From Engelhardtia mirabilis (GTDB taxonomy: Bacteria; Planctomycetota; UBA1135; GCA-002686595), in assembly GCA_007751255.1 (NCBI GenBank), contig CP036296.1:1922001-1986000 (forward strand): a stretch of 64,000 nucleotides of DNA. Reading direction: 5' to 3'. Position numbers and translations under genes: made by a program. Below, one piece after another: positions 1-64,000 of the stretch (position 1 is the first letter of the stretch; every line of letters begins with the position of its first letter). Below the pieces are notes generated by a model that searched no databases, had not been told where the DNA came from, and saw only the letters and a program-made list of their open reading frames with translations.

Positions 1-2
1 TC

Positions 3-641
3 CGGCGCGCGATCGGGCTGGCTCCGACGAGTCCGCTCGAGCCTGCGGCGCCGCCCGATCCGTGGCGCTCGGCCCTGCCGAGCCTCGACGAGGCCTTCGC
101 CGCAGCCCGCGCTGCGCGAGTCGACTTGGCCGCTCTGCGCGCCGGCTACGAGGCCCAGGAGGAGCGGGTCAAGGCGGCGGTCCGCGGGCAGTTCCCGAGG
201 CTCAACGTCGGACTGAACACCGCGCGGGACACGGGCGCCGTGGAGACCGTCGGCGTGGGAGTCACCATCGACCTTCCGATCTTCGATCGCGCCCAGGGTC
301 GCATCGCGTCGGAGCGCGCCAACCGTTCGGCGCTCCTGGCCGAGTACACCGCGCGCGAATTCGCCCTGCGGGCGGACCTGGCCGCGATTCTGTCGGAGCT
401 CGAGCGACTTGGGCCCGAGATCGAGGCGCAGCTCAGCTACTGGGACGATCGAAGTGCTTCCCTGGCCGAGCTAGAGCGACTGGAGTCGAATCAGATGATG
501 GACCTCTTCGGTGTCGAGTCGATGCGGATGACCACGGCCACCGCACACCTGGACCTGATCCGGCTGCAGCAGCGCCAGGCCGAGCTGCGCGTGGGGCTCG
601 AAGCCGTGACGGGGCGATTCGACGGGCAGGAGCTGGAATGA
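3..641 (+). CDS. TolC-family outer membrane efflux protein, 5' part missing
   Basis: This frame is open from the left edge and encodes the C-terminal part of an outer-membrane factor, the channel of a tripartite efflux pump. About 212 residues are visible. They are helical and rich in Ala, Glu and Arg, as in the periplasmic coiled-coil barrel of TolC. A stretch reading VGVGVTIDLPIFDRAQGR matches the conserved second-repeat segment of this family, where a strand ends in a P-x-F/L-D motif. The stop overlaps the start of the adaptor gene (ATGA), and the RND pump follows, so the three form one operon. The family call is firm. The substrate is unknown and the true start lies outside the window. 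Confidence 0.85.
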   Translation, partial: RRAIGLAPTSPLEPAAPPDPWRSALPSLDEAFAAARAARVDLAALRAGYEAQEERVKAAVRGQFPRLNVGLNTARDTGAVETVGVGVTIDLPIFDRAQGRIASERANRSALLAEYTAREFALRADLAAILSELERLGPEIEAQLSYWDDRSASLAELERLESNQMMDLFGVESMRMTTATAHLDLIRLQQRQAELRVGLEAVTGRFDGQELE

Positions 642-1747
642 TGCGCCCGATCGGCATCGCGGCAGTGGTCGTCCTGGTCGGGTTGGGCGCGGGCGTCTGG
701 GCCGAGCGGCAGGGGTTGGTGCCGGGCTGGCTCGGTGGGGCCGCAGCGCCGGATCCGGCCACCGCGCCCTCGGGCCGCGACCAGCCGCAGGCTTCCCGGG
801 TGGACGTCTCGACCGTCCGCGCCGGAAGCCTCGGGGTGACGCTCGAGATGCTCGGAACCGCCACAGCCATGCCCGGCAGCGCGGTCGCGGCGACCCTGGC
901 GAGTGATGTGATCGTGGTGCGTCGCATGGCAACACCGGGTGATCACGTCGAAGCGGGCGCGGCCCTGCTCGAGGTCCAATCCACGCCGCGCCTGGCGAAC
1001 GATCTGCTCGTCGCCGAAGCGGCGATCGAACGAGCGCGGGCGACGTTGGAGTCCGTGCAGGGGCGGGTGGAAGCGAAGCTGGCGACTCGCGCGGACCTGT
1101 TGTTAGCGCAGCAGGCCCTGCAGTTCGCCGAGCTCGACCTGTCGACCAAGCGGGCCTTGGTGCCTGCGGACAACGGAATCGTGCGCGCCACCGTCAGCGG
1201 CAGCCTGACCGCGTTGGACGCACCGATCGGGGGCCTCGTAAGCGCGGGAACGGCGCTGTGCCAGATCGCGCCCGACGACGCCCTGCGGGTGAGGTTCGGG
1301 ATCCCGCTGCGGCGTGCACAGGACCTGCCCGTCGGTCTCGAGCTCGAAGTGGTCGACCTGCTGGGGGGCTCGGGCGCGGTGGCGACGGTCTCGCTCGCGC
1401 GGATCGAGGCGGAGGTCGACGGCTCGACCCAGACGCTGGTCGGTTGGTCGGAGGCCATCGACCCGCTCCTGATCGTGCCCGGCACACCGCTGCGGGTCAC
1501 GGCCCGGGTGCAGAGCCCGGTGGCCCTACTCGTCGACCGAACAGCGGTGGTGCTTTCGGACGATGGGCCCTCGGTGTTCACGGTCGACGCCGGAGTCGCC
1601 CATCGCCACGCGATCGAAGTGGTCGCCGGCGACGCTCGGACCATCTGCCTGCGCTCGGACGACCTGGCCACCGGCGACGAGGTGGTCGTGCTCGGTGGCT
1701 ACGAGCTCGAGGAAGGCCTGCCAGTCGAGATCGAGGGCCGCCCTTGA
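638..1747 (+). CDS. RND efflux periplasmic adaptor (HlyD/MFP family)
   Basis: This 369-residue protein would link the inner-membrane pump to the outer-membrane channel. It opens with an N-terminal membrane anchor (about residues 4-25). A lipoyl-like half-motif around VVRRMATPGDHVEAG follows, then a short alpha-hairpin (about 120-165, IERARATLESVQGRVEAKL), then beta-barrel and membrane-proximal domains. The start was chosen at the ATG that overlaps the upstream TGA; a second ATG follows at once, so initiation could be one codon later. The 3' end overlaps the pump gene through TTGA. The hairpin is short, as in metal- or small-molecule-type adaptors, but no metal-binding motif is visible, so substrate is not assigned. 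Confidence 0.88.
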   Translation: MMRPIGIAAVVVLVGLGAGVWAERQGLVPGWLGGAAAPDPATAPSGRDQPQASRVDVSTVRAGSLGVTLEMLGTATAMPGSAVAATLASDVIVVRRMATPGDHVEAGAALLEVQSTPRLANDLLVAEAAIERARATLESVQGRVEAKLATRADLLLAQQALQFAELDLSTKRALVPADNGIVRATVSGSLTALDAPIGGLVSAGTALCQIAPDDALRVRFGIPLRRAQDLPVGLELEVVDLLGGSGAVATVSLARIEAEVDGSTQTLVGWSEAIDPLLIVPGTPLRVTARVQSPVALLVDRTAVVLSDDGPSVFTVDAGVAHRHAIEVVAGDARTICLRSDDLATGDEVVVLGGYELEEGLPVEIEGRP

Positions 1748-4700
1748 GCCTGTTGGAACTGGCCAGTCGCCGCGGCAAGGCCCTGCTCGCGCTCTTCGCG
1801 GCCGTGGCCGTGGCCGGGGCGTTGGTCGCCACGCAGCTCCCGGTGGCCCTCTTTCCACAGGTCAGCTTCCCGCGGATCGTGGTCTCGGTCGACGCCGGCG
1901 ATCGCCCTGCCGATCAGATGTTGGTCGCCGTCTCGATCCCGCTTGAAGAGGCCCTGCGCGCGCTGCCCGGTGTTCGCAACGTGCGCTCGAAGACCAGCCG
2001 GGGCAGCGCCGAGTTGTCGCTGGACTTCTCCTGGGGCGACGACATGACCAGCGGTCTGCTGCTGGTCGAGGCTGCCATGACCCAAGCGGTCGCGGACCTG
2101 CCGCCCTCGACGCGCTTCGTCGTGCGACGCATGGACCCGACCGTGTTCCCCGTCGTAGCGCTCTCGCTGGTGTCCGACCACGAGCCCGGCACCCGGCTGT
2201 GGGAGCGTGCCTACCGCGAGGTACGGCCGGCCCTTCTGGCACTCGACGGAGTGGCGCGGGTGAGCGTGATCGGAGGGGCGCGCGAGGAGTTGCAGGTGGT
2301 GATCGACCCGGACGTGCTGAGCGCCAATGGGCTGACGATCTCCGACATCGCCGGCGCGGTGGGGAGCTGGAGCACGACCCTGGCCCTGGGCCGGGTCGAG
2401 GACTTCTACAAGCTCGATCTGATTCTGACAGCACCCCAGGTCACCGACGCGGCGACGCTCGAGTCCCTGGTGCTGAAGGCCGAACCGGGCCGCCTCCTGA
2501 GGTTGCGGGACGTGGCCACGGTCCAGTCGGCGCCGGAGCCGGTCTGGACCCGGGTCACCGCGGACGGGCGCGAGGCGGTCCTGGTGCAGGTCTACCAGCA
2601 ACCCCAGGGAAACACGGTCGCCATCTCGGCCAACGTCGAGCGGACCCTGGAGCGCATCCGGGCGGGCCTGCCCGCCGGCAACCACCTCTCGGTCTGGTAC
2701 GACCAGAGTGACCTCGTCAACGCCTCCGCCGCCAGCGTGCGCGACGCCGTGCTGCTGGGGACGCTGCTGGCCGGGCTGGTGCTGCTCGCCTTCCTGCGTG
2801 ACCTACGCATCACCCTGGTGGCGATGGTCGTCGTGCCCAGTGTGTTGGCTTCGTCCTGCCTGCTGCTGTTCATGCTGGGTCAGAGCCTGAACATGATGAC
2901 CCTGGGCGGGATGGCGGCCGCGGTGGGTCTGATCATCGACGACGCAATCGTCGTGGTGGAGCACATCGTCGCGCGCCTCTCGAACCCCGCCGACAGGGAC
3001 CTGCGGCGGAGCTCGTCGCCGGTCCTCGCCGCGGCCAGCGAGTTCAGTCGGCCGCTCTTGGGCGCGTCGCTGGCCACGATCATCATCCACCTGCCGCCGG
3101 TGTTCCTGACCGGCGTCACCGGCGAGTTCTTCAAGGCCCTGTCCTTGACGATGGCCCTGAGCCTGATCATCTCGTTCCTGATGGCCTGGCTCGCCATCCC
3201 GCTCTTGGCCGGGCGGCTGTTGGATCTGGAGCGGATCAACCTCCAAGCCTCGGGCAGGGTCTTCTCCCTCGTCGAACAGGCCTTTGGCTGGTCCCTGCGA
3301 GCGGCAACCCGACTGCGCTGGGGGATCCCCCTGCTCTGTGTGGGCTGGCTGGCCCTGGGCTGGATGGCCCTCGGACGGCTGCCCAGCGGCTTCATGCCGA
3401 CCATGGACGAGGGCGGCTTCGTGCTCGACTACTTCGCGGCTCCCGGGACGTCGTTGAGCGAGACCGATCGCCAGGTCCGCAAGGTCGAGCAGATCCTGCG
3501 CGACACGCCCGAGGTCGACACCTACTCGCGGCGCACCGGAGTGCAGCTCGGGGGCGGTCTGACCGAGGCCAACGAGGGTGATTTCTTCGTCAGGCTGAAA
3601 CCCCAGCCGCGGCGACCGATCGAGGAGGTCATGGCCGACGTGCGCGGCGGCATCGAACGCGCGGCGCCCGGCCTCAACGTCGAGTTGCTCCAACTGATGG
3701 AGGACCTGATCGGGGACCTGACCGCCGTGCCCCAGCCGATCGAGGTCAAGCTCACCGCCCGTGATCCCGCCCTGCTGCCCGACCAAGCGGTCATGGTGGC
3801 CGAGCGCCTGGCCCGCCTGCCCGGCATCGTGGACGTCAACGACGGGCGCAACATCGCCGGCGACGCGCTCGAGGTCCGCCTGGATCCGCAAGCGATGTCG
3901 ATTCTGGGCCTGGATCCGTCCAGCGTCGCGACGCAACTGCGAACGCTGCTGGCGGGTGACGTGGTCGGCACCGTGATCGAGCAACCCCGTTCGATCGCCA
4001 TCAGGCTCTGGTCCCACGAGGACGATCGAGGGGTCGAGGACGACGTCGGTCGACTGCGGCTGACCAGCGCCAACGGATCGACGGCCCTGCTCGCCGAGGT
4101 GGCGACGATCACCCGCGTCGCAGGCCAGCCGAGCATCAGCCGCGAGGGCCTGCTGGAAACGATCTCGGTCACGGCCAGGACCGACGGACTCGACCTGGGC
4201 CGGGCGATTCGGCTGGTGCAGGGCGACCTCGATCAGCCCGGAGTCCTGGGCGAGGGCGTCTCCTACCGGCTCGGCGGCCTGTTCGGGGAGCAGCAGCGGG
4301 CGTTCAAGTCGCTGACGGCGGTCTTCGGCGCGGCGGTGGTGCTGCTGCTGCTGTTGATCCTGTTCATCTACGACAGCTTCCGCATCGCCCTGCTCCTGAC
4401 CGGAGCCTGCCTCTTGACCATGCCGGCGGTGGCCCTGGGCCTGCTGGCGACCGGCACCGAGCTCAACATCTCGTCGATGATGGGGTTCGCCATGATCGTC
4501 GGCGCGGCGGCGGAGATCGGCGTGTTCTACACCTCGGAGTTTCGAGCCCTCCTCGCCAAGGGCGTCCCGAGGGCCCGCGCACTGACCGAGGCGGCTACCG
4601 TGCGCCTGCGACCGATCACGATGACGACCTTGGCGGCGGTGTTGGCCCTGGCGCCCTTGGCCCTGGGCATTGGCGAGGGCGCGGCGATGTTGCGACCACT

Positions 4701-4803
4701 CGCGATCGGGATCATCTCGGGCTTGGCGGTGCAGGTGCCGATCATCCTGATCGTCTTTCCGTCGCTGCTGAGCTTCGGCCGATCGACGCCGGGGCACGGT
4801 TAG
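1744..4803 (+). CDS. RND-family efflux pump, inner membrane subunit
   Basis: This is a 1019-residue proton-driven resistance-nodulation-division transporter of normal length for the family. After the first membrane helix comes the periplasmic porter segment starting LPVALFPQVSFPRIVVSV. Then come clustered helices with the proton-relay pair in GLIIDDAIVVVEHI (TM4), a second periplasmic half beginning near FMPTMDEGGFVLDY, and six C-terminal helices. The start is a TTG inside a TTGA overlap with the adaptor stop; the next in-frame Met would delete the first helix. Placement directly after adaptor and channel genes makes a complete export system. The DD pair resembles the HAE-1 group more than heavy-metal pumps, but the substrate is not resolved. 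Confidence 0.92.
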   Translation: MSLLELASRRGKALLALFAAVAVAGALVATQLPVALFPQVSFPRIVVSVDAGDRPADQMLVAVSIPLEEALRALPGVRNVRSKTSRGSAELSLDFSWGDDMTSGLLLVEAAMTQAVADLPPSTRFVVRRMDPTVFPVVALSLVSDHEPGTRLWERAYREVRPALLALDGVARVSVIGGAREELQVVIDPDVLSANGLTISDIAGAVGSWSTTLALGRVEDFYKLDLILTAPQVTDAATLESLVLKAEPGRLLRLRDVATVQSAPEPVWTRVTADGREAVLVQVYQQPQGNTVAISANVERTLERIRAGLPAGNHLSVWYDQSDLVNASAASVRDAVLLGTLLAGLVLLAFLRDLRITLVAMVVVPSVLASSCLLLFMLGQSLNMMTLGGMAAAVGLIIDDAIVVVEHIVARLSNPADRDLRRSSSPVLAAASEFSRPLLGASLATIIIHLPPVFLTGVTGEFFKALSLTMALSLIISFLMAWLAIPLLAGRLLDLERINLQASGRVFSLVEQAFGWSLRAATRLRWGIPLLCVGWLALGWMALGRLPSGFMPTMDEGGFVLDYFAAPGTSLSETDRQVRKVEQILRDTPEVDTYSRRTGVQLGGGLTEANEGDFFVRLKPQPRRPIEEVMADVRGGIERAAPGLNVELLQLMEDLIGDLTAVPQPIEVKLTARDPALLPDQAVMVAERLARLPGIVDVNDGRNIAGDALEVRLDPQAMSILGLDPSSVATQLRTLLAGDVVGTVIEQPRSIAIRLWSHEDDRGVEDDVGRLRLTSANGSTALLAEVATITRVAGQPSISREGLLETISVTARTDGLDLGRAIRLVQGDLDQPGVLGEGVSYRLGGLFGEQQRAFKSLTAVFGAAVVLLLLLILFIYDSFRIALLLTGACLLTMPAVALGLLATGTELNISSMMGFAMIVGAAAEIGVFYTSEFRALLAKGVPRARALTEAATVRLRPITMTTLAAVLALAPLALGIGEGAAMLRPLAIGIISGLAVQVPIILIVFPSLLSFGRSTPGHG

Positions 4804-4834
4804 TACGTCGGACGGAGAGCCAGGATCCGCACGA

Positions 4835-4869
4835 ACGTCGGCCGGCGCCGAGCGCGATCCGGCCGACGT
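4835..4869. terminator. Bidirectional hairpin between convergent genes
   Basis: A perfect 11 bp inverted repeat (arms 4835-4845 and 4859-4869, 13-base loop) fills most of the gap between the pump gene and the convergent dehydrogenase gene. There is no clear T tract, so this is a terminator by position and structure only. Confidence 0.5.
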
Positions 4870-4884
4870 CCGAGCCTCCCGGTC

Positions 4885-5643
4885 TCAGAGATTCTGACCG
4901 CCCGAGACCTCGATGCGTTGCCCCGTCACCCACTGGTTGCCGCCCAGCAGCAGGCTCGCGATGGCACCACCCACGTCGTCGGGCAGGCCGACCCGCCCCA
5001 GGGCCGTGTTGGCGGCGATGAATCGATTCAGCTCCGGGTCGTCGCGGACCACGCCGCCGCCGAAGTCGGTCTCGATTGCCCCGGGCGCCACGACGTTGAC
5101 GGTGATCCCGCGCGGACCGAGCTCTTTGGCCAGATAGCGGGTGAGCACCTCGACCGCGCCCTTCATGGCCCCGTAGGCCGCATAGCCGGGCAAGGCGAAG
5201 CGCGTCAGGCCCGACGACAGGTTCACGATCCGGCCCCCGTCGGCGATCAGCGGCAGGAGGCGCTGGGTCAGGAAGAAGACGCCCTTCAGGTGGACGTTCA
5301 TCAACTGGTCGAACTCGGCCTCGGTCGTTTCGGCGAAGGGCTTGTGGACGCCGAAGCCCGCGTTGTTGACCAGGAAGTCGAAGGTCCGCCGGCTCCACTG
5401 GCGCTCGAGGGTCCGCGAGAGCTCCCGCGCCGCCGCCTCGAAGCCGGCGGTGTCGCTGGTGTCGAGTTGCAGGGCCGCGGCCCGACCGCCGCGGGATTCG
5501 ATCTGGCCTACCACCTCGGCTGCCGCCTCGGCGTTCTCGAGGTAGGTCGGCACGACGCCGACGCCCTGGTCGGCCAGGTGGAGCGCGGTGCTGCGGCCCA
5601 ATCCGCGGCTGCCGCCGGTGATCACGGCGATCTTGTTCGTCAT
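4885..5643 (-). CDS. SDR-family NAD(P)-dependent oxidoreductase
   Basis: This 252-residue protein is a classical short-chain dehydrogenase/reductase. It has the Rossmann glycine motif TGGSRGLG (residues 9-16), NNAG, an NLSSG segment carrying the catalytic serine, and the catalytic Y-x3-K in YAAYGAMKG. The C-terminal segment GNQWVTGQRIEVSGGQNL closes a typical FabG-like fold. The start was placed at the ATG preceded by GGAG about nine bases upstream; a further in-frame ATG lies five codons earlier. Substrate cannot be read from the sequence, and SDRs of this size act on many alcohols and ketones. It appears to be a single gene, with no overlap to the next minus-strand gene. Confidence 0.88.
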   Translation of the reverse strand: MTNKIAVITGGSRGLGRSTALHLADQGVGVVPTYLENAEAAAEVVGQIESRGGRAAALQLDTSDTAGFEAAARELSRTLERQWSRRTFDFLVNNAGFGVHKPFAETTEAEFDQLMNVHLKGVFFLTQRLLPLIADGGRIVNLSSGLTRFALPGYAAYGAMKGAVEVLTRYLAKELGPRGITVNVVAPGAIETDFGGGVVRDDPELNRFIAANTALGRVGLPDDVGGAIASLLLGGNQWVTGQRIEVSGGQNL

Positions 5644-5708
5644 CGGTCGTGTCTCCATGGGATCAGCTGTGCCGAAAGATCGCAGCCTGCTCGTCGCTGC
5701 AATGCTCC

Positions 5709-6311
5709 TCAACGCGCACGGGCCAGCAGCGTGCGCGGTGGCAACCATGGCGCCAGAAGGGAAACTACCGGCTGCCGCCGCAGGGGTGCCGGCAAGGAAT
5801 GGAGAATGCGCCCCTGTGGCTCGAAACCCGCGCGGTCGAGCAGGCCGATCAGGTCCGGCTCGGTGAAGCGGTGCAGGTGTTCGGGATGGGCCCAGAAGGC
5901 TCGCGCGCCGGGGGTCGCCAGGGCCAGGGCGCGACGCAGTCGGCCGCGCTGCGGCAGCACCCACTCGGCCACGGCGACCGGCGTTCCGGCCGGGGTGATC
6001 GCGCGCAACTCGGCCAGGAAGGCCCCCGGATCGGGCAGGTGGACCAGGGCGTCGCACAGCCAGACGGCCTCGAAGGCGGGCAGCCCCGCGCTCCAGCCCG
6101 CGGCGCTGAGATCCCTCTGGAGCACCTCGCACCCGCGAGTCCGCGCCGCCGACAGGACTGCGGCGTCGCGGTCCAGACCGAAACTACCCGGCCCGAAGTG
6201 GGCCAGGTAGGTCCCGGGTCCACAGGCGGCGTCGAGCACGGCCCGGTGACCGAGGTCGAGGACCGCCTCGATCGCTCGCAGCTTGCGCGGTCGTCGTGCG
6301 CGATGACTCAA
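5709..6311 (-). CDS. Class I SAM-dependent methyltransferase
   Basis: About 200 residues with a Rossmann-type SAM site: AVLDAACGPGTYLAHF is motif I, GLDRDAAVL supplies the acidic residue after strand 2, and CDALVHLPDP is the motif-IV region of Methyltransf_11-like enzymes. A C-terminal stretch HLHRFTEPDLIGLLDRAGF is also typical of this group. There is no good ATG near the domain start, so a TTG just after the upstream nitrilase-fusion gene was chosen. No clear Shine-Dalgarno precedes it, so the first residues are uncertain. The methyl acceptor is unknown; lipid, quinone and small-molecule acceptors are all possible. Confidence 0.75.
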   Translation of the reverse strand: MSHRARRPRKLRAIEAVLDLGHRAVLDAACGPGTYLAHFGPGSFGLDRDAAVLSAARTRGCEVLQRDLSAAGWSAGLPAFEAVWLCDALVHLPDPGAFLAELRAITPAGTPVAVAEWVLPQRGRLRRALALATPGARAFWAHPEHLHRFTEPDLIGLLDRAGFEPQGRILHSLPAPLRRQPVVSLLAPWLPPRTLLARAR

Positions 6312-6349
6312 GGGAGCGAGGTCAAGTGGTCCGTCCGATCGTCGCCCGA

Positions 6350-7939
6350 TCAGGCCTCGAACGGCGGTTCGCCCTCGGCCTGGTAGGTCACCTGGTAGAT
6401 GTCCTTGCGGCGGTCGTTCCAGTTCTGAACGGTGCCCCGCAGGCGGTGGCGACGGAGCTGCTCGATGTCCACGTCCTGGACCACCAGCGTCTCGATGTTC
6501 GGCGTGCACTCGGCCGCCACTCCGTCGCGCGCGAAGGGCACGTCCGACGGCGTGAAGATGCCCGACTGGGCGTAGTGCACGTCGGCGTTGTCCACGAAAG
6601 GCAGGTTGCCGGTGCAGCCGGACAGGACCGCGTACACGTGGTTCTCGATGCAGCGCGCCTGGGCGCAGGTGCGCACGCGCAGGTAGCCGTCGCGGTCGTT
6701 GGTGTTGAAGGGCACCAACAGGATCTGGGCGCCCTTGGCCGCGGCGATTCGCGTCAGCTCCGGGAACTCGACGTCGTAGCAGATCTGGATCGAGACCATG
6801 CCGCGGTCGGTGTCGAAGACCTCGATCGTGTCGCCGGGCGTCGCGCCCCACCAGCGCCGCTCGGAGGGCGTGATGTGGATCTTGTACTGGCGGTCGATGC
6901 CACCGTCGCGGTGGAACAGGTAGGCGCAGTTGCGCAGGTGGTCACCCTCGACCACGAACTGCGAGCCGCCCACGATATTGACGTTGTACTTGATCGCCAT
7001 CTGGGTGAAGAAGTCCAGGTAGCGCGGGGTCATCTCGGCCAGCTTGCGAGCCGCCTCCTGGGGGCTCTTGTGCTTGCCCATGAAGGACAGCATCTGGGTC
7101 GTCATCAGCTCCGGGAAGACCACGAAGTCGGCTTTGAAGTCCGAGGCGGCGTCGATGAAGAACTCGCACTGGGCCTCGAACTCGTCCACCGACGAGATCG
7201 AGCGCATCAGGTACTGGACCGCGGCGATGCGGACCTTGTGGACGCGCTGGAAGCTGCGCCGCGGGTCGGCCACGTAGTCGAGGTTGGTCCACTCCAGGAA
7301 GGTCGCGTAGCCGCAGGAGGCCTCGTCGCTGGGCAGGTAGTTCGGGATCAGCTGCTTGAGCACGAAGCCGTTGGCCGTCTGCGTGGTCAGCACCGGATCG
7401 TAGATCTGGCCGTCGCGGACCTTCTCGGCGTACTCCCGCGCGCTGAGCTGGTCCGCGTACTTGTGGTAGTTGGGGATGCGACCACCCACGATGCAGCGGG
7501 CCACGTTGTAGTGCCGCGCCAACTCCCGCCGGGCCTCGTACAGCCGCCGCGCCAGCTTGAGGCCGCGGAAGTCCGGGTGGACCATGACCTCGATCCCGTA
7601 GAGGGTGTCGCCCTTGGGGTCGTGGTTGCGAATGAAACCGGCATCGGCGATCTCCTTCCAATCGTGCCACTCGTTGTAGTCCCCGAAGTCGACGATCAAG
7701 GACGCGGACGAGGCCACGATGCGCCCCTCGTACTCGACGACCTGCTGTCCTTCGGGGAAGACCTCGAGTTGACTGACGATCTGCTCACGCCCCCAAGGCA
7801 GCATGCCCGGGAAGCACAGCTGCTGCATCTCGATCAGCGCTTCGAAGTCCTCGATCGTGAGGGAGCGAACCACGATCTCGCGTTCGAAGTCCTCCAGGCG
7901 CAGCTTGATCTCGGGCTTGTTGAATCGATCTTCGGTCAT
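6350..7939 (-). CDS. GNAT acetyltransferase-nitrilase (carbon-nitrogen hydrolase) fusion
   Basis: This 529-residue protein carries two enzyme domains. Residues about 22-225 form a GNAT acetyltransferase with [20 protein letters not shown] in the acetyl-CoA-binding position. Residues about 235-520 form a carbon-nitrogen hydrolase with the Glu-Lys-Cys triad at E277 (FPELMT), K353 (YKIHITPSE) and C387 ([11 protein letters not shown]). The nitrilase superfamily cleaves or condenses amides. In this fused form the acyl and amide activities presumably act on one metabolite, but no substrate is established from sequence. The domain order is a known bacterial arrangement. The start is the first Met of a continuous frame; the gene runs toward the methyltransferase gene with 38 bases between. 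Confidence 0.9.
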
Positions 7940-8145
7940 CGGTACTCGGTGCTGGCTGCGCTGGGGGGAGTAGGGGACGGGGTGGGCGCGGGGATCGAGC
8001 GGCCAGCTCGGACGAGTCGCGAACCCGTCGCCGGCGGAGACGGAGTCTAGCGCCGGCAGTGGCGGCTACAGCGTCCAGCGCTAGCGTCCAGCGCCAGCTC
8101 CGCCACGGGGGGCCGGGACGGGGCCGGGGCGGGTCTCGATCGGTC

Positions 8146-9426
8146 CTACGGGAGCTCGCCGCGGGAGGCCTGGGCGCCAGGCGACGCGGGGCGCGGCGTC
8201 GGCATCGAAGCCACCGTTCCCGATGGTGCGAGGAGCAGCAGCAGGGGCAGCGCCAGGACTCCGACGCCAGCCATCGCGACCAGCGTTGAAGCGTAGCCAT
8301 GCACGGCGATCAAGCCGCCGGCGACGGCCACCGCCCAGGATTCGCACAGGTTCGTGGCGCTCATATAGGCGCTGAACTGGGTGGCGGCCACCCGGGGATC
8401 GGTCAGATCCATGAACAGGGCGTAGCTGGCCGCCGTGAACGCGCCGATCGTCGCGTAGGCGAAGGTCAGGTGGGGGACCAGGGCGCCGGCGGAGCCCACG
8501 CTCGAGATGCCCGCTGCGGTCGTGAGCACGGCGACGGCCAACAACACGCCGACGAGGCCCGTGGCGCGGCGCGCGCCGATGCGGTCCGCGACTGCCCCGC
8601 CCACGAGACCACCCAGGGCGGCGGCGACCACCGCGTGAATCAGGAAGAATTGGCCGGCGACGTTGGTGTTCCCGTCGGCCAGGTCGCTCAGGATCGGTCC
8701 GGCGAAGGCGCCGAGGGCCTCGAAACCCGCGCCCGCCGTCGCGGCGAAGGCCAAGCCGACCCAGGTCCGGCGCTGACCGAGGCAAGCCAAGAGGATCGGA
8801 AGCAGCGCGGGAGCCGGTTGCGTCGCAGCGCGAGAACCGACCGCATCGGCCTCGCGATAGAACGCTGCCAGGACCAGGCCGCCCAGGAGTACCGCCAGGA
8901 GGGTCGCGACCAGGGCCCGTTCGCCCACCGCCCCGACCACGAGCAGCGCGCCGCCCCCAAGCAGTGAGCGCCCGGTCAGCATCCCGAGCTGCATCCAGCC
9001 GCTCAGGCGGCCGCGCTCATGGGGCGCGGTGTTGCGGATCATCAGGGCGTCGATGGCGGCGTCCTGGGTCGAGGCGCAGACCGCGTGGGCCACGAGGGCG
9101 ACCACCAGCAGCTCGAAGTGCGCCAGGGGATCGACCCGCAGCAGCGGCAGGAGCGTCGCCGCCATGGCGATCTGGGCGCCCGCGATCCAGCCCCGCAGAC
9201 CCCAGCGGCCGTTTCCGAGCCGGTCGATCATCGGCGCCCAGAGCCACTTGAAGGCCCAGGGCAGGACCAACCACGCCAGGAGGCTCCCGATTCGATCGGC
9301 CTCGACCCCCCTGGAGCGCAGCAGCGTCGGCAGGGCCCACCACAGGAACCCGATCGGCGCACCTTCGCAGAGGTAGAGCGCCGAGAAGAGCAGGCGGCGG
9401 CCGCCACGGGACTCGAGCAGGTTCAT
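8146..9426 (-). CDS. MFS transporter, AmpG-like
   Basis: A 426-residue protein with about twelve hydrophobic helices. The N-terminal segment LYLCEGAPIGFLWWALPTLL and the following WAFKWLWAPMIDRLGNG match the conserved start of the AmpG/acetyl-CoA transporter branch of the major facilitator superfamily. AmpG imports muropeptides released from peptidoglycan. Whether this protein does so, or carries another solute, cannot be told. Its tail is low-complexity and proline/serine-rich. The start ATG is the first in frame and begins directly before helix 1. No cell-wall recycling gene lies nearby, so the call stays at family level. Confidence 0.8.
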   Translation of the reverse strand: MNLLESRGGRRLLFSALYLCEGAPIGFLWWALPTLLRSRGVEADRIGSLLAWLVLPWAFKWLWAPMIDRLGNGRWGLRGWIAGAQIAMAATLLPLLRVDPLAHFELLVVALVAHAVCASTQDAAIDALMIRNTAPHERGRLSGWMQLGMLTGRSLLGGGALLVVGAVGERALVATLLAVLLGGLVLAAFYREADAVGSRAATQPAPALLPILLACLGQRRTWVGLAFAATAGAGFEALGAFAGPILSDLADGNTNVAGQFFLIHAVVAAALGGLVGGAVADRIGARRATGLVGVLLAVAVLTTAAGISSVGSAGALVPHLTFAYATIGAFTAASYALFMDLTDPRVAATQFSAYMSATNLCESWAVAVAGGLIAVHGYASTLVAMAGVGVLALPLLLLLAPSGTVASMPTPRPASPGAQASRGELP

Positions 9427-9578
9427 CGCCCGAACTTCGCGCTCCGGGGGCAGAGGTGTGCCGCTGTGCTCAGGGTTGAGATCATCGGAGCGGTCCGATG
9501 GCCGCCGCGGCCGAGCCTAGCCTCCGTTGGCCTGACTCCGCAGCCCGGTGCGTCCTCGCCGATTGGCGGCGTCGGACT

Positions 9579-10118
9579 TCAGGAGGGCGCCCCCGCCCCG
9601 GGCGAGACGCGGCCGACCTCCGCCAAGGCGCGCTCGACGGACTCGTGCAGGAGGTCCATCTGCTCCACCGCCATCCGTTGGCCGGCGCGGGCGACGAGCC
9701 ACAGGGCCCCAGCTACCGCGGCGAAGCCCCCACACAGCCAGAAGGCGAGCGGGCTCCGCCCGAGCTGCAGTTGGGTCAGGCCCCAGATCGCGGAGAAGAA
9801 GATCAGGACCCCGCTGGCGAGGTAGGCCATGACGAAAGCGGACCACAGACTCGGGTGGGGCGTGTAGAAGCCGCGCACGTAGCTGCGCGCGGGCTCTGGG
9901 CGGCCTTCCTCGCTGCGGTGGGCGACGACGTGCAAGTGCAGGAACGGCGACCAGAAGTGGCGCGACTCGGGCGGCACCGTGAGCATCAGGTGGTCGGAGA
10001 GCGACTTGCCGACGAAGGGCGCGGGGCCGCTCATGTGCTGCTCGACGCTGCGACTGACCACCGTTGGGGGGGCTTCGACCGTGTGATCGAAGCCGGGGCG
10101 AAAGGGCCTGGGTCGCAT
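9579..10118 (-). CDS. Hypothetical two-helix membrane protein
   Basis: I do not recognise this 179-residue protein. It has a soluble N-terminal half (about 1-95), two hydrophobic helices (about 97-118, AYLASGVLIFFSAIWGL, and 124-142, LAFWLCGGFAAVAGALWLV) and a short helical tail containing MAVEQMDLLHESVERALAEV. The start is the ATG that leaves about 180 bases before the divergent ABC-importer operon. Codon use matches its neighbours and the frame is clean, which supports a real gene. The divergent position could mean shared regulation with the importer, but no operator is visible. Confidence 0.6.
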   Translation of the reverse strand: MRPRPFRPGFDHTVEAPPTVVSRSVEQHMSGPAPFVGKSLSDHLMLTVPPESRHFWSPFLHLHVVAHRSEEGRPEPARSYVRGFYTPHPSLWSAFVMAYLASGVLIFFSAIWGLTQLQLGRSPLAFWLCGGFAAVAGALWLVARAGQRMAVEQMDLLHESVERALAEVGRVSPGAGAPS

Positions 10119-10302
10119 GGGCCGAGGTTAGCGCAGGGCCGGCGATCGCGCAGGGGGCTCGATCGACCCCACGGATTGCGGCCCGCGCCGCTCGGAACCG
10201 AGGCCTGTCCCCCGCAGTCCTCGCGGCCCCCGCGTGGAGCACTCCGACCGACCCGGGGCTACAATCCCCGCCAATCGCCGCCCCAGTGCTGCATCCCCGC
10301 CA

Positions 10303-11469
10303 ATGAGCCAAGCCCTCAAGATCCTGCTCTGCTTCGCCGCCTTCCTCGCAGGAGTGACCCTTCTCCACGGTTGGCTCAATCTGGCCTGGTTCGAGCCCTC
10401 CAACCGTGAGCAACTGACGGTTGCCCACTTGCCGGTGACATGACACCTCACCTGCCCGGTCACCAGTTGGGTGACCGAACAGTCCACCGAGGGCACGATC
10501 TTCCACTCGAAGCGCTACACGAGCTGGCCGTCGATGACCGAGGACATCGACGCGGGCAACCTGCACGCGGCGTTCATCCTGGCGCCCCTGGCGATGCAGA
10601 TGGCGCGCCAGGGCAAGACCAAGGTCAAGATTGTCCACCTGGGCCACCGCGACGGGACCGCGATCGTGGTGCCGACGGACTCCAAGGTGGAGTCGTTCGC
10701 GGACCTGCGTGGGACTCGAATGGCGATCCCGCACCGCTACGCCAACCAGCGCATCCTGGTCGAGCGGATGATGGCGGAGTACGGCTTCAGCGAGGACGAC
10801 CTCAAACTGATCGACTACCCCCCGCCGGAGATGCCGGCGGCGCTCAAGGCGGGCGCCTTCGAGAGCTACATCGTCGGTGAGCCCTTCGCGGCCAAGGCCG
10901 AGATGGACGGCTTCGGGCGGGTGCTCTACCACACCAAGGACATCTGGCCGAACTTCATCTCCTGCGTGCTGATCGTGACCCAGGACCTGATCGACCGCGA
11001 TCCGGCCCTGGTGCAGGAGCTGGTCAGCGGCATCACGGCCTCGGGCAAGTGGCTCGACGAGGGCGACGAGCGGTTGCTCTCGGGCCTGGTGATGGAGAGC
11101 GCCTCGAACCAGGACGACGTCGACTCCGGCAAGGTGATCGTGCCCGACGAGTTCGGCCGCACCCCGCGTCTGCAGGCGGCCGTGATCGCCGCTCAGCGGC
11201 GGTACTACAACCAGAACCCCGAGCTGCTGAAGTTCGTGCTCACCAAGCCGCCGGACCGCGTCAAGTACACCGAGCTGGAGCTGGCCCGCGACGAGTTCGC
11301 GGAGATCCAGCACTGGGCCGAGAAGTTGGGCTTCTTCGACAGCCGACCGGTGACCGAAGACGATCCCTTCGACTTCCTGGACTACTGCGACCCGCGCTTC
11401 GAGCAGGGGCGCCTGCGGGACCTGCCCCTGCAAGACCTCGCGAGCGCCGCGGCGGAGGGTGCGCAATGA
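10303..11469 (+). CDS. ABC importer substrate-binding protein with predicted selenocysteine (UGA at codon 47)
   Basis: This is the solute receptor of a NitT/TauT-type importer (NMT1/THI5-like fold), 388 residues when UGA is read as Sec. A membrane anchor or uncleaved signal lies at residues about 5-30. The first beta-strand LTVAHLPVT then leads directly into U47, followed by HLTC (C51). The rest of the periplasmic-binding fold follows unbroken, including FADLRGTRMAIPHRYANQRI and LKAGAFESYIVGEPFAAK. The TGA at 10441-10443 is the only interruption and the frame continues for 341 codons to a stop overlapping the permease start. A canonical bacterial SECIS hairpin begins 13 nt after the TGA. Without recoding, annotation would start at the GTG at 10471 and lose anchor and pocket strand. 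Seen: UGA, hairpin, intact frame. Inferred: Sec insertion. Confidence 0.85.
10441..10477 (+). promoter_or_regulatory. Bacterial SECIS element of the ABC substrate-binding gene
   Basis: The UGA codon is followed by 21 bases to the apical loop. The stem CGGTCACC (10457-10464) pairs perfectly over 8 bp with GGTGACCG (10470-10477), enclosing the loop AGTTG. Known bacterial SECIS elements have a UGA-to-loop distance of roughly 16-37 nt, a stem of at least four pairs and a G within the first two loop bases. All three conditions are met, and the loop has the GU seen in SelB-binding loops. Confidence 0.85.
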
Positions 11470-12233
11470 GTCCCCGTGCCCTGCTCTTGGGGACGGTCGG
11501 CTTCGCGATCTTCATCCTCTCCTGGCACCTCGCCACCCTGGGCAATCAGATCGGCGACCTGCCCGGCCCGGCCATGACCGTGCGCGGCCTGGTACAGATC
11601 GCCGGCGAGGGCGTCCTGTGGGAGAACGTGGTGGCCTCGGTCTTCCGCGTCGCCTGGGGCTTCTGCCTGGCCGCCGGCATCGGCATCCCGCTGGGCATGG
11701 CCTTCGGCTGGTACCCGCGCCTGCGCGAGACGTTCAACCCGCTGGTGCAGTCCCTGCGCCCGATCTCGCCGATCGCGTGGTTGCCCTTCGCCGTGATCCT
11801 GTTCGGCGGCATTCGCATGTCGAGCGACCTGGCGGCGATCTTCCTGCTGTTCCTGTCGGCCTTCTTCCCGATCGTCACCGCCTCGACCTCGGCGGTGGCC
11901 TCCCTGGACCTCAAGTACATCCGCTCGGCCCGCAACTTCGGCGTCGACGGCCTGGCCTTCTTCCGCCGCGTGGTCCTGCCAGCCTCCCTGCCCCAGATCC
12001 TGACCGGACTGCGCCTGGCCCTGGGCATCGCCTGGGTCGTCGTGGTCGCGGCCGAGATGCTCGGCGTGGAGAGCGGCCTGGGCTACCAAGTCATGGACTC
12101 GCGCAACGCCCTGCGGATGGACTTCGTCTCCGCCGCCATGGTCGTGATCGCGGCCATCGGCTTGATGCTCGACATGGCCATGGCCAGGGTCGAGGCCACG
12201 GCCCTCGCCCGGCGGGGGATGAGCCGCCGATGA
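11466..12233 (+). CDS. ABC importer permease, NitT/TauT type
   Basis: A 255-residue inner-membrane permease of the BPD_transp_1 family with about six helices. Its first helix is LLLGTVGFAIFILSWHLATL. The coupling region around residues 130-185 contains ARNFGVDGLAFFRRVVLPAS, the family's EAA-type loop that docks on the ATPase. Its ATG overlaps the stop of the selenocysteine-containing receptor (ATGA), and its own stop overlaps the ATPase start in the same way, so translation of the three subunits is coupled. The import substrate is set by the receptor and is unknown; taurine, nitrate and sulfonate systems are the nearest familiar relatives. Confidence 0.92.
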   Translation: MSPRALLLGTVGFAIFILSWHLATLGNQIGDLPGPAMTVRGLVQIAGEGVLWENVVASVFRVAWGFCLAAGIGIPLGMAFGWYPRLRETFNPLVQSLRPISPIAWLPFAVILFGGIRMSSDLAAIFLLFLSAFFPIVTASTSAVASLDLKYIRSARNFGVDGLAFFRRVVLPASLPQILTGLRLALGIAWVVVVAAEMLGVESGLGYQVMDSRNALRMDFVSAAMVVIAAIGLMLDMAMARVEATALARRGMSRR

Positions 12234-13036
12234 GCGCGACCGAACCCGAGGCCCGGCAAGGGGCCGAACCGCGAACCATGCAAGCTGGCGCCAAGATCGT
12301 CGTGCGCGACGTCCGCAAGACCTTCCCCACCAAGAAGGAAGATGTGAACGTCCTGGACGGCGTCGACCTGACCGTGCGCGAGGGGGAGTTCCTCGCGATC
12401 GTCGGTCCTTCGGGCTGTGGCAAGTCGACCCTGCTCAACTGCATGGCGGGTTTCGAGCGCATCACCTCCGGATCGATCCGCATCGACTCCGAGGAGATCG
12501 AGCGACCGTCTCCCAAGCGCGTGTTTGTCTTCCAGGAGACGGGGATCTTTCCCTGGTACTCGGTCTGGGACAACATCGGCTTCGGCCTGGGCAAGATGCC
12601 CTTCGACAAGAAGCACGAGATCGTCATGCGCTACATCGCGCTGGTCGGGCTCGAGGGCTTCGAGAAGGCCTTTCCCGCGGAGCTCTCGGGTGGCATGAAG
12701 CAGCGGGTGGAGTTCGCCCGCGCCCTGGCCGTCGAGCCGGACGTGCTCTTCCTGGACGAGCCCTTCGGCGCTCTGGACGCCTTCACCCGCCTCGAGATGC
12801 GCCGCGAGATCGTGCGCATCTGGAAGGAGACCGGGAAGACCTGCATCCTCGTCACCCACGACGTGGAGGAGGCGGTGGAGCTCGCGGACCGCGTGGCCGT
12901 GATGACCCGTCGGCCCGCACGGATCCACTCGGTGCTCGACAACCCCCTGGAGCGACCGCGCGACTCGGACCAACCAGTCTTCCGCGAGCTCAAGGACCAG
13001 ATCTTCGAGATCCTGGGCGTCGAGCGACGGGTCTGA
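12230..13036 (+). CDS. ABC importer ATPase, NitT/TauT type
   Basis: A 268-residue nucleotide-binding subunit. Visible motifs are Walker A GPSGCGKST (about residues 59-67), the Q-loop in VFVFQETGIFPW, the signature LSGGMKQRVEFARAL, Walker B VLFLDEPFGALDAFT and the switch histidine in LVTHDVEEA. About 23 extra N-terminal residues precede the domain, so initiation at the internal Met (MQAGAKIVV) is possible. The ATGA overlap with the permease supports the upstream start. It ends the three-gene importer operon, and a strong hairpin follows. Confidence 0.93.
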   Translation: MSATEPEARQGAEPRTMQAGAKIVVRDVRKTFPTKKEDVNVLDGVDLTVREGEFLAIVGPSGCGKSTLLNCMAGFERITSGSIRIDSEEIERPSPKRVFVFQETGIFPWYSVWDNIGFGLGKMPFDKKHEIVMRYIALVGLEGFEKAFPAELSGGMKQRVEFARALAVEPDVLFLDEPFGALDAFTRLEMRREIVRIWKETGKTCILVTHDVEEAVELADRVAVMTRRPARIHSVLDNPLERPRDSDQPVFRELKDQIFEILGVERRV

Positions 13037-13068
13037 GGTCGGTCGAGCCCGGGGATTTGGGGCGAGCA

Positions 13069-13097
13069 CCCCATCCGTGCGACTGGCGCGGATGGGG
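13069..13097. terminator. Hairpin terminator between importer operon and DJ-1-like gene
   Basis: A 12 bp stem (13069-13080 with 13086-13097, one G-U pair) closes on the five-base loop GACTG. It lies between two convergent transcription units, 32 bases past the ATPase stop. There is no long T run, so it may serve both strands as a structure-dependent terminator. Confidence 0.6.
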
Positions 13098-13118
13098 CGA
13101 TGGACCTGGCCCCAGCGA

Positions 13119-13856
13119 TCAACGCGGACCGGCGATGCGGTGGGGGACTTGGCCCAGGTCCCAGTCGATCACCAGGCCCTTGGCGATGCCGTCCGCCGCG
13201 CGCTTGCCGTAGAGCAGTTCTGCCAGGTACAGGGCCGGCTCGAAGGACGGCGCACCGCCCACGGACGTGATCGCCCGCCCGTCGTGGACGAAGCGCGCGT
13301 CGTGGTGGACGGTCAGGCTCGGGAACATCTCGGCCAGTCGTTCCCGATCGGCCGGAAAGGTCGTCACCTCCAGCCCATCAAGCAGCCCCGCCTGGGCCAG
13401 GACGAAGGCCCCGTCGCACAGGGACATGACGTAGTGCGCGCCGCTCCCCCGTTCGCGCACGAAGCCGATCAGCGCGGCGTCGTCCAGGTCCGAGTCCATC
13501 GAGTGCTCGGCGCTGGGCACCACCAGAACGTCGATCGCGGGGGCCGACGCGAAGGTGTAGTCGGGCAGCAGCCGCAGCCCCTCGAAGCTGGTCACCGGCT
13601 CCAGGTCGTGCGCCACGGTGAAGACGCGCAGGGCCTGGTCGGCGTGGAAGACCGAATGGTGGAGGATGTCGAAGGGAGCCGTCAGCTCGGTGTTGTAGAC
13701 ACCGTCGACGATGACGAAGCCCACCGACCACTCGCGATCGGGGCGGACCGCCACCGGAGTTGCGGCGGTCTCGGTCGCGCGGGCCCGATCGAGACCGGAG
13801 CAACCGCAGGCGAGCAGGGCGGGCAGCAAGACCAGCCAGGTGCTGTGGGTCTTCAT
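13119..13856 (-). CDS. Secreted DJ-1/PfpI family lipoprotein
   Basis: This 245-residue protein begins with a lipoprotein-like signal ending in LLACGC, so Cys17 or Cys19 may be lipidated. The rest is a DJ-1/PfpI-type flavodoxin-like fold: VGFVIVDGVYNTELTAPFDIL at the start, IDVLVVPSA in the middle and the nucleophile-elbow cysteine in SLCDGAFVLAQAG. Family members include glyoxalases, chaperone-like enzymes and the N-terminal halves of AraC regulators. The present protein has no DNA-binding domain and is probably exported, so an extracytoplasmic detoxification or stress role is only a guess. Confidence 0.8.
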   Translation of the reverse strand: MKTHSTWLVLLPALLACGCSGLDRARATETAATPVAVRPDREWSVGFVIVDGVYNTELTAPFDILHHSVFHADQALRVFTVAHDLEPVTSFEGLRLLPDYTFASAPAIDVLVVPSAEHSMDSDLDDAALIGFVRERGSGAHYVMSLCDGAFVLAQAGLLDGLEVTTFPADRERLAEMFPSLTVHHDARFVHDGRAITSVGGAPSFEPALYLAELLYGKRAADGIAKGLVIDWDLGQVPHRIAGPR

Positions 13857-13981
13857 GGCCCGGAGTCTAGGGCCCGTTCCGGGTCCGGGTTCCCAGCGCC
13901 CGCCGCGTTCCGTCGTCCCGAACGGCCAGCGGTCGACCCGAGACGTGCTCGGATCGACCGCTGGCCCGACTCGCTAGCCTC

Positions 13982-15028
13982 TCAGCTCTGGCTCTCGACC
14001 TCGACCTCGTCGCCCGCGATCTCGCGCAGGGCGTCGATGAAGCCGGCGTAGCCCGGATCCTCGTTGCCGATCGCCAGGGCCTTGCGGGCGTACTTGGCGG
14101 CTGCCTCGGCGTCTTCGCCGAAGCGCGAGCCCCAGGAGGCCGCGTTGCCGTACAGCATGAAGGCGTCCTCGGCGTCGTGCAGCTCCAGGCCGTCGAGGAC
14201 GGCGATGGACTCGACGAAGGCGAGGGCGGCATCCTGGCTGGCGACGCTACGCATCTGGGCCACGAGGGCCTTCTCGATCAGCCCCTCGGCGTTGCGCGGG
14301 TCGAGCTCGATGGCGATGCCCTTGATCTCGTCGTCGTAGACTCCGGCTTCGAGCAGCGCGCTCAGGGCGCGCAGCTTCAGGCCGGCCTCGTTGGCCGCAT
14401 CGATCGTGAAGGCCTGGCGCACGATCGGGGTCACGCGCGAGACGAAGGGCGAATCGCCATCGAGTTCGGCGAGCAGCGCGAAGACACCCTCGAGGGCCTC
14501 GGCCTTCTTGTCCGGCTGCGCGTCCTCGAAGGCCTTGATCACCGTGTCGACCTTCGCCATGGCGGCGCGGCCTTCGGCGCGAATCTCGGTCAGGTGCTCG
14601 ACGTACTTCTCCGGACCACCGTCACGGTAGCCGGTGGATGCGTAGGCCGTGCCGTCGGCGGTCATCAGCAGGACCGTGGGGAACCCGCGGATGCCGTAGA
14701 GCTTGCTGAGCTCGTCGTTGCGATCGGGGTTCGGGACCTTGGCCTTGACCTCCTCGGAGTTCGGGAAGTCGAGCTTGAGCAGGACGAACTGCTCCTGGGC
14801 GGGGGCCAGGAACTCTTCGTGCTCGAAGACCTCACCGTCGAGCTTGATGCACCAACCGCACCAGTCCGAGCCGGTGAAATCGACGAACAGGTCCTTGCCC
14901 TGCTCCTTGGCGGCGGCGGCAGCGACGTCGAAGTCGGCGTACCAGGGGCTTTCGGCGGCGGGCTCTTGGCCGGCGATGGCGAGGCTGGGGGCGATCGCCA
15001 AGGCGACGACGCCGAGGTTGAGGCGCAT
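13982..15028 (-). CDS. Exported thioredoxin-fold protein with C-terminal helical domain
   Basis: The 348-residue product has a signal peptide (cleavage near SLAIAG-QEP) and then a thioredoxin domain with the redox motif CGWC at residues 57-60. The conserved cis-proline segment reads RGFPTVLLM. Residues about 150-345 are a helical, repeat-like region rich in Ala and Glu, possibly TPR-like. This resembles periplasmic thiol reductases or oxidases with a scaffold domain that are frequent in planctomycetes. The partner is not apparent from the neighbours. The short hydrophobic start and single clear ATG support the chosen start. Confidence 0.85.
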   Translation of the reverse strand: MRLNLGVVALAIAPSLAIAGQEPAAESPWYADFDVAAAAAKEQGKDLFVDFTGSDWCGWCIKLDGEVFEHEEFLAPAQEQFVLLKLDFPNSEEVKAKVPNPDRNDELSKLYGIRGFPTVLLMTADGTAYASTGYRDGGPEKYVEHLTEIRAEGRAAMAKVDTVIKAFEDAQPDKKAEALEGVFALLAELDGDSPFVSRVTPIVRQAFTIDAANEAGLKLRALSALLEAGVYDDEIKGIAIELDPRNAEGLIEKALVAQMRSVASQDAALAFVESIAVLDGLELHDAEDAFMLYGNAASWGSRFGEDAEAAAKYARKALAIGNEDPGYAGFIDALREIAGDEVEVESQS

Positions 15029-15169
15029 GGGGTTCTCCGGGCTGATAGTGGGTTCTGCGGACCTCGAGGAGGGTCTGGAGCCCTCGCACGGTAGTGCGAG
15101 AGCCTACGCCGGCCCCGCCGCCCCGTGACCCTCTCGGCGGGTGAAACTGATGTTGGGTCGGGCCGGGGC

Positions 15170-15772
15170 TCAGGCCGGAGCGATCCGCGTTCCCGCGAGT
15201 CCGCCGCCGGCGACCCAGCGTGCGAATTCCGTCGGTGCCTTCGCCGGAGCGGCCGCGTCGGCTCCGAGGGCCCGCTCCCAGAACTCCACCGCGTGGTAGT
15301 TGCCGAACTTGACCCCGGCCCGCTCGACCACGCCCACCTCGCGGTAGCCCAGGCGGCGGTGGAGGACGCGGCTGGGCTCGTTGGGCAGGGCGATCCCGGC
15401 CACGACGCAGGTGAAGCCCTGACCGGCGAGCAGGTCGATCAGGACCGTGCCCAAGAGGTGACCCACGCCCCGACCGCGATGGCCGGCGGCGACGTACACC
15501 GATGACTCACAGGTCCAGTCGTAGGCCGGTCGGGCGCGAAAGCTCGTGGCGTAGGCGTAGCCGGCCAGCAGCCCCTCGGCGTCCTCGGCGACGATCCATG
15601 GGTGGGTCGCGAGAACGGTCTCGAGCTTGTTGGCGAACTCCCGTTCGGTCGGCGGCTCGAGTTCGAAGGAGATCGCGGTGTCGCGCACGATCGGCGCGTA
15701 GATCGCGAGCATCGCGGCCGCGTCCCGGGGCCGTGCGACCCTCAGCCGCAGGGTCGGGTCCTCCGCGGTCAA
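15170..15772 (-). CDS. GNAT N-acetyltransferase, phosphinothricin-acetyltransferase-like
   Basis: About 200 residues forming one GNAT domain. The start segment LRLRVARPRDAAAMLAIYAP and the phrase AISFELEPPTEREF match the phosphinothricin/methionine-sulfoximine acetyltransferase branch. The acetyl-CoA loop is SVYVAAGHRGRGVGHLL and the C-terminal motif is RLGYREVGVVERAGVKFG. Such enzymes acetylate amino-acid analogues. The start is a TTG that overlaps the stop of the preceding serine hydrolase gene (TTGA), since no ATG exists near the domain start. About 30 extra C-terminal residues are low-complexity. Confidence 0.82.
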   Translation of the reverse strand: MTAEDPTLRLRVARPRDAAAMLAIYAPIVRDTAISFELEPPTEREFANKLETVLATHPWIVAEDAEGLLAGYAYATSFRARPAYDWTCESSVYVAAGHRGRGVGHLLGTVLIDLLAGQGFTCVVAGIALPNEPSRVLHRRLGYREVGVVERAGVKFGNYHAVEFWERALGADAAAPAKAPTEFARWVAGGGLAGTRIAPA

Positions 15773-16947
15773 CGCCCGCCCTCGCCGGCGACGGCCCGAC
15801 CGATCAGCAGCGAAGCCAGCTCGTCGCAGGCCTTGCCCGCTGCGTCCCCCGCGACGTTGGTGGTCACGATCGCGGCGAAGCCCTCTTCGGGAGCCGCCCA
15901 GACCACGCAGTACCAATAGGTGTTGCTGCCCGCGTGGTTCAGAACCGGACCCTTCGACCAGTTGCGCCGCAGCTTCAGCCAGCCCAGTGCGTAGTCATCG
16001 CCGCGCACCCGGTGCAGCGACTCGAAGGACGCCGCCGTGAGCGGGTCGCCCTCACCCGCGCCGCGACGCAGGTGCAGGCCCAGGAACCGCGCCCAATCGG
16101 CCATGGGCATGTGCGCGGTTCCGGCGGGGGCGATCGCCGCAGGGTTGTCGGCCAGGGCCGAGGGCGGCATGGCGACCAGCGCCTTCGAGCCGGGGCGATG
16201 CCCGCGGGGCGCGTCGTCACCGACGGGCGGACCGAATCCGGCGCCCTCGATCCCCAAGGGCGCGAACAACTCGCGCTGGATCAAGGTCTCGAACGGCGCG
16301 CCGCCCACCGCTTCGATCATCGCGCCGGCCAGGGTGTAGCCGATGTTGGAGTAGAGGTACCCGCTGCCCGGCGGCATCTCGGTGGGCTCCGACAGGATCT
16401 GTTCGACCAACCGCGCGCGCGCGTCCGCGGGGGCGCCCGTATCCATCTGCAGGCTCACGGCCAAGGCGCGGCCCGGAATGTTGGCCACCACTCCGGCGCG
16501 GTGGGAGAGGAGCTGCTCGAGGGTGACCTTGCTCCAACTGGGGTCGATCGTCTCGAAGCGCTGCGCGAAGACCTGGGCCGGACTGCTGGTCCATGCGAGG
16601 TTGCCGGACTCCACGTAGCGGGCGGCGAGGGTCGCCGTCATGGCCTTGAGGCACGATCCCAGGTGCCAAGGCGAGGCCAGGGTGACCGGCGTCGTCCCGC
16701 CGTATTCGGTCGTCCCGGCCACGCCCGCCAGCTCGATCGTCCCGTCCGCGCGCACCAACGCACAGCCCAGGGCCGGCAGGTCATGCGCCGCGCGGATCGC
16801 CTCGACCTCGTCCGCCAGCGGCCCCCTGTCCGGGGTCGCGGCGGGGACGGGGACGGGGCTCTGCGCGGTGGTCTGCTCCTGGGCAGACCCACCGACGACG
16901 ACGGTCAGCGCGAGGGCGAGGGAGGTCAGGTGCGCGACGGTGCCCAT
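15769..16947 (-). CDS. Exported serine hydrolase, class C beta-lactamase fold
   Basis: A 392-residue secreted enzyme with a signal peptide (about 1-22). The penicillin-binding fold is shown by SxxK at residues 98-101 (SCLK), the Tyr motif YSNIGY and a C-terminal HAGSN in the place of the KTG triad. The family includes esterases, D-aminopeptidases and beta-lactamases; HxG instead of KTG is common in esterase-type members, so antibiotic hydrolysis should not be assumed. The gene overlaps the downstream GNAT gene by TTGA, so the two are co-translated. Confidence 0.87.
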   Translation of the reverse strand: MGTVAHLTSLALALTVVVGGSAQEQTTAQSPVPVPAATPDRGPLADEVEAIRAAHDLPALGCALVRADGTIELAGVAGTTEYGGTTPVTLASPWHLGSCLKAMTATLAARYVESGNLAWTSSPAQVFAQRFETIDPSWSKVTLEQLLSHRAGVVANIPGRALAVSLQMDTGAPADARARLVEQILSEPTEMPPGSGYLYSNIGYTLAGAMIEAVGGAPFETLIQRELFAPLGIEGAGFGPPVGDDAPRGHRPGSKALVAMPPSALADNPAAIAPAGTAHMPMADWARFLGLHLRRGAGEGDPLTAASFESLHRVRGDDYALGWLKLRRNWSKGPVLNHAGSNTYWYCVVWAAPEEGFAAIVTTNVAGDAAGKACDELASLLIGRAVAGEGGR

Positions 16948-16982
16948 GGCGATGCTTGCTGAAGTGGGGGTGAACCGGGCCG

Positions 16983-17549
16983 TCAGGAGGTTGGCGGCCG
17001 ATCGAAGAGGGCGCGGCGGTAGTAGCGCAGCTCTTCCAGGGACTCGCGGATGTCGTCCAGGGCGCGGTGGGCCTCGCGCTTGGCCGGCGCCGCCGCGAAG
17101 ACGTCGGGGTGCCAACGCCGCGCCAGCTCCTTGATGGTCGACACGTCGATCAGGCGGTAGTGCAGGTAGCTCTCGAGCCGGCCCATGTACTTGGTCAGGA
17201 AGCGCCGGTCCTGCCAGACCGAGTTGCCCGCGAGGGGCGCCGTGTTCGGATCGCAGTGCTCGGCGATGAAGGCCAGCAACTGGTCCTCGGCCGCCTGCTC
17301 GCTGACCGTCGACTGGCGCACGCGCTCGGTCAGGCCCGACGCGCCGTGGTGCTCGGTGTTCCAAGCGTCCATCGCGGCGAGCAGTGCGTCGTCCTGGTGG
17401 ACCACCAGCTCCGGTCCCTCGGCGATGATTTCGAGCTCGCCGTCGGTGACCAGCACCGCCGCTTCGAGGATGCGTTCGACCTCCGGGTCGAGTCCGCTCA
17501 TCTCGAGGTCGATCCAGACAATGCGCTGTGCCCGTGAGTCCTTCGCCAT
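16983..17549 (-). CDS. orn: Oligoribonuclease
   Basis: A 188-residue DEDDh 3'-5' exonuclease of normal family length that degrades 2-5 nt RNA fragments, and in many bacteria pGpG, in the cytoplasm. The first motif is D14 and E16 in VWIDLEMSGLDP. The second is NSVWQDRRFLTKYM, and the last is HRALDDIRESLEELRYYR with the catalytic His and Asp. The conserved LIDVSTIKELARRW segment separates it from the epsilon-subunit family. The start is the only sensible ATG. It lies 35 bases upstream of the serine hydrolase gene and may share its transcript. Confidence 0.95.
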   Translation of the reverse strand: MAKDSRAQRIVWIDLEMSGLDPEVERILEAAVLVTDGELEIIAEGPELVVHQDDALLAAMDAWNTEHHGASGLTERVRQSTVSEQAAEDQLLAFIAEHCDPNTAPLAGNSVWQDRRFLTKYMGRLESYLHYRLIDVSTIKELARRWHPDVFAAAPAKREAHRALDDIRESLEELRYYRRALFDRPPTS

Positions 17550-17691
17550 GGGCTCGGACGTTACGTCTTGGACCGCCGAATAGGAACCGCGCGCGGCGGA
17601 TCCGCGGCCTGCTGTGCGCGGTCCCTCGGTCAGGGTCGCGCGAGCGTCGTGTTCGAACGCCGAGCGAGCACGCCGAGCACTGCCGGCGCGC

Positions 17692-18567
17692 TCAGCGCCG
17701 AATGCGAACCATCGCGTGTTGCAGCACGAGCGTTCCCGCCCCGGATTCGAGCTGGATCCACAGACGTCCGCGGTGGTCCGCCTTGGACCCGGCCGGGGCA
17801 GCCGCGGTGCCGCTGGTCACCGATTCCCACTCGATCGGGACGCCGTCGGAGGCGGGCTCCGTGGGCGAGACCGGCCCGGCGCCGACTCGCAAGGTGGGTG
17901 CCGCGTCCGATTCGAAGCCGAGCCCGACGGTCATCTCGACGCGGTAGGCAGCGCCGGCCTCGAGCCCCTGGAGCGGGCGGACCAACAGGGCCGGCCCGGC
18001 GATGGTGAGGCCGTCCGGACCGACCGCGGCCTCGCCGGTCACGGCCCGCCAACCGGCGGCGGAGCCGTCGAATTGGAACTCGATCACGTCCTCGACCCGC
18101 AGGTCCAGGGCCGGCGACACGTCGTGGGCGCCGGTGAGCGGATCGATGGTGATCGCCTGGGCCACCATGTGGGTGCCGAGGGGCAGGCCGTCGGGCACCA
18201 CCAACTCGGTCTCGTAGGTCCCGTCGAGCCCGATCGAGGCCGCGGGGTCGACCGAGCCATCCGCGATCCACGCCAGACCCTGGGGGCCCAGGACCAGGCC
18301 CGGGATCTCTGCCAGGACCGTCGACTGCTCCGCTGGCGCGAGACCCAGGAGCACCCGACGTCCGGGGTCGCCGGTGACCGTCAGCCGCACCCGGCGCAAG
18401 CGCGCGAGGCCCATCTCGGCCGGAGCGGCGGCCGGGGCGGCCCCGTGGGGCTGGATCGCCGAGAGCCCCGCGTCCAGAGCCCCGGCGGCGGCGCTCGTGG
18501 GCCCCGCGCTGATGGGGCCCGCGGCGACGAGGACGGCGGCGGTGAGGAATTCCGGCGCTAGGAGCAT
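17692..18567 (-). CDS. Secreted beta-rich protein of unknown function
   Basis: I do not recognise this 291-residue protein. It has a hydrophobic N terminus (MLLAPEFLTAAVLVAAG) consistent with a signal peptide, then beta-rich sequence. One part (about 60-150) resembles the domain seen in other secreted planctomycete proteins, with LTVTGDPGRRVLLGLAPA and GTYETELVVPDGLPLGTHMVAQAI. A second part has a jelly-roll-like character (FQFDGSAAGWRAV, then a C-terminal strand ending LQHAMVRIRR). The start was set at the Met immediately before the hydrophobic run. A structural or carbohydrate-binding role at the cell surface is possible. Confidence 0.6.
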   Translation of the reverse strand: MLLAPEFLTAAVLVAAGPISAGPTSAAAGALDAGLSAIQPHGAAPAAAPAEMGLARLRRVRLTVTGDPGRRVLLGLAPAEQSTVLAEIPGLVLGPQGLAWIADGSVDPAASIGLDGTYETELVVPDGLPLGTHMVAQAITIDPLTGAHDVSPALDLRVEDVIEFQFDGSAAGWRAVTGEAAVGPDGLTIAGPALLVRPLQGLEAGAAYRVEMTVGLGFESDAAPTLRVGAGPVSPTEPASDGVPIEWESVTSGTAAAPAGSKADHRGRLWIQLESGAGTLVLQHAMVRIRR

Positions 18568-18729
18568 GGCGGCGAGGCTGGGGGCAAGGGGGGTCCGGGC
18601 GTCGAGCGGGCTCGAACCACCCCGGTCTCGGGTTCCATCGGAGCGTAAGCACGTTCCGCACCAGTGGGAACGCACAATCCTGTCACGTGTGGCACGACCC
18701 TCTGCGGTCCGCACTGACGACCATTCTCG

Positions 18730-19698
18730 ATGCCCACGGCCACCTCGCCTTCACCCCTGCGCGCCAGTGCCGTGCTGCTGGGCATCACCGCCGTCTGGGG
18801 CCTGACCTTCCTTTGGGGGCGCGACGCGATGCTGGCGGCCGAGGCCACCGCCGAGGCGGCCGGGCTGCGGCCGGGCGCCCTGCGGGACCCCGCCGCGGCC
18901 GGCTTCGTGGCCCTGCGTTTCGCGATCGCCTGGGTCGGGCTCTGGGCTGCCGGCCGCCTGCCGCGCCTGGGTTGGCTCTGGCCGCCGGCGGATCGCGGCG
19001 CCGGGATCACGGGAGCCGCGGTCGGCGGCCTGCTCCTGGCTGGGTTCCTGCTGCAGATGACGGCCCTGGCCGAACTCGACGCATCGGTCACGGCCTTCCT
19101 GACCAGCCTCTACGTGGTCTTCACCGCACTGCTCGCGGCGCTCCTGGCCCGCCGCGTCCCGCGCGGCACGACCCTCCTGGGGGTGATCCTCGCGACCCTC
19201 GGCGCGGGCTTCATCGATGGGCCGCCCCAGGTCAGCTTCGCCCTGTCGGAGTGGTTGACCGTGGCCTCGGCGGTGCTCTTCGCGGGCAGCATCTTGGCCA
19301 CCGATCGCTTCACCAAGGTCCACGAGCCGCTGGTCTTCACCCGCGTCGGCTTCGCGACGGTCGCCGTGGGTGGAGCGGCGTGGTTCGGGGTGACGCTGAT
19401 CGGCTCCGAGCCGGGAACCGTCGCGGCCTTGGGCGAACTGCTCATGCTGCGCGCCTTCCTGTGGCCGCTGCTGTGCTGCGCGCTGCTGGCGACGACGATC
19501 GCCCTGACGCTGATCAACCTGTACCAACGCCATGTGGACCCGGTTCGGGCCGCGGTGCTCTACGCCCTCGAGCCGGTTTGGGCCGCCATTTGGGTGCTGG
19601 CCCTCGAGGGGGGCGTGCCCGGTCCGTGGCTGCTGGGGGGCGGAGCGGCGCTCTTGGCCGGCAACTTGGTGGCGGAGTTGGCGCCGCGCCTGCGCTGA
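18730..19698 (+). CDS. EamA/DMT-superfamily permease
   Basis: A 322-residue inner-membrane protein with ten predicted helices in two EamA repeats. The first repeat begins VLLGITAVWGLTFLWGRDAM and ends near VILATLGAGFID; the second begins with LTVASAVLFAGSILATDRF and ends VPGPWLLGGGAALLAGNLVA. The segment PVRAAVLYALEPVWAAIW is the usual end-of-repeat motif of the drug/metabolite transporters. Members export amino acids, nucleotides or drugs; the substrate here is unknown. The gene is convergent with the sulfatase-like gene, with only 12 bases between stops. Confidence 0.87.
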   Translation: MPTATSPSPLRASAVLLGITAVWGLTFLWGRDAMLAAEATAEAAGLRPGALRDPAAAGFVALRFAIAWVGLWAAGRLPRLGWLWPPADRGAGITGAAVGGLLLAGFLLQMTALAELDASVTAFLTSLYVVFTALLAALLARRVPRGTTLLGVILATLGAGFIDGPPQVSFALSEWLTVASAVLFAGSILATDRFTKVHEPLVFTRVGFATVAVGGAAWFGVTLIGSEPGTVAALGELLMLRAFLWPLLCCALLATTIALTLINLYQRHVDPVRAAVLYALEPVWAAIWVLALEGGVPGPWLLGGGAALLAGNLVAELAPRLR

Positions 19699-19710
19699 GC
19701 GCCCGCCGCC

Positions 19711-21159
19711 TCAGCGTTCGACGTAGCCGAGGGCGCGCAGCTCCTCGACCGTCTTCGAATCGCTGGCCCGTAGGGTCACCACCCCGTTGCCGTCGCGCAG
19801 GATCTGCTGGCGAATCCCCTCGAGCTCCCAGAAGTGCTCACCGAGCAGTTGGGCAGGACCCGAGACCCTCAAACTCACTCGATCCGTGGTCCGCAACTCC
19901 CGCTCGAAGATCGGCGCCTGCTCGGAGACGTCCGACGCTTCGTAGCTGGTGACCATGTGTCGACCGGTCCCACCGTCCTCGATCGACTCGATGAAGGTGA
20001 GGTCGGATGTCCGCAGGGAGCGCTGCCAGGGAACCGAGGCCGTGGAGGGGTGGATGTGTTCGTTGGTCGAGGCGAACGAGGGCCTGCCGCCGTCGACTTC
20101 GCCGCGACCCAGGGCCAAGAGGTCGATGCCTCCAGTCCACTTGGCCGGTTCGAGCCCAGCCGCGCGCAGCAGGGTCGGGTGCAGGTCGATCAAGCTGATC
20201 GGCATCGTGACCACGCGACCCGCCTCGGCGCCCCCGGGCAGACGCAGGATCAGCGGCACGCGCAAGGTCTCGACGTGGAGCTGCTTGTGGCCGAACTCGC
20301 CGTGCTCTCCGAACTCCTCGCCGTGGTCGGACGTGACCGCGATCAGCGCGTCGCGCTCGATCAGCGCGGGCCACAGGCGCGCCAACTCCGCGTCGGCGTA
20401 GGCCACCTCGGCCTCGTAGAGCGAATGAAGGAAGGCCACGTCGTCCGCCGTGAAGCTCTCGCGCCCCAGCAGCATGCGGCGGCCGTTGGGCCGCGCGCCC
20501 GCCTGGGCCTGCTCGGCGCGAACCTCGTCGAGGGCCTCGAGGAGTGGTCCCTCGTAGTCGCCGGCGAAGCGCTCCAGGTAGGGCGCGGGCGGGAGGTAGG
20601 GCTCGTGCACCTCGTAGGTGTGCACGAACAGGAACAGCGGCCGATCGTCGTCCTCGTCCAGCAGCTCGAGCGCCTCGTCCACGCGCTCGGCGACGTCCTC
20701 GAACTGCGCGTGCACCGTCTGGAAGCCCTGCAAGAGGTCCCAGCTCGCGCCCAACGGACCCCCGTCGGTCAAGGCCGCCGTGTGGTAGCCGGCGTCGGCG
20801 AAGTGCTCGGCCAGGGTCACGAAGTCCGGGTGCAGGCCGGGCGTGCCGTGCTCGAGGCTGGAGATGTTGGCCACGCGGTGGGTCCAGGGCTCGAGGCCGG
20901 TGAACAGGGTCGCGTGGCTGGTGGCCGTGTTGGGGGCCTGGGACAGGACGTGTTCGAAGCGCAGGCCGCCGGCGGCCAAGCGGTCCAGTCCGGGGCTCGT
21001 CCCGCGCGGGTTGCCGTAGCAGGACAGGGCGTCGGCGCGCAGGGTGTCGATCGACACCAGCACCACGTCGCCGCCGGGCCACACGCCCTCGGGCGCGCCA
21101 CAACCGGCGGCGAGGCCGGTGACCAGCAGCAGCGCGAAGCGGTTGGCGGCGGAACTCAC
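19711..21159 (-). CDS. Sulfatase-fold lipoprotein lacking the formylglycine motif
   Basis: A 482-residue alkaline-phosphatase-superfamily enzyme. A signal ending LAAGC suggests lipidation at Cys20. Metal-site segments are DVVLVSIDTLRADALSCYG and AVTSDHGEEFGEHGEFGHK. Where a true sulfatase has C/S-x-P-x-R, this protein reads TATSHATLFTG, so T78 takes the nucleophile position and Arg is replaced by His82. It therefore cannot be matured to formylglycine and is more likely a phosphatase or phosphotransferase, or a sulfatase-like protein of unknown activity. It lies 3 bases after the metallo-hydrolase gene and is probably co-transcribed. Confidence 0.82.
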   Translation of the reverse strand: MSSAANRFALLLVTGLAAGCGAPEGVWPGGDVVLVSIDTLRADALSCYGNPRGTSPGLDRLAAGGLRFEHVLSQAPNTATSHATLFTGLEPWTHRVANISSLEHGTPGLHPDFVTLAEHFADAGYHTAALTDGGPLGASWDLLQGFQTVHAQFEDVAERVDEALELLDEDDDRPLFLFVHTYEVHEPYLPPAPYLERFAGDYEGPLLEALDEVRAEQAQAGARPNGRRMLLGRESFTADDVAFLHSLYEAEVAYADAELARLWPALIERDALIAVTSDHGEEFGEHGEFGHKQLHVETLRVPLILRLPGGAEAGRVVTMPISLIDLHPTLLRAAGLEPAKWTGGIDLLALGRGEVDGGRPSFASTNEHIHPSTASVPWQRSLRTSDLTFIESIEDGGTGRHMVTSYEASDVSEQAPIFERELRTTDRVSLRVSGPAQLLGEHFWELEGIRQQILRDGNGVVTLRASDSKTVEELRALGYVER

Positions 21160-21162
21160 GCC

Positions 21163-22455
21163 TCAAACATAGCGCTGGGCCGCCGCGTCGCCCTCGAGGC
21201 GCGTGAATCCGCGGTCGAGGTAGGTGCGGAAGTAGCGCCGCAGCTCGGCCGCCGACCAGGCCCCACCGTTGTCGCCGAACTTGGTCAGGAAGGGATTGAA
21301 GTCCGGGTACATGGCCCCGGTGCCGCGCCCATGCCAGGCGCCGTGCAGGGTGCAGCGGGCGAAGTTCGAGATCAGCACGTCGTCGAAGATGCGCCACTCG
21401 ACGGCGGTCATCAGGGAGTGCCGCGGGACCTCGAGGGTGAGCCCGCGCTCGGCGTGGTCGGGTGAGATCTCGACCCGGTGCACGCGGCCACCGACCTTGA
21501 AGTCGATCCAGCCCAGGAACCCGCGCCAGTGCTCGACCCGGCCCAGGTAGGCGCGCAGGCGCTCCACGTCGGCGGCCTCGAGCGGCTCGGACCAGTCGTC
21601 GCCGAAGTCCTCCGGGGGAAACAGGTCCTCGGAGGCCGGTCGGGGGTCGAGCCCGTAGACCTCGTCTCGGGTGAAGTCCACGTGGGCGAAGGGCGGCAGC
21701 AGCTCACCGCGCGTGGCGTCGAAGCCGCGGGCGTGTTCGTCGAGCCCGGTCAGGTACTCGTTGGCCCAGGCCGAGTCGGTGCGCTGGTAGCGGTGCATGG
21801 AGCTGAAGGGGACGAAGCTCTTCAGCCCGAAGTGGTCGAGGAGCCCGTTGATGCCGGGGCCCAGGGGCTCCTTCGACGCCGCCGGCGGCACCACGCGCGC
21901 GCCATGCTCGTCGAAGAAGTTGATCAGGTCCGCATCCCCGTGGCCGGTCAGGGCCAGCAGGTAGCTGCGGTCGAAGCTCCGCGCCGCGCGCCGCAGGAGG
22001 TCGCCGCCCCCGCGATCCCCCGCGTCGTTGGTGTCCGCCACCAGCCGCCCTCCCAGGTCCATCAGCAGGGATGCGTCCTGGTAGTAGTCGGCCATGGCGA
22101 GCACCCGCAGGCGCGGCGACAGCTCGGTCCACTCCCCGTCGGGCAGCACGCGCACGTCGAAGCCCTCCGCCGCCAGCTCGCGGGCGATGCGACCGCCGAC
22201 ATGGTCGGCCAAGAGGACCTGCTTGCCCTTCATCCGCGCCAGGGTCGCGTGGCACAGGTGGTCCGGATGGCCGTGGCTGATCCACAGGTAGCGGCACTGG
22301 TCGATCGCTGCTCGCTGGGCCTCCGGGATCTCGTGGCTCAGGGTCCAGGAGCCGAAGTAGGCCGGCCCGTCGAGCCAGGGGTCCGTGGCGAGCACCGGAC
22401 CGCCGTCGTAGGCGATCACGGTCGCGTTGCCGATCGTCTCGAATCCGAGGTCCAT
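21163..22455 (-). CDS. MBL-fold metallo-hydrolase
   Basis: A 430-residue protein whose N-terminal 230 residues form a metallo-beta-lactamase fold with the zinc motif HGHPDH at 61-66 (ISHGHPDHLCH) and a later metal-ligand segment VADTNDAGD. This arrangement resembles the UlaG and CMP-N-acetylneuraminate-hydroxylase-like branches, but no Rieske cysteines are present. The C-terminal 200 residues are unrecognised and include a sterol-carrier-like stretch near WRGFLGWIDFKVGGRVHRVE. It heads a two-gene unit with the sulfatase-like gene. The substrate is unknown. Confidence 0.78.
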   Translation of the reverse strand: MDLGFETIGNATVIAYDGGPVLATDPWLDGPAYFGSWTLSHEIPEAQRAAIDQCRYLWISHGHPDHLCHATLARMKGKQVLLADHVGGRIARELAAEGFDVRVLPDGEWTELSPRLRVLAMADYYQDASLLMDLGGRLVADTNDAGDRGGGDLLRRAARSFDRSYLLALTGHGDADLINFFDEHGARVVPPAASKEPLGPGINGLLDHFGLKSFVPFSSMHRYQRTDSAWANEYLTGLDEHARGFDATRGELLPPFAHVDFTRDEVYGLDPRPASEDLFPPEDFGDDWSEPLEAADVERLRAYLGRVEHWRGFLGWIDFKVGGRVHRVEISPDHAERGLTLEVPRHSLMTAVEWRIFDDVLISNFARCTLHGAWHGRGTGAMYPDFNPFLTKFGDNGGAWSAAELRRYFRTYLDRGFTRLEGDAAAQRYV

Positions 22456-22928
22456 AGGGCGTGGAGGTGGGGGGCGAAAGGCGATCTCCGAGTCCGGATT
22501 GGGGAGCAGGATAGCCGGCCCCGGGACAGGGTGGAAGCCGGGTCGGCGGGCTCGGCGTCGGCGCTTCGCGGGAGCGCGGTGCAGGGCGGGCGTGGGCTCG
22601 ACTATGGGATCGCTCCCGGTGTGCCCCCGACGCCGCCAGGACGGACACGGCTCTCACCGAGCGCCAGTTTTCAGTGATCGCGCGAGTGATTTCGGCCCTC
22701 CGCGGCATCTACCTGTCAGGAGCCGCGATCAACGCGGCGGGAAGACCTTCCAGGTCTGGGCGTCGAAGGCTGCAAGACAGAGCCTCAGATCCCCAACAAG
22801 GAGGTGTCCCGGGCAGCAGCCCACGACAATTCACGGATCGACCCAATGGAGCGGACCCCGGCGGCGTAGTGCCAGGGTCACGAGTTCACCGGAGCAGCCG
22901 GCGAGCTCACTCCGCAGGAGAGTGGAAA

Positions 22929-22997
22929 ATGGCGGTCAACGTTTTGGAATTCGGACTCTGGATCGTGCGGCAGGTCATCGAACTGGTGATCGGCTGA
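22929..22997 (+). CDS. Possible 22-residue hydrophobic peptide
   Basis: A short frame MAVNVLEFGLWIVRQVIELV plus two residues is preceded by AGGAG with suitable spacing to its ATG, one of the best ribosome binding sites in the window. The peptide is amphipathic and hydrophobic and could form one membrane helix. It sits alone in a gene-poor stretch, and AT content rises around it (AATGGCGGTCAACGTTTTGG). I do not recognise a family. It may be a small membrane peptide, a toxin-like peptide, a leader, or chance. Confidence 0.35.
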   Translation: MAVNVLEFGLWIVRQVIELVIG

Positions 22998-23444
22998 TCC
23001 CTGCCCCCGCGAGGGGGCGACCCTGGGGACAGGTCCACGGACCTGTCCACCCGCAGACAAGCAGACCCGGCCCGGACCTCTCGCGCCCCGTCCTCTCGCG
23101 CCTCGGCCTCTCGTTCCTACCCTCGCGGTAGAGACACCTGGAGGCCGACGCGGCGCGACGGGTCACCGAGCTGGGCTTGCTCGGCCCAGGCCGGAACGGT
23201 CCAGCCGGTACCGCCCAGCCGGTACCGCCGGCACGACGACGAACAACACGGGTCTTCGCCATCGAGGAAGACGACATCGGGGAACACTCGCGCGTGGACA
23301 ACGGACGCCACCGCGAGACACAGGTTGGCCACGAGTGGGCAGACCAACACGTTAGGGATGACGGGGCGCTGCGTGGTTCCGCACTGATCGGCGGTCGAGC
23401 TGGGGGGCTCGGACCGGCGGGAGCGGCCACGCCACCCTCAGCCC

Positions 23445-23475
23445 GAAGGAGCCGGTCTGGCAGGACCGGCTCCTT
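23445..23475. terminator. Perfect 13 bp hairpin, terminator-like
   Basis: GAAGGAGCCGGTC pairs with GACCGGCTCCTTC around the loop TGGCA. It is followed on the plus strand by a pyrimidine-rich CCTTCTC. The nearest candidate plus-strand unit is the small peptide about 450 bases upstream, so this may also end an unannotated RNA. Confidence 0.55.
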
Positions 23476-23590
23476 CCTTCTCAACGACGGCTTGTCGACT
23501 CCGGCCGTTCTTCGATGGCCGCGACCACGCGCCGGCCGCGAATCCCCACCGGCCGCACGTCATCCCCCGGCGCCGTCCGCGAGACCTGGC

Positions 23591-24220
23591 TCAGCGGTCG
23601 AAGGCCATGCAGCGATCGATCCAGGCCCGCGTGTTCTCGCGACCCTCGCCCAGGCGCAGGTGCTCGCGGAAGTAGGCGTGCAGGGGGCTGCCCGCAGCGG
23701 CGGCCTCGGGGACGGCGGCGTAGTAGAGAACCGGCGCGCAGGTCAGGTCCGCGGCCGTGACCGCGTCACCAACCAACCAGGGCGACTCAGCCAGGCGCGC
23801 TTCCAGGTCCGCCGTGCGCTCGTGGGTGGCCTTGCTGGCGGCTGCGCTGGTCTCGGCATCGGAGGTTCCCGCCAGGAACAGGCCCAGCAGTGCTCCGACC
23901 GCGCTGACCATTTCGCCGGAGCGCCGCTCCCACTCCTCGATTGCGCGCATCCCGTCGCGATCGGGAGAGAAAAGGCGCGGGCCTTGTTCCGGGAAGTTCG
24001 CGTCGATGTAGCGCAGGATCGCGCCCGAGCCGAACAGGCGCACGTCCCCGTGCTCGATGGTCGGCGTCAGGGGCTGGCCGGTCAGGGCCAGGACGCCGGA
24101 ACGGTCCATGGGGTCGACCGCCACCAGCTCGTGCTCGAGACCCTTGAGCCCCAGCGCCAGACGGATCTTGATCGAGTTGGGAGAGAAGGCGATCTGGTGT
24201 AGGCGCAGCTTGGGGGTCAT
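23591..24220 (-). CDS. Glutathione S-transferase family protein
   Basis: A 209-residue two-domain GST. The N-terminal thioredoxin-like half reads [20 protein letters not shown] and includes the cis-Pro/Glu-Ser-type segment [22 protein letters not shown]. The C-terminal helical half has the N-capping motif region [20 protein letters not shown]. The active-site position carries SPNS, consistent with a serine-type enzyme. GSTs conjugate or reduce electrophiles with glutathione or act as stress proteins; the substrate is not visible. Confidence 0.85.
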
Positions 24221-24292
24221 GGTCGGTTCGGGGTTCGGTGGGGAGCGATCGCGTCTGGACGCCCGCGGGCGCCGCGAATCAGACTAAGTCCC

Positions 24293-24814
24293 ATGGCCGA
24301 ACAACGGATCAAAGTCGTCGTCGGAGACATCACGACCCTCGCAGTCGACGGAATCGTCAACGCGGCGAACGAATCACTGCTCGGCGGCGGTGGGGTGGAC
24401 GGGGCCATCCACCGGGCGGCCGGGCCGGGGCTGCTCGAGGAGTGCCGCGCCCTGGGGGGCTGCGCCGCCGGGAGCGCCAAGATCACCGCTGGCCACGACC
24501 TTGCGGCCCGCTACGTGATCCACGCCGTCGGGCCGATCTGGGAGGGCGGCGACGACGGCGAGGCGGAGCTCCTCGCCGGCTGCTATCGCACGGCCCTGGA
24601 GCTGGCGCGGGACCACGACCTGGAGACGATCGCCTTCCCCGCCATCTCGACCGGCGTCTACGGCTTCCCCAAGCGGGCCGCGGCCGAGATCGCGGTGGCC
24701 CAGTGCGTCGCATTCCTGGCCCGCTCGGACCGACCGGCGCGGGTGCTCTTGTGCTTCTTCAGCGAGGCGGACGCCGAGTTCGGTCGCGAGGCCCTGGCCC
24801 GATCTCGAGGCTGA
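24293..24814 (+). CDS. Macro-domain protein (ADP-ribose/O-acetyl-ADP-ribose binding)
   Basis: This 173-residue protein is essentially one macro domain. [20 protein letters not shown] is the conserved first half, followed by [19 protein letters not shown] with the ligand-contacting Asn, Gly-rich loop and Asp. The second loop is [20 protein letters not shown]. These match the MacroD/YmdB branch, which deacetylates O-acetyl-ADP-ribose or removes ADP-ribose from acidic residues. It stands alone between two other genes, so no partner ADP-ribosyltransferase is suggested. Confidence 0.9.
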
Positions 24815-25061
24815 GGAGCGGGCCGCGGGACGGTCCCCACCGCGCCCGCGGGCGAGTTGCCGCGCGGGCGGCGCTGCGCTCTCCGCCGTGGTCGGCACGG
24901 AAGCCATGGTTGCTAGGTTCTCCGCCAGTGCCGCAGCGGCGCCTCGCGAGCAGACCACCGGCCCGCGGGGTCGAATTCCCGGCCCTCGACACTCGCCGCG
25001 AATCCTGGCGATGGAAGCGGGCTAGACTCCCGCCCCGCGACGCCGCCGAACCGCAAAGCCC

Positions 25062-26120
25062 ATGACCTTCGACTTCCCCACTTGGGACCCGGTCCTGTTC
25101 GACCTGCCCGGCCCCGTAGACGTCCGTTGGTACGGGCTGATGTATATCGTCGGCTTCGTCATCGCCCAGTGGATCGTGACGCGACTCGCGCGGGCGCGCT
25201 TCCTGCCGGTCGACCCCCAGCGGGTGGGGGACCTGATGGTCGCCCTGCTGATCGGGGTCATCATCGGCGGTCGGATGGGCTACGCGCTCTTCTACGACCA
25301 GGGCCTGGTGGATCCGATTCGGATCTTCGAGCTGTGGCGTGGGGGCATGTCCTTCCACGGCGGGCTGATCGGCGTTTTCGTGGCCTTCACCTGGTGGTCG
25401 CGCAAGAACTCGGTGCCGTGGCTGCGGCTGGGCGATGCCTGCGCCCTGTGCGTGACGCCGGGCATCCTGGCCGTGCGCTTCGCCAACTTCATCAACGGCG
25501 AGCTCTACGGCCGCGTTACCGAGGCCACGACTTTCGGCGCGATGCGCTTTCCGACAGATGCCGTCGCGCTGACCGAGCTGGGCCTCGCGGGCATCGAGGA
25601 CACCCGCTCCAAGGAGCTCGCGCTCCAGGTCGCCGTGGGCCACCGCCCCTGGGAATCGGTCGCCGACCGCCTGGCGCCTGCCTACTCCGACGGCACGCCG
25701 ATCCCGTGGGACGCGATCCGGCCTCGACTCGACTGGGAGCGCGCGGCCGAGGCCGTGCCCTTCCGCCATCCGTCCCAGCTCTACGAGGGCCTCAGCGAGG
25801 GGCTCTTGCTCGGTTTGGTGCTACTACTCGCCTACCTGTTGCTCCGTCGGCGCCCCCTCGGTCCCGGTGGCTACGGCGGGATCTTCCTCGCGGGCTACGG
25901 CGTCGCGCGCTTCCTGCTCGAGTACGTGCGCCAGCCCGACTCGCAGTTCACGTCCAGTGACGATCCGGTCGGCACGGTCTTGTTCGGGATGACCATGGGT
26001 CAGACCCTGTCGAGCGCGATGGTGCTCACTGGGGCCTACTTCATCTGGCGCGGGCTGCGCACGCGCGCGAACGCGGGTCCCGATTCGCCCGCGGGCATCG
26101 ACGTCGAAGCGGCCACCTGA
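25062..26120 (+). CDS. lgt: Prolipoprotein diacylglyceryl transferase
   Basis: This 352-residue integral membrane enzyme attaches diacylglycerol to the lipobox cysteine of lipoproteins. The conserved regions are VRWYGLMYIVGFVIAQWI, GGRMGYALFYD, WRGGMSFHGGLIGVF and the Lgt signature RFANFINGELYGR. HPSQLYEGLSEG follows, and the C terminus holds GYGVARFLLEYVRQPDSQF. The protein is about 60 residues longer than the E. coli enzyme because of an insertion (about 165-230) between signature and HPSQLYE. Several lipoprotein signals in this window would be its substrates. Confidence 0.95.
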   Translation: MTFDFPTWDPVLFDLPGPVDVRWYGLMYIVGFVIAQWIVTRLARARFLPVDPQRVGDLMVALLIGVIIGGRMGYALFYDQGLVDPIRIFELWRGGMSFHGGLIGVFVAFTWWSRKNSVPWLRLGDACALCVTPGILAVRFANFINGELYGRVTEATTFGAMRFPTDAVALTELGLAGIEDTRSKELALQVAVGHRPWESVADRLAPAYSDGTPIPWDAIRPRLDWERAAEAVPFRHPSQLYEGLSEGLLLGLVLLLAYLLLRRRPLGPGGYGGIFLAGYGVARFLLEYVRQPDSQFTSSDDPVGTVLFGMTMGQTLSSAMVLTGAYFIWRGLRTRANAGPDSPAGIDVEAAT

Positions 26121-26121
26121 G

Positions 26122-26156
26122 GGCGGCAGCTGCCGCCGCCCCGCGCTTGGGCGGGG
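26122..26156. terminator. GC-rich palindromes between convergent genes
   Basis: A perfect 16-base palindrome (26122-26137, GGCGGCAGCTGCCGCC) is followed by a second possible hairpin CCCCGC/GCGGGG ending at 26156. They lie between the lgt stop and the convergent dihydroorotase stop. Function as a terminator is by position only. Confidence 0.4.
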
Positions 26157-26195
26157 ACTGGCGTTGCCACCAAGTCGAGCCGAGCCCGAGCGCGC

Positions 26196-27527
26196 TCAGC
26201 GAACGCTCGCGAAGGTCAACGGCTGGCCCTGGGCCTCACCGACGAGTTCGCCGGCGACGCACGCGAGTCGCCCTCGCACCACGGTCGCCACCGGCAGTCC
26301 GGCCAGTTCGACGCCGATGAACGGGTTGCAGGGCGAGCGACTGCGCAGCCAATCTGCCTGAAGGGGGCCGGTGATCGACGGATCGACGATGGCCAGGTCG
26401 CCGTCCACGCCGACTTCCACCAGGCCCTTGCCCTCGATGCCGTAGACCCGCCGCGGGCCCTCGTTGACGCCGCGCAAGAGCCCGGCCCAGTCGAGCCAAC
26501 CATCGCGCACCGCCGTCAGGAGTAACGGCAGAGTGGTCTGCACCCCGGGGATGCCGGACGGCGACTGGGGGTAGGGCCGCGCCTTCTCCTCGGCGGTGTG
26601 GGGCGCGTGGTCGGAGCCGATGCAGGCCGCGAGACCGTCCGCGAGGGCCGCGCGCAGGCGATCGCGGTGGCGCGCGTCGCGCACGGGCGGGTTCATCTGG
26701 GCCCAGGACCCGTGCTGCTCGTAGCAGTCCGGCGCGGCCAGGAACAGATGGTTCGGCGTCAGCTCGAAGGTCACCAGCTCGCCCAGGTCGCGCTCGCAGA
26801 TCAGGTCGACCTCGTCGGCGGTCGAGACGTGCAGCACGTGGACCGGGCGCCCCGTGCGCTCGGCCAGGTCGAGCAGGCGCGTGGTCGAGCGCACCGCCGC
26901 CTCGACGCTGCGCACCTCCGGGTGGCGCGTCACGGGCTCGTCGCGACCCAGGGCGCGATAGTTGGCCTCGAGGGTGTCCTCGTCTTCGGAGTGGAAGGTG
27001 ACGCGCCGGGTCCCGCTGCGCAGGACGCGTTCGATGGTCGCGTCGTCGCGCACCAAGAGGCCGCCCGTGGACGAGCCCATGAACAGCTTGATCCCCGCGC
27101 AGCCGGGCAACTGCTCGAGTGTCCCCAGCTCGTCGGCGTTGTCGGCGGTGGCGCCCACGAAGAAGGCGTGGTCGCAGTGCACGCGGCCGGCCGCGCGTTC
27201 GAGCTTGTCTTCGATGGCCGCCGCATTCACCGTCGCGGGCTTGGTGTTCGGCATCTCCATGAAGGAGGTCACGCCGCCCGCGAGCGCGGCGTGGCCGCCC
27301 GAGGCCAGGTCCTCCTTCTTTTCGAGGCCCGGCTCGCGGAAGTGGACCTGGGGGTCGATCGAGCCCGGTAGGACCAGCTTGCCGGAGGCGTCGAAGCGCT
27401 CGATCCCCTCGGGAACCTCGAGCTCGGTGCCCACGGCGCTGATGCGCCCGTCCCGGATCAACACGTCGGCGCGGGCCGGACCGGCGGGGCCGACCACGCG
27501 GCCGCCGAACACGAAGAGATCGTTCAT
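26196..27527 (-). CDS. pyrC: Dihydroorotase
   Basis: A 443-residue amidohydrolase that closes carbamoyl-aspartate to dihydroorotate in pyrimidine synthesis. The motif PGSIDPQVHFREPG (about residues 54-67) is followed by VTSFMEMPNTKPATVNA, GIKLFMGSSTGG and the metal-binding SDHAPHTAEEKARPYPQSPS. The first histidine of the usual HxH is Gln60, as in a subfamily common in Bacteroidetes-like lineages, so metal binding differs from the E. coli type. The start ATG follows the stop of the DUF255 gene by eight bases, so the two are likely co-transcribed. Confidence 0.88.
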   Translation of the reverse strand: MNDLFVFGGRVVGPAGPARADVLIRDGRISAVGTELEVPEGIERFDASGKLVLPGSIDPQVHFREPGLEKKEDLASGGHAALAGGVTSFMEMPNTKPATVNAAAIEDKLERAAGRVHCDHAFFVGATADNADELGTLEQLPGCAGIKLFMGSSTGGLLVRDDATIERVLRSGTRRVTFHSEDEDTLEANYRALGRDEPVTRHPEVRSVEAAVRSTTRLLDLAERTGRPVHVLHVSTADEVDLICERDLGELVTFELTPNHLFLAAPDCYEQHGSWAQMNPPVRDARHRDRLRAALADGLAACIGSDHAPHTAEEKARPYPQSPSGIPGVQTTLPLLLTAVRDGWLDWAGLLRGVNEGPRRVYGIEGKGLVEVGVDGDLAIVDPSITGPLQADWLRSRSPCNPFIGVELAGLPVATVVRGRLACVAGELVGEAQGQPLTFASVR

Positions 27528-27535
27528 CGAGGGAT

Positions 27536-29920
27536 TCAGGGCAGGCGCAGGTCGACCCGCCGCGGCGGGTAGCACTGGCGGTCGTCGCAGACTTGGTAGG
27601 AGACGGAGAGGCGCACTTGTTCGGGGTCGCCGAGGTCGCCGCGCAGGGCCAGGGGGATCTCGATGCGGCCTTCGAGCACCAGCAGGATGACGTCGTCGAG
27701 GGGGCCGGTGAAGGGCTCGCCGTCGGGGAGCGTGGCCTCGAGCTCGACGTCCGGCGCGCCACTCAGCTCGAGCTCGAGCCCCGCGAGGCCGATGGCCCCG
27801 GGGTCGGGCGCGTTGATGTGGAAGCCCTCGGTGATCTCGAGCGTCAGGGTCAGCTGCGAGTGGTCCGCGGCCGTCCGCTCGAGGTAGAAGGCCACTTGGC
27901 TGTCCCGCGCGGCGGGTAGGGACGGCGGGGCCGGCATGCGCTCGGGTGCGAACTGCAACAGGCGCCGGATGGCGATCACCGCGCGGGGCATGGACGGGGG
28001 ATTCGACGCCAAGGTCGTGGAGAGGAAGCGGATCGCCGCGGTGGCGTCCTCGAGGAAGCGCTCCTGCTCGGTGCGCCGGGCGAGCTCGACTGCGGCCAAG
28101 AGCAGCTCCGAGTTGGCGGCTGGCGTCGCCCCGTCGCCGACGGTCTTGGCGCGGATCGGCAAGAGGTCGTGGCCGCCCGGAGCTGAATCGAACCAGCCGC
28201 CGCCAATCTCGTCCCAGTAGAGCGTGCGGGCCTCGTCGTAAACCTCCACCGCGCGCTCGAGCCAGGCCTCGTCGCCCGTAGCCGAGTGCAGAGCCAGTAA
28301 GCCGCGCAGCAGGAAGGCGTGGTCCTCGGACACCGCCAGGGGACCCAGTCGCCCCGCGCGCCAGCTTCGATGCAGGCGGCCGTCCCCGTCGCGCAGGCTC
28401 GTGTCGACCAGCTTCAGGGCCTGCGCGGCGCTCGCGATCGCGTCGCTGTCTCGAAGGCTCGCGCCGGCCGAGGCCGCGCCGGCGGCCATCAGTCCGCTCC
28501 AGCCGGCGAGGGTCTTGTCGTCGGTGGCCGGTTGGTCGCGGAGCCGACGCACCGCCAGCAAGCGTCCCATGGCCGCGGCGAAGCCCGCGTCCTTCCACAG
28601 CGGTGTCTCGCCCGCGTCGGGCGGTACGGCGAGGCGCAGCACCGACAGACCCCGCTCTGCGGGGTGGTGGGGGTCCACGAAGTTGCCGCCTTCGGTCAGG
28701 CCGAGGTCGGAGATCACCGCGACCACGACCTGCGGGTCGAAACCGTCGAGGGCCGCGCGCATCTGCTCCTGGGACCACAGGAAGCTCTGCCCCTCCCGTG
28801 CGTTGACCTCGGCGTCCTGGGCCGAGAGGTAGCGACCGTTCTCGCCGGTCAGTTCGACGGCGACGTAGGTCAGCACGCCCTGCGCGACCCCCGCGAACCA
28901 CGGCCGCTCGAACGACTCGGCCCCGGTGGCATAGAGCGGCGCGAGCTGCCCTTGGGTGTAGAGCATCTTCTCGAAGTGCGGCACGGTCCACGTCGCGTCG
29001 GTCGAGTAGCGGTGGAAGCCGCCGCCGAGCTGGTCGTGGATGCCACCCATGGCCATGGCTTCGAGCGTCCGCTCCAGGGCGCGCGCGGCGTCCTCGCGTT
29101 CCCCCGCGACCTCCGCCAGCAGCTCGAGTTCCGGCTCGGACGGGAACTTGGGCGCCGTGCCGAAGCCGCCGTTGATCGAGTCGTAGCGGGCCAAAACGCG
29201 ATTCACCGCCAGGTCGACGATGGACCCGTCGAGGGGCGCCGGAGGCCGCGGCTTCGACAGCACCTCGCGCACCGCGTTCCCCAGCCGCCGCGCGTCCTCG
29301 AGCAGCGGCACGCGCGCGGCCTCGCCCTCCGCCCAGCGTTTGCCGAGCACGGTCACGATCGTTTCCATCCCGGGCTGCGCCTCGCTCCCGCGCGGCGGGA
29401 AGTAGGTGCCCCCGAAGAACACGTCCAGGCTCTCGGGATCCAGGAACAGGCTCAGGGGCCAGCCGCCGCTGCCGGTGCGCAGTTGCACCGCGGTCATGTA
29501 GACGTCGTCGACCGTGGGCAACTCCTCGCGGTCGACCTTGATCGGTACGAAGTATTCGTTGATCAGCGCGGCGAGCTCCTCGTCCTCGAAGGTCTCGCGC
29601 TCCATCACGTGGCACCAGTAGCAGGTCGAGTAGCCGATCGAGAGGAAGATCGGCTTGTCCTGCGCGCGCGCCAGCTCGATCGCCGCCGCGCCCCAGGGGT
29701 GCCAATCCACCGGGTTGTGGGCGTGCTGCAGCAGGTAGGGGCTCGACTCCCCGGCCAGGGCGTTGGTGTGCCGGGGGCCCTGGTCGGTCTGGGGAGCGGT
29801 CGCCTCACCCGCCGTCGTCTCCTGGGTCGCGGCGGCCCCGCAGGCGACGGGCGCGAGCACCAGGCCGATCCCGGTGGCGAGTCGGGCGAGGAGCGTCGCG
29901 TGCTGGCCAGGTCGTCCCAT
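27536..29920 (-). CDS. DUF255 thioredoxin-domain protein (YyaL/SPATA20-like) with DsbD-alpha-like C terminus
   Basis: A 794-residue exported protein. After the signal peptide comes the DUF255 thioredoxin domain with [20 protein letters not shown] and the redox pair CYWC (C100, C103). An (alpha/alpha)-barrel half follows, with [31 protein letters not shown] and [12 protein letters not shown], as in YyaL. The last 120 residues form a beta-rich domain with [11 protein letters not shown], which resembles the DsbD N-terminal alpha domain and has its paired cysteines. The combination suggests thiol exchange between two domains in the periplasm, but no substrate is known for the family. Confidence 0.88.
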
Positions 29921-30048
29921 GGGCCAGAGCCTACAGGGGACGGGGGCCTGCCCGGCGGCGACCCGCGATGACTCTGATCCCCGCCCGAACGGGCGGCGGC
30001 CCCGGCCCGGGGGGATCCCGGGCCGGAGCCGCGCTGCTCGGACTCCGG

Positions 30049-32262
30049 TCAGAGGGTCGCCGAGAGGGGCGTGCTGACCGCCAGGACCTGGTTCAGGTCC
30101 GGCGCGAAGCCGTCGAAGACCAGCGCGCCGAACTCCAGGGTCACCCCTGAGAGGGCCGCGTCGATGGGCACGGCCACAGGGATCGGCGAGGAAGCCCCCG
30201 CTCCGTTGAGTGTGCCTACCCAACCCGGGGTCTGCAGCAGCGCCACCGCGAGGGCGTCGATCGGCGCGGGCAGGGCGAAGCCGCCCGGCAGGCCGCCCGT
30301 GGCGCCGGGGCCCGCGGAAGCCCAAACGGCGTAGGCACCCAGGCCACCGTCGTAGGGCTCGACGACCTCGATCGATGTCGCGACGCCCTGGGCGATGGCC
30401 GGCGAACCGTCGGTCACCGCCAAGTGCGCCGTGGCCGTGTCCGAGCGCGAGGACCAGGCCACGGTCAGGGGCTCGGTCTGGCCGTCGAAGCGCTGCTTGG
30501 TCAGGCGCACGGTGTAGGTCCCGCTGTAGGGCGGCACGAAGCTGGTCAGCTCGAAGGGGTTGACCGCGCTGGCCGAGGCCGCGAACACGATCCCGCCGGG
30601 CCCGACCACGGTCAGGTCCAGGTCCATCTCGAGCAGGTCGGTGGACAGGGCGCTGTCGGGGTTCGAGAACCACAGGGCGATGACCCGCGTCTCGTCCCCC
30701 TGCTCCAGCTCCATCGGCACGTCGAGCATGTCCGCGGTGAAGTCGCTCGCGTCCACGACGTCGTGCCACCACTGGCCGTCGCGCACCGCGGCCCAGGCCG
30801 CCGCCGCGTGGACGCCGCCGGCTCCGTCCTTGTCGGACAAGAGCGCCGCGCCGTCGACGTTGTGCCAGGCCGAGACCATCAACATGGCCTTGACCGTGGT
30901 CATCTCGGCCAACAGCTGGGGCTGACCGCTGGCGAGCAGCGTGGCGACCCCGGTGGTCAACGGACTGGCCGAGCTGGTCCCGCCGAAGCAGGAGGTGATG
31001 CCCGAGCTGCCGGTGGTCGTGGTCGCGACGCAGGTCCCGGGGCTGGCGACCTCGGGCTTCTCGTGGCCCTCGACCGGGTTCCAGTAGGACGACGACGAGG
31101 CCATGGCGTCGTCGCTCCAGTCGTCGTTGTCGTTGTCGGAGTAGGCTCCGGTGCAGATCGAGTTGTAGCCGTTGCCGGGCGTGGTCGCGTAGGGAGTCGA
31201 CCCGCCGCCCTGGTTGCCGTTGGACTTGAACAGCATCACGCCCATGTCGCGGATGGTGGCGTCGAACCAACGGTCCAGGAACTCGATCGCGCCCTTCTGG
31301 AAGTTCCACCAGGAGCAGTTGCCGAAGTCGATCCCCATGGGAATCGCCTGCTCCCACAGTTGCGGCGCGGTCACGTCGCCGGTGCCGGAGGCCGACAACA
31401 ACGACGGGAGGCCGGACGCCGCGGCGAAGTACGTCGGATGGTTGTTGGCGATGTTGCCGGCGACGCTGGTGGCGTGGGTTCCGGCGCCCCCGCCGTTCAG
31501 CAGCACGACCGCGGGCAGGTACTGGTTCGAACCGTCCACGTGCGCCGTGTCGTTGACCATCACGCGCACCGGGCTCGCCACCGCGGTGAGGCCTTGGAAC
31601 TTGGCCGTGGGTGTCCGCAGGGTGCCCTGGGCGTTGTTGCCCTCGTGCTCCCACTCGGGCATCGAGCGGTAGACCTCGTCGACCCGCGGATCGAGGGCCA
31701 GGGCGCGGATCGTCGTCGCGTCCGCGCGCAGGAAGACCACGGGGGTCGAGCGGGACTCGAAGAAGGGCTCGGCGCCGGCAGCGGCGGCGTCCGCGGCAAA
31801 GGCGGAGGTCAGGGGCGCGTAGGCGGCGGCCTTCTGTCCCAGGTTGTCGACCCGCGCGGATTGGATCGCGTCGGGGATCTGACTGGCCGGCAGGCCCGCG
31901 GTCACCTCGCGCAGGCGGCGTTCGAAGGACACGCTCGCGAGCGGGTCCCGCAGCCAGACGGCGACGTCGGTCAGCGCGCCTTCCGCGAGCTCGTCCAGGT
32001 GTGCCGCGAGGGACGCAGCCAGGTTGCCGCGGGAGCTGGCGGCAGCCTCGTGCTCGGCGGCGCGCAGGGCGTCGAGCCACGCTCCGGGGTGTTGCGTGCC
32101 GGCCTCGTCGATGGCGGTGCGCTGGACGACGCCGTCGGCGCCGACCGTGCGCACGTCGGTGACCTGGCGGTCGAGGTGGGGAAGCTCGAAGGTCCGCTGT
32201 TGGGTGGCGGCAGCCTGGAGCTGGGGGACCAATGCAAGGGCGAGGAACGCGGAGCAGCTCAT
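30049..32262 (-). CDS. Secreted subtilisin-family (S8) protease
   Basis: A 737-residue secreted peptidase. A short signal ([19 protein letters not shown]) and a long prodomain-like region (to about 215) precede the catalytic domain. The probable Asp is in [11 protein letters not shown], the His in [16 protein letters not shown] and the Ser in [18 protein letters not shown]. The C-terminal 200 residues include a P-domain-like beta segment and end in a small beta domain that also closes two other secreted proteins in the window. The start was placed at the Met before the signal; an upstream in-frame Met would add 14 basic residues. Confidence 0.85.
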
Positions 32263-32385
32263 GGAGATCTCGGTGGTTGGGCGGGGACGGGGGCGCTCAA
32301 CCATAGCGCGAGTCGACCGCAGCGTGGCGGCCGGACGGGCACGGGCGCACTCCGCCGCCGCGGGGCGTCTCACCCGCGGCGCGGC

Positions 32386-33174
32386 TCAGCGCACGTCGCG
32401 CCAGGCGTAGGCCCAACCGCGCTCGACCCGTCCGTCGATGCGCGCGACGATCTCCCAGCGGATGCGATCGCCGAAGCTCTCGAGCAGGCCCGGACGCGGC
32501 GTCCAACTCGGTCCCTCGAGCTGCGGGCTCGTCAGGCGTCGACCGTCGTCGGCCAGCACGATCACGGTTGCCGTGTAGCCGTCCAGGTCGGTGCCGATCC
32601 ACTCGAAGTGATCGAAGGCACCGACGGAGCCGACCGGATACAGGGCGTGGACCTTGCCGCCCCTCACGTCATCCTCGCCGCCGCCGGTCTCTTCCTCCAA
32701 CAGCGGGTCGGACCAGAAGAAGATCGCGATCAACGCGGCGAACAGAACCACGTGCACCAGGTGGCGCAGGCGACGGAAGCGGTCGACCAGGGACCCCGAC
32801 CCGTGCCGCCGCGAGCGGTGGTGGGGCAGGACCGGTTCGAGCAGCTCGAGTACGTCGAGGTCCTCGACCAGTGCCTCCGGGTCCGCGGCCGGCAGCCCCG
32901 GCTCGACCGTGCGGCGCGTGAGCTCGAGGGCCCAGGTCTCGAGCGGCCGGTCGCCGGTGAAGTTGGGGAGGCTGCGCCCGACCTCCGCCAGGGCCGCGCG
33001 GACCCTCGCCAGCAGATCCCCGCCGTCCCCGCCGGTCAGGCGGGCGACCTCCAGCGGGACCACCCGCAGGTTCTCGGCCAGGACCACGCGCGCGCCCTCG
33101 TCGCCGTCCAGCGCGGCGCGCACCATTCGCAGCTCCGCCGCGTCGGGCGGGTCGTCGTCGTCACTCGCGCTCAC
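32386..33174 (-). CDS. Sigma-70 region-2-like domain fused to a membrane anchor
   Basis: This 262-residue protein is unusual. Residues about 50-95 read like sigma region 2 of ECF factors (LPNFTGDRPLETWALELTRR, compare the F-x-G-x-x-x-F-x-T-W pattern). There is no region 4 after it. A membrane helix follows (about 135-155, LVHVVLFAALIAIFFW), then an extracytoplasmic beta domain ending RIDGRVERGWAYAW. It cannot be a normal sigma factor without region 4. It may be a decoy, a sensor, or a relic of an ECF gene. The start is a GTG; a divergent gene begins 66 bases away. Confidence 0.65.
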   Translation of the reverse strand: MSASDDDDPPDAAELRMVRAALDGDEGARVVLAENLRVVPLEVARLTGGDGGDLLARVRAALAEVGRSLPNFTGDRPLETWALELTRRTVEPGLPAADPEALVEDLDVLELLEPVLPHHRSRRHGSGSLVDRFRRLRHLVHVVLFAALIAIFFWSDPLLEEETGGGEDDVRGGKVHALYPVGSVGAFDHFEWIGTDLDGYTATVIVLADDGRRLTSPQLEGPSWTPRPGLLESFGDRIRWEIVARIDGRVERGWAYAWRDVR

Positions 33175-33239
33175 GGGAGGCCGAGTGTAGCCTGCTCGCC
33201 CTCCACATCCGCCACAGTCCCCCCGAGCAGCGACTCCCC

Positions 33240-34919
33240 ATGAAGCGTCTCGTCGAATGCGTCCCGAACTTCTCCGAAGGCCGCGACATGGCCGTGATCG
33301 ATCGGATCACGGCTCGGATCGCCGCCGTGGACGGGGTCGAGCTGCTCGACGTGGACCCGGGCGCCGCCACCAACCGCACCGTGGTCACCTTCGTCGGTGA
33401 GCCGGAGGCCGTGATCGAGGCGGCGGTCGAGGCCGGGCGCGCAGCCGCGGAGCTGATCGACATGCGCGGCCACTCGGGCGAGCACCCGCGCTTCGGCGCC
33501 ATGGACGTCTGCCCCCTGGTCCCCGTCGCCGGGCTGACCATGGAGGAGACGGTGCCCTACGCCCACGAGCTGGCGCGGCGTTTGGGCGAGGAGGTCGGAC
33601 TGTCGATCTACTGCTACGAGAACGCCGCCAAGCGCCCCGACCGCAGGAACCTGGCCACGGTCCGCGCCGGGGAGTACGAGGGCCTGCCCGATCGCATGGC
33701 CTCCGGCGACCACACCCCCGATTACGGTCCGAAGACATTCCAGCCGCGGACCGGCGCCACGGCCGTGGGCGCGCGGGAGTTCCTGGTGGCCTACAACGTC
33801 AACCTGAACACGACCTCGGTGCGCCGCGCCAACGAGATCGCCAGCCGCGTGCGCGAGCAGGGTTACTACGAGCGCGAGGGGGACGAGCCCTGGGGCGAGA
33901 TCGTCAAGGACGCCCAGGGCAAGGCCGTGCGCACGCCGGGCCGCCTGAAGCACGTCAAGGGCATCGGTTGGTTCATCGAGGAGTACGGCATCGCCCAGAT
34001 CTCCATGAACCTCACCAACATCACGGCGACGCCGGTGCACGAGGCCTTCGATGCCGTGGTCGAGGAGGCTGCCTCGCGCGGGGTGCGCGTGACCGGTTCC
34101 GAGCTGGTGGGGCTGATTCCCCTCTCGGCCATGCGCGCGGCAGGGCGCCACTACCTGCTCAAACAGCGCCGCTCGACGGGTGTCTCGGACGCCGAGCTGA
34201 TCAAGATCGCGATCAAGTCCATGGGGCTCGACGAGCTGGGCCCCTTCGATCCGGCCAAGCGCATCATCGAGTACGCCATCCGGCCCGCGGGCAAGCGCCT
34301 GGTCGACCTGACCCTGCGCCAGTTCGTGGAGGAGACCGCGTCGGAGTCGGTGGCGCCGGGCGGCGGGTCGGTCGCCGCGGCCCTGGGAGCCATGGGCGCT
34401 GCTCTCGGCACCATGGTCGCCAACCTGACCAGCCACAAGCGCAGCTTCGAGGAGCGTTGGGAGACCTACTCCGAGTGGGCCGAGCGCGGCAAGCGCTGCC
34501 ACGACGAGATGCTCGAGCTGATCGATCGCGACACGGACTCCTTCAACGCGATCATGGCCGCCGGCCGCCTGCCGAAGGGCACGGCGGAGGAAGAGCGGAT
34601 TCGCGCCGAGGCCATGGAAGAGGCCACCCTGGGCGCGATCGCGGTGCCCTTCCGCACGATCGAGGTGGCGGTGGAGGCGCTCGAGGTCTGCAAGGCCATG
34701 GCGGAGCTGGGCAACCCCGCGTCCGCGTCCGACGCCGGCGTCGGCGCCCTGTGCGCGCGGGCAGCGGCCCGCGGCGCGCACCTGAACGTGCGGATCAACG
34801 TGCCGTCCCTCGCGGACCCCGCCAAGGGCGAGGACTTCGTGCGTCGCGGCGCCGAACTGGTCGCGCGCACCGAGGAGCTGGAGCGCGAGACCCTGGCCCT
34901 GGTCGAGGCGAACCTGTGA
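33240..34919 (+). CDS. ftcD: Formimidoyltransferase-cyclodeaminase
   Basis: This 559-residue bifunctional enzyme of folate and histidine metabolism transfers the formimino group from formiminoglutamate to tetrahydrofolate and then releases ammonia. The transferase half (about 1-320) begins RLVECVPNFSEGRD and contains ATNRTVVTFVG, MRGHSGEHPRFGAMDVCPLV and GARFFLVAYNVNLNT-type sequence (here GAREFLVAYNVNLNT). The cyclodeaminase half (about 345-545) has SVAPGGGSVAAALGAMGAAL. Length and domain order match the fused vertebrate-type enzyme. The rest of histidine degradation is not in the window. Confidence 0.94.
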   Translation: MKRLVECVPNFSEGRDMAVIDRITARIAAVDGVELLDVDPGAATNRTVVTFVGEPEAVIEAAVEAGRAAAELIDMRGHSGEHPRFGAMDVCPLVPVAGLTMEETVPYAHELARRLGEEVGLSIYCYENAAKRPDRRNLATVRAGEYEGLPDRMASGDHTPDYGPKTFQPRTGATAVGAREFLVAYNVNLNTTSVRRANEIASRVREQGYYEREGDEPWGEIVKDAQGKAVRTPGRLKHVKGIGWFIEEYGIAQISMNLTNITATPVHEAFDAVVEEAASRGVRVTGSELVGLIPLSAMRAAGRHYLLKQRRSTGVSDAELIKIAIKSMGLDELGPFDPAKRIIEYAIRPAGKRLVDLTLRQFVEETASESVAPGGGSVAAALGAMGAALGTMVANLTSHKRSFEERWETYSEWAERGKRCHDEMLELIDRDTDSFNAIMAAGRLPKGTAEEERIRAEAMEEATLGAIAVPFRTIEVAVEALEVCKAMAELGNPASASDAGVGALCARAAARGAHLNVRINVPSLADPAKGEDFVRRGAELVARTEELERETLALVEANL

Positions 34920-34929
34920 TGGAGCGGCG

Positions 34930-35199
34930 GTGGTGAAGCAGCCCGAGCAGCCCGAGCGACCCGGCCTCGCGCGCGAGGTCGTGGACGGGGTGAAGCAAGA
35001 GCTCGCCGACGAAGCCCGCGCCTGGGCGGCCTGCGCCAAGTGGGGCGGCCTGGTCGGCGGCCTCGTCGGAGCCGTGGCGGCCTACTTCATGCTCGGCGGT
35101 CCGGGCGTCGGCATCGGGCTCTTGGTGGGCATCCCCCTCGGCGCGCTCCTGGGCTGGCTCGGCTACCTGGCCGTGAACTCCGACCTCTCGCCCTTCTGA
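34930..35199 (+). CDS. Small glycine-rich membrane protein
   Basis: About 89 residues: a charged N terminus (KQPEQPERPGLAREVV), then one or two glycine-rich hydrophobic segments (GGLVGGLVGAVAAYF and GVGIGLLVGIPLGALLGWLG). The start is one of two adjacent GTG codons preceded by GGAG; the spacing slightly favours the second. It begins 10 bases after ftcD and is probably on that transcript. Small proteins of this type are common and mostly uncharacterised. Confidence 0.6.
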   Translation: MVKQPEQPERPGLAREVVDGVKQELADEARAWAACAKWGGLVGGLVGAVAAYFMLGGPGVGIGLLVGIPLGALLGWLGYLAVNSDLSPF

Positions 35200-35254
35200 T
35201 TGCAACCCGCGGCGCCCCCAGCGCGGTGCGCCCCAGCTCCACCCGACCCATTCC

Positions 35255-36940
35255 ATGTGCGGCATCTTCGCCCTGATCGGGCACCGTCTCCCGGCCGCCG
35301 AGGCCCGGGCCGTGGCCGTGCGCCAGGGCAGCCTCCTGCGCCACCGCGGTCCCGATTGGTCGGGCGCCTTCGCCGACGAGCGCTTCGCCCTGGCCCACGA
35401 GCGCCTGTCCATCGTCGACGTGCACGGCGGCGCCCAGCCCCTGCGCGGTGAGGACGGGCGGCTGCTGCTGGCGGTCAACGGCGAGATCTACAACCACACC
35501 GAGCTGCGCGCGGCCAACCCCTGGCCCTACGCCACGGGCTCGGACTGCGAGGTGATCCTGCCCCTGTTCCGGTCGAAGGGGCGCGAGCTGTGCCGTGACC
35601 TGCGGGGCATGTTCGCCTTCGTGGTCGTGGACACGGTCAGCGGCCACTGGATGATCGCGCGCGACCACGTGGGGATCATCCCGCTCTACGTGGGCCGCAC
35701 GGCGACCGGCGGCCTGGCCGTGGCCTCGGAGATGAAGGCCCTGATGGAGGTCTGCACCCACGTCCAGGCCTTCCCGCCCGGCCACGTGCAGACCGACGCG
35801 GACGAGGCTCCGCAGCCTTGGTACGTGCCCGAGTGGCGCGACTTCGACGCCGTCGAGGCCGCGGCGGGCGACGCCAGGCCCGATCCGGCGGCCCTGCGAG
35901 AGGCCCTGTGCGAAGCGGTCCACAGCCACCTGATGGGGGACGTGCCCTACGGCGTGCTGCTGTCGGGCGGGCTCGATTCCTCGGTCGTCGCCGCCGTGGC
36001 CGCGCGCCAGGCCGCGACCCGCGTGGACACGGGCGACACCGAGCCGGCCTGGTGGCCGCGGGTCCACAGCTTCTGCATCGGCCTGGAGGGCTCGCCGGAC
36101 CTGGCCGCCGCCGAGGGCATCGCGAGGCACATCGGCACCGCCCACCACGGCTTCACCTTCACGGTCGAGGAGGGCCTCGACGCCCTGCGCGACGTGATCT
36201 GGCACATCGAGAGCTTCGACGTGACCACGGTGCGCGCCTCGACGCCCATGTTCCTGATCGCGCGGCGCATCAAGTCCATGGGCGTCAAGATGGTGCTCTC
36301 GGGCGAGGGCGCGGACGAGATCTTCGGCGGCTACCTCTACTTTCACAAGGCGCCCGACGCCCGCGCCTTCCACGAGGAGACCGTGCGCAAGGTCTTCGAT
36401 CTGCACAAGTTCGACTGCTTGCGTGCCAACAAGTCCATGAGCGCCTTCGGCGTCGAGGCGCGCGTGCCCTTCCTCGACCGGCGCTTCCTCGACTACGCCA
36501 TGGGCATCCCCGCGCGGCACAAGATGGTGGGCGAGCGCAGGATCGAGAAGGAGCTCTTGCGCCGCGCCTTCGACGGTTGGCTGCCCGATTCGCTGCTGTG
36601 GCGCCAGAAGGAGCAGTTCTCCGACGGCGTGGGCTACTCCTGGATCGACAGCCTCAAGGCCCACGCCGCGCGGGTGGTCTCGGACCGCGACATGGCCGAG
36701 GTCGCCGAGCGCTTCCCCGTCTCGACCCCGAGCACGAAGGAGGGCTACTTCTACCGCACGATCTTCGACGAGCTGTTCAAGCTGCCCTCGGCCGCGGCGA
36801 CGGTGCCGTCGGGACCGAGCATCGCCTGTTCCACAGCGGCCGCGGTCGAGTGGGACGCCTCGTTCAAGCTGCGCGCCGACCCCAGCGGCCGCGCGGTGGC
36901 CGGGGTCCACGACGACGCGGTATCGGACGCGGCCGGCTGA
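35255..36940 (+). CDS. asnB: Asparagine synthase (glutamine-hydrolysing)
   Basis: A 561-residue two-domain enzyme that makes asparagine from aspartate, ATP and glutamine. The Ntn-type glutaminase starts at Cys2 (MCGIFALIG), with RHRGPDWSG, LAHERLSIVD and AVNGEIYNH. The synthetase domain has the pyrophosphatase loop SGGLDSS at 237-243, and later SGEGADEIFGGYLYF and FGVEARVPFLDRRFLDYAM. It resembles the E. coli AsnB class. The C-terminal tail is short and typical. The gene ends 3 bases from the convergent selenoprotein gene, so their transcripts must overlap or meet. Confidence 0.94.
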   Translation: MCGIFALIGHRLPAAEARAVAVRQGSLLRHRGPDWSGAFADERFALAHERLSIVDVHGGAQPLRGEDGRLLLAVNGEIYNHTELRAANPWPYATGSDCEVILPLFRSKGRELCRDLRGMFAFVVVDTVSGHWMIARDHVGIIPLYVGRTATGGLAVASEMKALMEVCTHVQAFPPGHVQTDADEAPQPWYVPEWRDFDAVEAAAGDARPDPAALREALCEAVHSHLMGDVPYGVLLSGGLDSSVVAAVAARQAATRVDTGDTEPAWWPRVHSFCIGLEGSPDLAAAEGIARHIGTAHHGFTFTVEEGLDALRDVIWHIESFDVTTVRASTPMFLIARRIKSMGVKMVLSGEGADEIFGGYLYFHKAPDARAFHEETVRKVFDLHKFDCLRANKSMSAFGVEARVPFLDRRFLDYAMGIPARHKMVGERRIEKELLRRAFDGWLPDSLLWRQKEQFSDGVGYSWIDSLKAHAARVVSDRDMAEVAERFPVSTPSTKEGYFYRTIFDELFKLPSAAATVPSGPSIACSTAAAVEWDASFKLRADPSGRAVAGVHDDAVSDAAG

Positions 36941-36943
36941 GTC

Positions 36944-37498
36944 TCACTCCTCGAGCTGCACGCCCAGCCCGTCGACGATGCGGTTGGCGTAGGCGTAGTA
37001 GGCCGCGCACTCGACGATGCCGAGGATGTCCGCGTCGCTGAAGCCGGCTTCGCGCAGGTGGTCCAGGTCGGCCCGGACGAGGCTGGCCGGATGCAGGGTG
37101 AGCTGCTCCACGTACTCGAGCAGGGCCCGGCGGCGCGCGTCGAGGCCCGCCGCGCGCCAATCGGCCTCGATGCGCGCCAGGAGCGCATCGTCCTTCAGCA
37201 GCCGGCGCAGACCGCGCCGGTGGTGGGTGATTCAGTAGTGACAGCCGTTGAGCTGACTGACGGAGAGTGCGATCAGCTCGCGATCGACCTTGCGCAGCCC
37301 CCGGGTGCCCGCCATGGCTGCCCCGTAGACGGCCAGGTGCCCGCGCAGCCCGCGCGGGTTGAGCGAGTGCACCAGGAGCACGTGATCGACCTTTCCGGTC
37401 TCCCGATCGGCGCAGGTCCCGCGCAGCTCGGCCAACTCGCCGGTCCAAGCCTCCGCCGGCACGGTCTCGATCCAGGCGGGCTCGGACGATTCAGTCAT
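36944..37498 (-). CDS. AhpD/carboxymuconolactone-decarboxylase-like protein with predicted selenocysteine (CHYU)
   Basis: A 184-residue redox protein when UGA at codon 89 (37234-37232) is read as Sec. It reads DRELIALSVSQLNGCHY, then U, then ITHHRRGLRRLLKDD; this is the AhpD/peroxidase-related motif N-G-C-x-x-C-x-x-H-H with Sec in place of the second Cys (C86, U89). The rest of the domain is intact: YVEQLTLHPASLV, REAGFSDADILGIVECAAYYAYANRIVDGLGV. A SECIS hairpin with the E. coli fdhF loop follows at the expected distance. AhpD relatives reduce peroxide-scavenging partners or act as disulfide reductases. Selenocysteine AhpD-like proteins are known, which supports the call. Conventional gene calling would stop at residue 88. 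Confidence 0.87.
37202..37234 (-). promoter_or_regulatory. Bacterial SECIS element of the AhpD-like gene
   Basis: On the minus strand the UGA is followed by 18 bases to the loop. A perfect 7 bp stem, CCGGCGC with GCGCCGG, encloses GGTCT. Both the loop sequence and the 18-nt distance are those of the E. coli fdhF SECIS element, the reference binding site of SelB. Confidence 0.88.
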
Positions 37499-37527
37499 GG
37501 CCCGGTCGAGACTATCGGGGAGGGTTG

Positions 37528-37642
37528 GCCGTTCGTACGGTGCCAGGCACAAAACCGCCGCCTACGGAGGGCCCGCAGCCGCCGTTGGCGGCTGCGGGCC
37601 GCCCGTAGGCGGCGGTCTTGTGCCTGGCACCGTACGAACGGC
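37528..37642. repeat. Long palindromic dispersed repeat, copy 1
   Basis: A 115 bp imperfect palindrome. Outer arms of 24 bases beginning GCCGTTCGTACGGTGCCAGG are perfectly inverted, and the inner stem carries ACCGCCGCCTACGG, then GCCCGCAGCCGCC around the loop GTTG. It lies between the divergent AhpD-like and GST genes. A second copy occurs near 55.4 kb. Both copies share the same off-symmetry base (AAAACC on the left, GGTCTT on the right), so they descend from one element. The GTGCCAGGCAC core resembles REP sequences linked to RAYT transposases; that link is inferred. Confidence 0.85.
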
Positions 37643-37648
37643 TAACTC

Positions 37649-38389
37649 GTGCGACGACTGATCACGATCCCCATCAGCCACTACTGCGAGAAGGCGCGCT
37701 GGGCGCTCGATCGCGCCGGCGTCGACTACGTCGAGGACGCGCACCTGCCGGCCCTGTCGGCGCGGCTGACCCGCAAGGCCGGCGGCAAGGCGACCACGCC
37801 GGTGCTGGTGGCCCCCGAGGGCGTCTTGTCCGATTCCGCGGACATCGTGCGCTACGCCGACGAGCGCGCGCCAGCCGATCTGCGCCTCCTGCCCACCGAC
37901 GGCGCCGAGCGCCGGGTGCAGGAGAGTCTGGAAGCGGAGCTGAACGACGTCTTCGGCCCCCACGCGCGGCGCTTGGCCTACTCCTTCGTCCTCGACACGC
38001 CTGCGCTCCTGGTCGAGTGCACCCGCGGCCGCGTGCCCGCGTTCGAGCACCTGCTCTTCCGCACCCTGCGCCCGGTGTTCCTGGGGGTGCTCGTGCGCTA
38101 CCTGAAGATCACCGAGGAAGGGGCGGAACGCAGCCGCGGGACCGTGCTCGAGCTGCTCGACCGCACCGACGCCCTCTTGGCCGACGGCCGGCCGAACCTG
38201 TTCGGCGAACGCTTCGGCATCGCCGACCTGACCTTCGCCGCCCTGGCCGCACCTTTGGTCCTGCCCCCCGAGCACCCCGGGGGCATGCCGCCGGTCGAGC
38301 GCTGCTCCCCCCGCTTGCAAGCCTTCGTGTCCGAGATGCGCGCGCGACCGAGCGGGCGCTGGATCCTCGCGGCCTACGAGTCGAGGTAG
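37649..38389 (+). CDS. Glutathione S-transferase-like protein
   Basis: A 246-residue protein. The N-terminal glutaredoxin/GST fold starts LITIPISHYCEKARWALDRA, where SHYC holds the redox or glutathione-contact position, and continues with TTPVLVAPEGVLSDSADIVRYAD. The C-terminal part is helical with NLFGERFGIADLTFAALAAP, the usual GST N-cap motif. The GTG start lies just after the palindromic repeat. It is divergent from the AhpD-like selenoprotein, another thiol-redox gene, so shared control is possible. Confidence 0.82.
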   Translation: MRRLITIPISHYCEKARWALDRAGVDYVEDAHLPALSARLTRKAGGKATTPVLVAPEGVLSDSADIVRYADERAPADLRLLPTDGAERRVQESLEAELNDVFGPHARRLAYSFVLDTPALLVECTRGRVPAFEHLLFRTLRPVFLGVLVRYLKITEEGAERSRGTVLELLDRTDALLADGRPNLFGERFGIADLTFAALAAPLVLPPEHPGGMPPVERCSPRLQAFVSEMRARPSGRWILAAYESR

Positions 38390-38672
38390 GAGCGACTGGA
38401 GGCCAACGCGGCGCCGGTCGGGCCATCGGTTCAGCGCGCGGATCCATTCCATGACCCTGGGGCCAGGCCCCCCGCGGGCGCCGACCGTCGCCGCCATCGA
38501 ACAGGTTCGGCGAGCGCCCTTGACCTCGTCTTGATCGAGGCCAGGTCGTCCGGTGCCCTATTCTTGCCGCCCGAGCCTCTGGGCGAGCGTCGGGAAGCTG
38601 ACGCCGCCGCTACGGACCCAAGGCGCTGGATCGTTCTGATTCCCGCTCCGCCAGACCTGTCTCTCTTTCGCG

Positions 38673-39908
38673 ATGCAGCCGGACTCGGACAGTCGCAGCC
38701 AGTACAGGGTCTTCGCCACGGTGACCGGCGCCTACTGGGCCTTCACCCTGACCGACGGGGCCCTGCGCACGTTGGTACTCCTGCACCTGCACGCGCTGGG
38801 CTTCGCGCCGCTCGAGATCGCGTCGATGTTCCTGCTCTACGAGGGGCTGGGCGTGGTGACGAATTTCGTCGGGGGGTGGCTGGGCGCGCGCTTCGGGCTG
38901 CGGGCGCTGATCCTCGCGGGGCTATCGCTGCAGGTCGTCGCCACGGCCGGCTTGGCGCTGCGAGCGGGCGAGCTGACCGTAGCTGTCGTCCTCGCGGCTC
39001 AGGCGCTCAGCGGCGTCGCCAAGGACCTGACCAAGACCGGCGCCAAGAGCTACACCAAACAGGTCGTGCCCGGCGGTGAGGCGGGACCCCTGCTGCGGGT
39101 CGTCTCGCGGCTGACGGGTTCGAAGAACGCTCTGAAGGGCGTCGGGTTGCTGCTCGGCGGCGTGCTGTTGGGCAGCGTCGGTTTCAAGGCCGCCTGCGGG
39201 GGCATGGCGGTGCTGCTCGCCGCGGGCCTCACGGGCGCAGCCCTCGGTCTGCCACGGCGCGGGGCGACCCGAGCCGTGCCCCTCTCGGCGATGTTCGCCC
39301 GCGACCGCCGCATCCGATGGCTCTCGGTCGCGCGCTTGTTCCTGTTCGGGTCGCGCGATGCGTGGTTCGTGCTGGCCCTGCCGGTCTACCTGCGCGAGTC
39401 GCTGGGATGGAGCTTCACGGCCGTGAGTGCGTTCCTGGCCCTGTGGGTCATCGCCTACGGCACGGTGCAGGCCTCGGCGCCGCGTTGGATCGCGCGCAGC
39501 TCCGATCCCCGGTGCTCCGGCGTCGGCGGCTGGACCTGGGCCCTGCTCCTGCCCCTCGCCGCGATTGCAGTCGGCCTGCCGATGGGCTTGGCCCCGGCGC
39601 CCCTGTTGGTCGCGGGCCTCGGTCTCTTCGGCGTGCTCTTCGCGAGCCTCAGCGCCCTGCACAGCTACCTGATCGTGGAGTTCGCCGAGCGCGACCGGAC
39701 CTCACTCGGGGTCGGCTTCTACTACACCGCCAACGCTGCCGGGCGCCTGGTCGGGACGCTGATCTCGGGCGTGCTGTTCCAGGCGCTGGGGGGCGGTCGC
39801 GACGGCCTGGTGGCGTGCGTCCTGGCCTCGATTGTGCTGGTGGTCTGCGCCGGGCTCGCGAGTTCGAGCCTCGCTTCTCACCAGCGCGCGCGCATCGCCA
39901 CGCGGTGA
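38673..39908 (+). CDS. arsJ: MFS transporter, ArsJ-like organoarsenical efflux
   Basis: A 411-residue, roughly twelve-helix protein. The opening YWAFTLTDGALRTLVLLHLH, then FLLYEGLGVVTNFVGGWLGA, then the segment GVAKDLTKTGAKSYTKQVVP and LTGSKNALKGVGLLLGG all fit the ArsJ group. In characterised systems ArsJ exports 1-arseno-3-phosphoglycerate made by a partner GAPDH. No GAPDH or other ars gene is adjacent, and no ArsR site is visible, so substrate remains probable rather than sure. The 280-base gap upstream shows no gene. tatD begins 17 bases after its stop and may share the transcript. Confidence 0.8.
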   Translation: MQPDSDSRSQYRVFATVTGAYWAFTLTDGALRTLVLLHLHALGFAPLEIASMFLLYEGLGVVTNFVGGWLGARFGLRALILAGLSLQVVATAGLALRAGELTVAVVLAAQALSGVAKDLTKTGAKSYTKQVVPGGEAGPLLRVVSRLTGSKNALKGVGLLLGGVLLGSVGFKAACGGMAVLLAAGLTGAALGLPRRGATRAVPLSAMFARDRRIRWLSVARLFLFGSRDAWFVLALPVYLRESLGWSFTAVSAFLALWVIAYGTVQASAPRWIARSSDPRCSGVGGWTWALLLPLAAIAVGLPMGLAPAPLLVAGLGLFGVLFASLSALHSYLIVEFAERDRTSLGVGFYYTANAAGRLVGTLISGVLFQALGGGRDGLVACVLASIVLVVCAGLASSSLASHQRARIATR

Positions 39909-39925
39909 GGCGTGGACGCGGGGCT

Positions 39926-40744
39926 ATGCTCTCGCCCGTGCCGCCCCTGTTCGACATCGCCGTCAACCTGCACAGCTCACAGTTCGACCGCGACCGCGAC
40001 GACGTCGTCGCGCGGGCCGTCGGCGCGGGAGTCGAGCGCATGCTGGTCCTGGGCACCAGCCTGGCGGAAAGCGAGACGGCCCTCGCCCTGGCCCGGGCCC
40101 ACCCGGGGCGACTGTTCGCCACGGCGGGGGTCCATCCCCACGACGCGAAGGGTTGGAACGACGAGACGGAGGCGGGCCTGCGCGAACTGCTGCGCGCGCC
40201 AGAGGTTCTCGCGGTGGGGGAGTGCGGCCTGGACTTCGACCGCAACTTCTCGGAGCCGGACGTCCAACGCCGGGTCCTCGTGGCTCAGGTCGAGCTGGCC
40301 GCGGAGCTGCACCTGCCCCTGGTGCTGCACGAGCGCGAGGCGGCCGACGCCCTGCTGGAGATCGTCTGCCCCGTCCGAGACCGGCTCGGCCCGGTCGTCG
40401 TGCACTGCTTCACGGCCGACGGGTCGACCCTCGACCGCTACCTCGACCACGACTTCCACATCGGCATCACCGGTTGGATCTGCGACGAGCGTCGCGGCAG
40501 CCATTTGCATCCGCTGGTCGGGCGCATCCCGCCGGGCCGCTTGATGCTCGAGACGGACGCGCCGTACCTCTTGCCGCGCAGCCTGCACCGGGACGGGACG
40601 GTGGCCAAGAAGTCGCGCCGCAACGAACCCATGTACCTGCCGGCCGTGGCCGCGGAGGTGGCCCGGCACACGGGGGAGAGCGAGGACGCCCTCGCCGCAC
40701 GCACCTGGGCCACGACCCTGGCGTTCCTCGGCCTGCGTGACTAG
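39926..40744 (+). CDS. tatD: TatD-family metal-dependent nuclease
   Basis: A 272-residue TIM-barrel hydrolase. Typical segments are FDIAVNLHSSQFDRD at the start, ATAGVHPHDAKGW, AVGECGLDFDRNFSEPDVQR, LPLVLHEREA and VHCFTADGSTLDRYLD, then MLETDAPYLLPRSL. The usual first metal ligands H-x-H are changed here to NLHSS, with N-L-H, as in many TatD relatives that keep D/N plus His. TatD enzymes are 3'-5' DNases linked to DNA quality control. The start could also be a GTG four codons later. Confidence 0.9.
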   Translation: MLSPVPPLFDIAVNLHSSQFDRDRDDVVARAVGAGVERMLVLGTSLAESETALALARAHPGRLFATAGVHPHDAKGWNDETEAGLRELLRAPEVLAVGECGLDFDRNFSEPDVQRRVLVAQVELAAELHLPLVLHEREAADALLEIVCPVRDRLGPVVVHCFTADGSTLDRYLDHDFHIGITGWICDERRGSHLHPLVGRIPPGRLMLETDAPYLLPRSLHRDGTVAKKSRRNEPMYLPAVAAEVARHTGESEDALAARTWATTLAFLGLRD

Positions 40745-40774
40745 GACACCAGGCCGGGCAATTGGCCCGCCCGC

Positions 40775-42220
40775 TCAGCTCCGCCGGCGCCAGGCGTCCA
40801 TCACGAGCAAGTTCGCGATCGTCCCGCCGTCGGCGTAGGTGCGATCGACGACCAGGCGCCAGTGGTCGGGCCCGCCGAGTTCGTAGCGTCGCTGGTCCTC
40901 GAACGTCCCGCGTGCGTCGACGCCGCGCAGGTGTTCGACGATCGAGTTCTCGGCCAACTCGATCTCGCCGGACAACGAGGCGCCGCCAGTGGACTCGAAG
41001 GCCACGGTCCAACGCTCTGAAGCGGCGTCGAAGCGCCGCTCCGACGTCACCTCGTAGCTCAGGAAGTCGTCGAATGCGGCCGTGGAACGCTCGTCGAAGC
41101 CGTTGTGGTCGCCCGCCAGGCTGACCTCGAGCTCGCCGCGGCCGGCGACCTGCACGCCGCCCGGGCGCACCGCCAGGAGCTCCGTGTGCCAGTGGCCCAG
41201 GCGAAAGGCCAGGGGCTCGAGCGCCGCAGGGACGTCGACCTGCGCGCTCCCCTCGATCGCCGTGACCCGGCGCATGGGCAGGGTCGTCTGCCGCGCCCAG
41301 GTCGTGCCTCCGTCGGTCGACACGTCCCACTCGAGGGTGAACGAGTTCGCGCGCGGGTTGGCGTAGGTCGAGCGACCGATCTCACCCGGTCGGGTCCGCA
41401 GCACCGGCTGGTGCAGCACCATCTGGCCGCTTTCGAGCCCGCCCTCCAGGATGTCGTGGTCCCCGAAGCGGCTGACCCAGCTCATGCGCCAGAGGTCTTC
41501 GTCGGCGACGTAGGAGAGCAGCGTGATCGCCTGACTACTGCGAATCTGCAGCACCTGGCCGTCCATCTCCCACTGGATCTTCTGGTTCCAAGGGTTGCTC
41601 GGACTCCCGGCCACCTGCCACTCGCCGACCATCCAATCGAACTGCGCCCGCGGCGGCAGGGCGCTCACGTCGACGGCTGGACCCAGAGCTCGTTCGAGTC
41701 CATCGACGATGTCCTGCAGGCGCGGGTCGTCCTGCAGCAGCGCGAGGTCCGAATCGGAGTGCAACAACTCGACGCCGTAGAAGCCGGCGTCCACGGCGAC
41801 GGTCAGCGCAGCCAAGGCGGCATCGGCCTCGCCGAGACGACCCTTGGCGCAGGCCACGTTGTAGAGCGCGATCGGTCGCATCGGTCCACTGACGGCTTGG
41901 AAGGGCGCAATCGCGTCGGCCGGGCGTCCGACGGCCAAGTAGGCCATGCCCAGCTGGAACTGCGCGCCGGGGGCCTGGGGCGTGCGGGCGATCAGGGCTT
42001 CGAGGGGAGCGATGGCGGCCGCCTGGTCGCCGCGGGCGAGGGCGGCATTGGCCGCCGCTGCCAGTTCCGAGGGAGTCTCGGTCGGAGTCGATTCGGTCTG
42101 AATCGACGTCGGGGACAGCGCGGTCGCGGACATCGACGCGGCGCGGGCCACGCTGCCAGAAGTCGCCGCGACGACAAGCGGAAGGAAGAGAGCGAGGGAC
42201 GGCGCGATTCGTGTTTGCAT
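40775..42220 (-). CDS. Secreted TPR protein with C-terminal beta domains
   Basis: A 481-residue exported protein: signal peptide to about residue 27, then two to three TPR-like helical repeats (about 50-165, AANAALARGDQAAAIAPLEAL and FQLGMAYLAVGRPADAIAPF). After these come two similar beta domains, each opening with a phrase of the type FDWMVGEWQVAG (about 197) and FRLGHWHTELLA (about 337). These match DUF1579-like lipocalin folds, which bind small hydrophobic compounds. The repeated form suggests an internal duplication. The function is unknown. Confidence 0.72.
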   Translation of the reverse strand: MQTRIAPSLALFLPLVVAATSGSVARAASMSATALSPTSIQTESTPTETPSELAAAANAALARGDQAAAIAPLEALIARTPQAPGAQFQLGMAYLAVGRPADAIAPFQAVSGPMRPIALYNVACAKGRLGEADAALAALTVAVDAGFYGVELLHSDSDLALLQDDPRLQDIVDGLERALGPAVDVSALPPRAQFDWMVGEWQVAGSPSNPWNQKIQWEMDGQVLQIRSSQAITLLSYVADEDLWRMSWVSRFGDHDILEGGLESGQMVLHQPVLRTRPGEIGRSTYANPRANSFTLEWDVSTDGGTTWARQTTLPMRRVTAIEGSAQVDVPAALEPLAFRLGHWHTELLAVRPGGVQVAGRGELEVSLAGDHNGFDERSTAAFDDFLSYEVTSERRFDAASERWTVAFESTGGASLSGEIELAENSIVEHLRGVDARGTFEDQRRYELGGPDHWRLVVDRTYADGGTIANLLVMDAWRRRS

Positions 42221-42352
42221 GCGATCGGTGTGTTGGGTGGGAGGCTGACGCGGCCTCCAACCGTCCGATCCGGCGCGCTATTTCTGCGGCTTTCGCGAGT
42301 CCCCGAATGCCCCGTCGGCCACCCGCGCGGTGCGCGGGTGACGCGCGAGAGT

Positions 42353-43729
42353 TCAGTCCGAATCTTCGACGAGCCAGGCCAGGGCGCGCTCGAGGCTCGC
42401 GGCGGGATCGGGCATCGCGAAGCCGTGTCCGCCGTCGAAGGGCGCGAGGCGAACCGCGGCGCCCGCGTCCGCGAGCGTCGTCGCGGCCTCCTGGGCGAAG
42501 CGAAAGGCAGTGACGGTGTCGGAGCGACCCTGCTCCAGAAAGAAGCGACGATCCGACGCGCGGCGCAGGTCGAGTTGCTCGGGCTTGAAGACGCTGGACA
42601 GCACGTAGGCGCCGGCGAAGGTGTTGTCTCGGTCCAGGACCGTGGCGTAGGTCGCGGGACCACCGGAGGACCAGGCGAAGAGGAAGGCCCGGTCCAGGTT
42701 CCCGTCGGCGGCGCGCAGCTCGGCGGCGACGCCCCGCGCGAAATCCTCCACGGCGAAGCGCGCGCGGTACTCGCGCTTGGTGCGCTCGGTCACCCAGACG
42801 ACCTGGGCGGCCTGTTCGTCGCTCCAGACCGGCGCCGAGAGCACAGCGAAGAGGTAGCGATCGGTGAGCGGCTCGGTGAGTTGGCGCAGCCAGGGCAGGA
42901 AGTCGAGGGCTTGGCCCGAGCCCCCGGCCATGATCACGACGAGCTGACGCGGGCCCTGGACCTCGGCATCGGCGCCCAGAACCAGGTAGAGCTGCTCGGG
43001 ATCGCCGCCGCAGTAGCGGGCGTCCAAGGGCGGACGCGCCCGCAACTCGCGGGCCAGCTCCGGCAGGCGCGGTTCGGCGGCGGATGCCAGGGCTTCGAGC
43101 AGCTCGTGCAACTCGGCCGCGCGCCCCTCCTCGATGTAGAGCCGTTCGAGGGGCTCTGGATAGAAGGCCTGCAGGCGGACGTCGTCACGCACCGTGGAGA
43201 CGAGCAGTTCCCGCGCAGCCTCGGGGTCGTCGCCCTTCAAGGTGGACGAGGCCAGCTCGACCAGCAGGTGGTGGAAGCTGCTCTGCTTGAACGGCTGAAC
43301 GTAGTCCACCTGCGGGTAGGTGGCGAGGGCGTCCTCGAGGGCATCGCGGGCGCCGTCAGCGTCGATCGGTGCCAGCACCCGCGCGCGCAGCTCGTGCAGT
43401 CGCCAGGTGAGGCCCGGTTCGTTGACTTCACCCGCGCGCTTGGCGAGGGCCTTGTCCAGTCGCTTGCGGTCGCGCTCCTTGGCCCGCTCGCGCTCGAGCA
43501 TCTGCTCGAGGTCGGCGACCAGGCGCGCCTTGTCGCGGTAGGGGGCCGAGCTCAGGTCGCTTCCCGCGAGGTTGGACCAGGACTCGTCGACACTGACCAG
43601 CACGGCGTCCACGGCGTCGGGGCGCGAGGTCGCGCACGCGGCTTCGGCGGTTCTCGGGGCCATCGCTCCGAGACCGAGGCAGGTGGCCAGCAACACCGAG
43701 GTCTGCTGGAAGGTGATTCGGATTCCCAT
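42353..43729 (-). CDS. Secreted alpha/beta hydrolase
   Basis: A 458-residue exported protein with a signal peptide (to about residue 30). The first 230 residues are helical and charged (ERERAKERDRKRLDKALAKR), possibly repeat-like. The C-terminal 220 residues are an alpha/beta-hydrolase fold: oxyanion segment QLVVIMAGGSGQALDFLPWL, nucleophile FAWSSGGPATY with S in W-S-S-G-G, and the last histidine in FDGGHGFAMP. The acid residue cannot be placed with certainty. The fold resembles esterase/depolymerase enzymes. Confidence 0.72.
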   Translation of the reverse strand: MGIRITFQQTSVLLATCLGLGAMAPRTAEAACATSRPDAVDAVLVSVDESWSNLAGSDLSSAPYRDKARLVADLEQMLERERAKERDRKRLDKALAKRAGEVNEPGLTWRLHELRARVLAPIDADGARDALEDALATYPQVDYVQPFKQSSFHHLLVELASSTLKGDDPEAARELLVSTVRDDVRLQAFYPEPLERLYIEEGRAAELHELLEALASAAEPRLPELARELRARPPLDARYCGGDPEQLYLVLGADAEVQGPRQLVVIMAGGSGQALDFLPWLRQLTEPLTDRYLFAVLSAPVWSDEQAAQVVWVTERTKREYRARFAVEDFARGVAAELRAADGNLDRAFLFAWSSGGPATYATVLDRDNTFAGAYVLSSVFKPEQLDLRRASDRRFFLEQGRSDTVTAFRFAQEAATTLADAGAAVRLAPFDGGHGFAMPDPAASLERALAWLVEDSD

Positions 43730-43815
43730 GGGGTTGTTCACGCTCTGGAGGGAAATGGGGACGGACGTCGGACCTCGAGGCATCGAAGGTCCGGGCCAAA
43801 CGGGGCAGCGCCGAG

Positions 43816-45753
43816 TCAGCGGGCGCGCGCGTCGATCGCCGCTTGCACTCGCTCGCGGTTGCTTTCGAGCCAATCGAGCCAGAAGGCCGCGTCCTGACCC
43901 TCGTCGTAGTCGACGCCGGTCAGGGGCGAGAGGGCCAGGTAGCCCAGCAGGTAGCGCGTGCGCGAATCGTCGTGGCGAGAGAGGAAATCGACCAGGTCGG
44001 GAACCACTCGCGGGTCGCCGATGTCGCCGATGGCCTCGAACAGCTCGTCCTCGCGCAGCCAACGCCCGGGATCGCGCTGCAGGCGCAGGGTCAGCTCCTG
44101 TGCGACCCAGTCCTGCCCGGACTGACCCAGGGCGTGGAGTGCGGGTTCGAGCAAGGGCTGTTCGTCGTCGTCCTCGTCGGTGACACGATCGACGAGGGTC
44201 AGCACGTGGGAGCGCAGGAAGGCCTCATCCGGCTCGGTGACCGCGATCCAGCGCAGGGCGAGATCGATCCGCTCGGGGTCGTCGCCGTGAAGGCTGCGGG
44301 CCAGGAGGTCTTGGAGGCCCGCCTCGCGCAGGGCGGCGGGCAAGTCGATGCCCGCCGCGGCGCCGATGCGCGGGTCGGGCTCGTCGACGCGGTCGAGCTC
44401 CTGGGCCAACACGTCGGGTGACAGCGCGGACAGTCGGGTGACGAGCTCGTCGATGCCCTCGCGCAGGACGTCGGCCAGGGGGCGACCGGCCGTGCGCTCG
44501 CGCCAGGACGGATAGCGGCCCGGATCGAGGGAGAAGTCGACGAAGGCGTAGGCTTGGAGGTAGTCCCAAGCCCAACCCTGCACCGCCAGGGACGGGTCGT
44601 TCGCGGCCAGGTCCAGGATCTCGAGGGCGTAGGGCTCGCCGCCGTGGAAGACGAAGGACTTCAGCACCTGTTGGCGGTGGTCGACGCTGGGCAGGCGGTG
44701 GTAGATGGCGCGCATCAGCGCGAGAGCCTCCGAGTCGGGCAGGGCCGCGACGCGGTCGCCCAGGGGCACGATCTGACGCCAACCCTCGGCGGCCGTGAAG
44801 CGCGCCAGCCACTGGTCGGCGGTGAGCCCGCCGTAGAGCGCCTCGTCGGGATCGACCGCAGCGGAGTCGCCTCCCGTCGCGTCGGGTAGGGGCGCGCGCA
44901 TGTCGATCGACGTGATCGTTCTGTCGCCCGCGGTCGACTGGGTCCGGCTCGACGCGAGGGCGGGCGCAGCGGCGGCGGCCTCGATCGGGCCTTCCGCGCG
45001 GGGCGCATCCCAGGGACCCAAGGTCACCACCAGACCTGCGATCGCCGTCAACGATGCGGCGGCGGCCAAGGACTTCCAGGCCAGGGCGGCGCCCACGCTC
45101 GCCGGCGCCGTGATCGTCGCGCCGCCGTCGCCGGCGATCTGCAGGACCTCGGCGCGCAGGCTCTCGAGACCCCGCGCCCGGTTGGTCGTCAGGGCGCCGC
45201 CCAGGGACGCGCCGACCGGGAGGGCCCGGCGCAGGAGCTTCAGCCCGCGGTGGATTCGCACGTGCACGGCCCCGGCCGAGAGGCCCAGGCCCTGGGCGAT
45301 CTCCTGGGCCGAGGCCCCCTCGGTCAGGTAGCGGCGCAGGGTGGTCGCGTAGGTCTCCGGGAGCTCGTCGACGCGCTGCTCCACCAGGCTCCGCAGCTCG
45401 GCGTCCGCGGCCAGGTCGGCCGGGTCGGCCACCTCGCGCTCGGGCAGGCGCGCCGCCAACCGCTGCGGGTCGGGGGTCCGCCCCGCGCGCTCCCGAGCAC
45501 GCCTGGCGTGGATCGCCAGCACCCCGAGCAGCCAGGGCATCACGGCCCGCTCGCCGTCGTGCTCGCCGGCCTTCTCGATCGCCGTCTCGAAGGTCGCCTG
45601 CACGGCGTCCTCGGCCTCGGCCTCGTCCCCGCACAGGTGGCGACCCACCCGCATCAACTCCGGCGCGGCCAGGTCGAAGACGGTGGCCAGAGCGCGCACG
45701 TCGCCCGTCCTGGCGTAGCGGCGAAAGTGTCGGTCGAGCTTGGAGAGTCCCAT
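43816..45753 (-). CDS. ECF sigma factor fused through a membrane helix to a HEAT-like domain
   Basis: A 645-residue protein. Residues 1-175 are a complete ECF sigma factor: region 2 with LMRVGRHLCGDEAEAEDAVQ and region 4 with ELPETYATTLRRYLTEGASA, then AQEIAQGLGLSAGAVHVRIH. A hydrophobic segment follows (about 222-245, AWKSLAAAASLTAIAGLVVTL), then a C-terminal domain of about 370 residues made of helical HEAT-like repeats (GDIGDPRVVPDLVDFLSRH). If the helix spans the membrane the repeat domain lies outside, so the sigma factor would be tethered and sensory. C-terminal extensions on ECF factors are known in planctomycetes. No cognate promoter is visible. Confidence 0.85.
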   Translation of the reverse strand: MGLSKLDRHFRRYARTGDVRALATVFDLAAPELMRVGRHLCGDEAEAEDAVQATFETAIEKAGEHDGERAVMPWLLGVLAIHARRARERAGRTPDPQRLAARLPEREVADPADLAADAELRSLVEQRVDELPETYATTLRRYLTEGASAQEIAQGLGLSAGAVHVRIHRGLKLLRRALPVGASLGGALTTNRARGLESLRAEVLQIAGDGGATITAPASVGAALAWKSLAAAASLTAIAGLVVTLGPWDAPRAEGPIEAAAAAPALASSRTQSTAGDRTITSIDMRAPLPDATGGDSAAVDPDEALYGGLTADQWLARFTAAEGWRQIVPLGDRVAALPDSEALALMRAIYHRLPSVDHRQQVLKSFVFHGGEPYALEILDLAANDPSLAVQGWAWDYLQAYAFVDFSLDPGRYPSWRERTAGRPLADVLREGIDELVTRLSALSPDVLAQELDRVDEPDPRIGAAAGIDLPAALREAGLQDLLARSLHGDDPERIDLALRWIAVTEPDEAFLRSHVLTLVDRVTDEDDDEQPLLEPALHALGQSGQDWVAQELTLRLQRDPGRWLREDELFEAIGDIGDPRVVPDLVDFLSRHDDSRTRYLLGYLALSPLTGVDYDEGQDAAFWLDWLESNRERVQAAIDARAR

Positions 45754-45863
45754 GGCAGCCCTACTCCCGACGGAGCGGGCGGGACTTACCGGGATTCTGG
45801 CCGAAAATGCGCAGGGCGAGGCCGCCGGGTCCGGTCCAACCGGGATCCGGCGGCCTCGCGCAT

Positions 45864-47255
45864 TCAGCGGACGGGGGCCTGGGGCCCGCCGATGCCGACG
45901 CTGAACCCGATCGAGGCGATCAGGTCCGAGTCGCCCTCGAAGCTGGTCTCGAAGTCCGAGCCGAAGCTGGCCACCAGGGCGTACCCCTCGGAGACCTGGA
46001 ACTCGAGCACCGCCGCCCAGCGCTCGGTCTCGTCGTCGCCGCCGAGGTTCCGCAGCAGGTACTCGGTCGAGAGGTTGATGTCCTCGCGCACGCGCCAGAT
46101 CGCGCGAGCACCCACGTCGAGGAACTCGTCGTTCCGATCGTCGATGCCGTCCCAGATGTAGCGGGCCACGCCAAGGAACGTGAGGGAGCTGGCAACCCGA
46201 CCACCACCGCTGCCTTTCGTCGATGGGGTGTAGCCCGCCGTGAGCCAGCCGGCCGTCCGCGTGAACTCCCCGTCGCCCGCGTCCCCGTCCACGAAGTCGA
46301 CCGCGCCCGCCGACGCGAGCTCGACGGTCCAGCCGTAGCGTTCCTTGTCGAGCTCCCTCAGAGCCGTGGCCGCTCGGTCGACTTCGGCCTCGGCGCGGGC
46401 CCGAGAGCCGGCGAGATCATCGGGATCGAGGCCATTGCCCCTTAGCTCCGTCACGATCTTCGCCTCAGCCACCTCCTTGTCGGCCAGGTCGCGGAGGCTC
46501 GAGGACAGATCTCGTTCGAGCGCGTCGAGTTGAGCCGTGAGTCTGGCGCGTTGCGCCCAGAGTTCCTCGCCGACGGTCGCGGCCCCCGCGATCTGCCGGG
46601 CAACTTGCTCCAGTTGCGCGCGCAAGTTGGCGAGGGGGTCGGACATGGAGGCGATGAGCGTGACGACCGCCTCCTTCTCCGCCCGGAGATCAGCCAAGTC
46701 CGAGGACAACAGCACGTCGACCTGTGCATCACGGAGCCCTTCAACCTGCTTCTCGAAGGCTCCGAACCCTTCAGACACCTGCTTGCATGGCGTCCCGTCC
46801 ATGAGGAGCAGCCGCGTTCCTAGTCCCAGCCTGGTTCCCCGCTCGTTCGGCGCCGAAGCTCGCGCCGCGATCTCGGTCGTCGCGATCGAGATCGAGAAGG
46901 TCTGGATCGCTGTCTCCCAGGGGTCTCGCTCGTATCGCTCCTTGTAAGTCAGCTCCTTGTGATCGAACCACCAGTAGGGCGAGAACTCGAGCGCGAGGTC
47001 GGTCGGAACGTCGCGCGTGCCGGCGTCGAGGGACGAGACGATCGACGTGAAGAAGTCCCTCGGAGCGATCGGTCGGTCGATGTTGGTGGGCGCGACACCG
47101 AGCAGGGTGAAGGCCGGGGACGAGGGGACGCGGAAGGGCTCCAGGTCGATCGGCTTCTCATCCTGGACGGCCCGGACCGGCGCAGCGATGGACGTCGCAG
47201 CGATCAGGGTCACCACAAGGAGGCCGCACGAGCGGGCACGGATTCGGAACTGCAT
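45864..47255 (-). CDS. Exported coiled-coil protein with possible beta-barrel end
   Basis: I do not recognise this 463-residue protein. A signal peptide ends near SIAAPVRAVQ. A globular part then follows with FSPYWWFDHKELTYKERYER, and a long coiled coil from about 200 to 310 (QLEQVARQIAGAATVGEELW, LTAQLDALERDLSSSLRDLA). The last 130 residues have alternating strands (TAGWLTAGYTPS, ALVASFGSDFETSFEGDSDL) and end in GPQAPVR, like a small outer-membrane barrel or surface layer. It shares a transcript with the small gene just upstream. Base composition is visibly less GC-rich than its neighbours. Confidence 0.65.
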   Translation of the reverse strand: MQFRIRARSCGLLVVTLIAATSIAAPVRAVQDEKPIDLEPFRVPSSPAFTLLGVAPTNIDRPIAPRDFFTSIVSSLDAGTRDVPTDLALEFSPYWWFDHKELTYKERYERDPWETAIQTFSISIATTEIAARASAPNERGTRLGLGTRLLLMDGTPCKQVSEGFGAFEKQVEGLRDAQVDVLLSSDLADLRAEKEAVVTLIASMSDPLANLRAQLEQVARQIAGAATVGEELWAQRARLTAQLDALERDLSSSLRDLADKEVAEAKIVTELRGNGLDPDDLAGSRARAEAEVDRAATALRELDKERYGWTVELASAGAVDFVDGDAGDGEFTRTAGWLTAGYTPSTKGSGGGRVASSLTFLGVARYIWDGIDDRNDEFLDVGARAIWRVREDINLSTEYLLRNLGGDDETERWAAVLEFQVSEGYALVASFGSDFETSFEGDSDLIASIGFSVGIGGPQAPVR

Positions 47256-47260
47256 CGCGC

Positions 47261-47608
47261 TCAGCCCTTCAGGTTGAAGATCGCCCGGAAGAGCATCGAG
47301 TCACCATCGTTCTCGACCACTCCGGTGGAGACGAAGGTCTGGTCCTGGGCGCCGCCAGCCAGCTTGTAGGTGACCGTCAAGCGGTTGGTCTCGTCCCGCA
47401 CGTCGGTGACGACCGACTTGACCCGGACCTTCTTGCCCTTCAGCGAGCCAGGCTTGCCGAGCTCCAGGTCGCCGATGTCGCCGCGGCACTTCTCGGCCGA
47501 GTTGAGACGCACCAGAGAGGTGCCGAACTGGCCGTTTCCAATGGTGACGGTCAGTAGAACGGGTTCGGCGCCGAGCTGATAGTCGGCCTCCAGAGCTGCC
47601 TCGCGCAT
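47261..47608 (-). CDS. Small beta-rich protein of unknown function
   Basis: A 115-residue protein that I do not recognise. It looks like one compact beta-rich domain (DYQLGAEPVLLTVTIGNGQF, VRVKSVVTDVRDETNRLTVT) with no signal. It has the strongest Shine-Dalgarno of the region, GGAGG a few bases before the ATG, which decides the start. It lies five bases before the coiled-coil exported protein in the same direction. The pairing of a high-expression small protein with a secreted partner suggests one functional unit of unknown purpose. Confidence 0.62.
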   Translation of the reverse strand: MREAALEADYQLGAEPVLLTVTIGNGQFGTSLVRLNSAEKCRGDIGDLELGKPGSLKGKKVRVKSVVTDVRDETNRLTVTYKLAGGAQDQTFVSTGVVENDGDSMLFRAIFNLKG

Positions 47609-48029
47609 GATTCTCCTCCGTATTCGGGGACGACGGGTACGAGTTGAAGAACGCAATCGAGCGGAGGCGCGGCGCTGTTTCTCGCCGAAATAATGATTCT
47701 CTGGCCCGCCGCCAGCGGTGCCAACGCACCACGGCGAAGCCGTTCGGAGCGGTCACCCTTGGTCCCAACCGGAGGGATCGAGGCAGCCCTGGGCCGGCCC
47801 GGGGTGATGGCGCGCATCGGAGCGGTCGAGTCCTACCGCTGCCGGGCGCTCTTCGGACCGGGTCGTTCCACCTGCGCCGGGAGTCCCAGGCTCTCGCACT
47901 CCTGCGGGAATCGCCAGATTCCCTGGGACAGCTCCGCGGCGTTGCGGTTCAGTCGCCTTGGATCGAACCGAGCCGACACCAGCCCCTGCCGAGCTCGCAG
48001 CCCGGCCCACCCCCGAAAGTCCATCCGGA
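47609..48029. other. Divergent intergenic region of about 420 bases
   Basis: This region separates the two-gene minus-strand unit from a plus-strand secreted protein and should carry both promoters. It includes an AT-richer patch around 47683-47697 (CGCCGAAATAATGATT). No operator, RNA gene or convincing promoter hexamers could be assigned. Confidence 0.5.
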
Positions 48030-49010
48030 ATGAAGACAGTGACATCTCGAGCATCGATAGGTCGATCCGACCAGCCACGATTCGGCCTGCGGTCGGTCGG
48101 GAGCGGGCTTCTACTCGGACTCGCCGTCGCGACCGGCGCGGGCGCGTCGGCGCAGGAGTTGCTCGTCAACGGCAACGCCGAAGTCGCGTCCCTGGCCGCT
48201 TGGAGCGCGACGCCGGAGGTCAAGATCGTCGCGGCCCAGGTCCAGACCGCGGGTACGGTGACTCCCTTCGAGGGCGCCCTCTTCTTCACCTTCGCCGGGA
48301 AGGCCAGTGGGTCGGCGTCGATGGTCCAGGGCGGTACGACGGGCCTCTCCGCGGGTGCGCTGTTCGTGCTGCGCGGGCGCGTTCAAGTCGAGTTCGGAGA
48401 CCTGGCCGAGGCGCGGGTGCGCTTCTTCCAGGGCGCTGCGCTGCTCGGCTCGGCGACCACCGGGCCGATGAACCCGGCCACCGGCCTGTGGGACACGTTC
48501 GAGCTGCCGGCCGTGGTCCCCCTCGGAAGCGATCGCTGGGAGGTCGAGCTGCGCGGCACGCTCGTGACGGGCACCTTCGTCAACGTGTTCTACGACCTGC
48601 TCTCGCTCTCCGCCTGCAACGCCAGTGTCGCGGCCGCCGAGGTCGTGCGCCTGGGCTCGCCGCCGAACCCGAGCGCGCTGCTCCCCGGCTTGACTTCGGC
48701 GCCCGTGCTCGGCGCGACGTGGGACCCGGTGATCTCGCATGCCTCGTTCGCGCCCAACGCGACGCTGGACCTGCTCTGCGTCACACCCGGACCGACCAAT
48801 GTGTCGCTGCCCGGGCTCGGCACACTGCTCTGCAACACCGCACAGATCCTGATCCTCCAACCGGTGCCGGCCGGCCAGCCGTTCCAAGTGCCGGTACCGG
48901 CGAGTTGCGGTCTCGTGGGAGTCGGGCTGTACACGCAAGGGGCCTCGGTGGACGCGAACGGCGTCATCTCTTTGACCAACGCGCTCGACATCACGCTCGG
49001 GACGTTCTGA
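48030..49010 (+). CDS. Secreted beta protein with recurrent C-terminal domain
   Basis: A 326-residue exported protein. The signal peptide ends near GAGASAQ. Residues about 40-190 form a jelly-roll-like domain (ELLVNGNAEVASLAAWSATP; LFVLRGRVQVEFGDLAEARV), like carbohydrate-binding modules. The last 120 residues are a small beta domain that ends GLYTQGASVDANGVISLTNA and closes other secreted proteins in the window as well. The start is the Met before the signal. A cell-surface role is likely; substrate unknown. Confidence 0.7.
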   Translation: MKTVTSRASIGRSDQPRFGLRSVGSGLLLGLAVATGAGASAQELLVNGNAEVASLAAWSATPEVKIVAAQVQTAGTVTPFEGALFFTFAGKASGSASMVQGGTTGLSAGALFVLRGRVQVEFGDLAEARVRFFQGAALLGSATTGPMNPATGLWDTFELPAVVPLGSDRWEVELRGTLVTGTFVNVFYDLLSLSACNASVAAAEVVRLGSPPNPSALLPGLTSAPVLGATWDPVISHASFAPNATLDLLCVTPGPTNVSLPGLGTLLCNTAQILILQPVPAGQPFQVPVPASCGLVGVGLYTQGASVDANGVISLTNALDITLGTF

Positions 49011-49068
49011 TCGCGCCGCCCCGTGCCACCCCGGTGTCGTGGGGGGGGCACGGAGCGGGCGCTGTCGA

Positions 49069-51264
49069 TCAGGGCAGGTACTCGACCTGCAACGCGTTGC
49101 TGAAGGCCACGAGCACCTCGGCCGAGTAGTTCAGCACGATCGCCTGGGCGTAGACCGTGGCCGGACCGATGCCACCCTGGAGCGGGCCGAGGGTGACCAC
49201 ACCATCGAGGTCGGTCAGGCCCAAGACAAGTACCTGCGGTGGGCTCGGTACCAGGTTCCCGCCGAACAGCGGCGTGGGGTTGGCAGCCGTGCCCACCGCG
49301 AGCCAGGCCAGGGTCGACGCGGGCGCGCCCGCCACAGTCAGCGTCGCCGTCCCGCCGGTCGCGAGCTGGTCGCCGCAGATGGTGAGGGTCAACTCACCGG
49401 GGCCGGCGAATCCGAGCGACGTCTGGCATGTGGCGATCTCGAAGGGTTCGCTGCTGTGGGCGAAGAACGGATCGCCAGGGAAGACGCGCACGACGGCGTT
49501 CTGGGTCGTCGGCCCGGTGACCGTCCAGTTGTACGAGCCCGTGTTGGGCGCCTGCAGGACGATGTCCTCCCACGGACCTCCGTCACGCGAGACCTGGATG
49601 GCCTGCGCGGTGGAGAACTGGGTGGGGACCCACTTGACGGTGTGGACCTGCCCCACGATCCAGGTCTCACCCAGGGCGGGGGCGGTGACGACGCCTGCCG
49701 GCGTACTCGTCTGGGCGAAGGTGGTGACGTCGATCTCGTCGCAGCAGTCGGTGACCTTCAAGCGGTAGGTCTTGGTCAGGTTCTGGTGCGGGGAGGTCGT
49801 GAGGGTCGAGTCGGTCGACAGGATCGGACCCAGGGCTCCGCCGAAGTCGGTCAGGATCTCGCGCCACTCGTAGAGCAGCGGTCCGCCCTCGGGATCCGCG
49901 CTGGCCGATCCGTCGAGGATCTTCGGATCGAACGGCGGAACCACGGCTTCGCCCGTGATCGAGGCCACCGGCGGCAGATTCTGACTGCAATCGCAGGGCA
50001 GTACCGTGGACGGTGCCAATGTCACGAGTCGCGTCGTGGACGCGAAGTTCTCACAGACCGTCTTGCGCTGCCAGGTGATGAAGACCGAGCCGTCGCCCAG
50101 GATCAGGGGCGTGCGCCCGGTGATGCACTGCCCAGAAATCGGGTTGAAGATGAACTTGATGGCGCCGCTGACCGGCGAGAAGCCGATCACCTTGTCGTCC
50201 CCGGTCCAGGTGTAGAGCGTGTCATCGGCCCCGGCTACCGGAACACTCCACTCGTCGAAGCCCGTCGGGAAGGGGATCGAGCTGACGAGCTGACCGGTGG
50301 GCGAAACGCGATAGAGCTTGTTCCAGAAGGCGACCACGTCCCCGTTGGCTAGCAGCACCGGCGAGGCCACGGCGTTGGCGACGGAGTAGATGCCGAAGGG
50401 GCCGCCGAAGGGCACGCTCCAGACCACCGCGCCGGTGTCGGCGTCGAAGGCCACGAGCAGCGCCTGGGTCGGCGCGACGGGCCCGCCCTTCGTGGCGCAG
50501 ACGATGACCAGGTCACCGTGGATCAGGGGCGGACTGACCACGCGCTCGAAGGCGCCACCGGGTACCGACCACAGGATCGCGCCGCTGTTCGGGTCGATGC
50601 GTCGCAGGCGCTGGTCGCCGCCGGTCTGGTACAGCCTGCCGTCGGTCGACAGGGACATGGGCATGGCCGTGGGCTGGCCCGCCACCGTGGAGTTCCACAG
50701 CAGGTTGCCCGCCGGGTCGAGGGCGAAGCGCACCGAGCTCTCGAGCACCGGCGACTGGCTGGTGTAGACGTTGGACGAGCCGTAGATCGTGCCGTCGGGG
50801 GCGACGGTGACGGGGGCCCGCGGACCGCCGGGGGTGGGCAGGGTGAAGGTCCAGTCGAGGGTCCCGTCGGGCTGGTAGGCGCGCACGTAGCCCGGGGTGA
50901 CCGTGTCGCCCAGGGATCCGCTGGCCACGTACAGGCGGCCATCGGGGCCGACCGTGGTGAACTTGCCGGCGTTCGGGACCGACCACAGCTGGGCACCCGA
51001 CGCCGGATCGATGGCTCGCAGGATCGAGAAGGTGTTCAGGTAGACGGTGCCGTCTGCGCCGACCACCGGCTCACTGTCGAGCGCGGTGCCGCCGCCGATG
51101 GTGAGCTCCGGGTAGAGGACATCGGAGGTTTGGGAGGCGATCACCGGGCTGCGCCCGGTGCGTTGGTTGTCGTGCCGAACCGTCGGCCAGGGCGAGGTCT
51201 GGGCCAGGGCCGCGGAGGCGGCCAAGGGGATCAGCAAGGCGGAGGAGAGGGTCGCTCGAAGCAT
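49069..51264 (-). CDS. Secreted PQQ-like beta-propeller protein with PKD-type and C-terminal domains
   Basis: A 731-residue secreted protein. The signal peptide ends ASAALAQ. Residues about 25-420 are beta-propeller repeats of the PQQ/outer-membrane-assembly type, shown by WPTVRHDNQRTGRSPV, AIDPASGAQLWSVPNAGKF, and repeated phrases ending in LLWN, ILWSVP or VVWSVP. A PKD-like segment follows (LDGSASADPEGGPLLYEWRE). The end is the shared small beta domain (VYAQAIVLNYSAEVLVAFSN). There is no PQQ dehydrogenase active site, so it is probably a binding or scaffold protein. The start was set at the Met before the signal rather than a distant upstream one. Confidence 0.8.
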   Translation of the reverse strand: MLRATLSSALLIPLAASAALAQTSPWPTVRHDNQRTGRSPVIASQTSDVLYPELTIGGGTALDSEPVVGADGTVYLNTFSILRAIDPASGAQLWSVPNAGKFTTVGPDGRLYVASGSLGDTVTPGYVRAYQPDGTLDWTFTLPTPGGPRAPVTVAPDGTIYGSSNVYTSQSPVLESSVRFALDPAGNLLWNSTVAGQPTAMPMSLSTDGRLYQTGGDQRLRRIDPNSGAILWSVPGGAFERVVSPPLIHGDLVIVCATKGGPVAPTQALLVAFDADTGAVVWSVPFGGPFGIYSVANAVASPVLLANGDVVAFWNKLYRVSPTGQLVSSIPFPTGFDEWSVPVAGADDTLYTWTGDDKVIGFSPVSGAIKFIFNPISGQCITGRTPLILGDGSVFITWQRKTVCENFASTTRLVTLAPSTVLPCDCSQNLPPVASITGEAVVPPFDPKILDGSASADPEGGPLLYEWREILTDFGGALGPILSTDSTLTTSPHQNLTKTYRLKVTDCCDEIDVTTFAQTSTPAGVVTAPALGETWIVGQVHTVKWVPTQFSTAQAIQVSRDGGPWEDIVLQAPNTGSYNWTVTGPTTQNAVVRVFPGDPFFAHSSEPFEIATCQTSLGFAGPGELTLTICGDQLATGGTATLTVAGAPASTLAWLAVGTAANPTPLFGGNLVPSPPQVLVLGLTDLDGVVTLGPLQGGIGPATVYAQAIVLNYSAEVLVAFSNALQVEYLP

Positions 51265-51498
51265 GGGATGAATGGGGTGGGGGTCAGCCGTGGTTCCCCA
51301 GCCGGGGCCACAGGTGCGTTGCGCCGGGGGCCCGTGCGCAAATGGCGTGCCCGCAGCAGCGGGGTGGACTGGGGACCGCAATCCCGTGCGGCGCTGCCTC
51401 GGCGGTCTGGATCGGGGACCCGGGTCCAGGACCTGGACCGGAAGTCGGCCCCGCAGGGTGGGTGGGAGGTCTCCCGCGCCGGGCGCCGCTGCCCCGGC

Positions 51499-53169
51499 TC
51501 AGGTCGGCAGGTCGCCCGGTTCCAGGCGCTCACCGGCCGCGAGGCGCGCGTGCACGTGCTCGAACACGCGCCGATCGAGCTCGCGCTGCTGGGGTGCGCG
51601 GCGCTCCAGCGAGCGCAGGGGCATGGCCACCCGTTGGTTGCCCTCGAGGGCCCCGGCGTTGCGGTCCAGGAAGGCCCAGTAGAGCCGCGTGACAGGGCAG
51701 TTCCGCTTGGGGTGGAAGGCGCAGTCACCGCAGTGGTCGCCCATGCGGTCGATGTAGGCCGCGCCTGACACGTAGGGCTTGGTGGTCATCAGCTCGCCCA
51801 CCGCGAAGGTGCCCATGCCCAGCACGTTGGGCTCGACGACCCAATCGTAGGCGTCGTCGTAGGCGACCCAGAACCAGTCGGTCAGCTCGCGGGGCGAGAT
51901 GCCCAGCAGGGTGCCCAGGTTCGCGAGCACCATCAGGCGCGTGATGTGGTGGCCGCTGCCCGTGCTCCAAACGGTCGCGACCTCGTGGTCCAAGCAGCGC
52001 AGGCCCGACTCGCTACCCCAGAAGGCGGGCGGGAGCTCGGCCGTGGTGTCGAGGGCGGAGGGCGCTGCGCCGCCGTCGAGGCCCTCGACCGCTTCGGACG
52101 ACTCCCAGGCGCGGCCGGACCAGCGCGACCAACCGCCGTCGCCGGGGGACCGGGCGATCGCTCCATCCATGCCGGTCGAGGTCCGCAGGCCGTCGGTGGC
52201 CTCGTGCACCTGGTGCACGAACTCGCGCCAGCCCAGCACCTGGCGAATGAAGCCCTCGGCGCTCTGCAGCGGCAGGTCCATGTCCAGCACGTCGTCCACC
52301 ACCTCGCGCGGCAGCAGTCGATGCAGGTGCAGGAGCGGAGCGATGCGGGTGTGGAACAGGTTGTTCGCCCGGGTCGACATGGCGTCCTGGAACGGGCCGA
52401 AGTGCTCCAGGCACTCGCGGCGCGCCCAGGTCCACAGGGCGCGGGCGTCGTCGCGCGTGGCCGGCAGGGTGTCGGCGTCGATCTCGCCCGGGTGGTGGGC
52501 GAACTCGCGCTCGACGAGCTCGAGCACCTCGCGCGTGACCGCGTCGGGCTGGAAGGTTGGAAGCGCGGGGGCGGGGGGCGCGCCGCTCCAGGTGCCGCGG
52601 TTGTCGGCGTCGAAGCTGTACTTGCCACCGACCGGCTTGCCGCGCTCGTCCATCAACACGCCGGTGCGCTGGCGGACCTCGCGGTAGAAGCGATCCATGC
52701 GCCACGGTGCGCCGCGTGGATGGGCGCGTTCCAGGTCGGCAGGCTCGGTCAGCCAGCCCTCGTGTGGCCGGAGCTCCAGCGCCCCGGTGTCCACCAGCGG
52801 CTGCAGGTCCGCGCGCAGCTCGCGCTCGGCGGGCCGCATGCAGACCAGCGGCCCCAGCTCCCGCGCCAGGGGGGCCAGGGCCGCGCGGTAGGGGCCCCGG
52901 GCCACCACGTGCCGGACAGCCACACCACGTTCGGCCTGCTCCAGAGCGAAGTGCCGCTGGTTGGCCAGGACCAGGGCCAGCTTGCGGCGGTGGTAGGGCC
53001 TCCGCGCCGCCTTCCAGGGACTCTCGACCAGGACGATGCCTGCGCGCTCGGGGCCCAGGGACGCCAGCGGGCCGATGCGATCGGTCAGTTGGTCGTAGGG
53101 GACGAAGACCCAGGTCCGACCCTCGGGGTCGGCGGAGCGGTCGTCGAGGGCCTCGCGGAACGCTCCCAT
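51499..53169 (-). CDS. FeS-type bacterial cryptochrome/photolyase
   Basis: A 556-residue protein of the prokaryotic (6-4) photolyase/FeS-BCP family, which uses FAD and a 4Fe-4S cluster. The N-terminal half reads WVFVPYDQLTDRIGPL; the FAD-binding half contains GWREFVHQVHEA and LMVLANLGTLLGISPRELTD. Four cysteines fit the cluster: C392 (GLRCLDHEV), C480, C483 and C491 (DHCGDCAFHPKRNCPVTRLY). The spacing between the last two is short compared with the best known members. The expected role is light-driven repair of (6-4) lesions or light sensing. Confidence 0.85.
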   Translation of the reverse strand: MGAFREALDDRSADPEGRTWVFVPYDQLTDRIGPLASLGPERAGIVLVESPWKAARRPYHRRKLALVLANQRHFALEQAERGVAVRHVVARGPYRAALAPLARELGPLVCMRPAERELRADLQPLVDTGALELRPHEGWLTEPADLERAHPRGAPWRMDRFYREVRQRTGVLMDERGKPVGGKYSFDADNRGTWSGAPPAPALPTFQPDAVTREVLELVEREFAHHPGEIDADTLPATRDDARALWTWARRECLEHFGPFQDAMSTRANNLFHTRIAPLLHLHRLLPREVVDDVLDMDLPLQSAEGFIRQVLGWREFVHQVHEATDGLRTSTGMDGAIARSPGDGGWSRWSGRAWESSEAVEGLDGGAAPSALDTTAELPPAFWGSESGLRCLDHEVATVWSTGSGHHITRLMVLANLGTLLGISPRELTDWFWVAYDDAYDWVVEPNVLGMGTFAVGELMTTKPYVSGAAYIDRMGDHCGDCAFHPKRNCPVTRLYWAFLDRNAGALEGNQRVAMPLRSLERRAPQQRELDRRVFEHVHARLAAGERLEPGDLPT

Positions 53170-53379
53170 GGGGGAGGCCTAGGTCAGGGGGATGACGCTT
53201 TCGAGGCCTGTGGGAGGGGTTGGCGCCCCCGCCAGCGACTTTTTTGGCCTTAAGGGAGTTTCGGGTCGTGAGATTGGCTGTAGCGTTGCGCCCCTCGGGC
53301 CAGGGCCAGGCCGAGACCGCGACAGCGCTCGGCCGGCAACCCCCGGGGCTCCCGACCCCCTCCCCTCCCCTGACACCTG

Positions 53380-54372
53380 ATGCGCTCCATCAAGCTCCTT
53401 CCCCTTGCAGCGCTCCCGCTGCTCGGCTGCGCTGCCCCGGCCCAGCTCAATGCCTCCGCACCGGCCGGCGTCGCCCTGCCCGACCCCGTGGCCGAGCCCC
53501 AGCCGTTCACCTCTTCGGCCCCCTTCGCGGCGGCTCCCCTGGCTGCCACTGACGACGGCCTGTTCTCGGCGCGCTGGGCCGACAACCCCTGGAACGGCCG
53601 GCTGACCGACCCGGTGACCCAACCCTATTGGTTCGAGTCGCCCCTGCACCACACCAGCGTGCGGCCCGTGATCATCCGCCACTGGTTCCCGAGCGACTCG
53701 GTCTTCAAGGGCGGCACCCTCGACGTGCTCGCGCTCCAGGCGCGCCTGGCGATCACCCAGCGCTTCTCGGTCATCGCGACCAAGGACGGCTACTTCAACC
53801 TCGAGCCCGACGAACCCGCCCTCGAGGGCGACGGCTACGCGGACATCGCCGGCGGCGCCAAATACGCCTTCATCGACGACCCGAGTGCGGGCTACCTGCT
53901 CACCGGCGGCCTGGTGTTCGAGTTGAGCCAGGGCACGCGCGAAGTCTTCCAAGGCAACGGCGACGGCGTGCTGCGGCCCTTCGTCAGCGGCGCCTGGGAC
54001 CGGGAAGAGCTGGACCTGCTCTACACGCTCGGGCTGAACTACCCGCTCGACGACGACGCCGAGAGCACCTCCTTCGACTTCCACCTGAACGCGACCTACG
54101 CCGCCACCGAGAACCTGCGGCCGATGATCGAGTTCAACGGGATCCACTACATCTCCGACGGCTCGGCCGCACCCTTCGACTTCGAGGGCGTCGACGTGGT
54201 CAACCTCGGGTCGAACGATGTGGCGGGCAACACGATCGTCACCGGCGCCATCGGCGGTCGCTGGCTGATTGGCGACAACGCCTCGATCGGCCTGGCCTAC
54301 GAGTTGGCCCTATCGGGACGCCAGGACATCTTCGACGACCGGGTCATGCTCGATCTGATTCTGAAACTCTGA
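53380..54372 (+). CDS. Outer-membrane-type lipoprotein/beta-barrel protein
   Basis: A 330-residue exported protein with a lipoprotein-like signal (LAALPLLGC, Cys17) and then a proline/alanine-rich linker. The rest is made of alternating beta strands (AYAFIDDPSAGYLLTGGLVF-type, here KYAFIDDPSAGYLLTGGLVF, and LLYTLGLNYPLDD), ending in MLDLILKL with a C-terminal Leu, as in outer-membrane barrels. Characteristic segments include RHWFPSDSVFKGG and FVSGAWDREELDL. No enzyme motif is seen. The gene ends at a strong bidirectional terminator. Confidence 0.7.
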   Translation: MRSIKLLPLAALPLLGCAAPAQLNASAPAGVALPDPVAEPQPFTSSAPFAAAPLAATDDGLFSARWADNPWNGRLTDPVTQPYWFESPLHHTSVRPVIIRHWFPSDSVFKGGTLDVLALQARLAITQRFSVIATKDGYFNLEPDEPALEGDGYADIAGGAKYAFIDDPSAGYLLTGGLVFELSQGTREVFQGNGDGVLRPFVSGAWDREELDLLYTLGLNYPLDDDAESTSFDFHLNATYAATENLRPMIEFNGIHYISDGSAAPFDFEGVDVVNLGSNDVAGNTIVTGAIGGRWLIGDNASIGLAYELALSGRQDIFDDRVMLDLILKL

Positions 54373-54472
54373 CCTCTTCGAGGTCGAGCCGCGCGCAGCT
54401 CCGTGATCGCGCGCGGCCAATCGAACCCTCCGTCCGCAGTCGTCGTGTGGCGGAGGTAACCGAGGGACGGTG

Positions 54473-54500
54473 GGCCCCGTCGCGGCAACGCGGCGGGGCC
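54473..54500. terminator. Strong bidirectional terminator with GCAA tetraloop
   Basis: A 12 bp stem (54473-54484 with 54489-54500, one G-U pair) closes on the GNRA tetraloop GCAA. It is followed on the plus strand by TCTTCCTTGT. It sits between convergent genes for the outer-membrane-type protein and the DNA methyltransferase. Confidence 0.8.
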
Positions 54501-54529
54501 TCTTCCTTGTCCGACGCGAGCGCGCCCGT

Positions 54530-55393
54530 TCAGGCCGTCTCGGACGGTTCGAGCTCGGGCCGCTCGATGGTGGGCTCGAAGCGCGCCAGGCGGCTCGCCA
54601 TCACGTCGATCGCCTCGGGCCGCGAATCGACCAGCAGGCAGCGCCGATCGTGCAGGGCCGCCGCCTCGCCGGTGGTGCCGCTGCCCGCGAAGAAGTCGAG
54701 CACCAGGTCACCGGGACGCGAGTGGACCTTGACGATGCGCTCGAGTACGCCCAGGGGCTTCTGGGTCGCGTAGCCCGTGCGCTCCTTGCCGGTCGGGCTG
54801 ACGATCGTGTGCCACCACACGTCGGTGGGCGTCTTGCCCCGCGCGGTCTTCTCCGGCCCGACCAGGGTGGGGGCCATGTACGGAATGCGGTCGACGGCCT
54901 CGAAGTCGAAGGTGTGGCGCTTGGGATCGCGCGTGTACCACAGGATCGAATCGTGCTTGGGCGACCAGCGCCGCTTCGAGCGCGCGCCGTAGTCGTAGGC
55001 CCAGATGATCTCGTTCTGGAAGCAGTTGCGCCCGAAGACCTCGTCCAGGGCCACCTTGCAGTAGTGGGACTCGCGGTAGTCCACGTGCAGGAAGAAGCTG
55101 CCGGCGGCGGTCAAAAGGCGCCAGGCGTGTTCGAGCCGCGGGCGCAGGAAGGCCTGGTAGTCGTCGAACTGGTCCTCGTAGCCAGAGCGGCCGAGTTCGG
55201 TGGTGCGGTAGCGATGCCCGCCGAAGCCGGTGCGATCGCCGTGCTCGTCGCGGACGGTCTTCATCCGCCGGCGCACCTGCTTCTTGCCCGTGTTGAAGGG
55301 CGGGTCGATGTAGATCAACTCCGCCATCGCGTCCGGCAGGGTGGCCAGGAAGGCGAGGTTCTCGGCTTGGACGATGCGGAGGTCGGTTCCCAT
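54530..55393 (-). CDS. Orphan site-specific DNA methyltransferase (N4-cytosine/N6-adenine)
   Basis: A 287-residue SAM-dependent DNA methyltransferase. Catalytic motif IV is DPPF at residues 30-33 (IYIDPPFNTG) and the SAM-binding motif I is DFFAGSGTT at 233-241, so the order is that of the beta class. A target-recognition part lies between (YDYGARSKRRWSPKHDSILW). No restriction enzyme gene is adjacent, so it is an orphan enzyme with a regulatory or protective role. The base methylated and target site cannot be read. A copy of the palindromic repeat lies just upstream of its start. Confidence 0.88.
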   Translation of the reverse strand: MGTDLRIVQAENLAFLATLPDAMAELIYIDPPFNTGKKQVRRRMKTVRDEHGDRTGFGGHRYRTTELGRSGYEDQFDDYQAFLRPRLEHAWRLLTAAGSFFLHVDYRESHYCKVALDEVFGRNCFQNEIIWAYDYGARSKRRWSPKHDSILWYTRDPKRHTFDFEAVDRIPYMAPTLVGPEKTARGKTPTDVWWHTIVSPTGKERTGYATQKPLGVLERIVKVHSRPGDLVLDFFAGSGTTGEAAALHDRRCLLVDSRPEAIDVMASRLARFEPTIERPELEPSETA

Positions 55394-55417
55394 GGAGCGC
55401 TGCTCAGGTTAGCGGGC

Positions 55418-55549
55418 AGGGCAGAGGCGTTCGTACGGTGCCAGGCACAAAACCGCCGCCTACGGGGGCCCGCAGCCGCCGACGGCCGCTGCGGGCCCCC
55501 CCCGTAGGCGGCGGTCTTGTGCCTGGCACCGTACGAACGCCTCTGCCCT
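55418..55549. repeat. Long palindromic dispersed repeat, copy 2
   Basis: A 132 bp imperfect palindrome in the same orientation as the copy near 37.5 kb. It shares the outer GTTCGTACGGTGCCAGGCAC arms, the ACCGCCGCC inner arm and the same unpaired AAAACC/GGTCTT asymmetry; the innermost loop differs (GACGGCC). Here the arms extend a further 10 or more bases outward (AGGGCAGAGGC with GCCTCTGCCCT) into sequence not shared with copy 1. The last base overlaps the stop codon of the alpha/beta hydrolase gene on the minus strand. Confidence 0.85.
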
Positions 55550-56241
55550 CAGTCGGACTGCAGGCCGACCCAGCGCGCGATGCGCTCGGCGAGCTCGTCC
55601 TGCACGGCTTCCGGCGTGCGTCCCATGCGTTTGGGCAGCTCGAAGGAATGGTCGCCGCCCTCGATCACCTCCAGGGTCACCGGCCCCGGGATCGATGGCA
55701 GGTGCTCGCGCAAGAGCTCCAGCCCCGCGAGAGGGTCGCGGTCCCCTTGCAGGAACAGGCAGGGCACGGCCAACTCGCCGAAGTGGTCCACGCGCAGCTT
55801 GTCGGGCTTGCGCGGCGGGTGCAGGGGATAGCCCAGGAACGCGCAGCCCAGGCACTCCTCGCCGGCCGCGGCCAAGAGGCTCGACGCACGCCCGCCCATG
55901 GATTTGCCCGCGAGCACGACCGCTCGGTCTGGAAAGCGCTCGCGCAGGAATGCCAGCACCTGCCCATGTGCCACCAGCAGCTTGGCCATCGGGTTCGGCG
56001 GAAAGCGGCGCCCTTCGCGATGCATGCGCGTCGCATAGGGATAGTCGAAGCGCAGGGTCGGCAGGCCGCGCGAGGCCAGGCCGACCGCGACGCGCTCCAT
56101 GAACGGCGCGTCGTGGGGCAGGCCGGCACCGTGGGCCAGCAGCACCACGGGTCCGCCCGCATCGTCCTCGACGTCGAGCGCGGCCCGCACCTCGCCGGGC
56201 GGGTCCTGTTCGACCCGGATCGTCAGTTCCTCGCGCGCCAT
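55549..56241 (-). CDS. Alpha/beta hydrolase, COG3571/KANL3-Tex30-like
   Basis: A 230-residue cytoplasmic alpha/beta hydrolase. The oxyanion region is LLAHGAGLPHDAPFM, the nucleophile elbow is GKSMGGR with Ser114, the acid lies in LFLQGDRDPLA and the histidine in IEGGDHSFELPKR. Segments LRFDYPYATR and FLGYPLHPPRKPDKLR are typical of this small group of predicted esterases, whose substrate is unknown. The start lies 4 bases after the stop of the large PVC-type gene, so it ends that operon. The palindromic repeat abuts its stop codon. Confidence 0.85.
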   Translation of the reverse strand: MAREELTIRVEQDPPGEVRAALDVEDDAGGPVVLLAHGAGLPHDAPFMERVAVGLASRGLPTLRFDYPYATRMHREGRRFPPNPMAKLLVAHGQVLAFLRERFPDRAVVLAGKSMGGRASSLLAAAGEECLGCAFLGYPLHPPRKPDKLRVDHFGELAVPCLFLQGDRDPLAGLELLREHLPSIPGPVTLEVIEGGDHSFELPKRMGRTPEAVQDELAERIARWVGLQSD

Positions 56242-56245
56242 GGGC

Positions 56246-59200
56246 TCAATGTCCCAGCTCGCCGGCGGTCCACATGGCCCGTCGCCCGGCGTGCTCGGCG
56301 CGCAGCGCGCGGACCTGCTCCGGCGACACCGCCGAGGCCCGGTTGCCCCAGGCGGAGCGCACGTAGGTCAACACGTCGGCCACCTGCTCATCGTCGAGCA
56401 GCGCGCCGAGGGGCGCCATCGAGCCGCTGAACTTGACCTTGTCCACCTCGATCGGACCGGACAGCCCGTGCAGCACGATGCGGATCGGCACGTCGGGTTC
56501 GCCCATGGCCCAACTGGACCCGGCCAGGTGCGGGTAGGCGCCGGGGATGCCGCGACCGTTCTCCTGGTGGCACGCGGCGCACTTGGCCTGGAACACGACC
56601 TGCCCGGACTGGATGCGCTCGATCGACGGGCGCGAGGACTCGGCTGCGAGGGCGGCAATCAAGCTCTCGTCCGCGGCGCCGGGGGCCTGGGCCACCTCCC
56701 GCGCCAACTGGAGCCAGCGACCGAAGGACGGCTCCATGCGCTCCTCGAGGGTCGCACCGTCGAGCAACCGCGCCAGGCGCGGTGCGGTGGCGCGGGCGGT
56801 CTGCGCGTCCCACTCGGCGACCGGCACCGCCGCGAGCGCGATCGCGGCCGCGAGCTTGAGATCCTCGGCGTCGCCCTCGATCCAAGCGGAGACCTCACCC
56901 AGGTCCAGGCGCTCCGGCGCCACCGCGGCGAGGGCCTCGACCGCCTTCGCGCGCACTCCGCGGTCGCCGCGCAGATCGACCAGGTAGGAGCCCATCTCGC
57001 CCGGTGAAGGCATGTTCTCCTCGCGCCAGACGATCCCGTCGGCGGCGTCGTAGAGGGTCAGCGAGAACCCGTCGAGGCGCTTGTGGTAGGGCTCCTCGGT
57101 GCGGTTCCAGACGCGGATCTCGTCCACCGGCGTGGGCTCGCCCAGGTCGATCTCGATCCACGGATCGGTCTCCTGGGCCGTATGCGCCATGATCCCGCCG
57201 CCGCCGAAGCTGCCCGACTTCACGCCGTCGACGGCGACCTCGGGCGGACCGGACCAGTCGGTGGACGAGCTGGTCGCGGGCTTGCCCAGGGCGACGTTCA
57301 TCCCCCCGTCGAGGACCTCGATCTCCGACAGGTTGATGATCTTGTCGTCGCCGGGTACCAACAGGCGCAGGCGCACGGGCAGGAAGTCGTCGGTGGGTGC
57401 CGCGTCCGCCGCTTCGACCTCGGCCAAGAGCGTCGCAACCGCCGGGCCCCAGCGCGAGAGGTCCTCGAACTCGGCCTGGGCCGCCACGGCATCCAGGAGA
57501 TCGCCACGCCGCGTCGCCGACGCGCCGGCGGCGGCCAAGAGGCCCGAAGGGTCCGCGCCGCCGGTCACTCGCGTGCGCCAACCGATGCGCCGTACCTCGG
57601 GTTGGGGGTGGGTCAACAGGGCGTCGATGGCGCCCGCGGCCTCGGCCAGGGTCGAGGCGTCAGCTTCGACCAGGAGCGGCACCAGCGCTTCGAGGGCCGC
57701 TACGTCTTCGGGGCTCTTCGCATCGGCCAAGAGCGCCGCGACCTCCGCAGCCTCGTTCACGGATCCGCCCGCGGCCAGGGCGCGCAGGACGTCACGGCGC
57801 AGCTCTAGGGGCGCTTGGGGGGCGCGCAGCAGGGCCCGGTTCACCGCATCGCTCGGCGGCAGGGCGCGCAGGGTCTCGATCGAGATGCGGTCCAGGAGCC
57901 AGGCCACGCCGGCCACGGGGGCGTCGAGCGCCATGCCCGCCGCGAGCTTGGCCACGGCCCCCGAAGCCAGGGGCGCCACGGCCTCGTTCCACACGTAGAC
58001 CAGCTCGGGGTAGGCCTCGAACTCGCGGCCGAAGACCTGCAGGGCGGCCTCGGCTGCCTCGGGCGAGCCCCCGTGGAAACTCAGGGACAGCACCGCCTCG
58101 AGCCGCACCCGCGGCGACTCGTCCGCGGCGCGCGCCGCGAGCAAGGCGATCGGATTGGCGACTTGGGGCAGGGAATAGCGCAGCAGGTGCGTGGCGCCGG
58201 CGCGTACGCGCTCGTCACTCGCCTCCAGACAGCGCTCGAGCAGGTCGGCGTCGACTGCGTGGGCACCCTGCAGCACCCACAGGGCCTCGAGCCACAGGCG
58301 CTCGCGCTCGGGACCCGCGGACAGCCCGTTGGCCCACTGGAGCGCGGCGGCGGCGACCTCCTCGCGATCGCGCGCGCGCAGCTCGCGGCGCGTCCGATAC
58401 CGGGCGCGGTCCTCGGGCAGCTTCAGGTTCTCGAGCAGCTCGGCGACCGACGCACCCGCGATCGGCGGCGGCTCGACCAGGTCGCGGCCCTCGTAGGTCA
58501 CGCGCCAGATGCGCCCGTGGCTCTTGTCGCGCCGCTCGTCGAACAGCGAGTACTGCATGTGGCCGATCAGCGGGTTGAACCAATCGACGATGTAGAGCGC
58601 GCCGTCCGGACCGAAGCGCAGGTCCACCGGCCGGAAGTTCGGGTCCGACGAGGACAAGAGGTCGGGCAGCTCCTGCGAACCCCAGCCGGCGCCCTCGCGG
58701 AAGATGCGGTGGCGCTTGATGCCGCGGAAGCCGATCGTGTTGTCGATCAGCAGGTCCCCTTGGATGTCGTCGGGGAAGTGCCGCGAGGCGACGATCTCGG
58801 CGCCGGCGGTGGGGCGCACGCGGCTGGTGAAGGGCGCGATGCGGCGGTGGGTCCGCGGCCAGGCCAGGTTGCCGGAGATCTGCGTCCCGAAGACGTTGTC
58901 GCCGCCCGAGGCGTCGGCGATGAAGTGGTCGCCGAAGCGGTCGTGAACCTGACCCCAGGGGTTGGCGAAGGGGTAGCGCACCAGGGCGTCGACGCGCCGC
59001 GAGTCGGGCTCGTAGCGGATGATGCCGGCGTCCTTGAGGCGCGTGGTGCCGAAGGGCGTCTCGATCTGGGTGTGGTGGAAGGTGCCCTCGGCCATCAACA
59101 GGCCGCCGCCCGGATCCCAGGCGAAGGCCGAGAGGGCGTGGTGGGTGTCGGTGGTCGCGAAGCCGGTGAGCTGCAGCTCGCGGGTGTCGGCCACCCCGTC

Positions 59201-59638
59201 GCCGTCGGTGTCGCGCACGAGTAGGAGGTCCGGCTGGCTGGCCACGAACAGGCCACCCTCGCCCAGCTCGAGGCCCGTGGGCAGGTTGAGCCCGCGCACG
59301 AACACGGTCGAGCGATCCGCCACGCCATCGCGGTCGGTGTCCTCGAGCACCAGCACGTGGTCGTCGGGCACGTCCCCCGGATCGACCATCGGGTAGCTGG
59401 GCATGCAGGCCACGAACAGGCGTCCGTCGCCATCGAAGCACAGGGAGACCGGGTTCTCGAGCTCGGGGAACTCGCGCTCGGATGCGAACAGCTCGATGCG
59501 GTAGCCCTCGGTCAGGGTGAACGCGGCCAGGGCCACGTCCGGGTCGGAGGAGGTCAAGTCGACCTCCCCGCCGTTGTTGGGCTCCTGGAGCGCGGCCGCG
59601 GGGGCGGCGAGCAGGATCAGTGCGTGGGCGAGCTTCAA
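56246..59638 (-). CDS. PVC-type beta-propeller, HEAT-repeat and cytochrome c protein
   Basis: A very large (1130-residue) exported protein characteristic of planctomycetes. Signal peptide to about residue 18. A six-bladed propeller (about 40-400) includes ENPVSLCFDGDGRLFVACMP and FRPVDLRFGPDGALYIVDWF. HEAT-like helical repeats follow (about 430-790), then an F5/8-type discoidin-like region (GKPATSSSTDWSGPPEVAVD; PWIEIDLGEPTPVDEIRVWN). The C terminus is a cytochrome c domain with haem motif CAACH at 1020-1024. The start is a TTG overlapping the upstream stop (TTGA) with GGAGG 6 bases before it. The family is annotated as membrane-bound dehydrogenase; its substrate, perhaps a sugar, is not established. 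Confidence 0.9.
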   Translation of the reverse strand: MKLAHALILLAAPAAALQEPNNGGEVDLTSSDPDVALAAFTLTEGYRIELFASEREFPELENPVSLCFDGDGRLFVACMPSYPMVDPGDVPDDHVLVLEDTDRDGVADRSTVFVRGLNLPTGLELGEGGLFVASQPDLLLVRDTDGDGVADTRELQLTGFATTDTHHALSAFAWDPGGGLLMAEGTFHHTQIETPFGTTRLKDAGIIRYEPDSRRVDALVRYPFANPWGQVHDRFGDHFIADASGGDNVFGTQISGNLAWPRTHRRIAPFTSRVRPTAGAEIVASRHFPDDIQGDLLIDNTIGFRGIKRHRIFREGAGWGSQELPDLLSSSDPNFRPVDLRFGPDGALYIVDWFNPLIGHMQYSLFDERRDKSHGRIWRVTYEGRDLVEPPPIAGASVAELLENLKLPEDRARYRTRRELRARDREEVAAAALQWANGLSAGPERERLWLEALWVLQGAHAVDADLLERCLEASDERVRAGATHLLRYSLPQVANPIALLAARAADESPRVRLEAVLSLSFHGGSPEAAEAALQVFGREFEAYPELVYVWNEAVAPLASGAVAKLAAGMALDAPVAGVAWLLDRISIETLRALPPSDAVNRALLRAPQAPLELRRDVLRALAAGGSVNEAAEVAALLADAKSPEDVAALEALVPLLVEADASTLAEAAGAIDALLTHPQPEVRRIGWRTRVTGGADPSGLLAAAGASATRRGDLLDAVAAQAEFEDLSRWGPAVATLLAEVEAADAAPTDDFLPVRLRLLVPGDDKIINLSEIEVLDGGMNVALGKPATSSSTDWSGPPEVAVDGVKSGSFGGGGIMAHTAQETDPWIEIDLGEPTPVDEIRVWNRTEEPYHKRLDGFSLTLYDAADGIVWREENMPSPGEMGSYLVDLRGDRGVRAKAVEALAAVAPERLDLGEVSAWIEGDAEDLKLAAAIALAAVPVAEWDAQTARATAPRLARLLDGATLEERMEPSFGRWLQLAREVAQAPGAADESLIAALAAESSRPSIERIQSGQVVFQAKCAACHQENGRGIPGAYPHLAGSSWAMGEPDVPIRIVLHGLSGPIEVDKVKFSGSMAPLGALLDDEQVADVLTYVRSAWGNRASAVSPEQVRALRAEHAGRRAMWTAGELGH

Positions 59639-61548
59639 CGGACACCTCCGACGGCGTTCCAGATGTCTTCGTCGGCGGCGACGAGGCGTTCGGCCAGGGC
59701 CGCGAAGCGTGGTGGGAAGTCGTCCACGCCGAAGGGCTTCACGCGGCGGCCGTGGACGTACTCCGAGTTGCCGGTGCGAAAGCGGGCGAACCACAGGTGG
59801 TCCTTGGCGCGGGCCAGGGTGGCGAGTTCGTCGAGGTCGGCGCCTTCGGCTTCGGCGACACCGAGGGCCTGCGCGATCACCTCGGCGCAGAGCCGATAGC
59901 CCGCGGCGTCAGGGTGGATGCCGTCGCTGGTCAGCGGACCCTCACCGGCGTCGATCGCCGCCCGGGTCGGGGCGTAGAGGTCGACGAACAGCAGGTCGCG
60001 CTCGCGCGCGACGCGCGCCATGACCTCCGTGTAGCGCGCGACGTCCCCGTCGTGTGCGCTGCCGTCGGGCATCGGGAAGCCCAGGCTCTCGTGGGCGACG
60101 GGCGAGACCAGCACCACCTGGGGCTTCGACTCACCGCCGTTGAAGGAGCGCCTGTCGAGCTCGTCCAGGAAGTGGTGCAGGTCGGCCTCGAAGTCGGCGA
60201 GCCCCGCCTCGCCGGCGAAGGACTCGCTCATCCCGAAGCAGGCCAGGATCGTGTCGGCGCCGACCTCTGTCAGCCAATCTTCGCGCGTCGGCACGCCGAA
60301 GGGTCGCGTCTGGGGCTCGAAGTCGTCGCCGCTCCAACCGCGCACGATCGAGCCGCCCCCGAGCCCGGGGTACTCCAGATCCGCGAAGCGCGTGACCTCG
60401 TCACCCTCCCAGCCCAGGTTGCGCAAGCCGACGTTCATCTCCGCCAGCCCGGCCTGCAGCCTGGCTTCGATCTGCCCGTCGAAGCGCGTGCGATCGGCGA
60501 AGCCCCCGCCGACCAGGGCGATCACGTCACCCTGCGCCAGCTCGAAGGACGCCGACGAGCCCCGTCGCGGCGCATGGGGGAACAGGCCCTTGCGGTAGAC
60601 CTGGCCGAAGCCCGAATTGCTCGGGTCGTAGTCCGGCGCTTCGACGGGCACGCCGTCCTCGCCGATCAGGTCCTCGCGCTCCAGGGCCCACAGCATCCCC
60701 TGCACCGCCAGTCGACGCATGTTCTCGTCGCGGAAGTCGTAGGGGTGCCCGAGGGTCGTGAAGAACACCCGCGCGTAGCCGCCGGGGAAGCGGTGCGACT
60801 TGGTCCAGGCCACCGGGTTGACCTTTGGGAAGCGCTCGAACTCCGCCTCGTGGCTGCTGCGCAGGGCCTCGCCGAACAGCAGGGGCTCCGCGCTGATCGG
60901 CAGGGTGTCGCCGCCCCCTTGCACGTGGTACAGCCACGAGAAGGCCTGGAACGGCTCGACCCCGCGCAGGATCGAGCGCTGCTCGGCCCCGGGCGCGATG
61001 GTCACGTCCGTCAGCGGCTCGTCGCCGTCGTCGAAGTGCCCGTGGTGGGTGATCCACTTCTGGCCGAAGACCCGCTGGGGCCAGATCTCGTTCATGGCCG
61101 CCGCCCGCGGATGGTCGTCCGGATAGCGGAAGGCGTGGGTCGAGGTGCGCAAGCCCACCAGCGGCTTGCCGGAGTCGACGAAGGCCAGGATGCGGTCCAG
61201 CTCCTCGTCCGGCAATTGCCGGAAGCGCGTGAACAGCACCATCAGGTCCGCGTCCTCGAGGGCCTCGAGCCCGTCGATGTGATCCAGTCGGTTCGGGTCG
61301 ATCTCACCCTCTTCGGAGAGGGCGTAGCAGACCGTCGTGCGGAAGCCGAACTCGCGCTCCAGGATCGAGGCCAGCATCGGCATCGACTCCTCCGAGCGGT
61401 ACTCCTCGTCTCCGGTGACGAAGACCACGTGGGGCGGGACGCTGTGCTGCTCGGGGGCTGACCCCGCTTCGGACTCGGGGGTAGGGGAGGGGGCGGACCC
61501 GCCGCAGGCGGCGAGGAACACGAGGGGCACCGTGGGAAGTCGCATCAC
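59635..61548 (-). CDS. ThuA-like and SGNH hydrolase fusion lipoprotein
   Basis: A 637-residue exported protein. A lipoprotein signal ends FLAACGG (Cys15). Residues about 40-280 are a ThuA-like glutamine-amidotransferase-fold domain (VVFVTGDEEYRSEESMPMLA; FTTLGHPYDFRDENMRRLAV). Residues about 330-560 are an SGNH/GDSL hydrolase, with VIALVGGGFADRTRF (block I shows G-G-G-F where most have G-D-S), GADTILACFGMSESF and DGIHPDAAGYR (block V, Asp and His). The serine position is altered, so hydrolase activity is doubtful. This pair is a frequent planctomycete partner of the propeller/cytochrome protein encoded next, and TTGA couples them. Confidence 0.85.
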   Translation of the reverse strand: MMRLPTVPLVFLAACGGSAPSPTPESEAGSAPEQHSVPPHVVFVTGDEEYRSEESMPMLASILEREFGFRTTVCYALSEEGEIDPNRLDHIDGLEALEDADLMVLFTRFRQLPDEELDRILAFVDSGKPLVGLRTSTHAFRYPDDHPRAAAMNEIWPQRVFGQKWITHHGHFDDGDEPLTDVTIAPGAEQRSILRGVEPFQAFSWLYHVQGGGDTLPISAEPLLFGEALRSSHEAEFERFPKVNPVAWTKSHRFPGGYARVFFTTLGHPYDFRDENMRRLAVQGMLWALEREDLIGEDGVPVEAPDYDPSNSGFGQVYRKGLFPHAPRRGSSASFELAQGDVIALVGGGFADRTRFDGQIEARLQAGLAEMNVGLRNLGWEGDEVTRFADLEYPGLGGGSIVRGWSGDDFEPQTRPFGVPTREDWLTEVGADTILACFGMSESFAGEAGLADFEADLHHFLDELDRRSFNGGESKPQVVLVSPVAHESLGFPMPDGSAHDGDVARYTEVMARVARERDLLFVDLYAPTRAAIDAGEGPLTSDGIHPDAAGYRLCAEVIAQALGVAEAEGADLDELATLARAKDHLWFARFRTGNSEYVHGRRVKPFGVDDFPPRFAALAERLVAADEDIWNAVGGVR

Positions 61549-61743
61549 TGGGGCGCCACCCTAGTGTCTCGGGCTGCGGACGGGAGGGGGCCTGGCCGCT
61601 CCGCGGCGCGCCGGCGGGCCCCGTGGGACCGGGGGGGTCCCGCGCGGGGGAAGGAGTGTGTCCCGCCGGCGGTCGGGGCTGGGGGGCGCCGCGAGCCATG
61701 GTCGAGGCACTCTCCGGCGGCGCCCGCGGAGCGCTCCCGAGCC

Positions 61744-63105
61744 ATGACCCACACCTTCTGCGTCTACCCCTGGATCCACAGCCACGTCGGGCCCAGCGGC
61801 CTGGTGAGCCTGTGCTGCTTCGCCAGCGCCGAGCCGCGGCCGGAGCTGGTCGACGAACGGGGCCGACGGCCGAACCTCCAGGACGTGGCCTTCGGGGAGG
61901 TCTGGAACTCCGACGCCATGCGCGAGATCCGCCGCAAGCTGCTCGCCGGCGAGCGGGTCCGCGAGTGCTCGCACTGCTACCACAAGGAGGCGGTGGGGGG
62001 CTCGAGCCCGCGCAAGCAGGCCAACGGCGAGTGGCTGGTGCAGCACCCCCGGGCCGCCGAGCTGCGCGCGCGCATCGAGCGCGCCGAGGCGCGCGGCCAC
62101 CGGGTGGAGGAGGGCCTCACCTACCTCGACGTCCGCCCGGGCAACGCTTGCAACCTGGGTTGCCGCATGTGCGGCGGGATGGCGTCGAGCTTCCTTGCCA
62201 AGGACGCGGTGCACGCGACCTGGGAGCTGCACGGGGGCGCGCCGGTGGACGAGCTCCGGGTGGTCGCGACGCGCAGGGACGGCGGACGCTTCGCCAGTGG
62301 CAAGCCCTGGCACCGCCACGAGGCCGAGCTGATCGAAGAGCTGCTGGGGCGCCCCGAGAACCTCGACAAGGTCTACCTGGCGGGCGGCGAGCCGCTCTTC
62401 AACGGGACCGTGGCGGCGATCGTCGAGCACCTGGTCGACTGCGGGGCGGCGCGCCACGTGGACCTGAGCTTCTCGACCAACCTGACGGTCTGGAACGAGG
62501 AGCTGATCGGCTCCCTCGAGGCCTTCCGCTCCGTGGTGTTCCTGGCCTCGATCGACGCCGAGGGCGCCACCTACGAGTACCTGCGCTACCCCGCCGGGTG
62601 GGACACCGTCGTCGACCACGTCGAGCGCCTGCGCGCCCTGCCCTTCGTGCACCTCGAGCTCACGCCGACGGTGCAGAACGCGAACGCCCTCGACCTCGCC
62701 CGCCTGCTGCGCTTCGCGGAGCTGATCGACGTGCCCTACAGCCTGGCCACCCTCTACGAGCCCACGCATCTCTCGGTCCACGCCATGCCGGCCGCCGCCC
62801 GCGAGGAGGCCGCGACGCGCCTGGAGTGGTTCATGGCCCGCTCGCGCCTGGCCGAGCACTACGAGTACCTGGTGGACTCCGCCAAGGTCCTGCTGGCCGA
62901 CATGCGCCAGCCGTCGCCCGCGCCCTACCGCGAGCTGATGCGCACCTTCAACCTCTTCACCAACGACCTCGACGCCGACCGCGGCCAGAGCCTCGCCGCC
63001 TCCTGCCCCGAGCTGTGGCAGTACATCCGCGAGGACCCGGACTACACCTGGACCGACGAGCGGGTCTACGCCCCGCGCGCGCAGGGCGCGGAGCCCGCCG
63101 CCTGA
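61744..63105 (+). CDS. Twitch-domain radical SAM protein
   Basis: A 453-residue radical SAM enzyme. An N-terminal twitch/SPASM-like auxiliary region comes first (FCVYPWIHSHVGPSGLVSLC; VWNSDAMREIRRKLLAGERV, then CSHCYHKE), giving cysteines for an auxiliary Fe-S cluster. The radical SAM core has CNLGCRMC at 136-143 (C-x3-C-x2-C) and the GGEP-type segment LAGGEPLF. This group is found next to many kinds of genes and its substrate is unknown; peptide or carbohydrate modification is typical. No small peptide precursor is seen beside it. The start was set at the Met before the conserved FCVYPW. Confidence 0.87.
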   Translation: MTHTFCVYPWIHSHVGPSGLVSLCCFASAEPRPELVDERGRRPNLQDVAFGEVWNSDAMREIRRKLLAGERVRECSHCYHKEAVGGSSPRKQANGEWLVQHPRAAELRARIERAEARGHRVEEGLTYLDVRPGNACNLGCRMCGGMASSFLAKDAVHATWELHGGAPVDELRVVATRRDGGRFASGKPWHRHEAELIEELLGRPENLDKVYLAGGEPLFNGTVAAIVEHLVDCGAARHVDLSFSTNLTVWNEELIGSLEAFRSVVFLASIDAEGATYEYLRYPAGWDTVVDHVERLRALPFVHLELTPTVQNANALDLARLLRFAELIDVPYSLATLYEPTHLSVHAMPAAAREEAATRLEWFMARSRLAEHYEYLVDSAKVLLADMRQPSPAPYRELMRTFNLFTNDLDADRGQSLAASCPELWQYIREDPDYTWTDERVYAPRAQGAEPAA

Positions 63106-63196
63106 GGCCCGCGAGCGCGGGGAGCTGCCGCGCAGCCCTCCGCCGACTCATGGGGCGGACCCCGCGCTATGCTGCGCCGGCGACGAGTCGTCGCGT

Positions 63197-63273
63197 GGGC
63201 CCTTAGCTCAGTCGGTTAGAGCAGGCGACTCATAATCGCTTGGTCCAGGGTTCGAGTCCCTGAGGGCCCACCA
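63197..63273 (+). tRNA. tRNA-Ile2 with CAU anticodon
   Basis: A complete 77-base cloverleaf with encoded CCA. The acceptor stem GGGCCCT pairs with AGGGCCC, the D-arm is GCTC/GAGC and the T-arm is CAGGG TTCGAGT CCCTG. The anticodon CAT is at 63231-63233. The anticodon arm and variable region (GGCGACTCATAATCGCTTGG) are those of the bacterial isoleucine tRNA whose C34 is changed to lysidine by TilS, not of initiator or elongator Met tRNA. It would read AUA. Confidence 0.9.
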
Positions 63274-63418
63274 CCCGATCGCCCGCGGGATCTGAAATGT
63301 AGGGCCTCACCTCCCCCGCGTGGGGCACTGTCGCGACGCCAACATCGCTTCGGCGATCGAACGGACGGCGTCCTCCTCCGGTTGTGGAGTCAAAGCGGTC
63401 CGTTCGGAATCGAAGCGG

Positions 63419-64000
63419 TCAAGAGTCCTCGGGGGGCTCGGGCTCAATCGGCCGGGCATAGACTCGAGCCGCACTAGTTCCGGAGCGAGCCGTCATGCGA
63501 CGAGCCAGGTCCGTTAGGGCGAGTGTGCAGACGCTGTTGGCCACCTGGGCCACGGGCCCTAGGCCCATGGCGTTCAGGGCGAATCCCATGAACAGGCCAG
63601 TCGTGGCGCCGAGGGCCCTGGACACGTAGCGCTTGCGCGCGAACCCCAAGATGCCGACGTTGGTGCTTTGGTCTTCGTAGGCGACCTCGCACAGCTTGCG
63701 GCCGTAAAGCTGCAGCGCTTCCGCGAAGTCGCACGCCGCGGCTTCGGTGGGGGAGACCATCCAGGCTCTCAACGCCTCGACGTAAGTCAGTGCTTCGGCG
63801 CTGGCACGAAGGAGCTCCAGATCGATCGAGGTCAGCCTCTCCAGCGCCTTGGTCGACGGCAGGGCGACTTCGCCCAAGAGCGTGCCACCCTCCACACCGG
63901 ATGCGTCGTCGCGGGGGCCTTGGGTCGCTGCGGCGCAGTCGTACTCGAGGTTGACCGATGCACACTGACACCGAATTCGACTAGCGAAGTTCTGGTCGTA
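63419..64000 (-). CDS. Membrane protein of unknown function, 5' end outside the window
   Basis: The frame is open to the right edge, so the N terminus is missing; 193 residues are visible. It begins YDQNFASRIRCQCASVNLEY, continues with a helical part (LERLTSIDLELLRASAEALT; LQLYGRKLCEVAYEDQSTN), then hydrophobic segments (ATTGLFMGFALNAMG; QVANSVCTLALTDLA), and ends in a proline/glutamate tail. I do not recognise it. Its base composition is less GC-rich than most of the window. It lies about 145 bases beyond the tRNA gene. Confidence 0.6.
   Translation of the reverse strand, partial: YDQNFASRIRCQCASVNLEYDCAAATQGPRDDASGVEGGTLLGEVALPSTKALERLTSIDLELLRASAEALTYVEALRAWMVSPTEAAACDFAEALQLYGRKLCEVAYEDQSTNVGILGFARKRYVSRALGATTGLFMGFALNAMGLGPVAQVANSVCTLALTDLARRMTARSGTSAARVYARPIEPEPPEDS

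Follow-up and report, generated by a model that had tools for sequence, protein, structure and literature searches.

Gene organization at the locus

We analyzed a 64,000-nucleotide stretch of Engelhardtia mirabilis DNA (contig CP036296.1, positions 1,922,001 to 1,986,000), hereafter called the window, which contains a three-gene ABC importer operon whose first gene carries an in-frame TGA. The features of this region, in window positions, are:

10303..11469, + strand: substrate-binding protein gene, 388 residues with selenocysteine (Sec) predicted at residue 47; NMT1_2 domain
Residues 3-26 of the binding protein of 10303..11469: N-terminal helix, probable membrane anchor
10441..10443, + strand: in-frame TGA, codon 47, predicted Sec; Cys in close relatives without Sec
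10453..10455, + strand: Cys51 codon, within PVT-U-HLT-C-P; all 91 compared proteins have Cys here (a set found in part by motifs containing Cys51)
10457..10477, + strand: SECIS-like hairpin, perfect 8 bp with loop AGTTG, starting 13 nt after the TGA; stem CGGTCACC at 10457-10464, loop at 10465-10469, stem GGTGACCG at 10470-10477
10963..10965, + strand: Cys221 codon, in the motif FISC; Cys in 90 of 91 proteins, with one gap
11466..12233, + strand: ABC permease; best NCBIfam model SaoP, 148.1 bits (cut-off 295)
12230..13036, + strand: ABC ATPase; best NCBIfam model SaoA, 235.3 bits (cut-off 360)

The initial annotation of this DNA had described a TGA at codon 47 of an otherwise open frame, an ATGA overlap with the permease gene and a perfect hairpin just downstream of the TGA, and all of these coordinates were confirmed exactly. 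Specifically, the frame is open on either side of the TGA, the gene ends in a second TGA at 11467-11469 that is overlapped by the permease ATG at 11466, and the hairpin loop begins 21 nt beyond the TGA. The assignment to the NMT1-like binding proteins also held, with the read-through protein matching the Pfam models NMT1_2 and NMT1 at 3.5e-32 and 1.9e-14, respectively. Membership in the NMT1/NitT-TauT type of ABC substrate-binding protein is indicated by a domain above the gathering score, by the fold, and by the binding protein-permease-ATPase order of the operon, in which the permease belongs to the BPD_transp_1 family. The binding protein, probably anchored in the membrane via its first helix, would serve this importer. 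No neighbors beyond the three ABC genes are widely conserved. A DJ-1/PfpI family protein with an N-terminus that looks lipoprotein-like by eye is encoded next to the operon on the opposite strand (13122-13856).

One reading of the interrupted frame is that translation ends at the TGA and restarts at the GTG at 10471, giving two pieces. A 332-residue open reading frame does begin at this GTG, which is a start that automatic annotation might pick. However, the downstream piece would start beyond the N-terminal helix and the first strand, the Cys-containing homologs are uninterrupted, and the stretch upstream of the TGA is conserved as far as the motif (G/A)(F/H)LPVT, so we regard a restart as very improbable.

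Codon 47 in relatives

We compared codon 47 across several sets of relatives. The first comprised 101 genomes including that of the window, 48 of which had a match; codon 47 could be read in 44 loci once four with weak matches only were left out, and was TGA in 37 and Cys in seven, with no other codon present. Among the best 80 of 240 confirmed relatives in a collection of named genomes it was TGA in 52, TGC in 21 and TGT in seven, a sample biased towards the motifs PVTCHLTC and FISC with which that search was seeded. The two sets share many genomes, so that their 124 loci correspond to 93 distinct sequences, and throughout these loci codon 47 is solely TGA or Cys. We also made two motif-free draws with a whole-protein profile, in which some genomes recur. 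In the first, 30 of 392 Planctomycetota genomes matched at 1e-40, with codon 47 being TGA in 20, Cys in six and Asp in four. The second gave 21 matches in 20 of 396 Acidobacteriota genomes (six TGA, 13 Cys and two Thr). Pooled, the 51 matches consist of 26 TGA, 19 Cys, four Asp and two Thr forms, and the Asp and Thr forms are six distant paralogs. The two Thr-type proteins (L222 and L223) represent an Acidobacteriota paralog that keeps the following Cys (MPVITNLACP), and one genome (G114) has both this paralog and a Sec form.

These counts bear directly on the simplest explanation of the TGA, namely that it is a nonsense mutation or a sequencing error in a dying gene. Apart from the presence of the stop codon itself, nothing favors this explanation. 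Against it, TGA recurs at codon 47 in 37 of the 44 loci of one set and 52 of the 80 of the other, neither TAA nor TAG occurs there in the 44-locus set, the 80-locus set or either motif-free set, and the remainder of the protein is conserved (24 of the 44 loci compared). The TGA form is also present in the complete-genome records CP036290 (strain Pla163, locus L133) and CP036434 (strain Poly30, locus L098), two strains which we take to be cultured, and, within the Myxococcota, in the draft genome of Paraliomyxa miuraensis. A mutation or error is thus refuted in practice by the relatives and we give it almost no weight. The codon is also not generally reassigned, since the gene itself ends in an ordinary TGA in 35 of the 41 loci with a visible stop in the 44-locus set.

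Selenoprotein families typically reveal themselves by recurrent exchange of Sec and Cys between closely related members. We masked residue 47 and built a tree by a quick method from 91 of the 93 distinct proteins (two short rows were dropped). On this tree the Sec/Cys label needs 12 changes, and at least 10 of these are forced by well-supported branches. The comparative evidence thus strongly favors the initial proposal that the UGA is decoded as Sec, and the refuting tests named in the initial annotation also spoke for it. We consider this decoding, the involvement of the hairpin and the evolutionary exchange of Sec with Cys to be very probable.

Selenocysteine machinery

Decoding of UGA codon 47 as Sec would be carried out by SelA, SelB, SelC and SelD. 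A search for the selA, selB, selC and selD genes, which the initial annotation had proposed as a check, found all of them in the window's genome, with tRNA-Sec (selC), SelB, SelA and SelD each over its family cut-off. Outside of the window, at G000:C1:2446683-2449100, selD directly follows selA and has an in-frame TGA of its own, within ACAGUAAK, indicating that the SelD of this genome is probably also a selenoprotein.

We then asked how SelA is distributed in 48 genomes chosen from the 80 loci (21 with the TGA form and 27 with the Cys form). SelA exceeded the cut-off in 20 of the 21 TGA-form genomes versus 13 of the 27 Cys-form genomes (Fisher p 4.7e-4); four Rhodopirellula-type Cys genomes are without SelA over the cut-off. 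An independent-pairs test of SelA against Sec, from which L155 was omitted, was not significant as there were too few pairs (8 pairs, 1.9 going the same way and 0.0 the opposite way, median p 0.5), and the co-occurrence of SelA and Sec therefore rests on non-independent genomes. L155 is a TGA form for which SelA was the sole component searched, and it has a SelA fragment of 92 residues that lies at a contig end and scores below the cut-off. In the 44-locus set, 33 of 37 TGA genomes have SelB over the cut-off, but SelB does not discriminate there given that 93 of the 101 genomes, most of the order, have it. Genomes G022, G028, G048 and G059 have SelB below the cut-off with either SelA or tRNA-Sec above it in each, and the Cys genome G024, where SelB is not over the cut-off, has SelA and tRNA-Sec. 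Overall, among the TGA genomes of the 44-locus set and of the 48 chosen genomes, all but that of L155 have one or more Sec components over the cut-off.

The hairpin downstream of the TGA

The short hairpin 13 nt past the UGA, itself coding sequence, would direct Sec insertion. We scanned every TGA triplet in the window for a perfect Watson-Crick 8-bp stem that starts 9-17 nt downstream and encloses a loop of 3-8 nt with a G within its first two bases. Among 1,055 triplets only the TGA at 10441-10443 qualified (1 of 506 on the + strand and 0 of 549 on the - strand). The fold energy of the 54-nt region around this hairpin is ordinary relative to synonymous recodings (z -0.27).

Conservation of the pairing was addressed with those distinct sequences that fit the motif H-x-x-CPV-x-x-W (56 of 63 TGA and 13 of 30 Cys sequences), with G-U pairs allowed. 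The 56 TGA genes have a mean of 6.64 of 7 stem positions paired, versus a mean of 5.42 (sd 0.11) and a maximum of 5.82 in 2,000 synonymous codon redraws of the same genes, while the 13 Cys genes pair at 4.92 positions versus 4.85 when redrawn. Six or seven of the seven pairs form in 55 of the 56 TGA genes with this local motif. The Ser codon in the loop is AGT in 55 of 55 TGA genes and in five of nine Cys genes; AGT accounts for 11% of the 840 Ser codons in TGA genes, those 55 counted. Across 46 distinct TGA segments the AGTTG loop is invariant, and of the inner six pairs five form in all 46 segments and one in 45. One inner pair covaries, being C-G in 39 and G-C in seven segments through matched third-base changes in two codons. 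Conservation does not extend to the outer two pairs of the stem in the window, which form in 17 and 31 of the 46 distinct segments. The case for the hairpin is thus a specific inner stem and its conservation, without bulk stability.

Several TGA forms depart from this pattern. The TGA form of G030 (L067) is without the AGTTG hairpin and forms four of the seven pairs. Loci L162, L146 and L167 have a second, longer hairpin, also 13 nt after the TGA, with z scores of -2.7 to -4.3 relative to synonymous recoding; L157 and L159 show this longer form only weakly, and L221 likewise gives a weak signal (z about -1.6 to -1.7 for the three). In three Acidobacteriota loci with TGA at codon 47 (L211, L215 and L219) the downstream hairpin is no better than in synonymous shuffles (z -0.23 to 0.55), indicating either an unusual SECIS or a different decoding mode. 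TGA forms that lack a clear hairpin are a weakness of the hairpin case.

Candidate role of residue 47

Residue 47 would sit immediately past beta strand 1, on a loop expected to line the ligand cleft, where its candidate neighbors are the invariant His48, Cys51, His115 and Glu193 and the conserved Cys221. Distant relatives have Asp or His at position 47. The nearest solved structure, 3un6, is that of an ABC binding protein from Staphylococcus aureus, was deposited with zinc, and has His at position 47 and Leu at position 51, and the Cys221 position is also Cys in this protein and in a Ruminococcus albus homolog, both of the His type. The CmpA/NrtA bicarbonate and nitrate binding proteins share 16% identity with the window's protein, and the related NrtC domain (u154623, TDSAPL) has Asp where the window's protein has Sec47. 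From the Asp and His forms together with the zinc in 3un6, the likeliest role of Sec/Cys47 in this putative cleft loop appears to be direct coordination of the substrate, a metal or another soft species, which would be captured and then passed to the permease. We hold this role at a little short of an even chance, and its metal component draws on the 3un6 title and on the kinds of residue involved.

A 3un6-like binding protein gene together with its permease and ATPase genes is present in the R. albus 7 plasmid pRUMAL02 (L201:2986-6717), directly upstream of cooS. The cooS product is carbon-monoxide dehydrogenase, a nickel enzyme. The location of these genes is a possible clue to metal transport by that branch.

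Alternatively, Sec47 could be a redox residue that forms a selenylsulfide with Cys51 (U-x-x-x-C) in a protein that senses or reduces something. Cys51 occurs in all 91 Sec/Cys forms, a set recovered partly with motifs that include it, and is missing from the four Asp-type relatives, indicating that residues 47 and 51 go together there. According to the review PMC13188914, uncharacterised selenoproteins are also probably redox proteins for the most part. However, the gene encodes a complete ABC binding protein within a binding protein-permease-ATPase operon, the two Thr-type paralogs have Cys51 without a Cys at position 47, and the distant relatives with Asp or His at position 47 retain other ligand-type residues, which fits binding better. 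We therefore regard a redox role as rather unlikely, with direct ligand binding by Sec/Cys47 being the preferred reading.

Relation to known Sec-containing transporters

The initial annotation knew of no established Sec-containing binding protein of this type, a statement that does not stand given that SaoX and SaoB are already published predictions of ABC substrate-binding selenoproteins (Haft and Gwadz, 2023, as cited in the review PMC13188914). The review counts 119 selenoprotein families or subfamilies, and the table there has SaoX (UxP), SaoB (CUxxT) and BtuF (CxxU) as ABC-type binding proteins.

The window's operon could be a divergent SaoX/SaoB-type transporter of the SAO (SaoABCX...) system of organometal chemistry. 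Like the window's protein, SaoX (NF040735) is an NMT1/SsuA-like importer binding protein with a predicted Sec, and its model matches 24 of 24 scanned family members at E values up to 1, which is a likeness at superfamily level. SaoB (NF040727) is likewise a Sec-containing ABC binding protein, and the UxxT part of its motif fits U47-H-L-T50. The permease and ATPase also have SaoP and SaoA as their best NCBIfam models. However, these two scores are far under the curated cut-offs, as is the SaoX score of the window's protein (40.7 bits versus a cut-off of 300; 37.2 to 64.8 in the eight members scored), which is lower than its score with SsuA_fam (78.5 bits). SaoB matches only three of 24 members with a best E value of 7e-4. 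SaoL gave no match in the window's genome, but the control was equally silent, and SaoL may still be present there. Wide conservation of the three ABC genes alone also argues against an SAO assignment, as do the UxP and CUxxT motifs given for SaoX and SaoB in PMC13188914, which differ from TUHLTCP in the window's protein. The Sec positions of SaoX and of this family are not comparable, since the SaoX-aligned stretch starts after residue 47. Taken together, we consider membership in the SAO system improbable.

The NCBIfam score sets this protein apart from SaoX. It appears to represent a new selenoprotein family with members in Planctomycetota, Acidobacteriota and Myxococcota, and we file it as a variant within the Sec-containing ABC binding proteins already described. 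A Sec-containing NMT1 binding protein beyond SaoX and SaoB was not found in passages of PMC13188914, PMC12013277, PMC9312934, PMC5029168 and PMC4807772, in the last case outside its supplementary selenoprotein table (Planctomycetes P1 and P2). Our literature searches showed no earlier report, with prior notice being possible in Haft and Gwadz, 2023, Haft and Tolstoy, 2025 and Deng et al., 2026.

Implications

Since no NCBIfam model reaches its cut-off in any of the eight members scored, these genes may well be cut short or given a wrong start by automatic annotation. Selenocysteine comes at a high cost, and the selenoproteins known so far are mostly regarded as redox proteins. Among the relatives examined, position 47 is occupied by Asp, His, Cys or Sec (Thr in one paralog group), for the most part residues that can ligate metals. 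Sec and Cys have interchanged at least 10 times, perhaps with two SECIS architectures. On these grounds we tentatively suggest an importer family in which Sec serves as a capture-site ligand rather than as a catalytic residue, with selenolate-based uptake of soft metals or metal complexes by environmental bacteria. Presence of the TGA form in the named strains Pla163, Poly30 and Paraliomyxa miuraensis makes this suggestion testable. A binding protein in which Sec and Cys have repeatedly been swapped would suggest that selenium can serve ligand binding during uptake.
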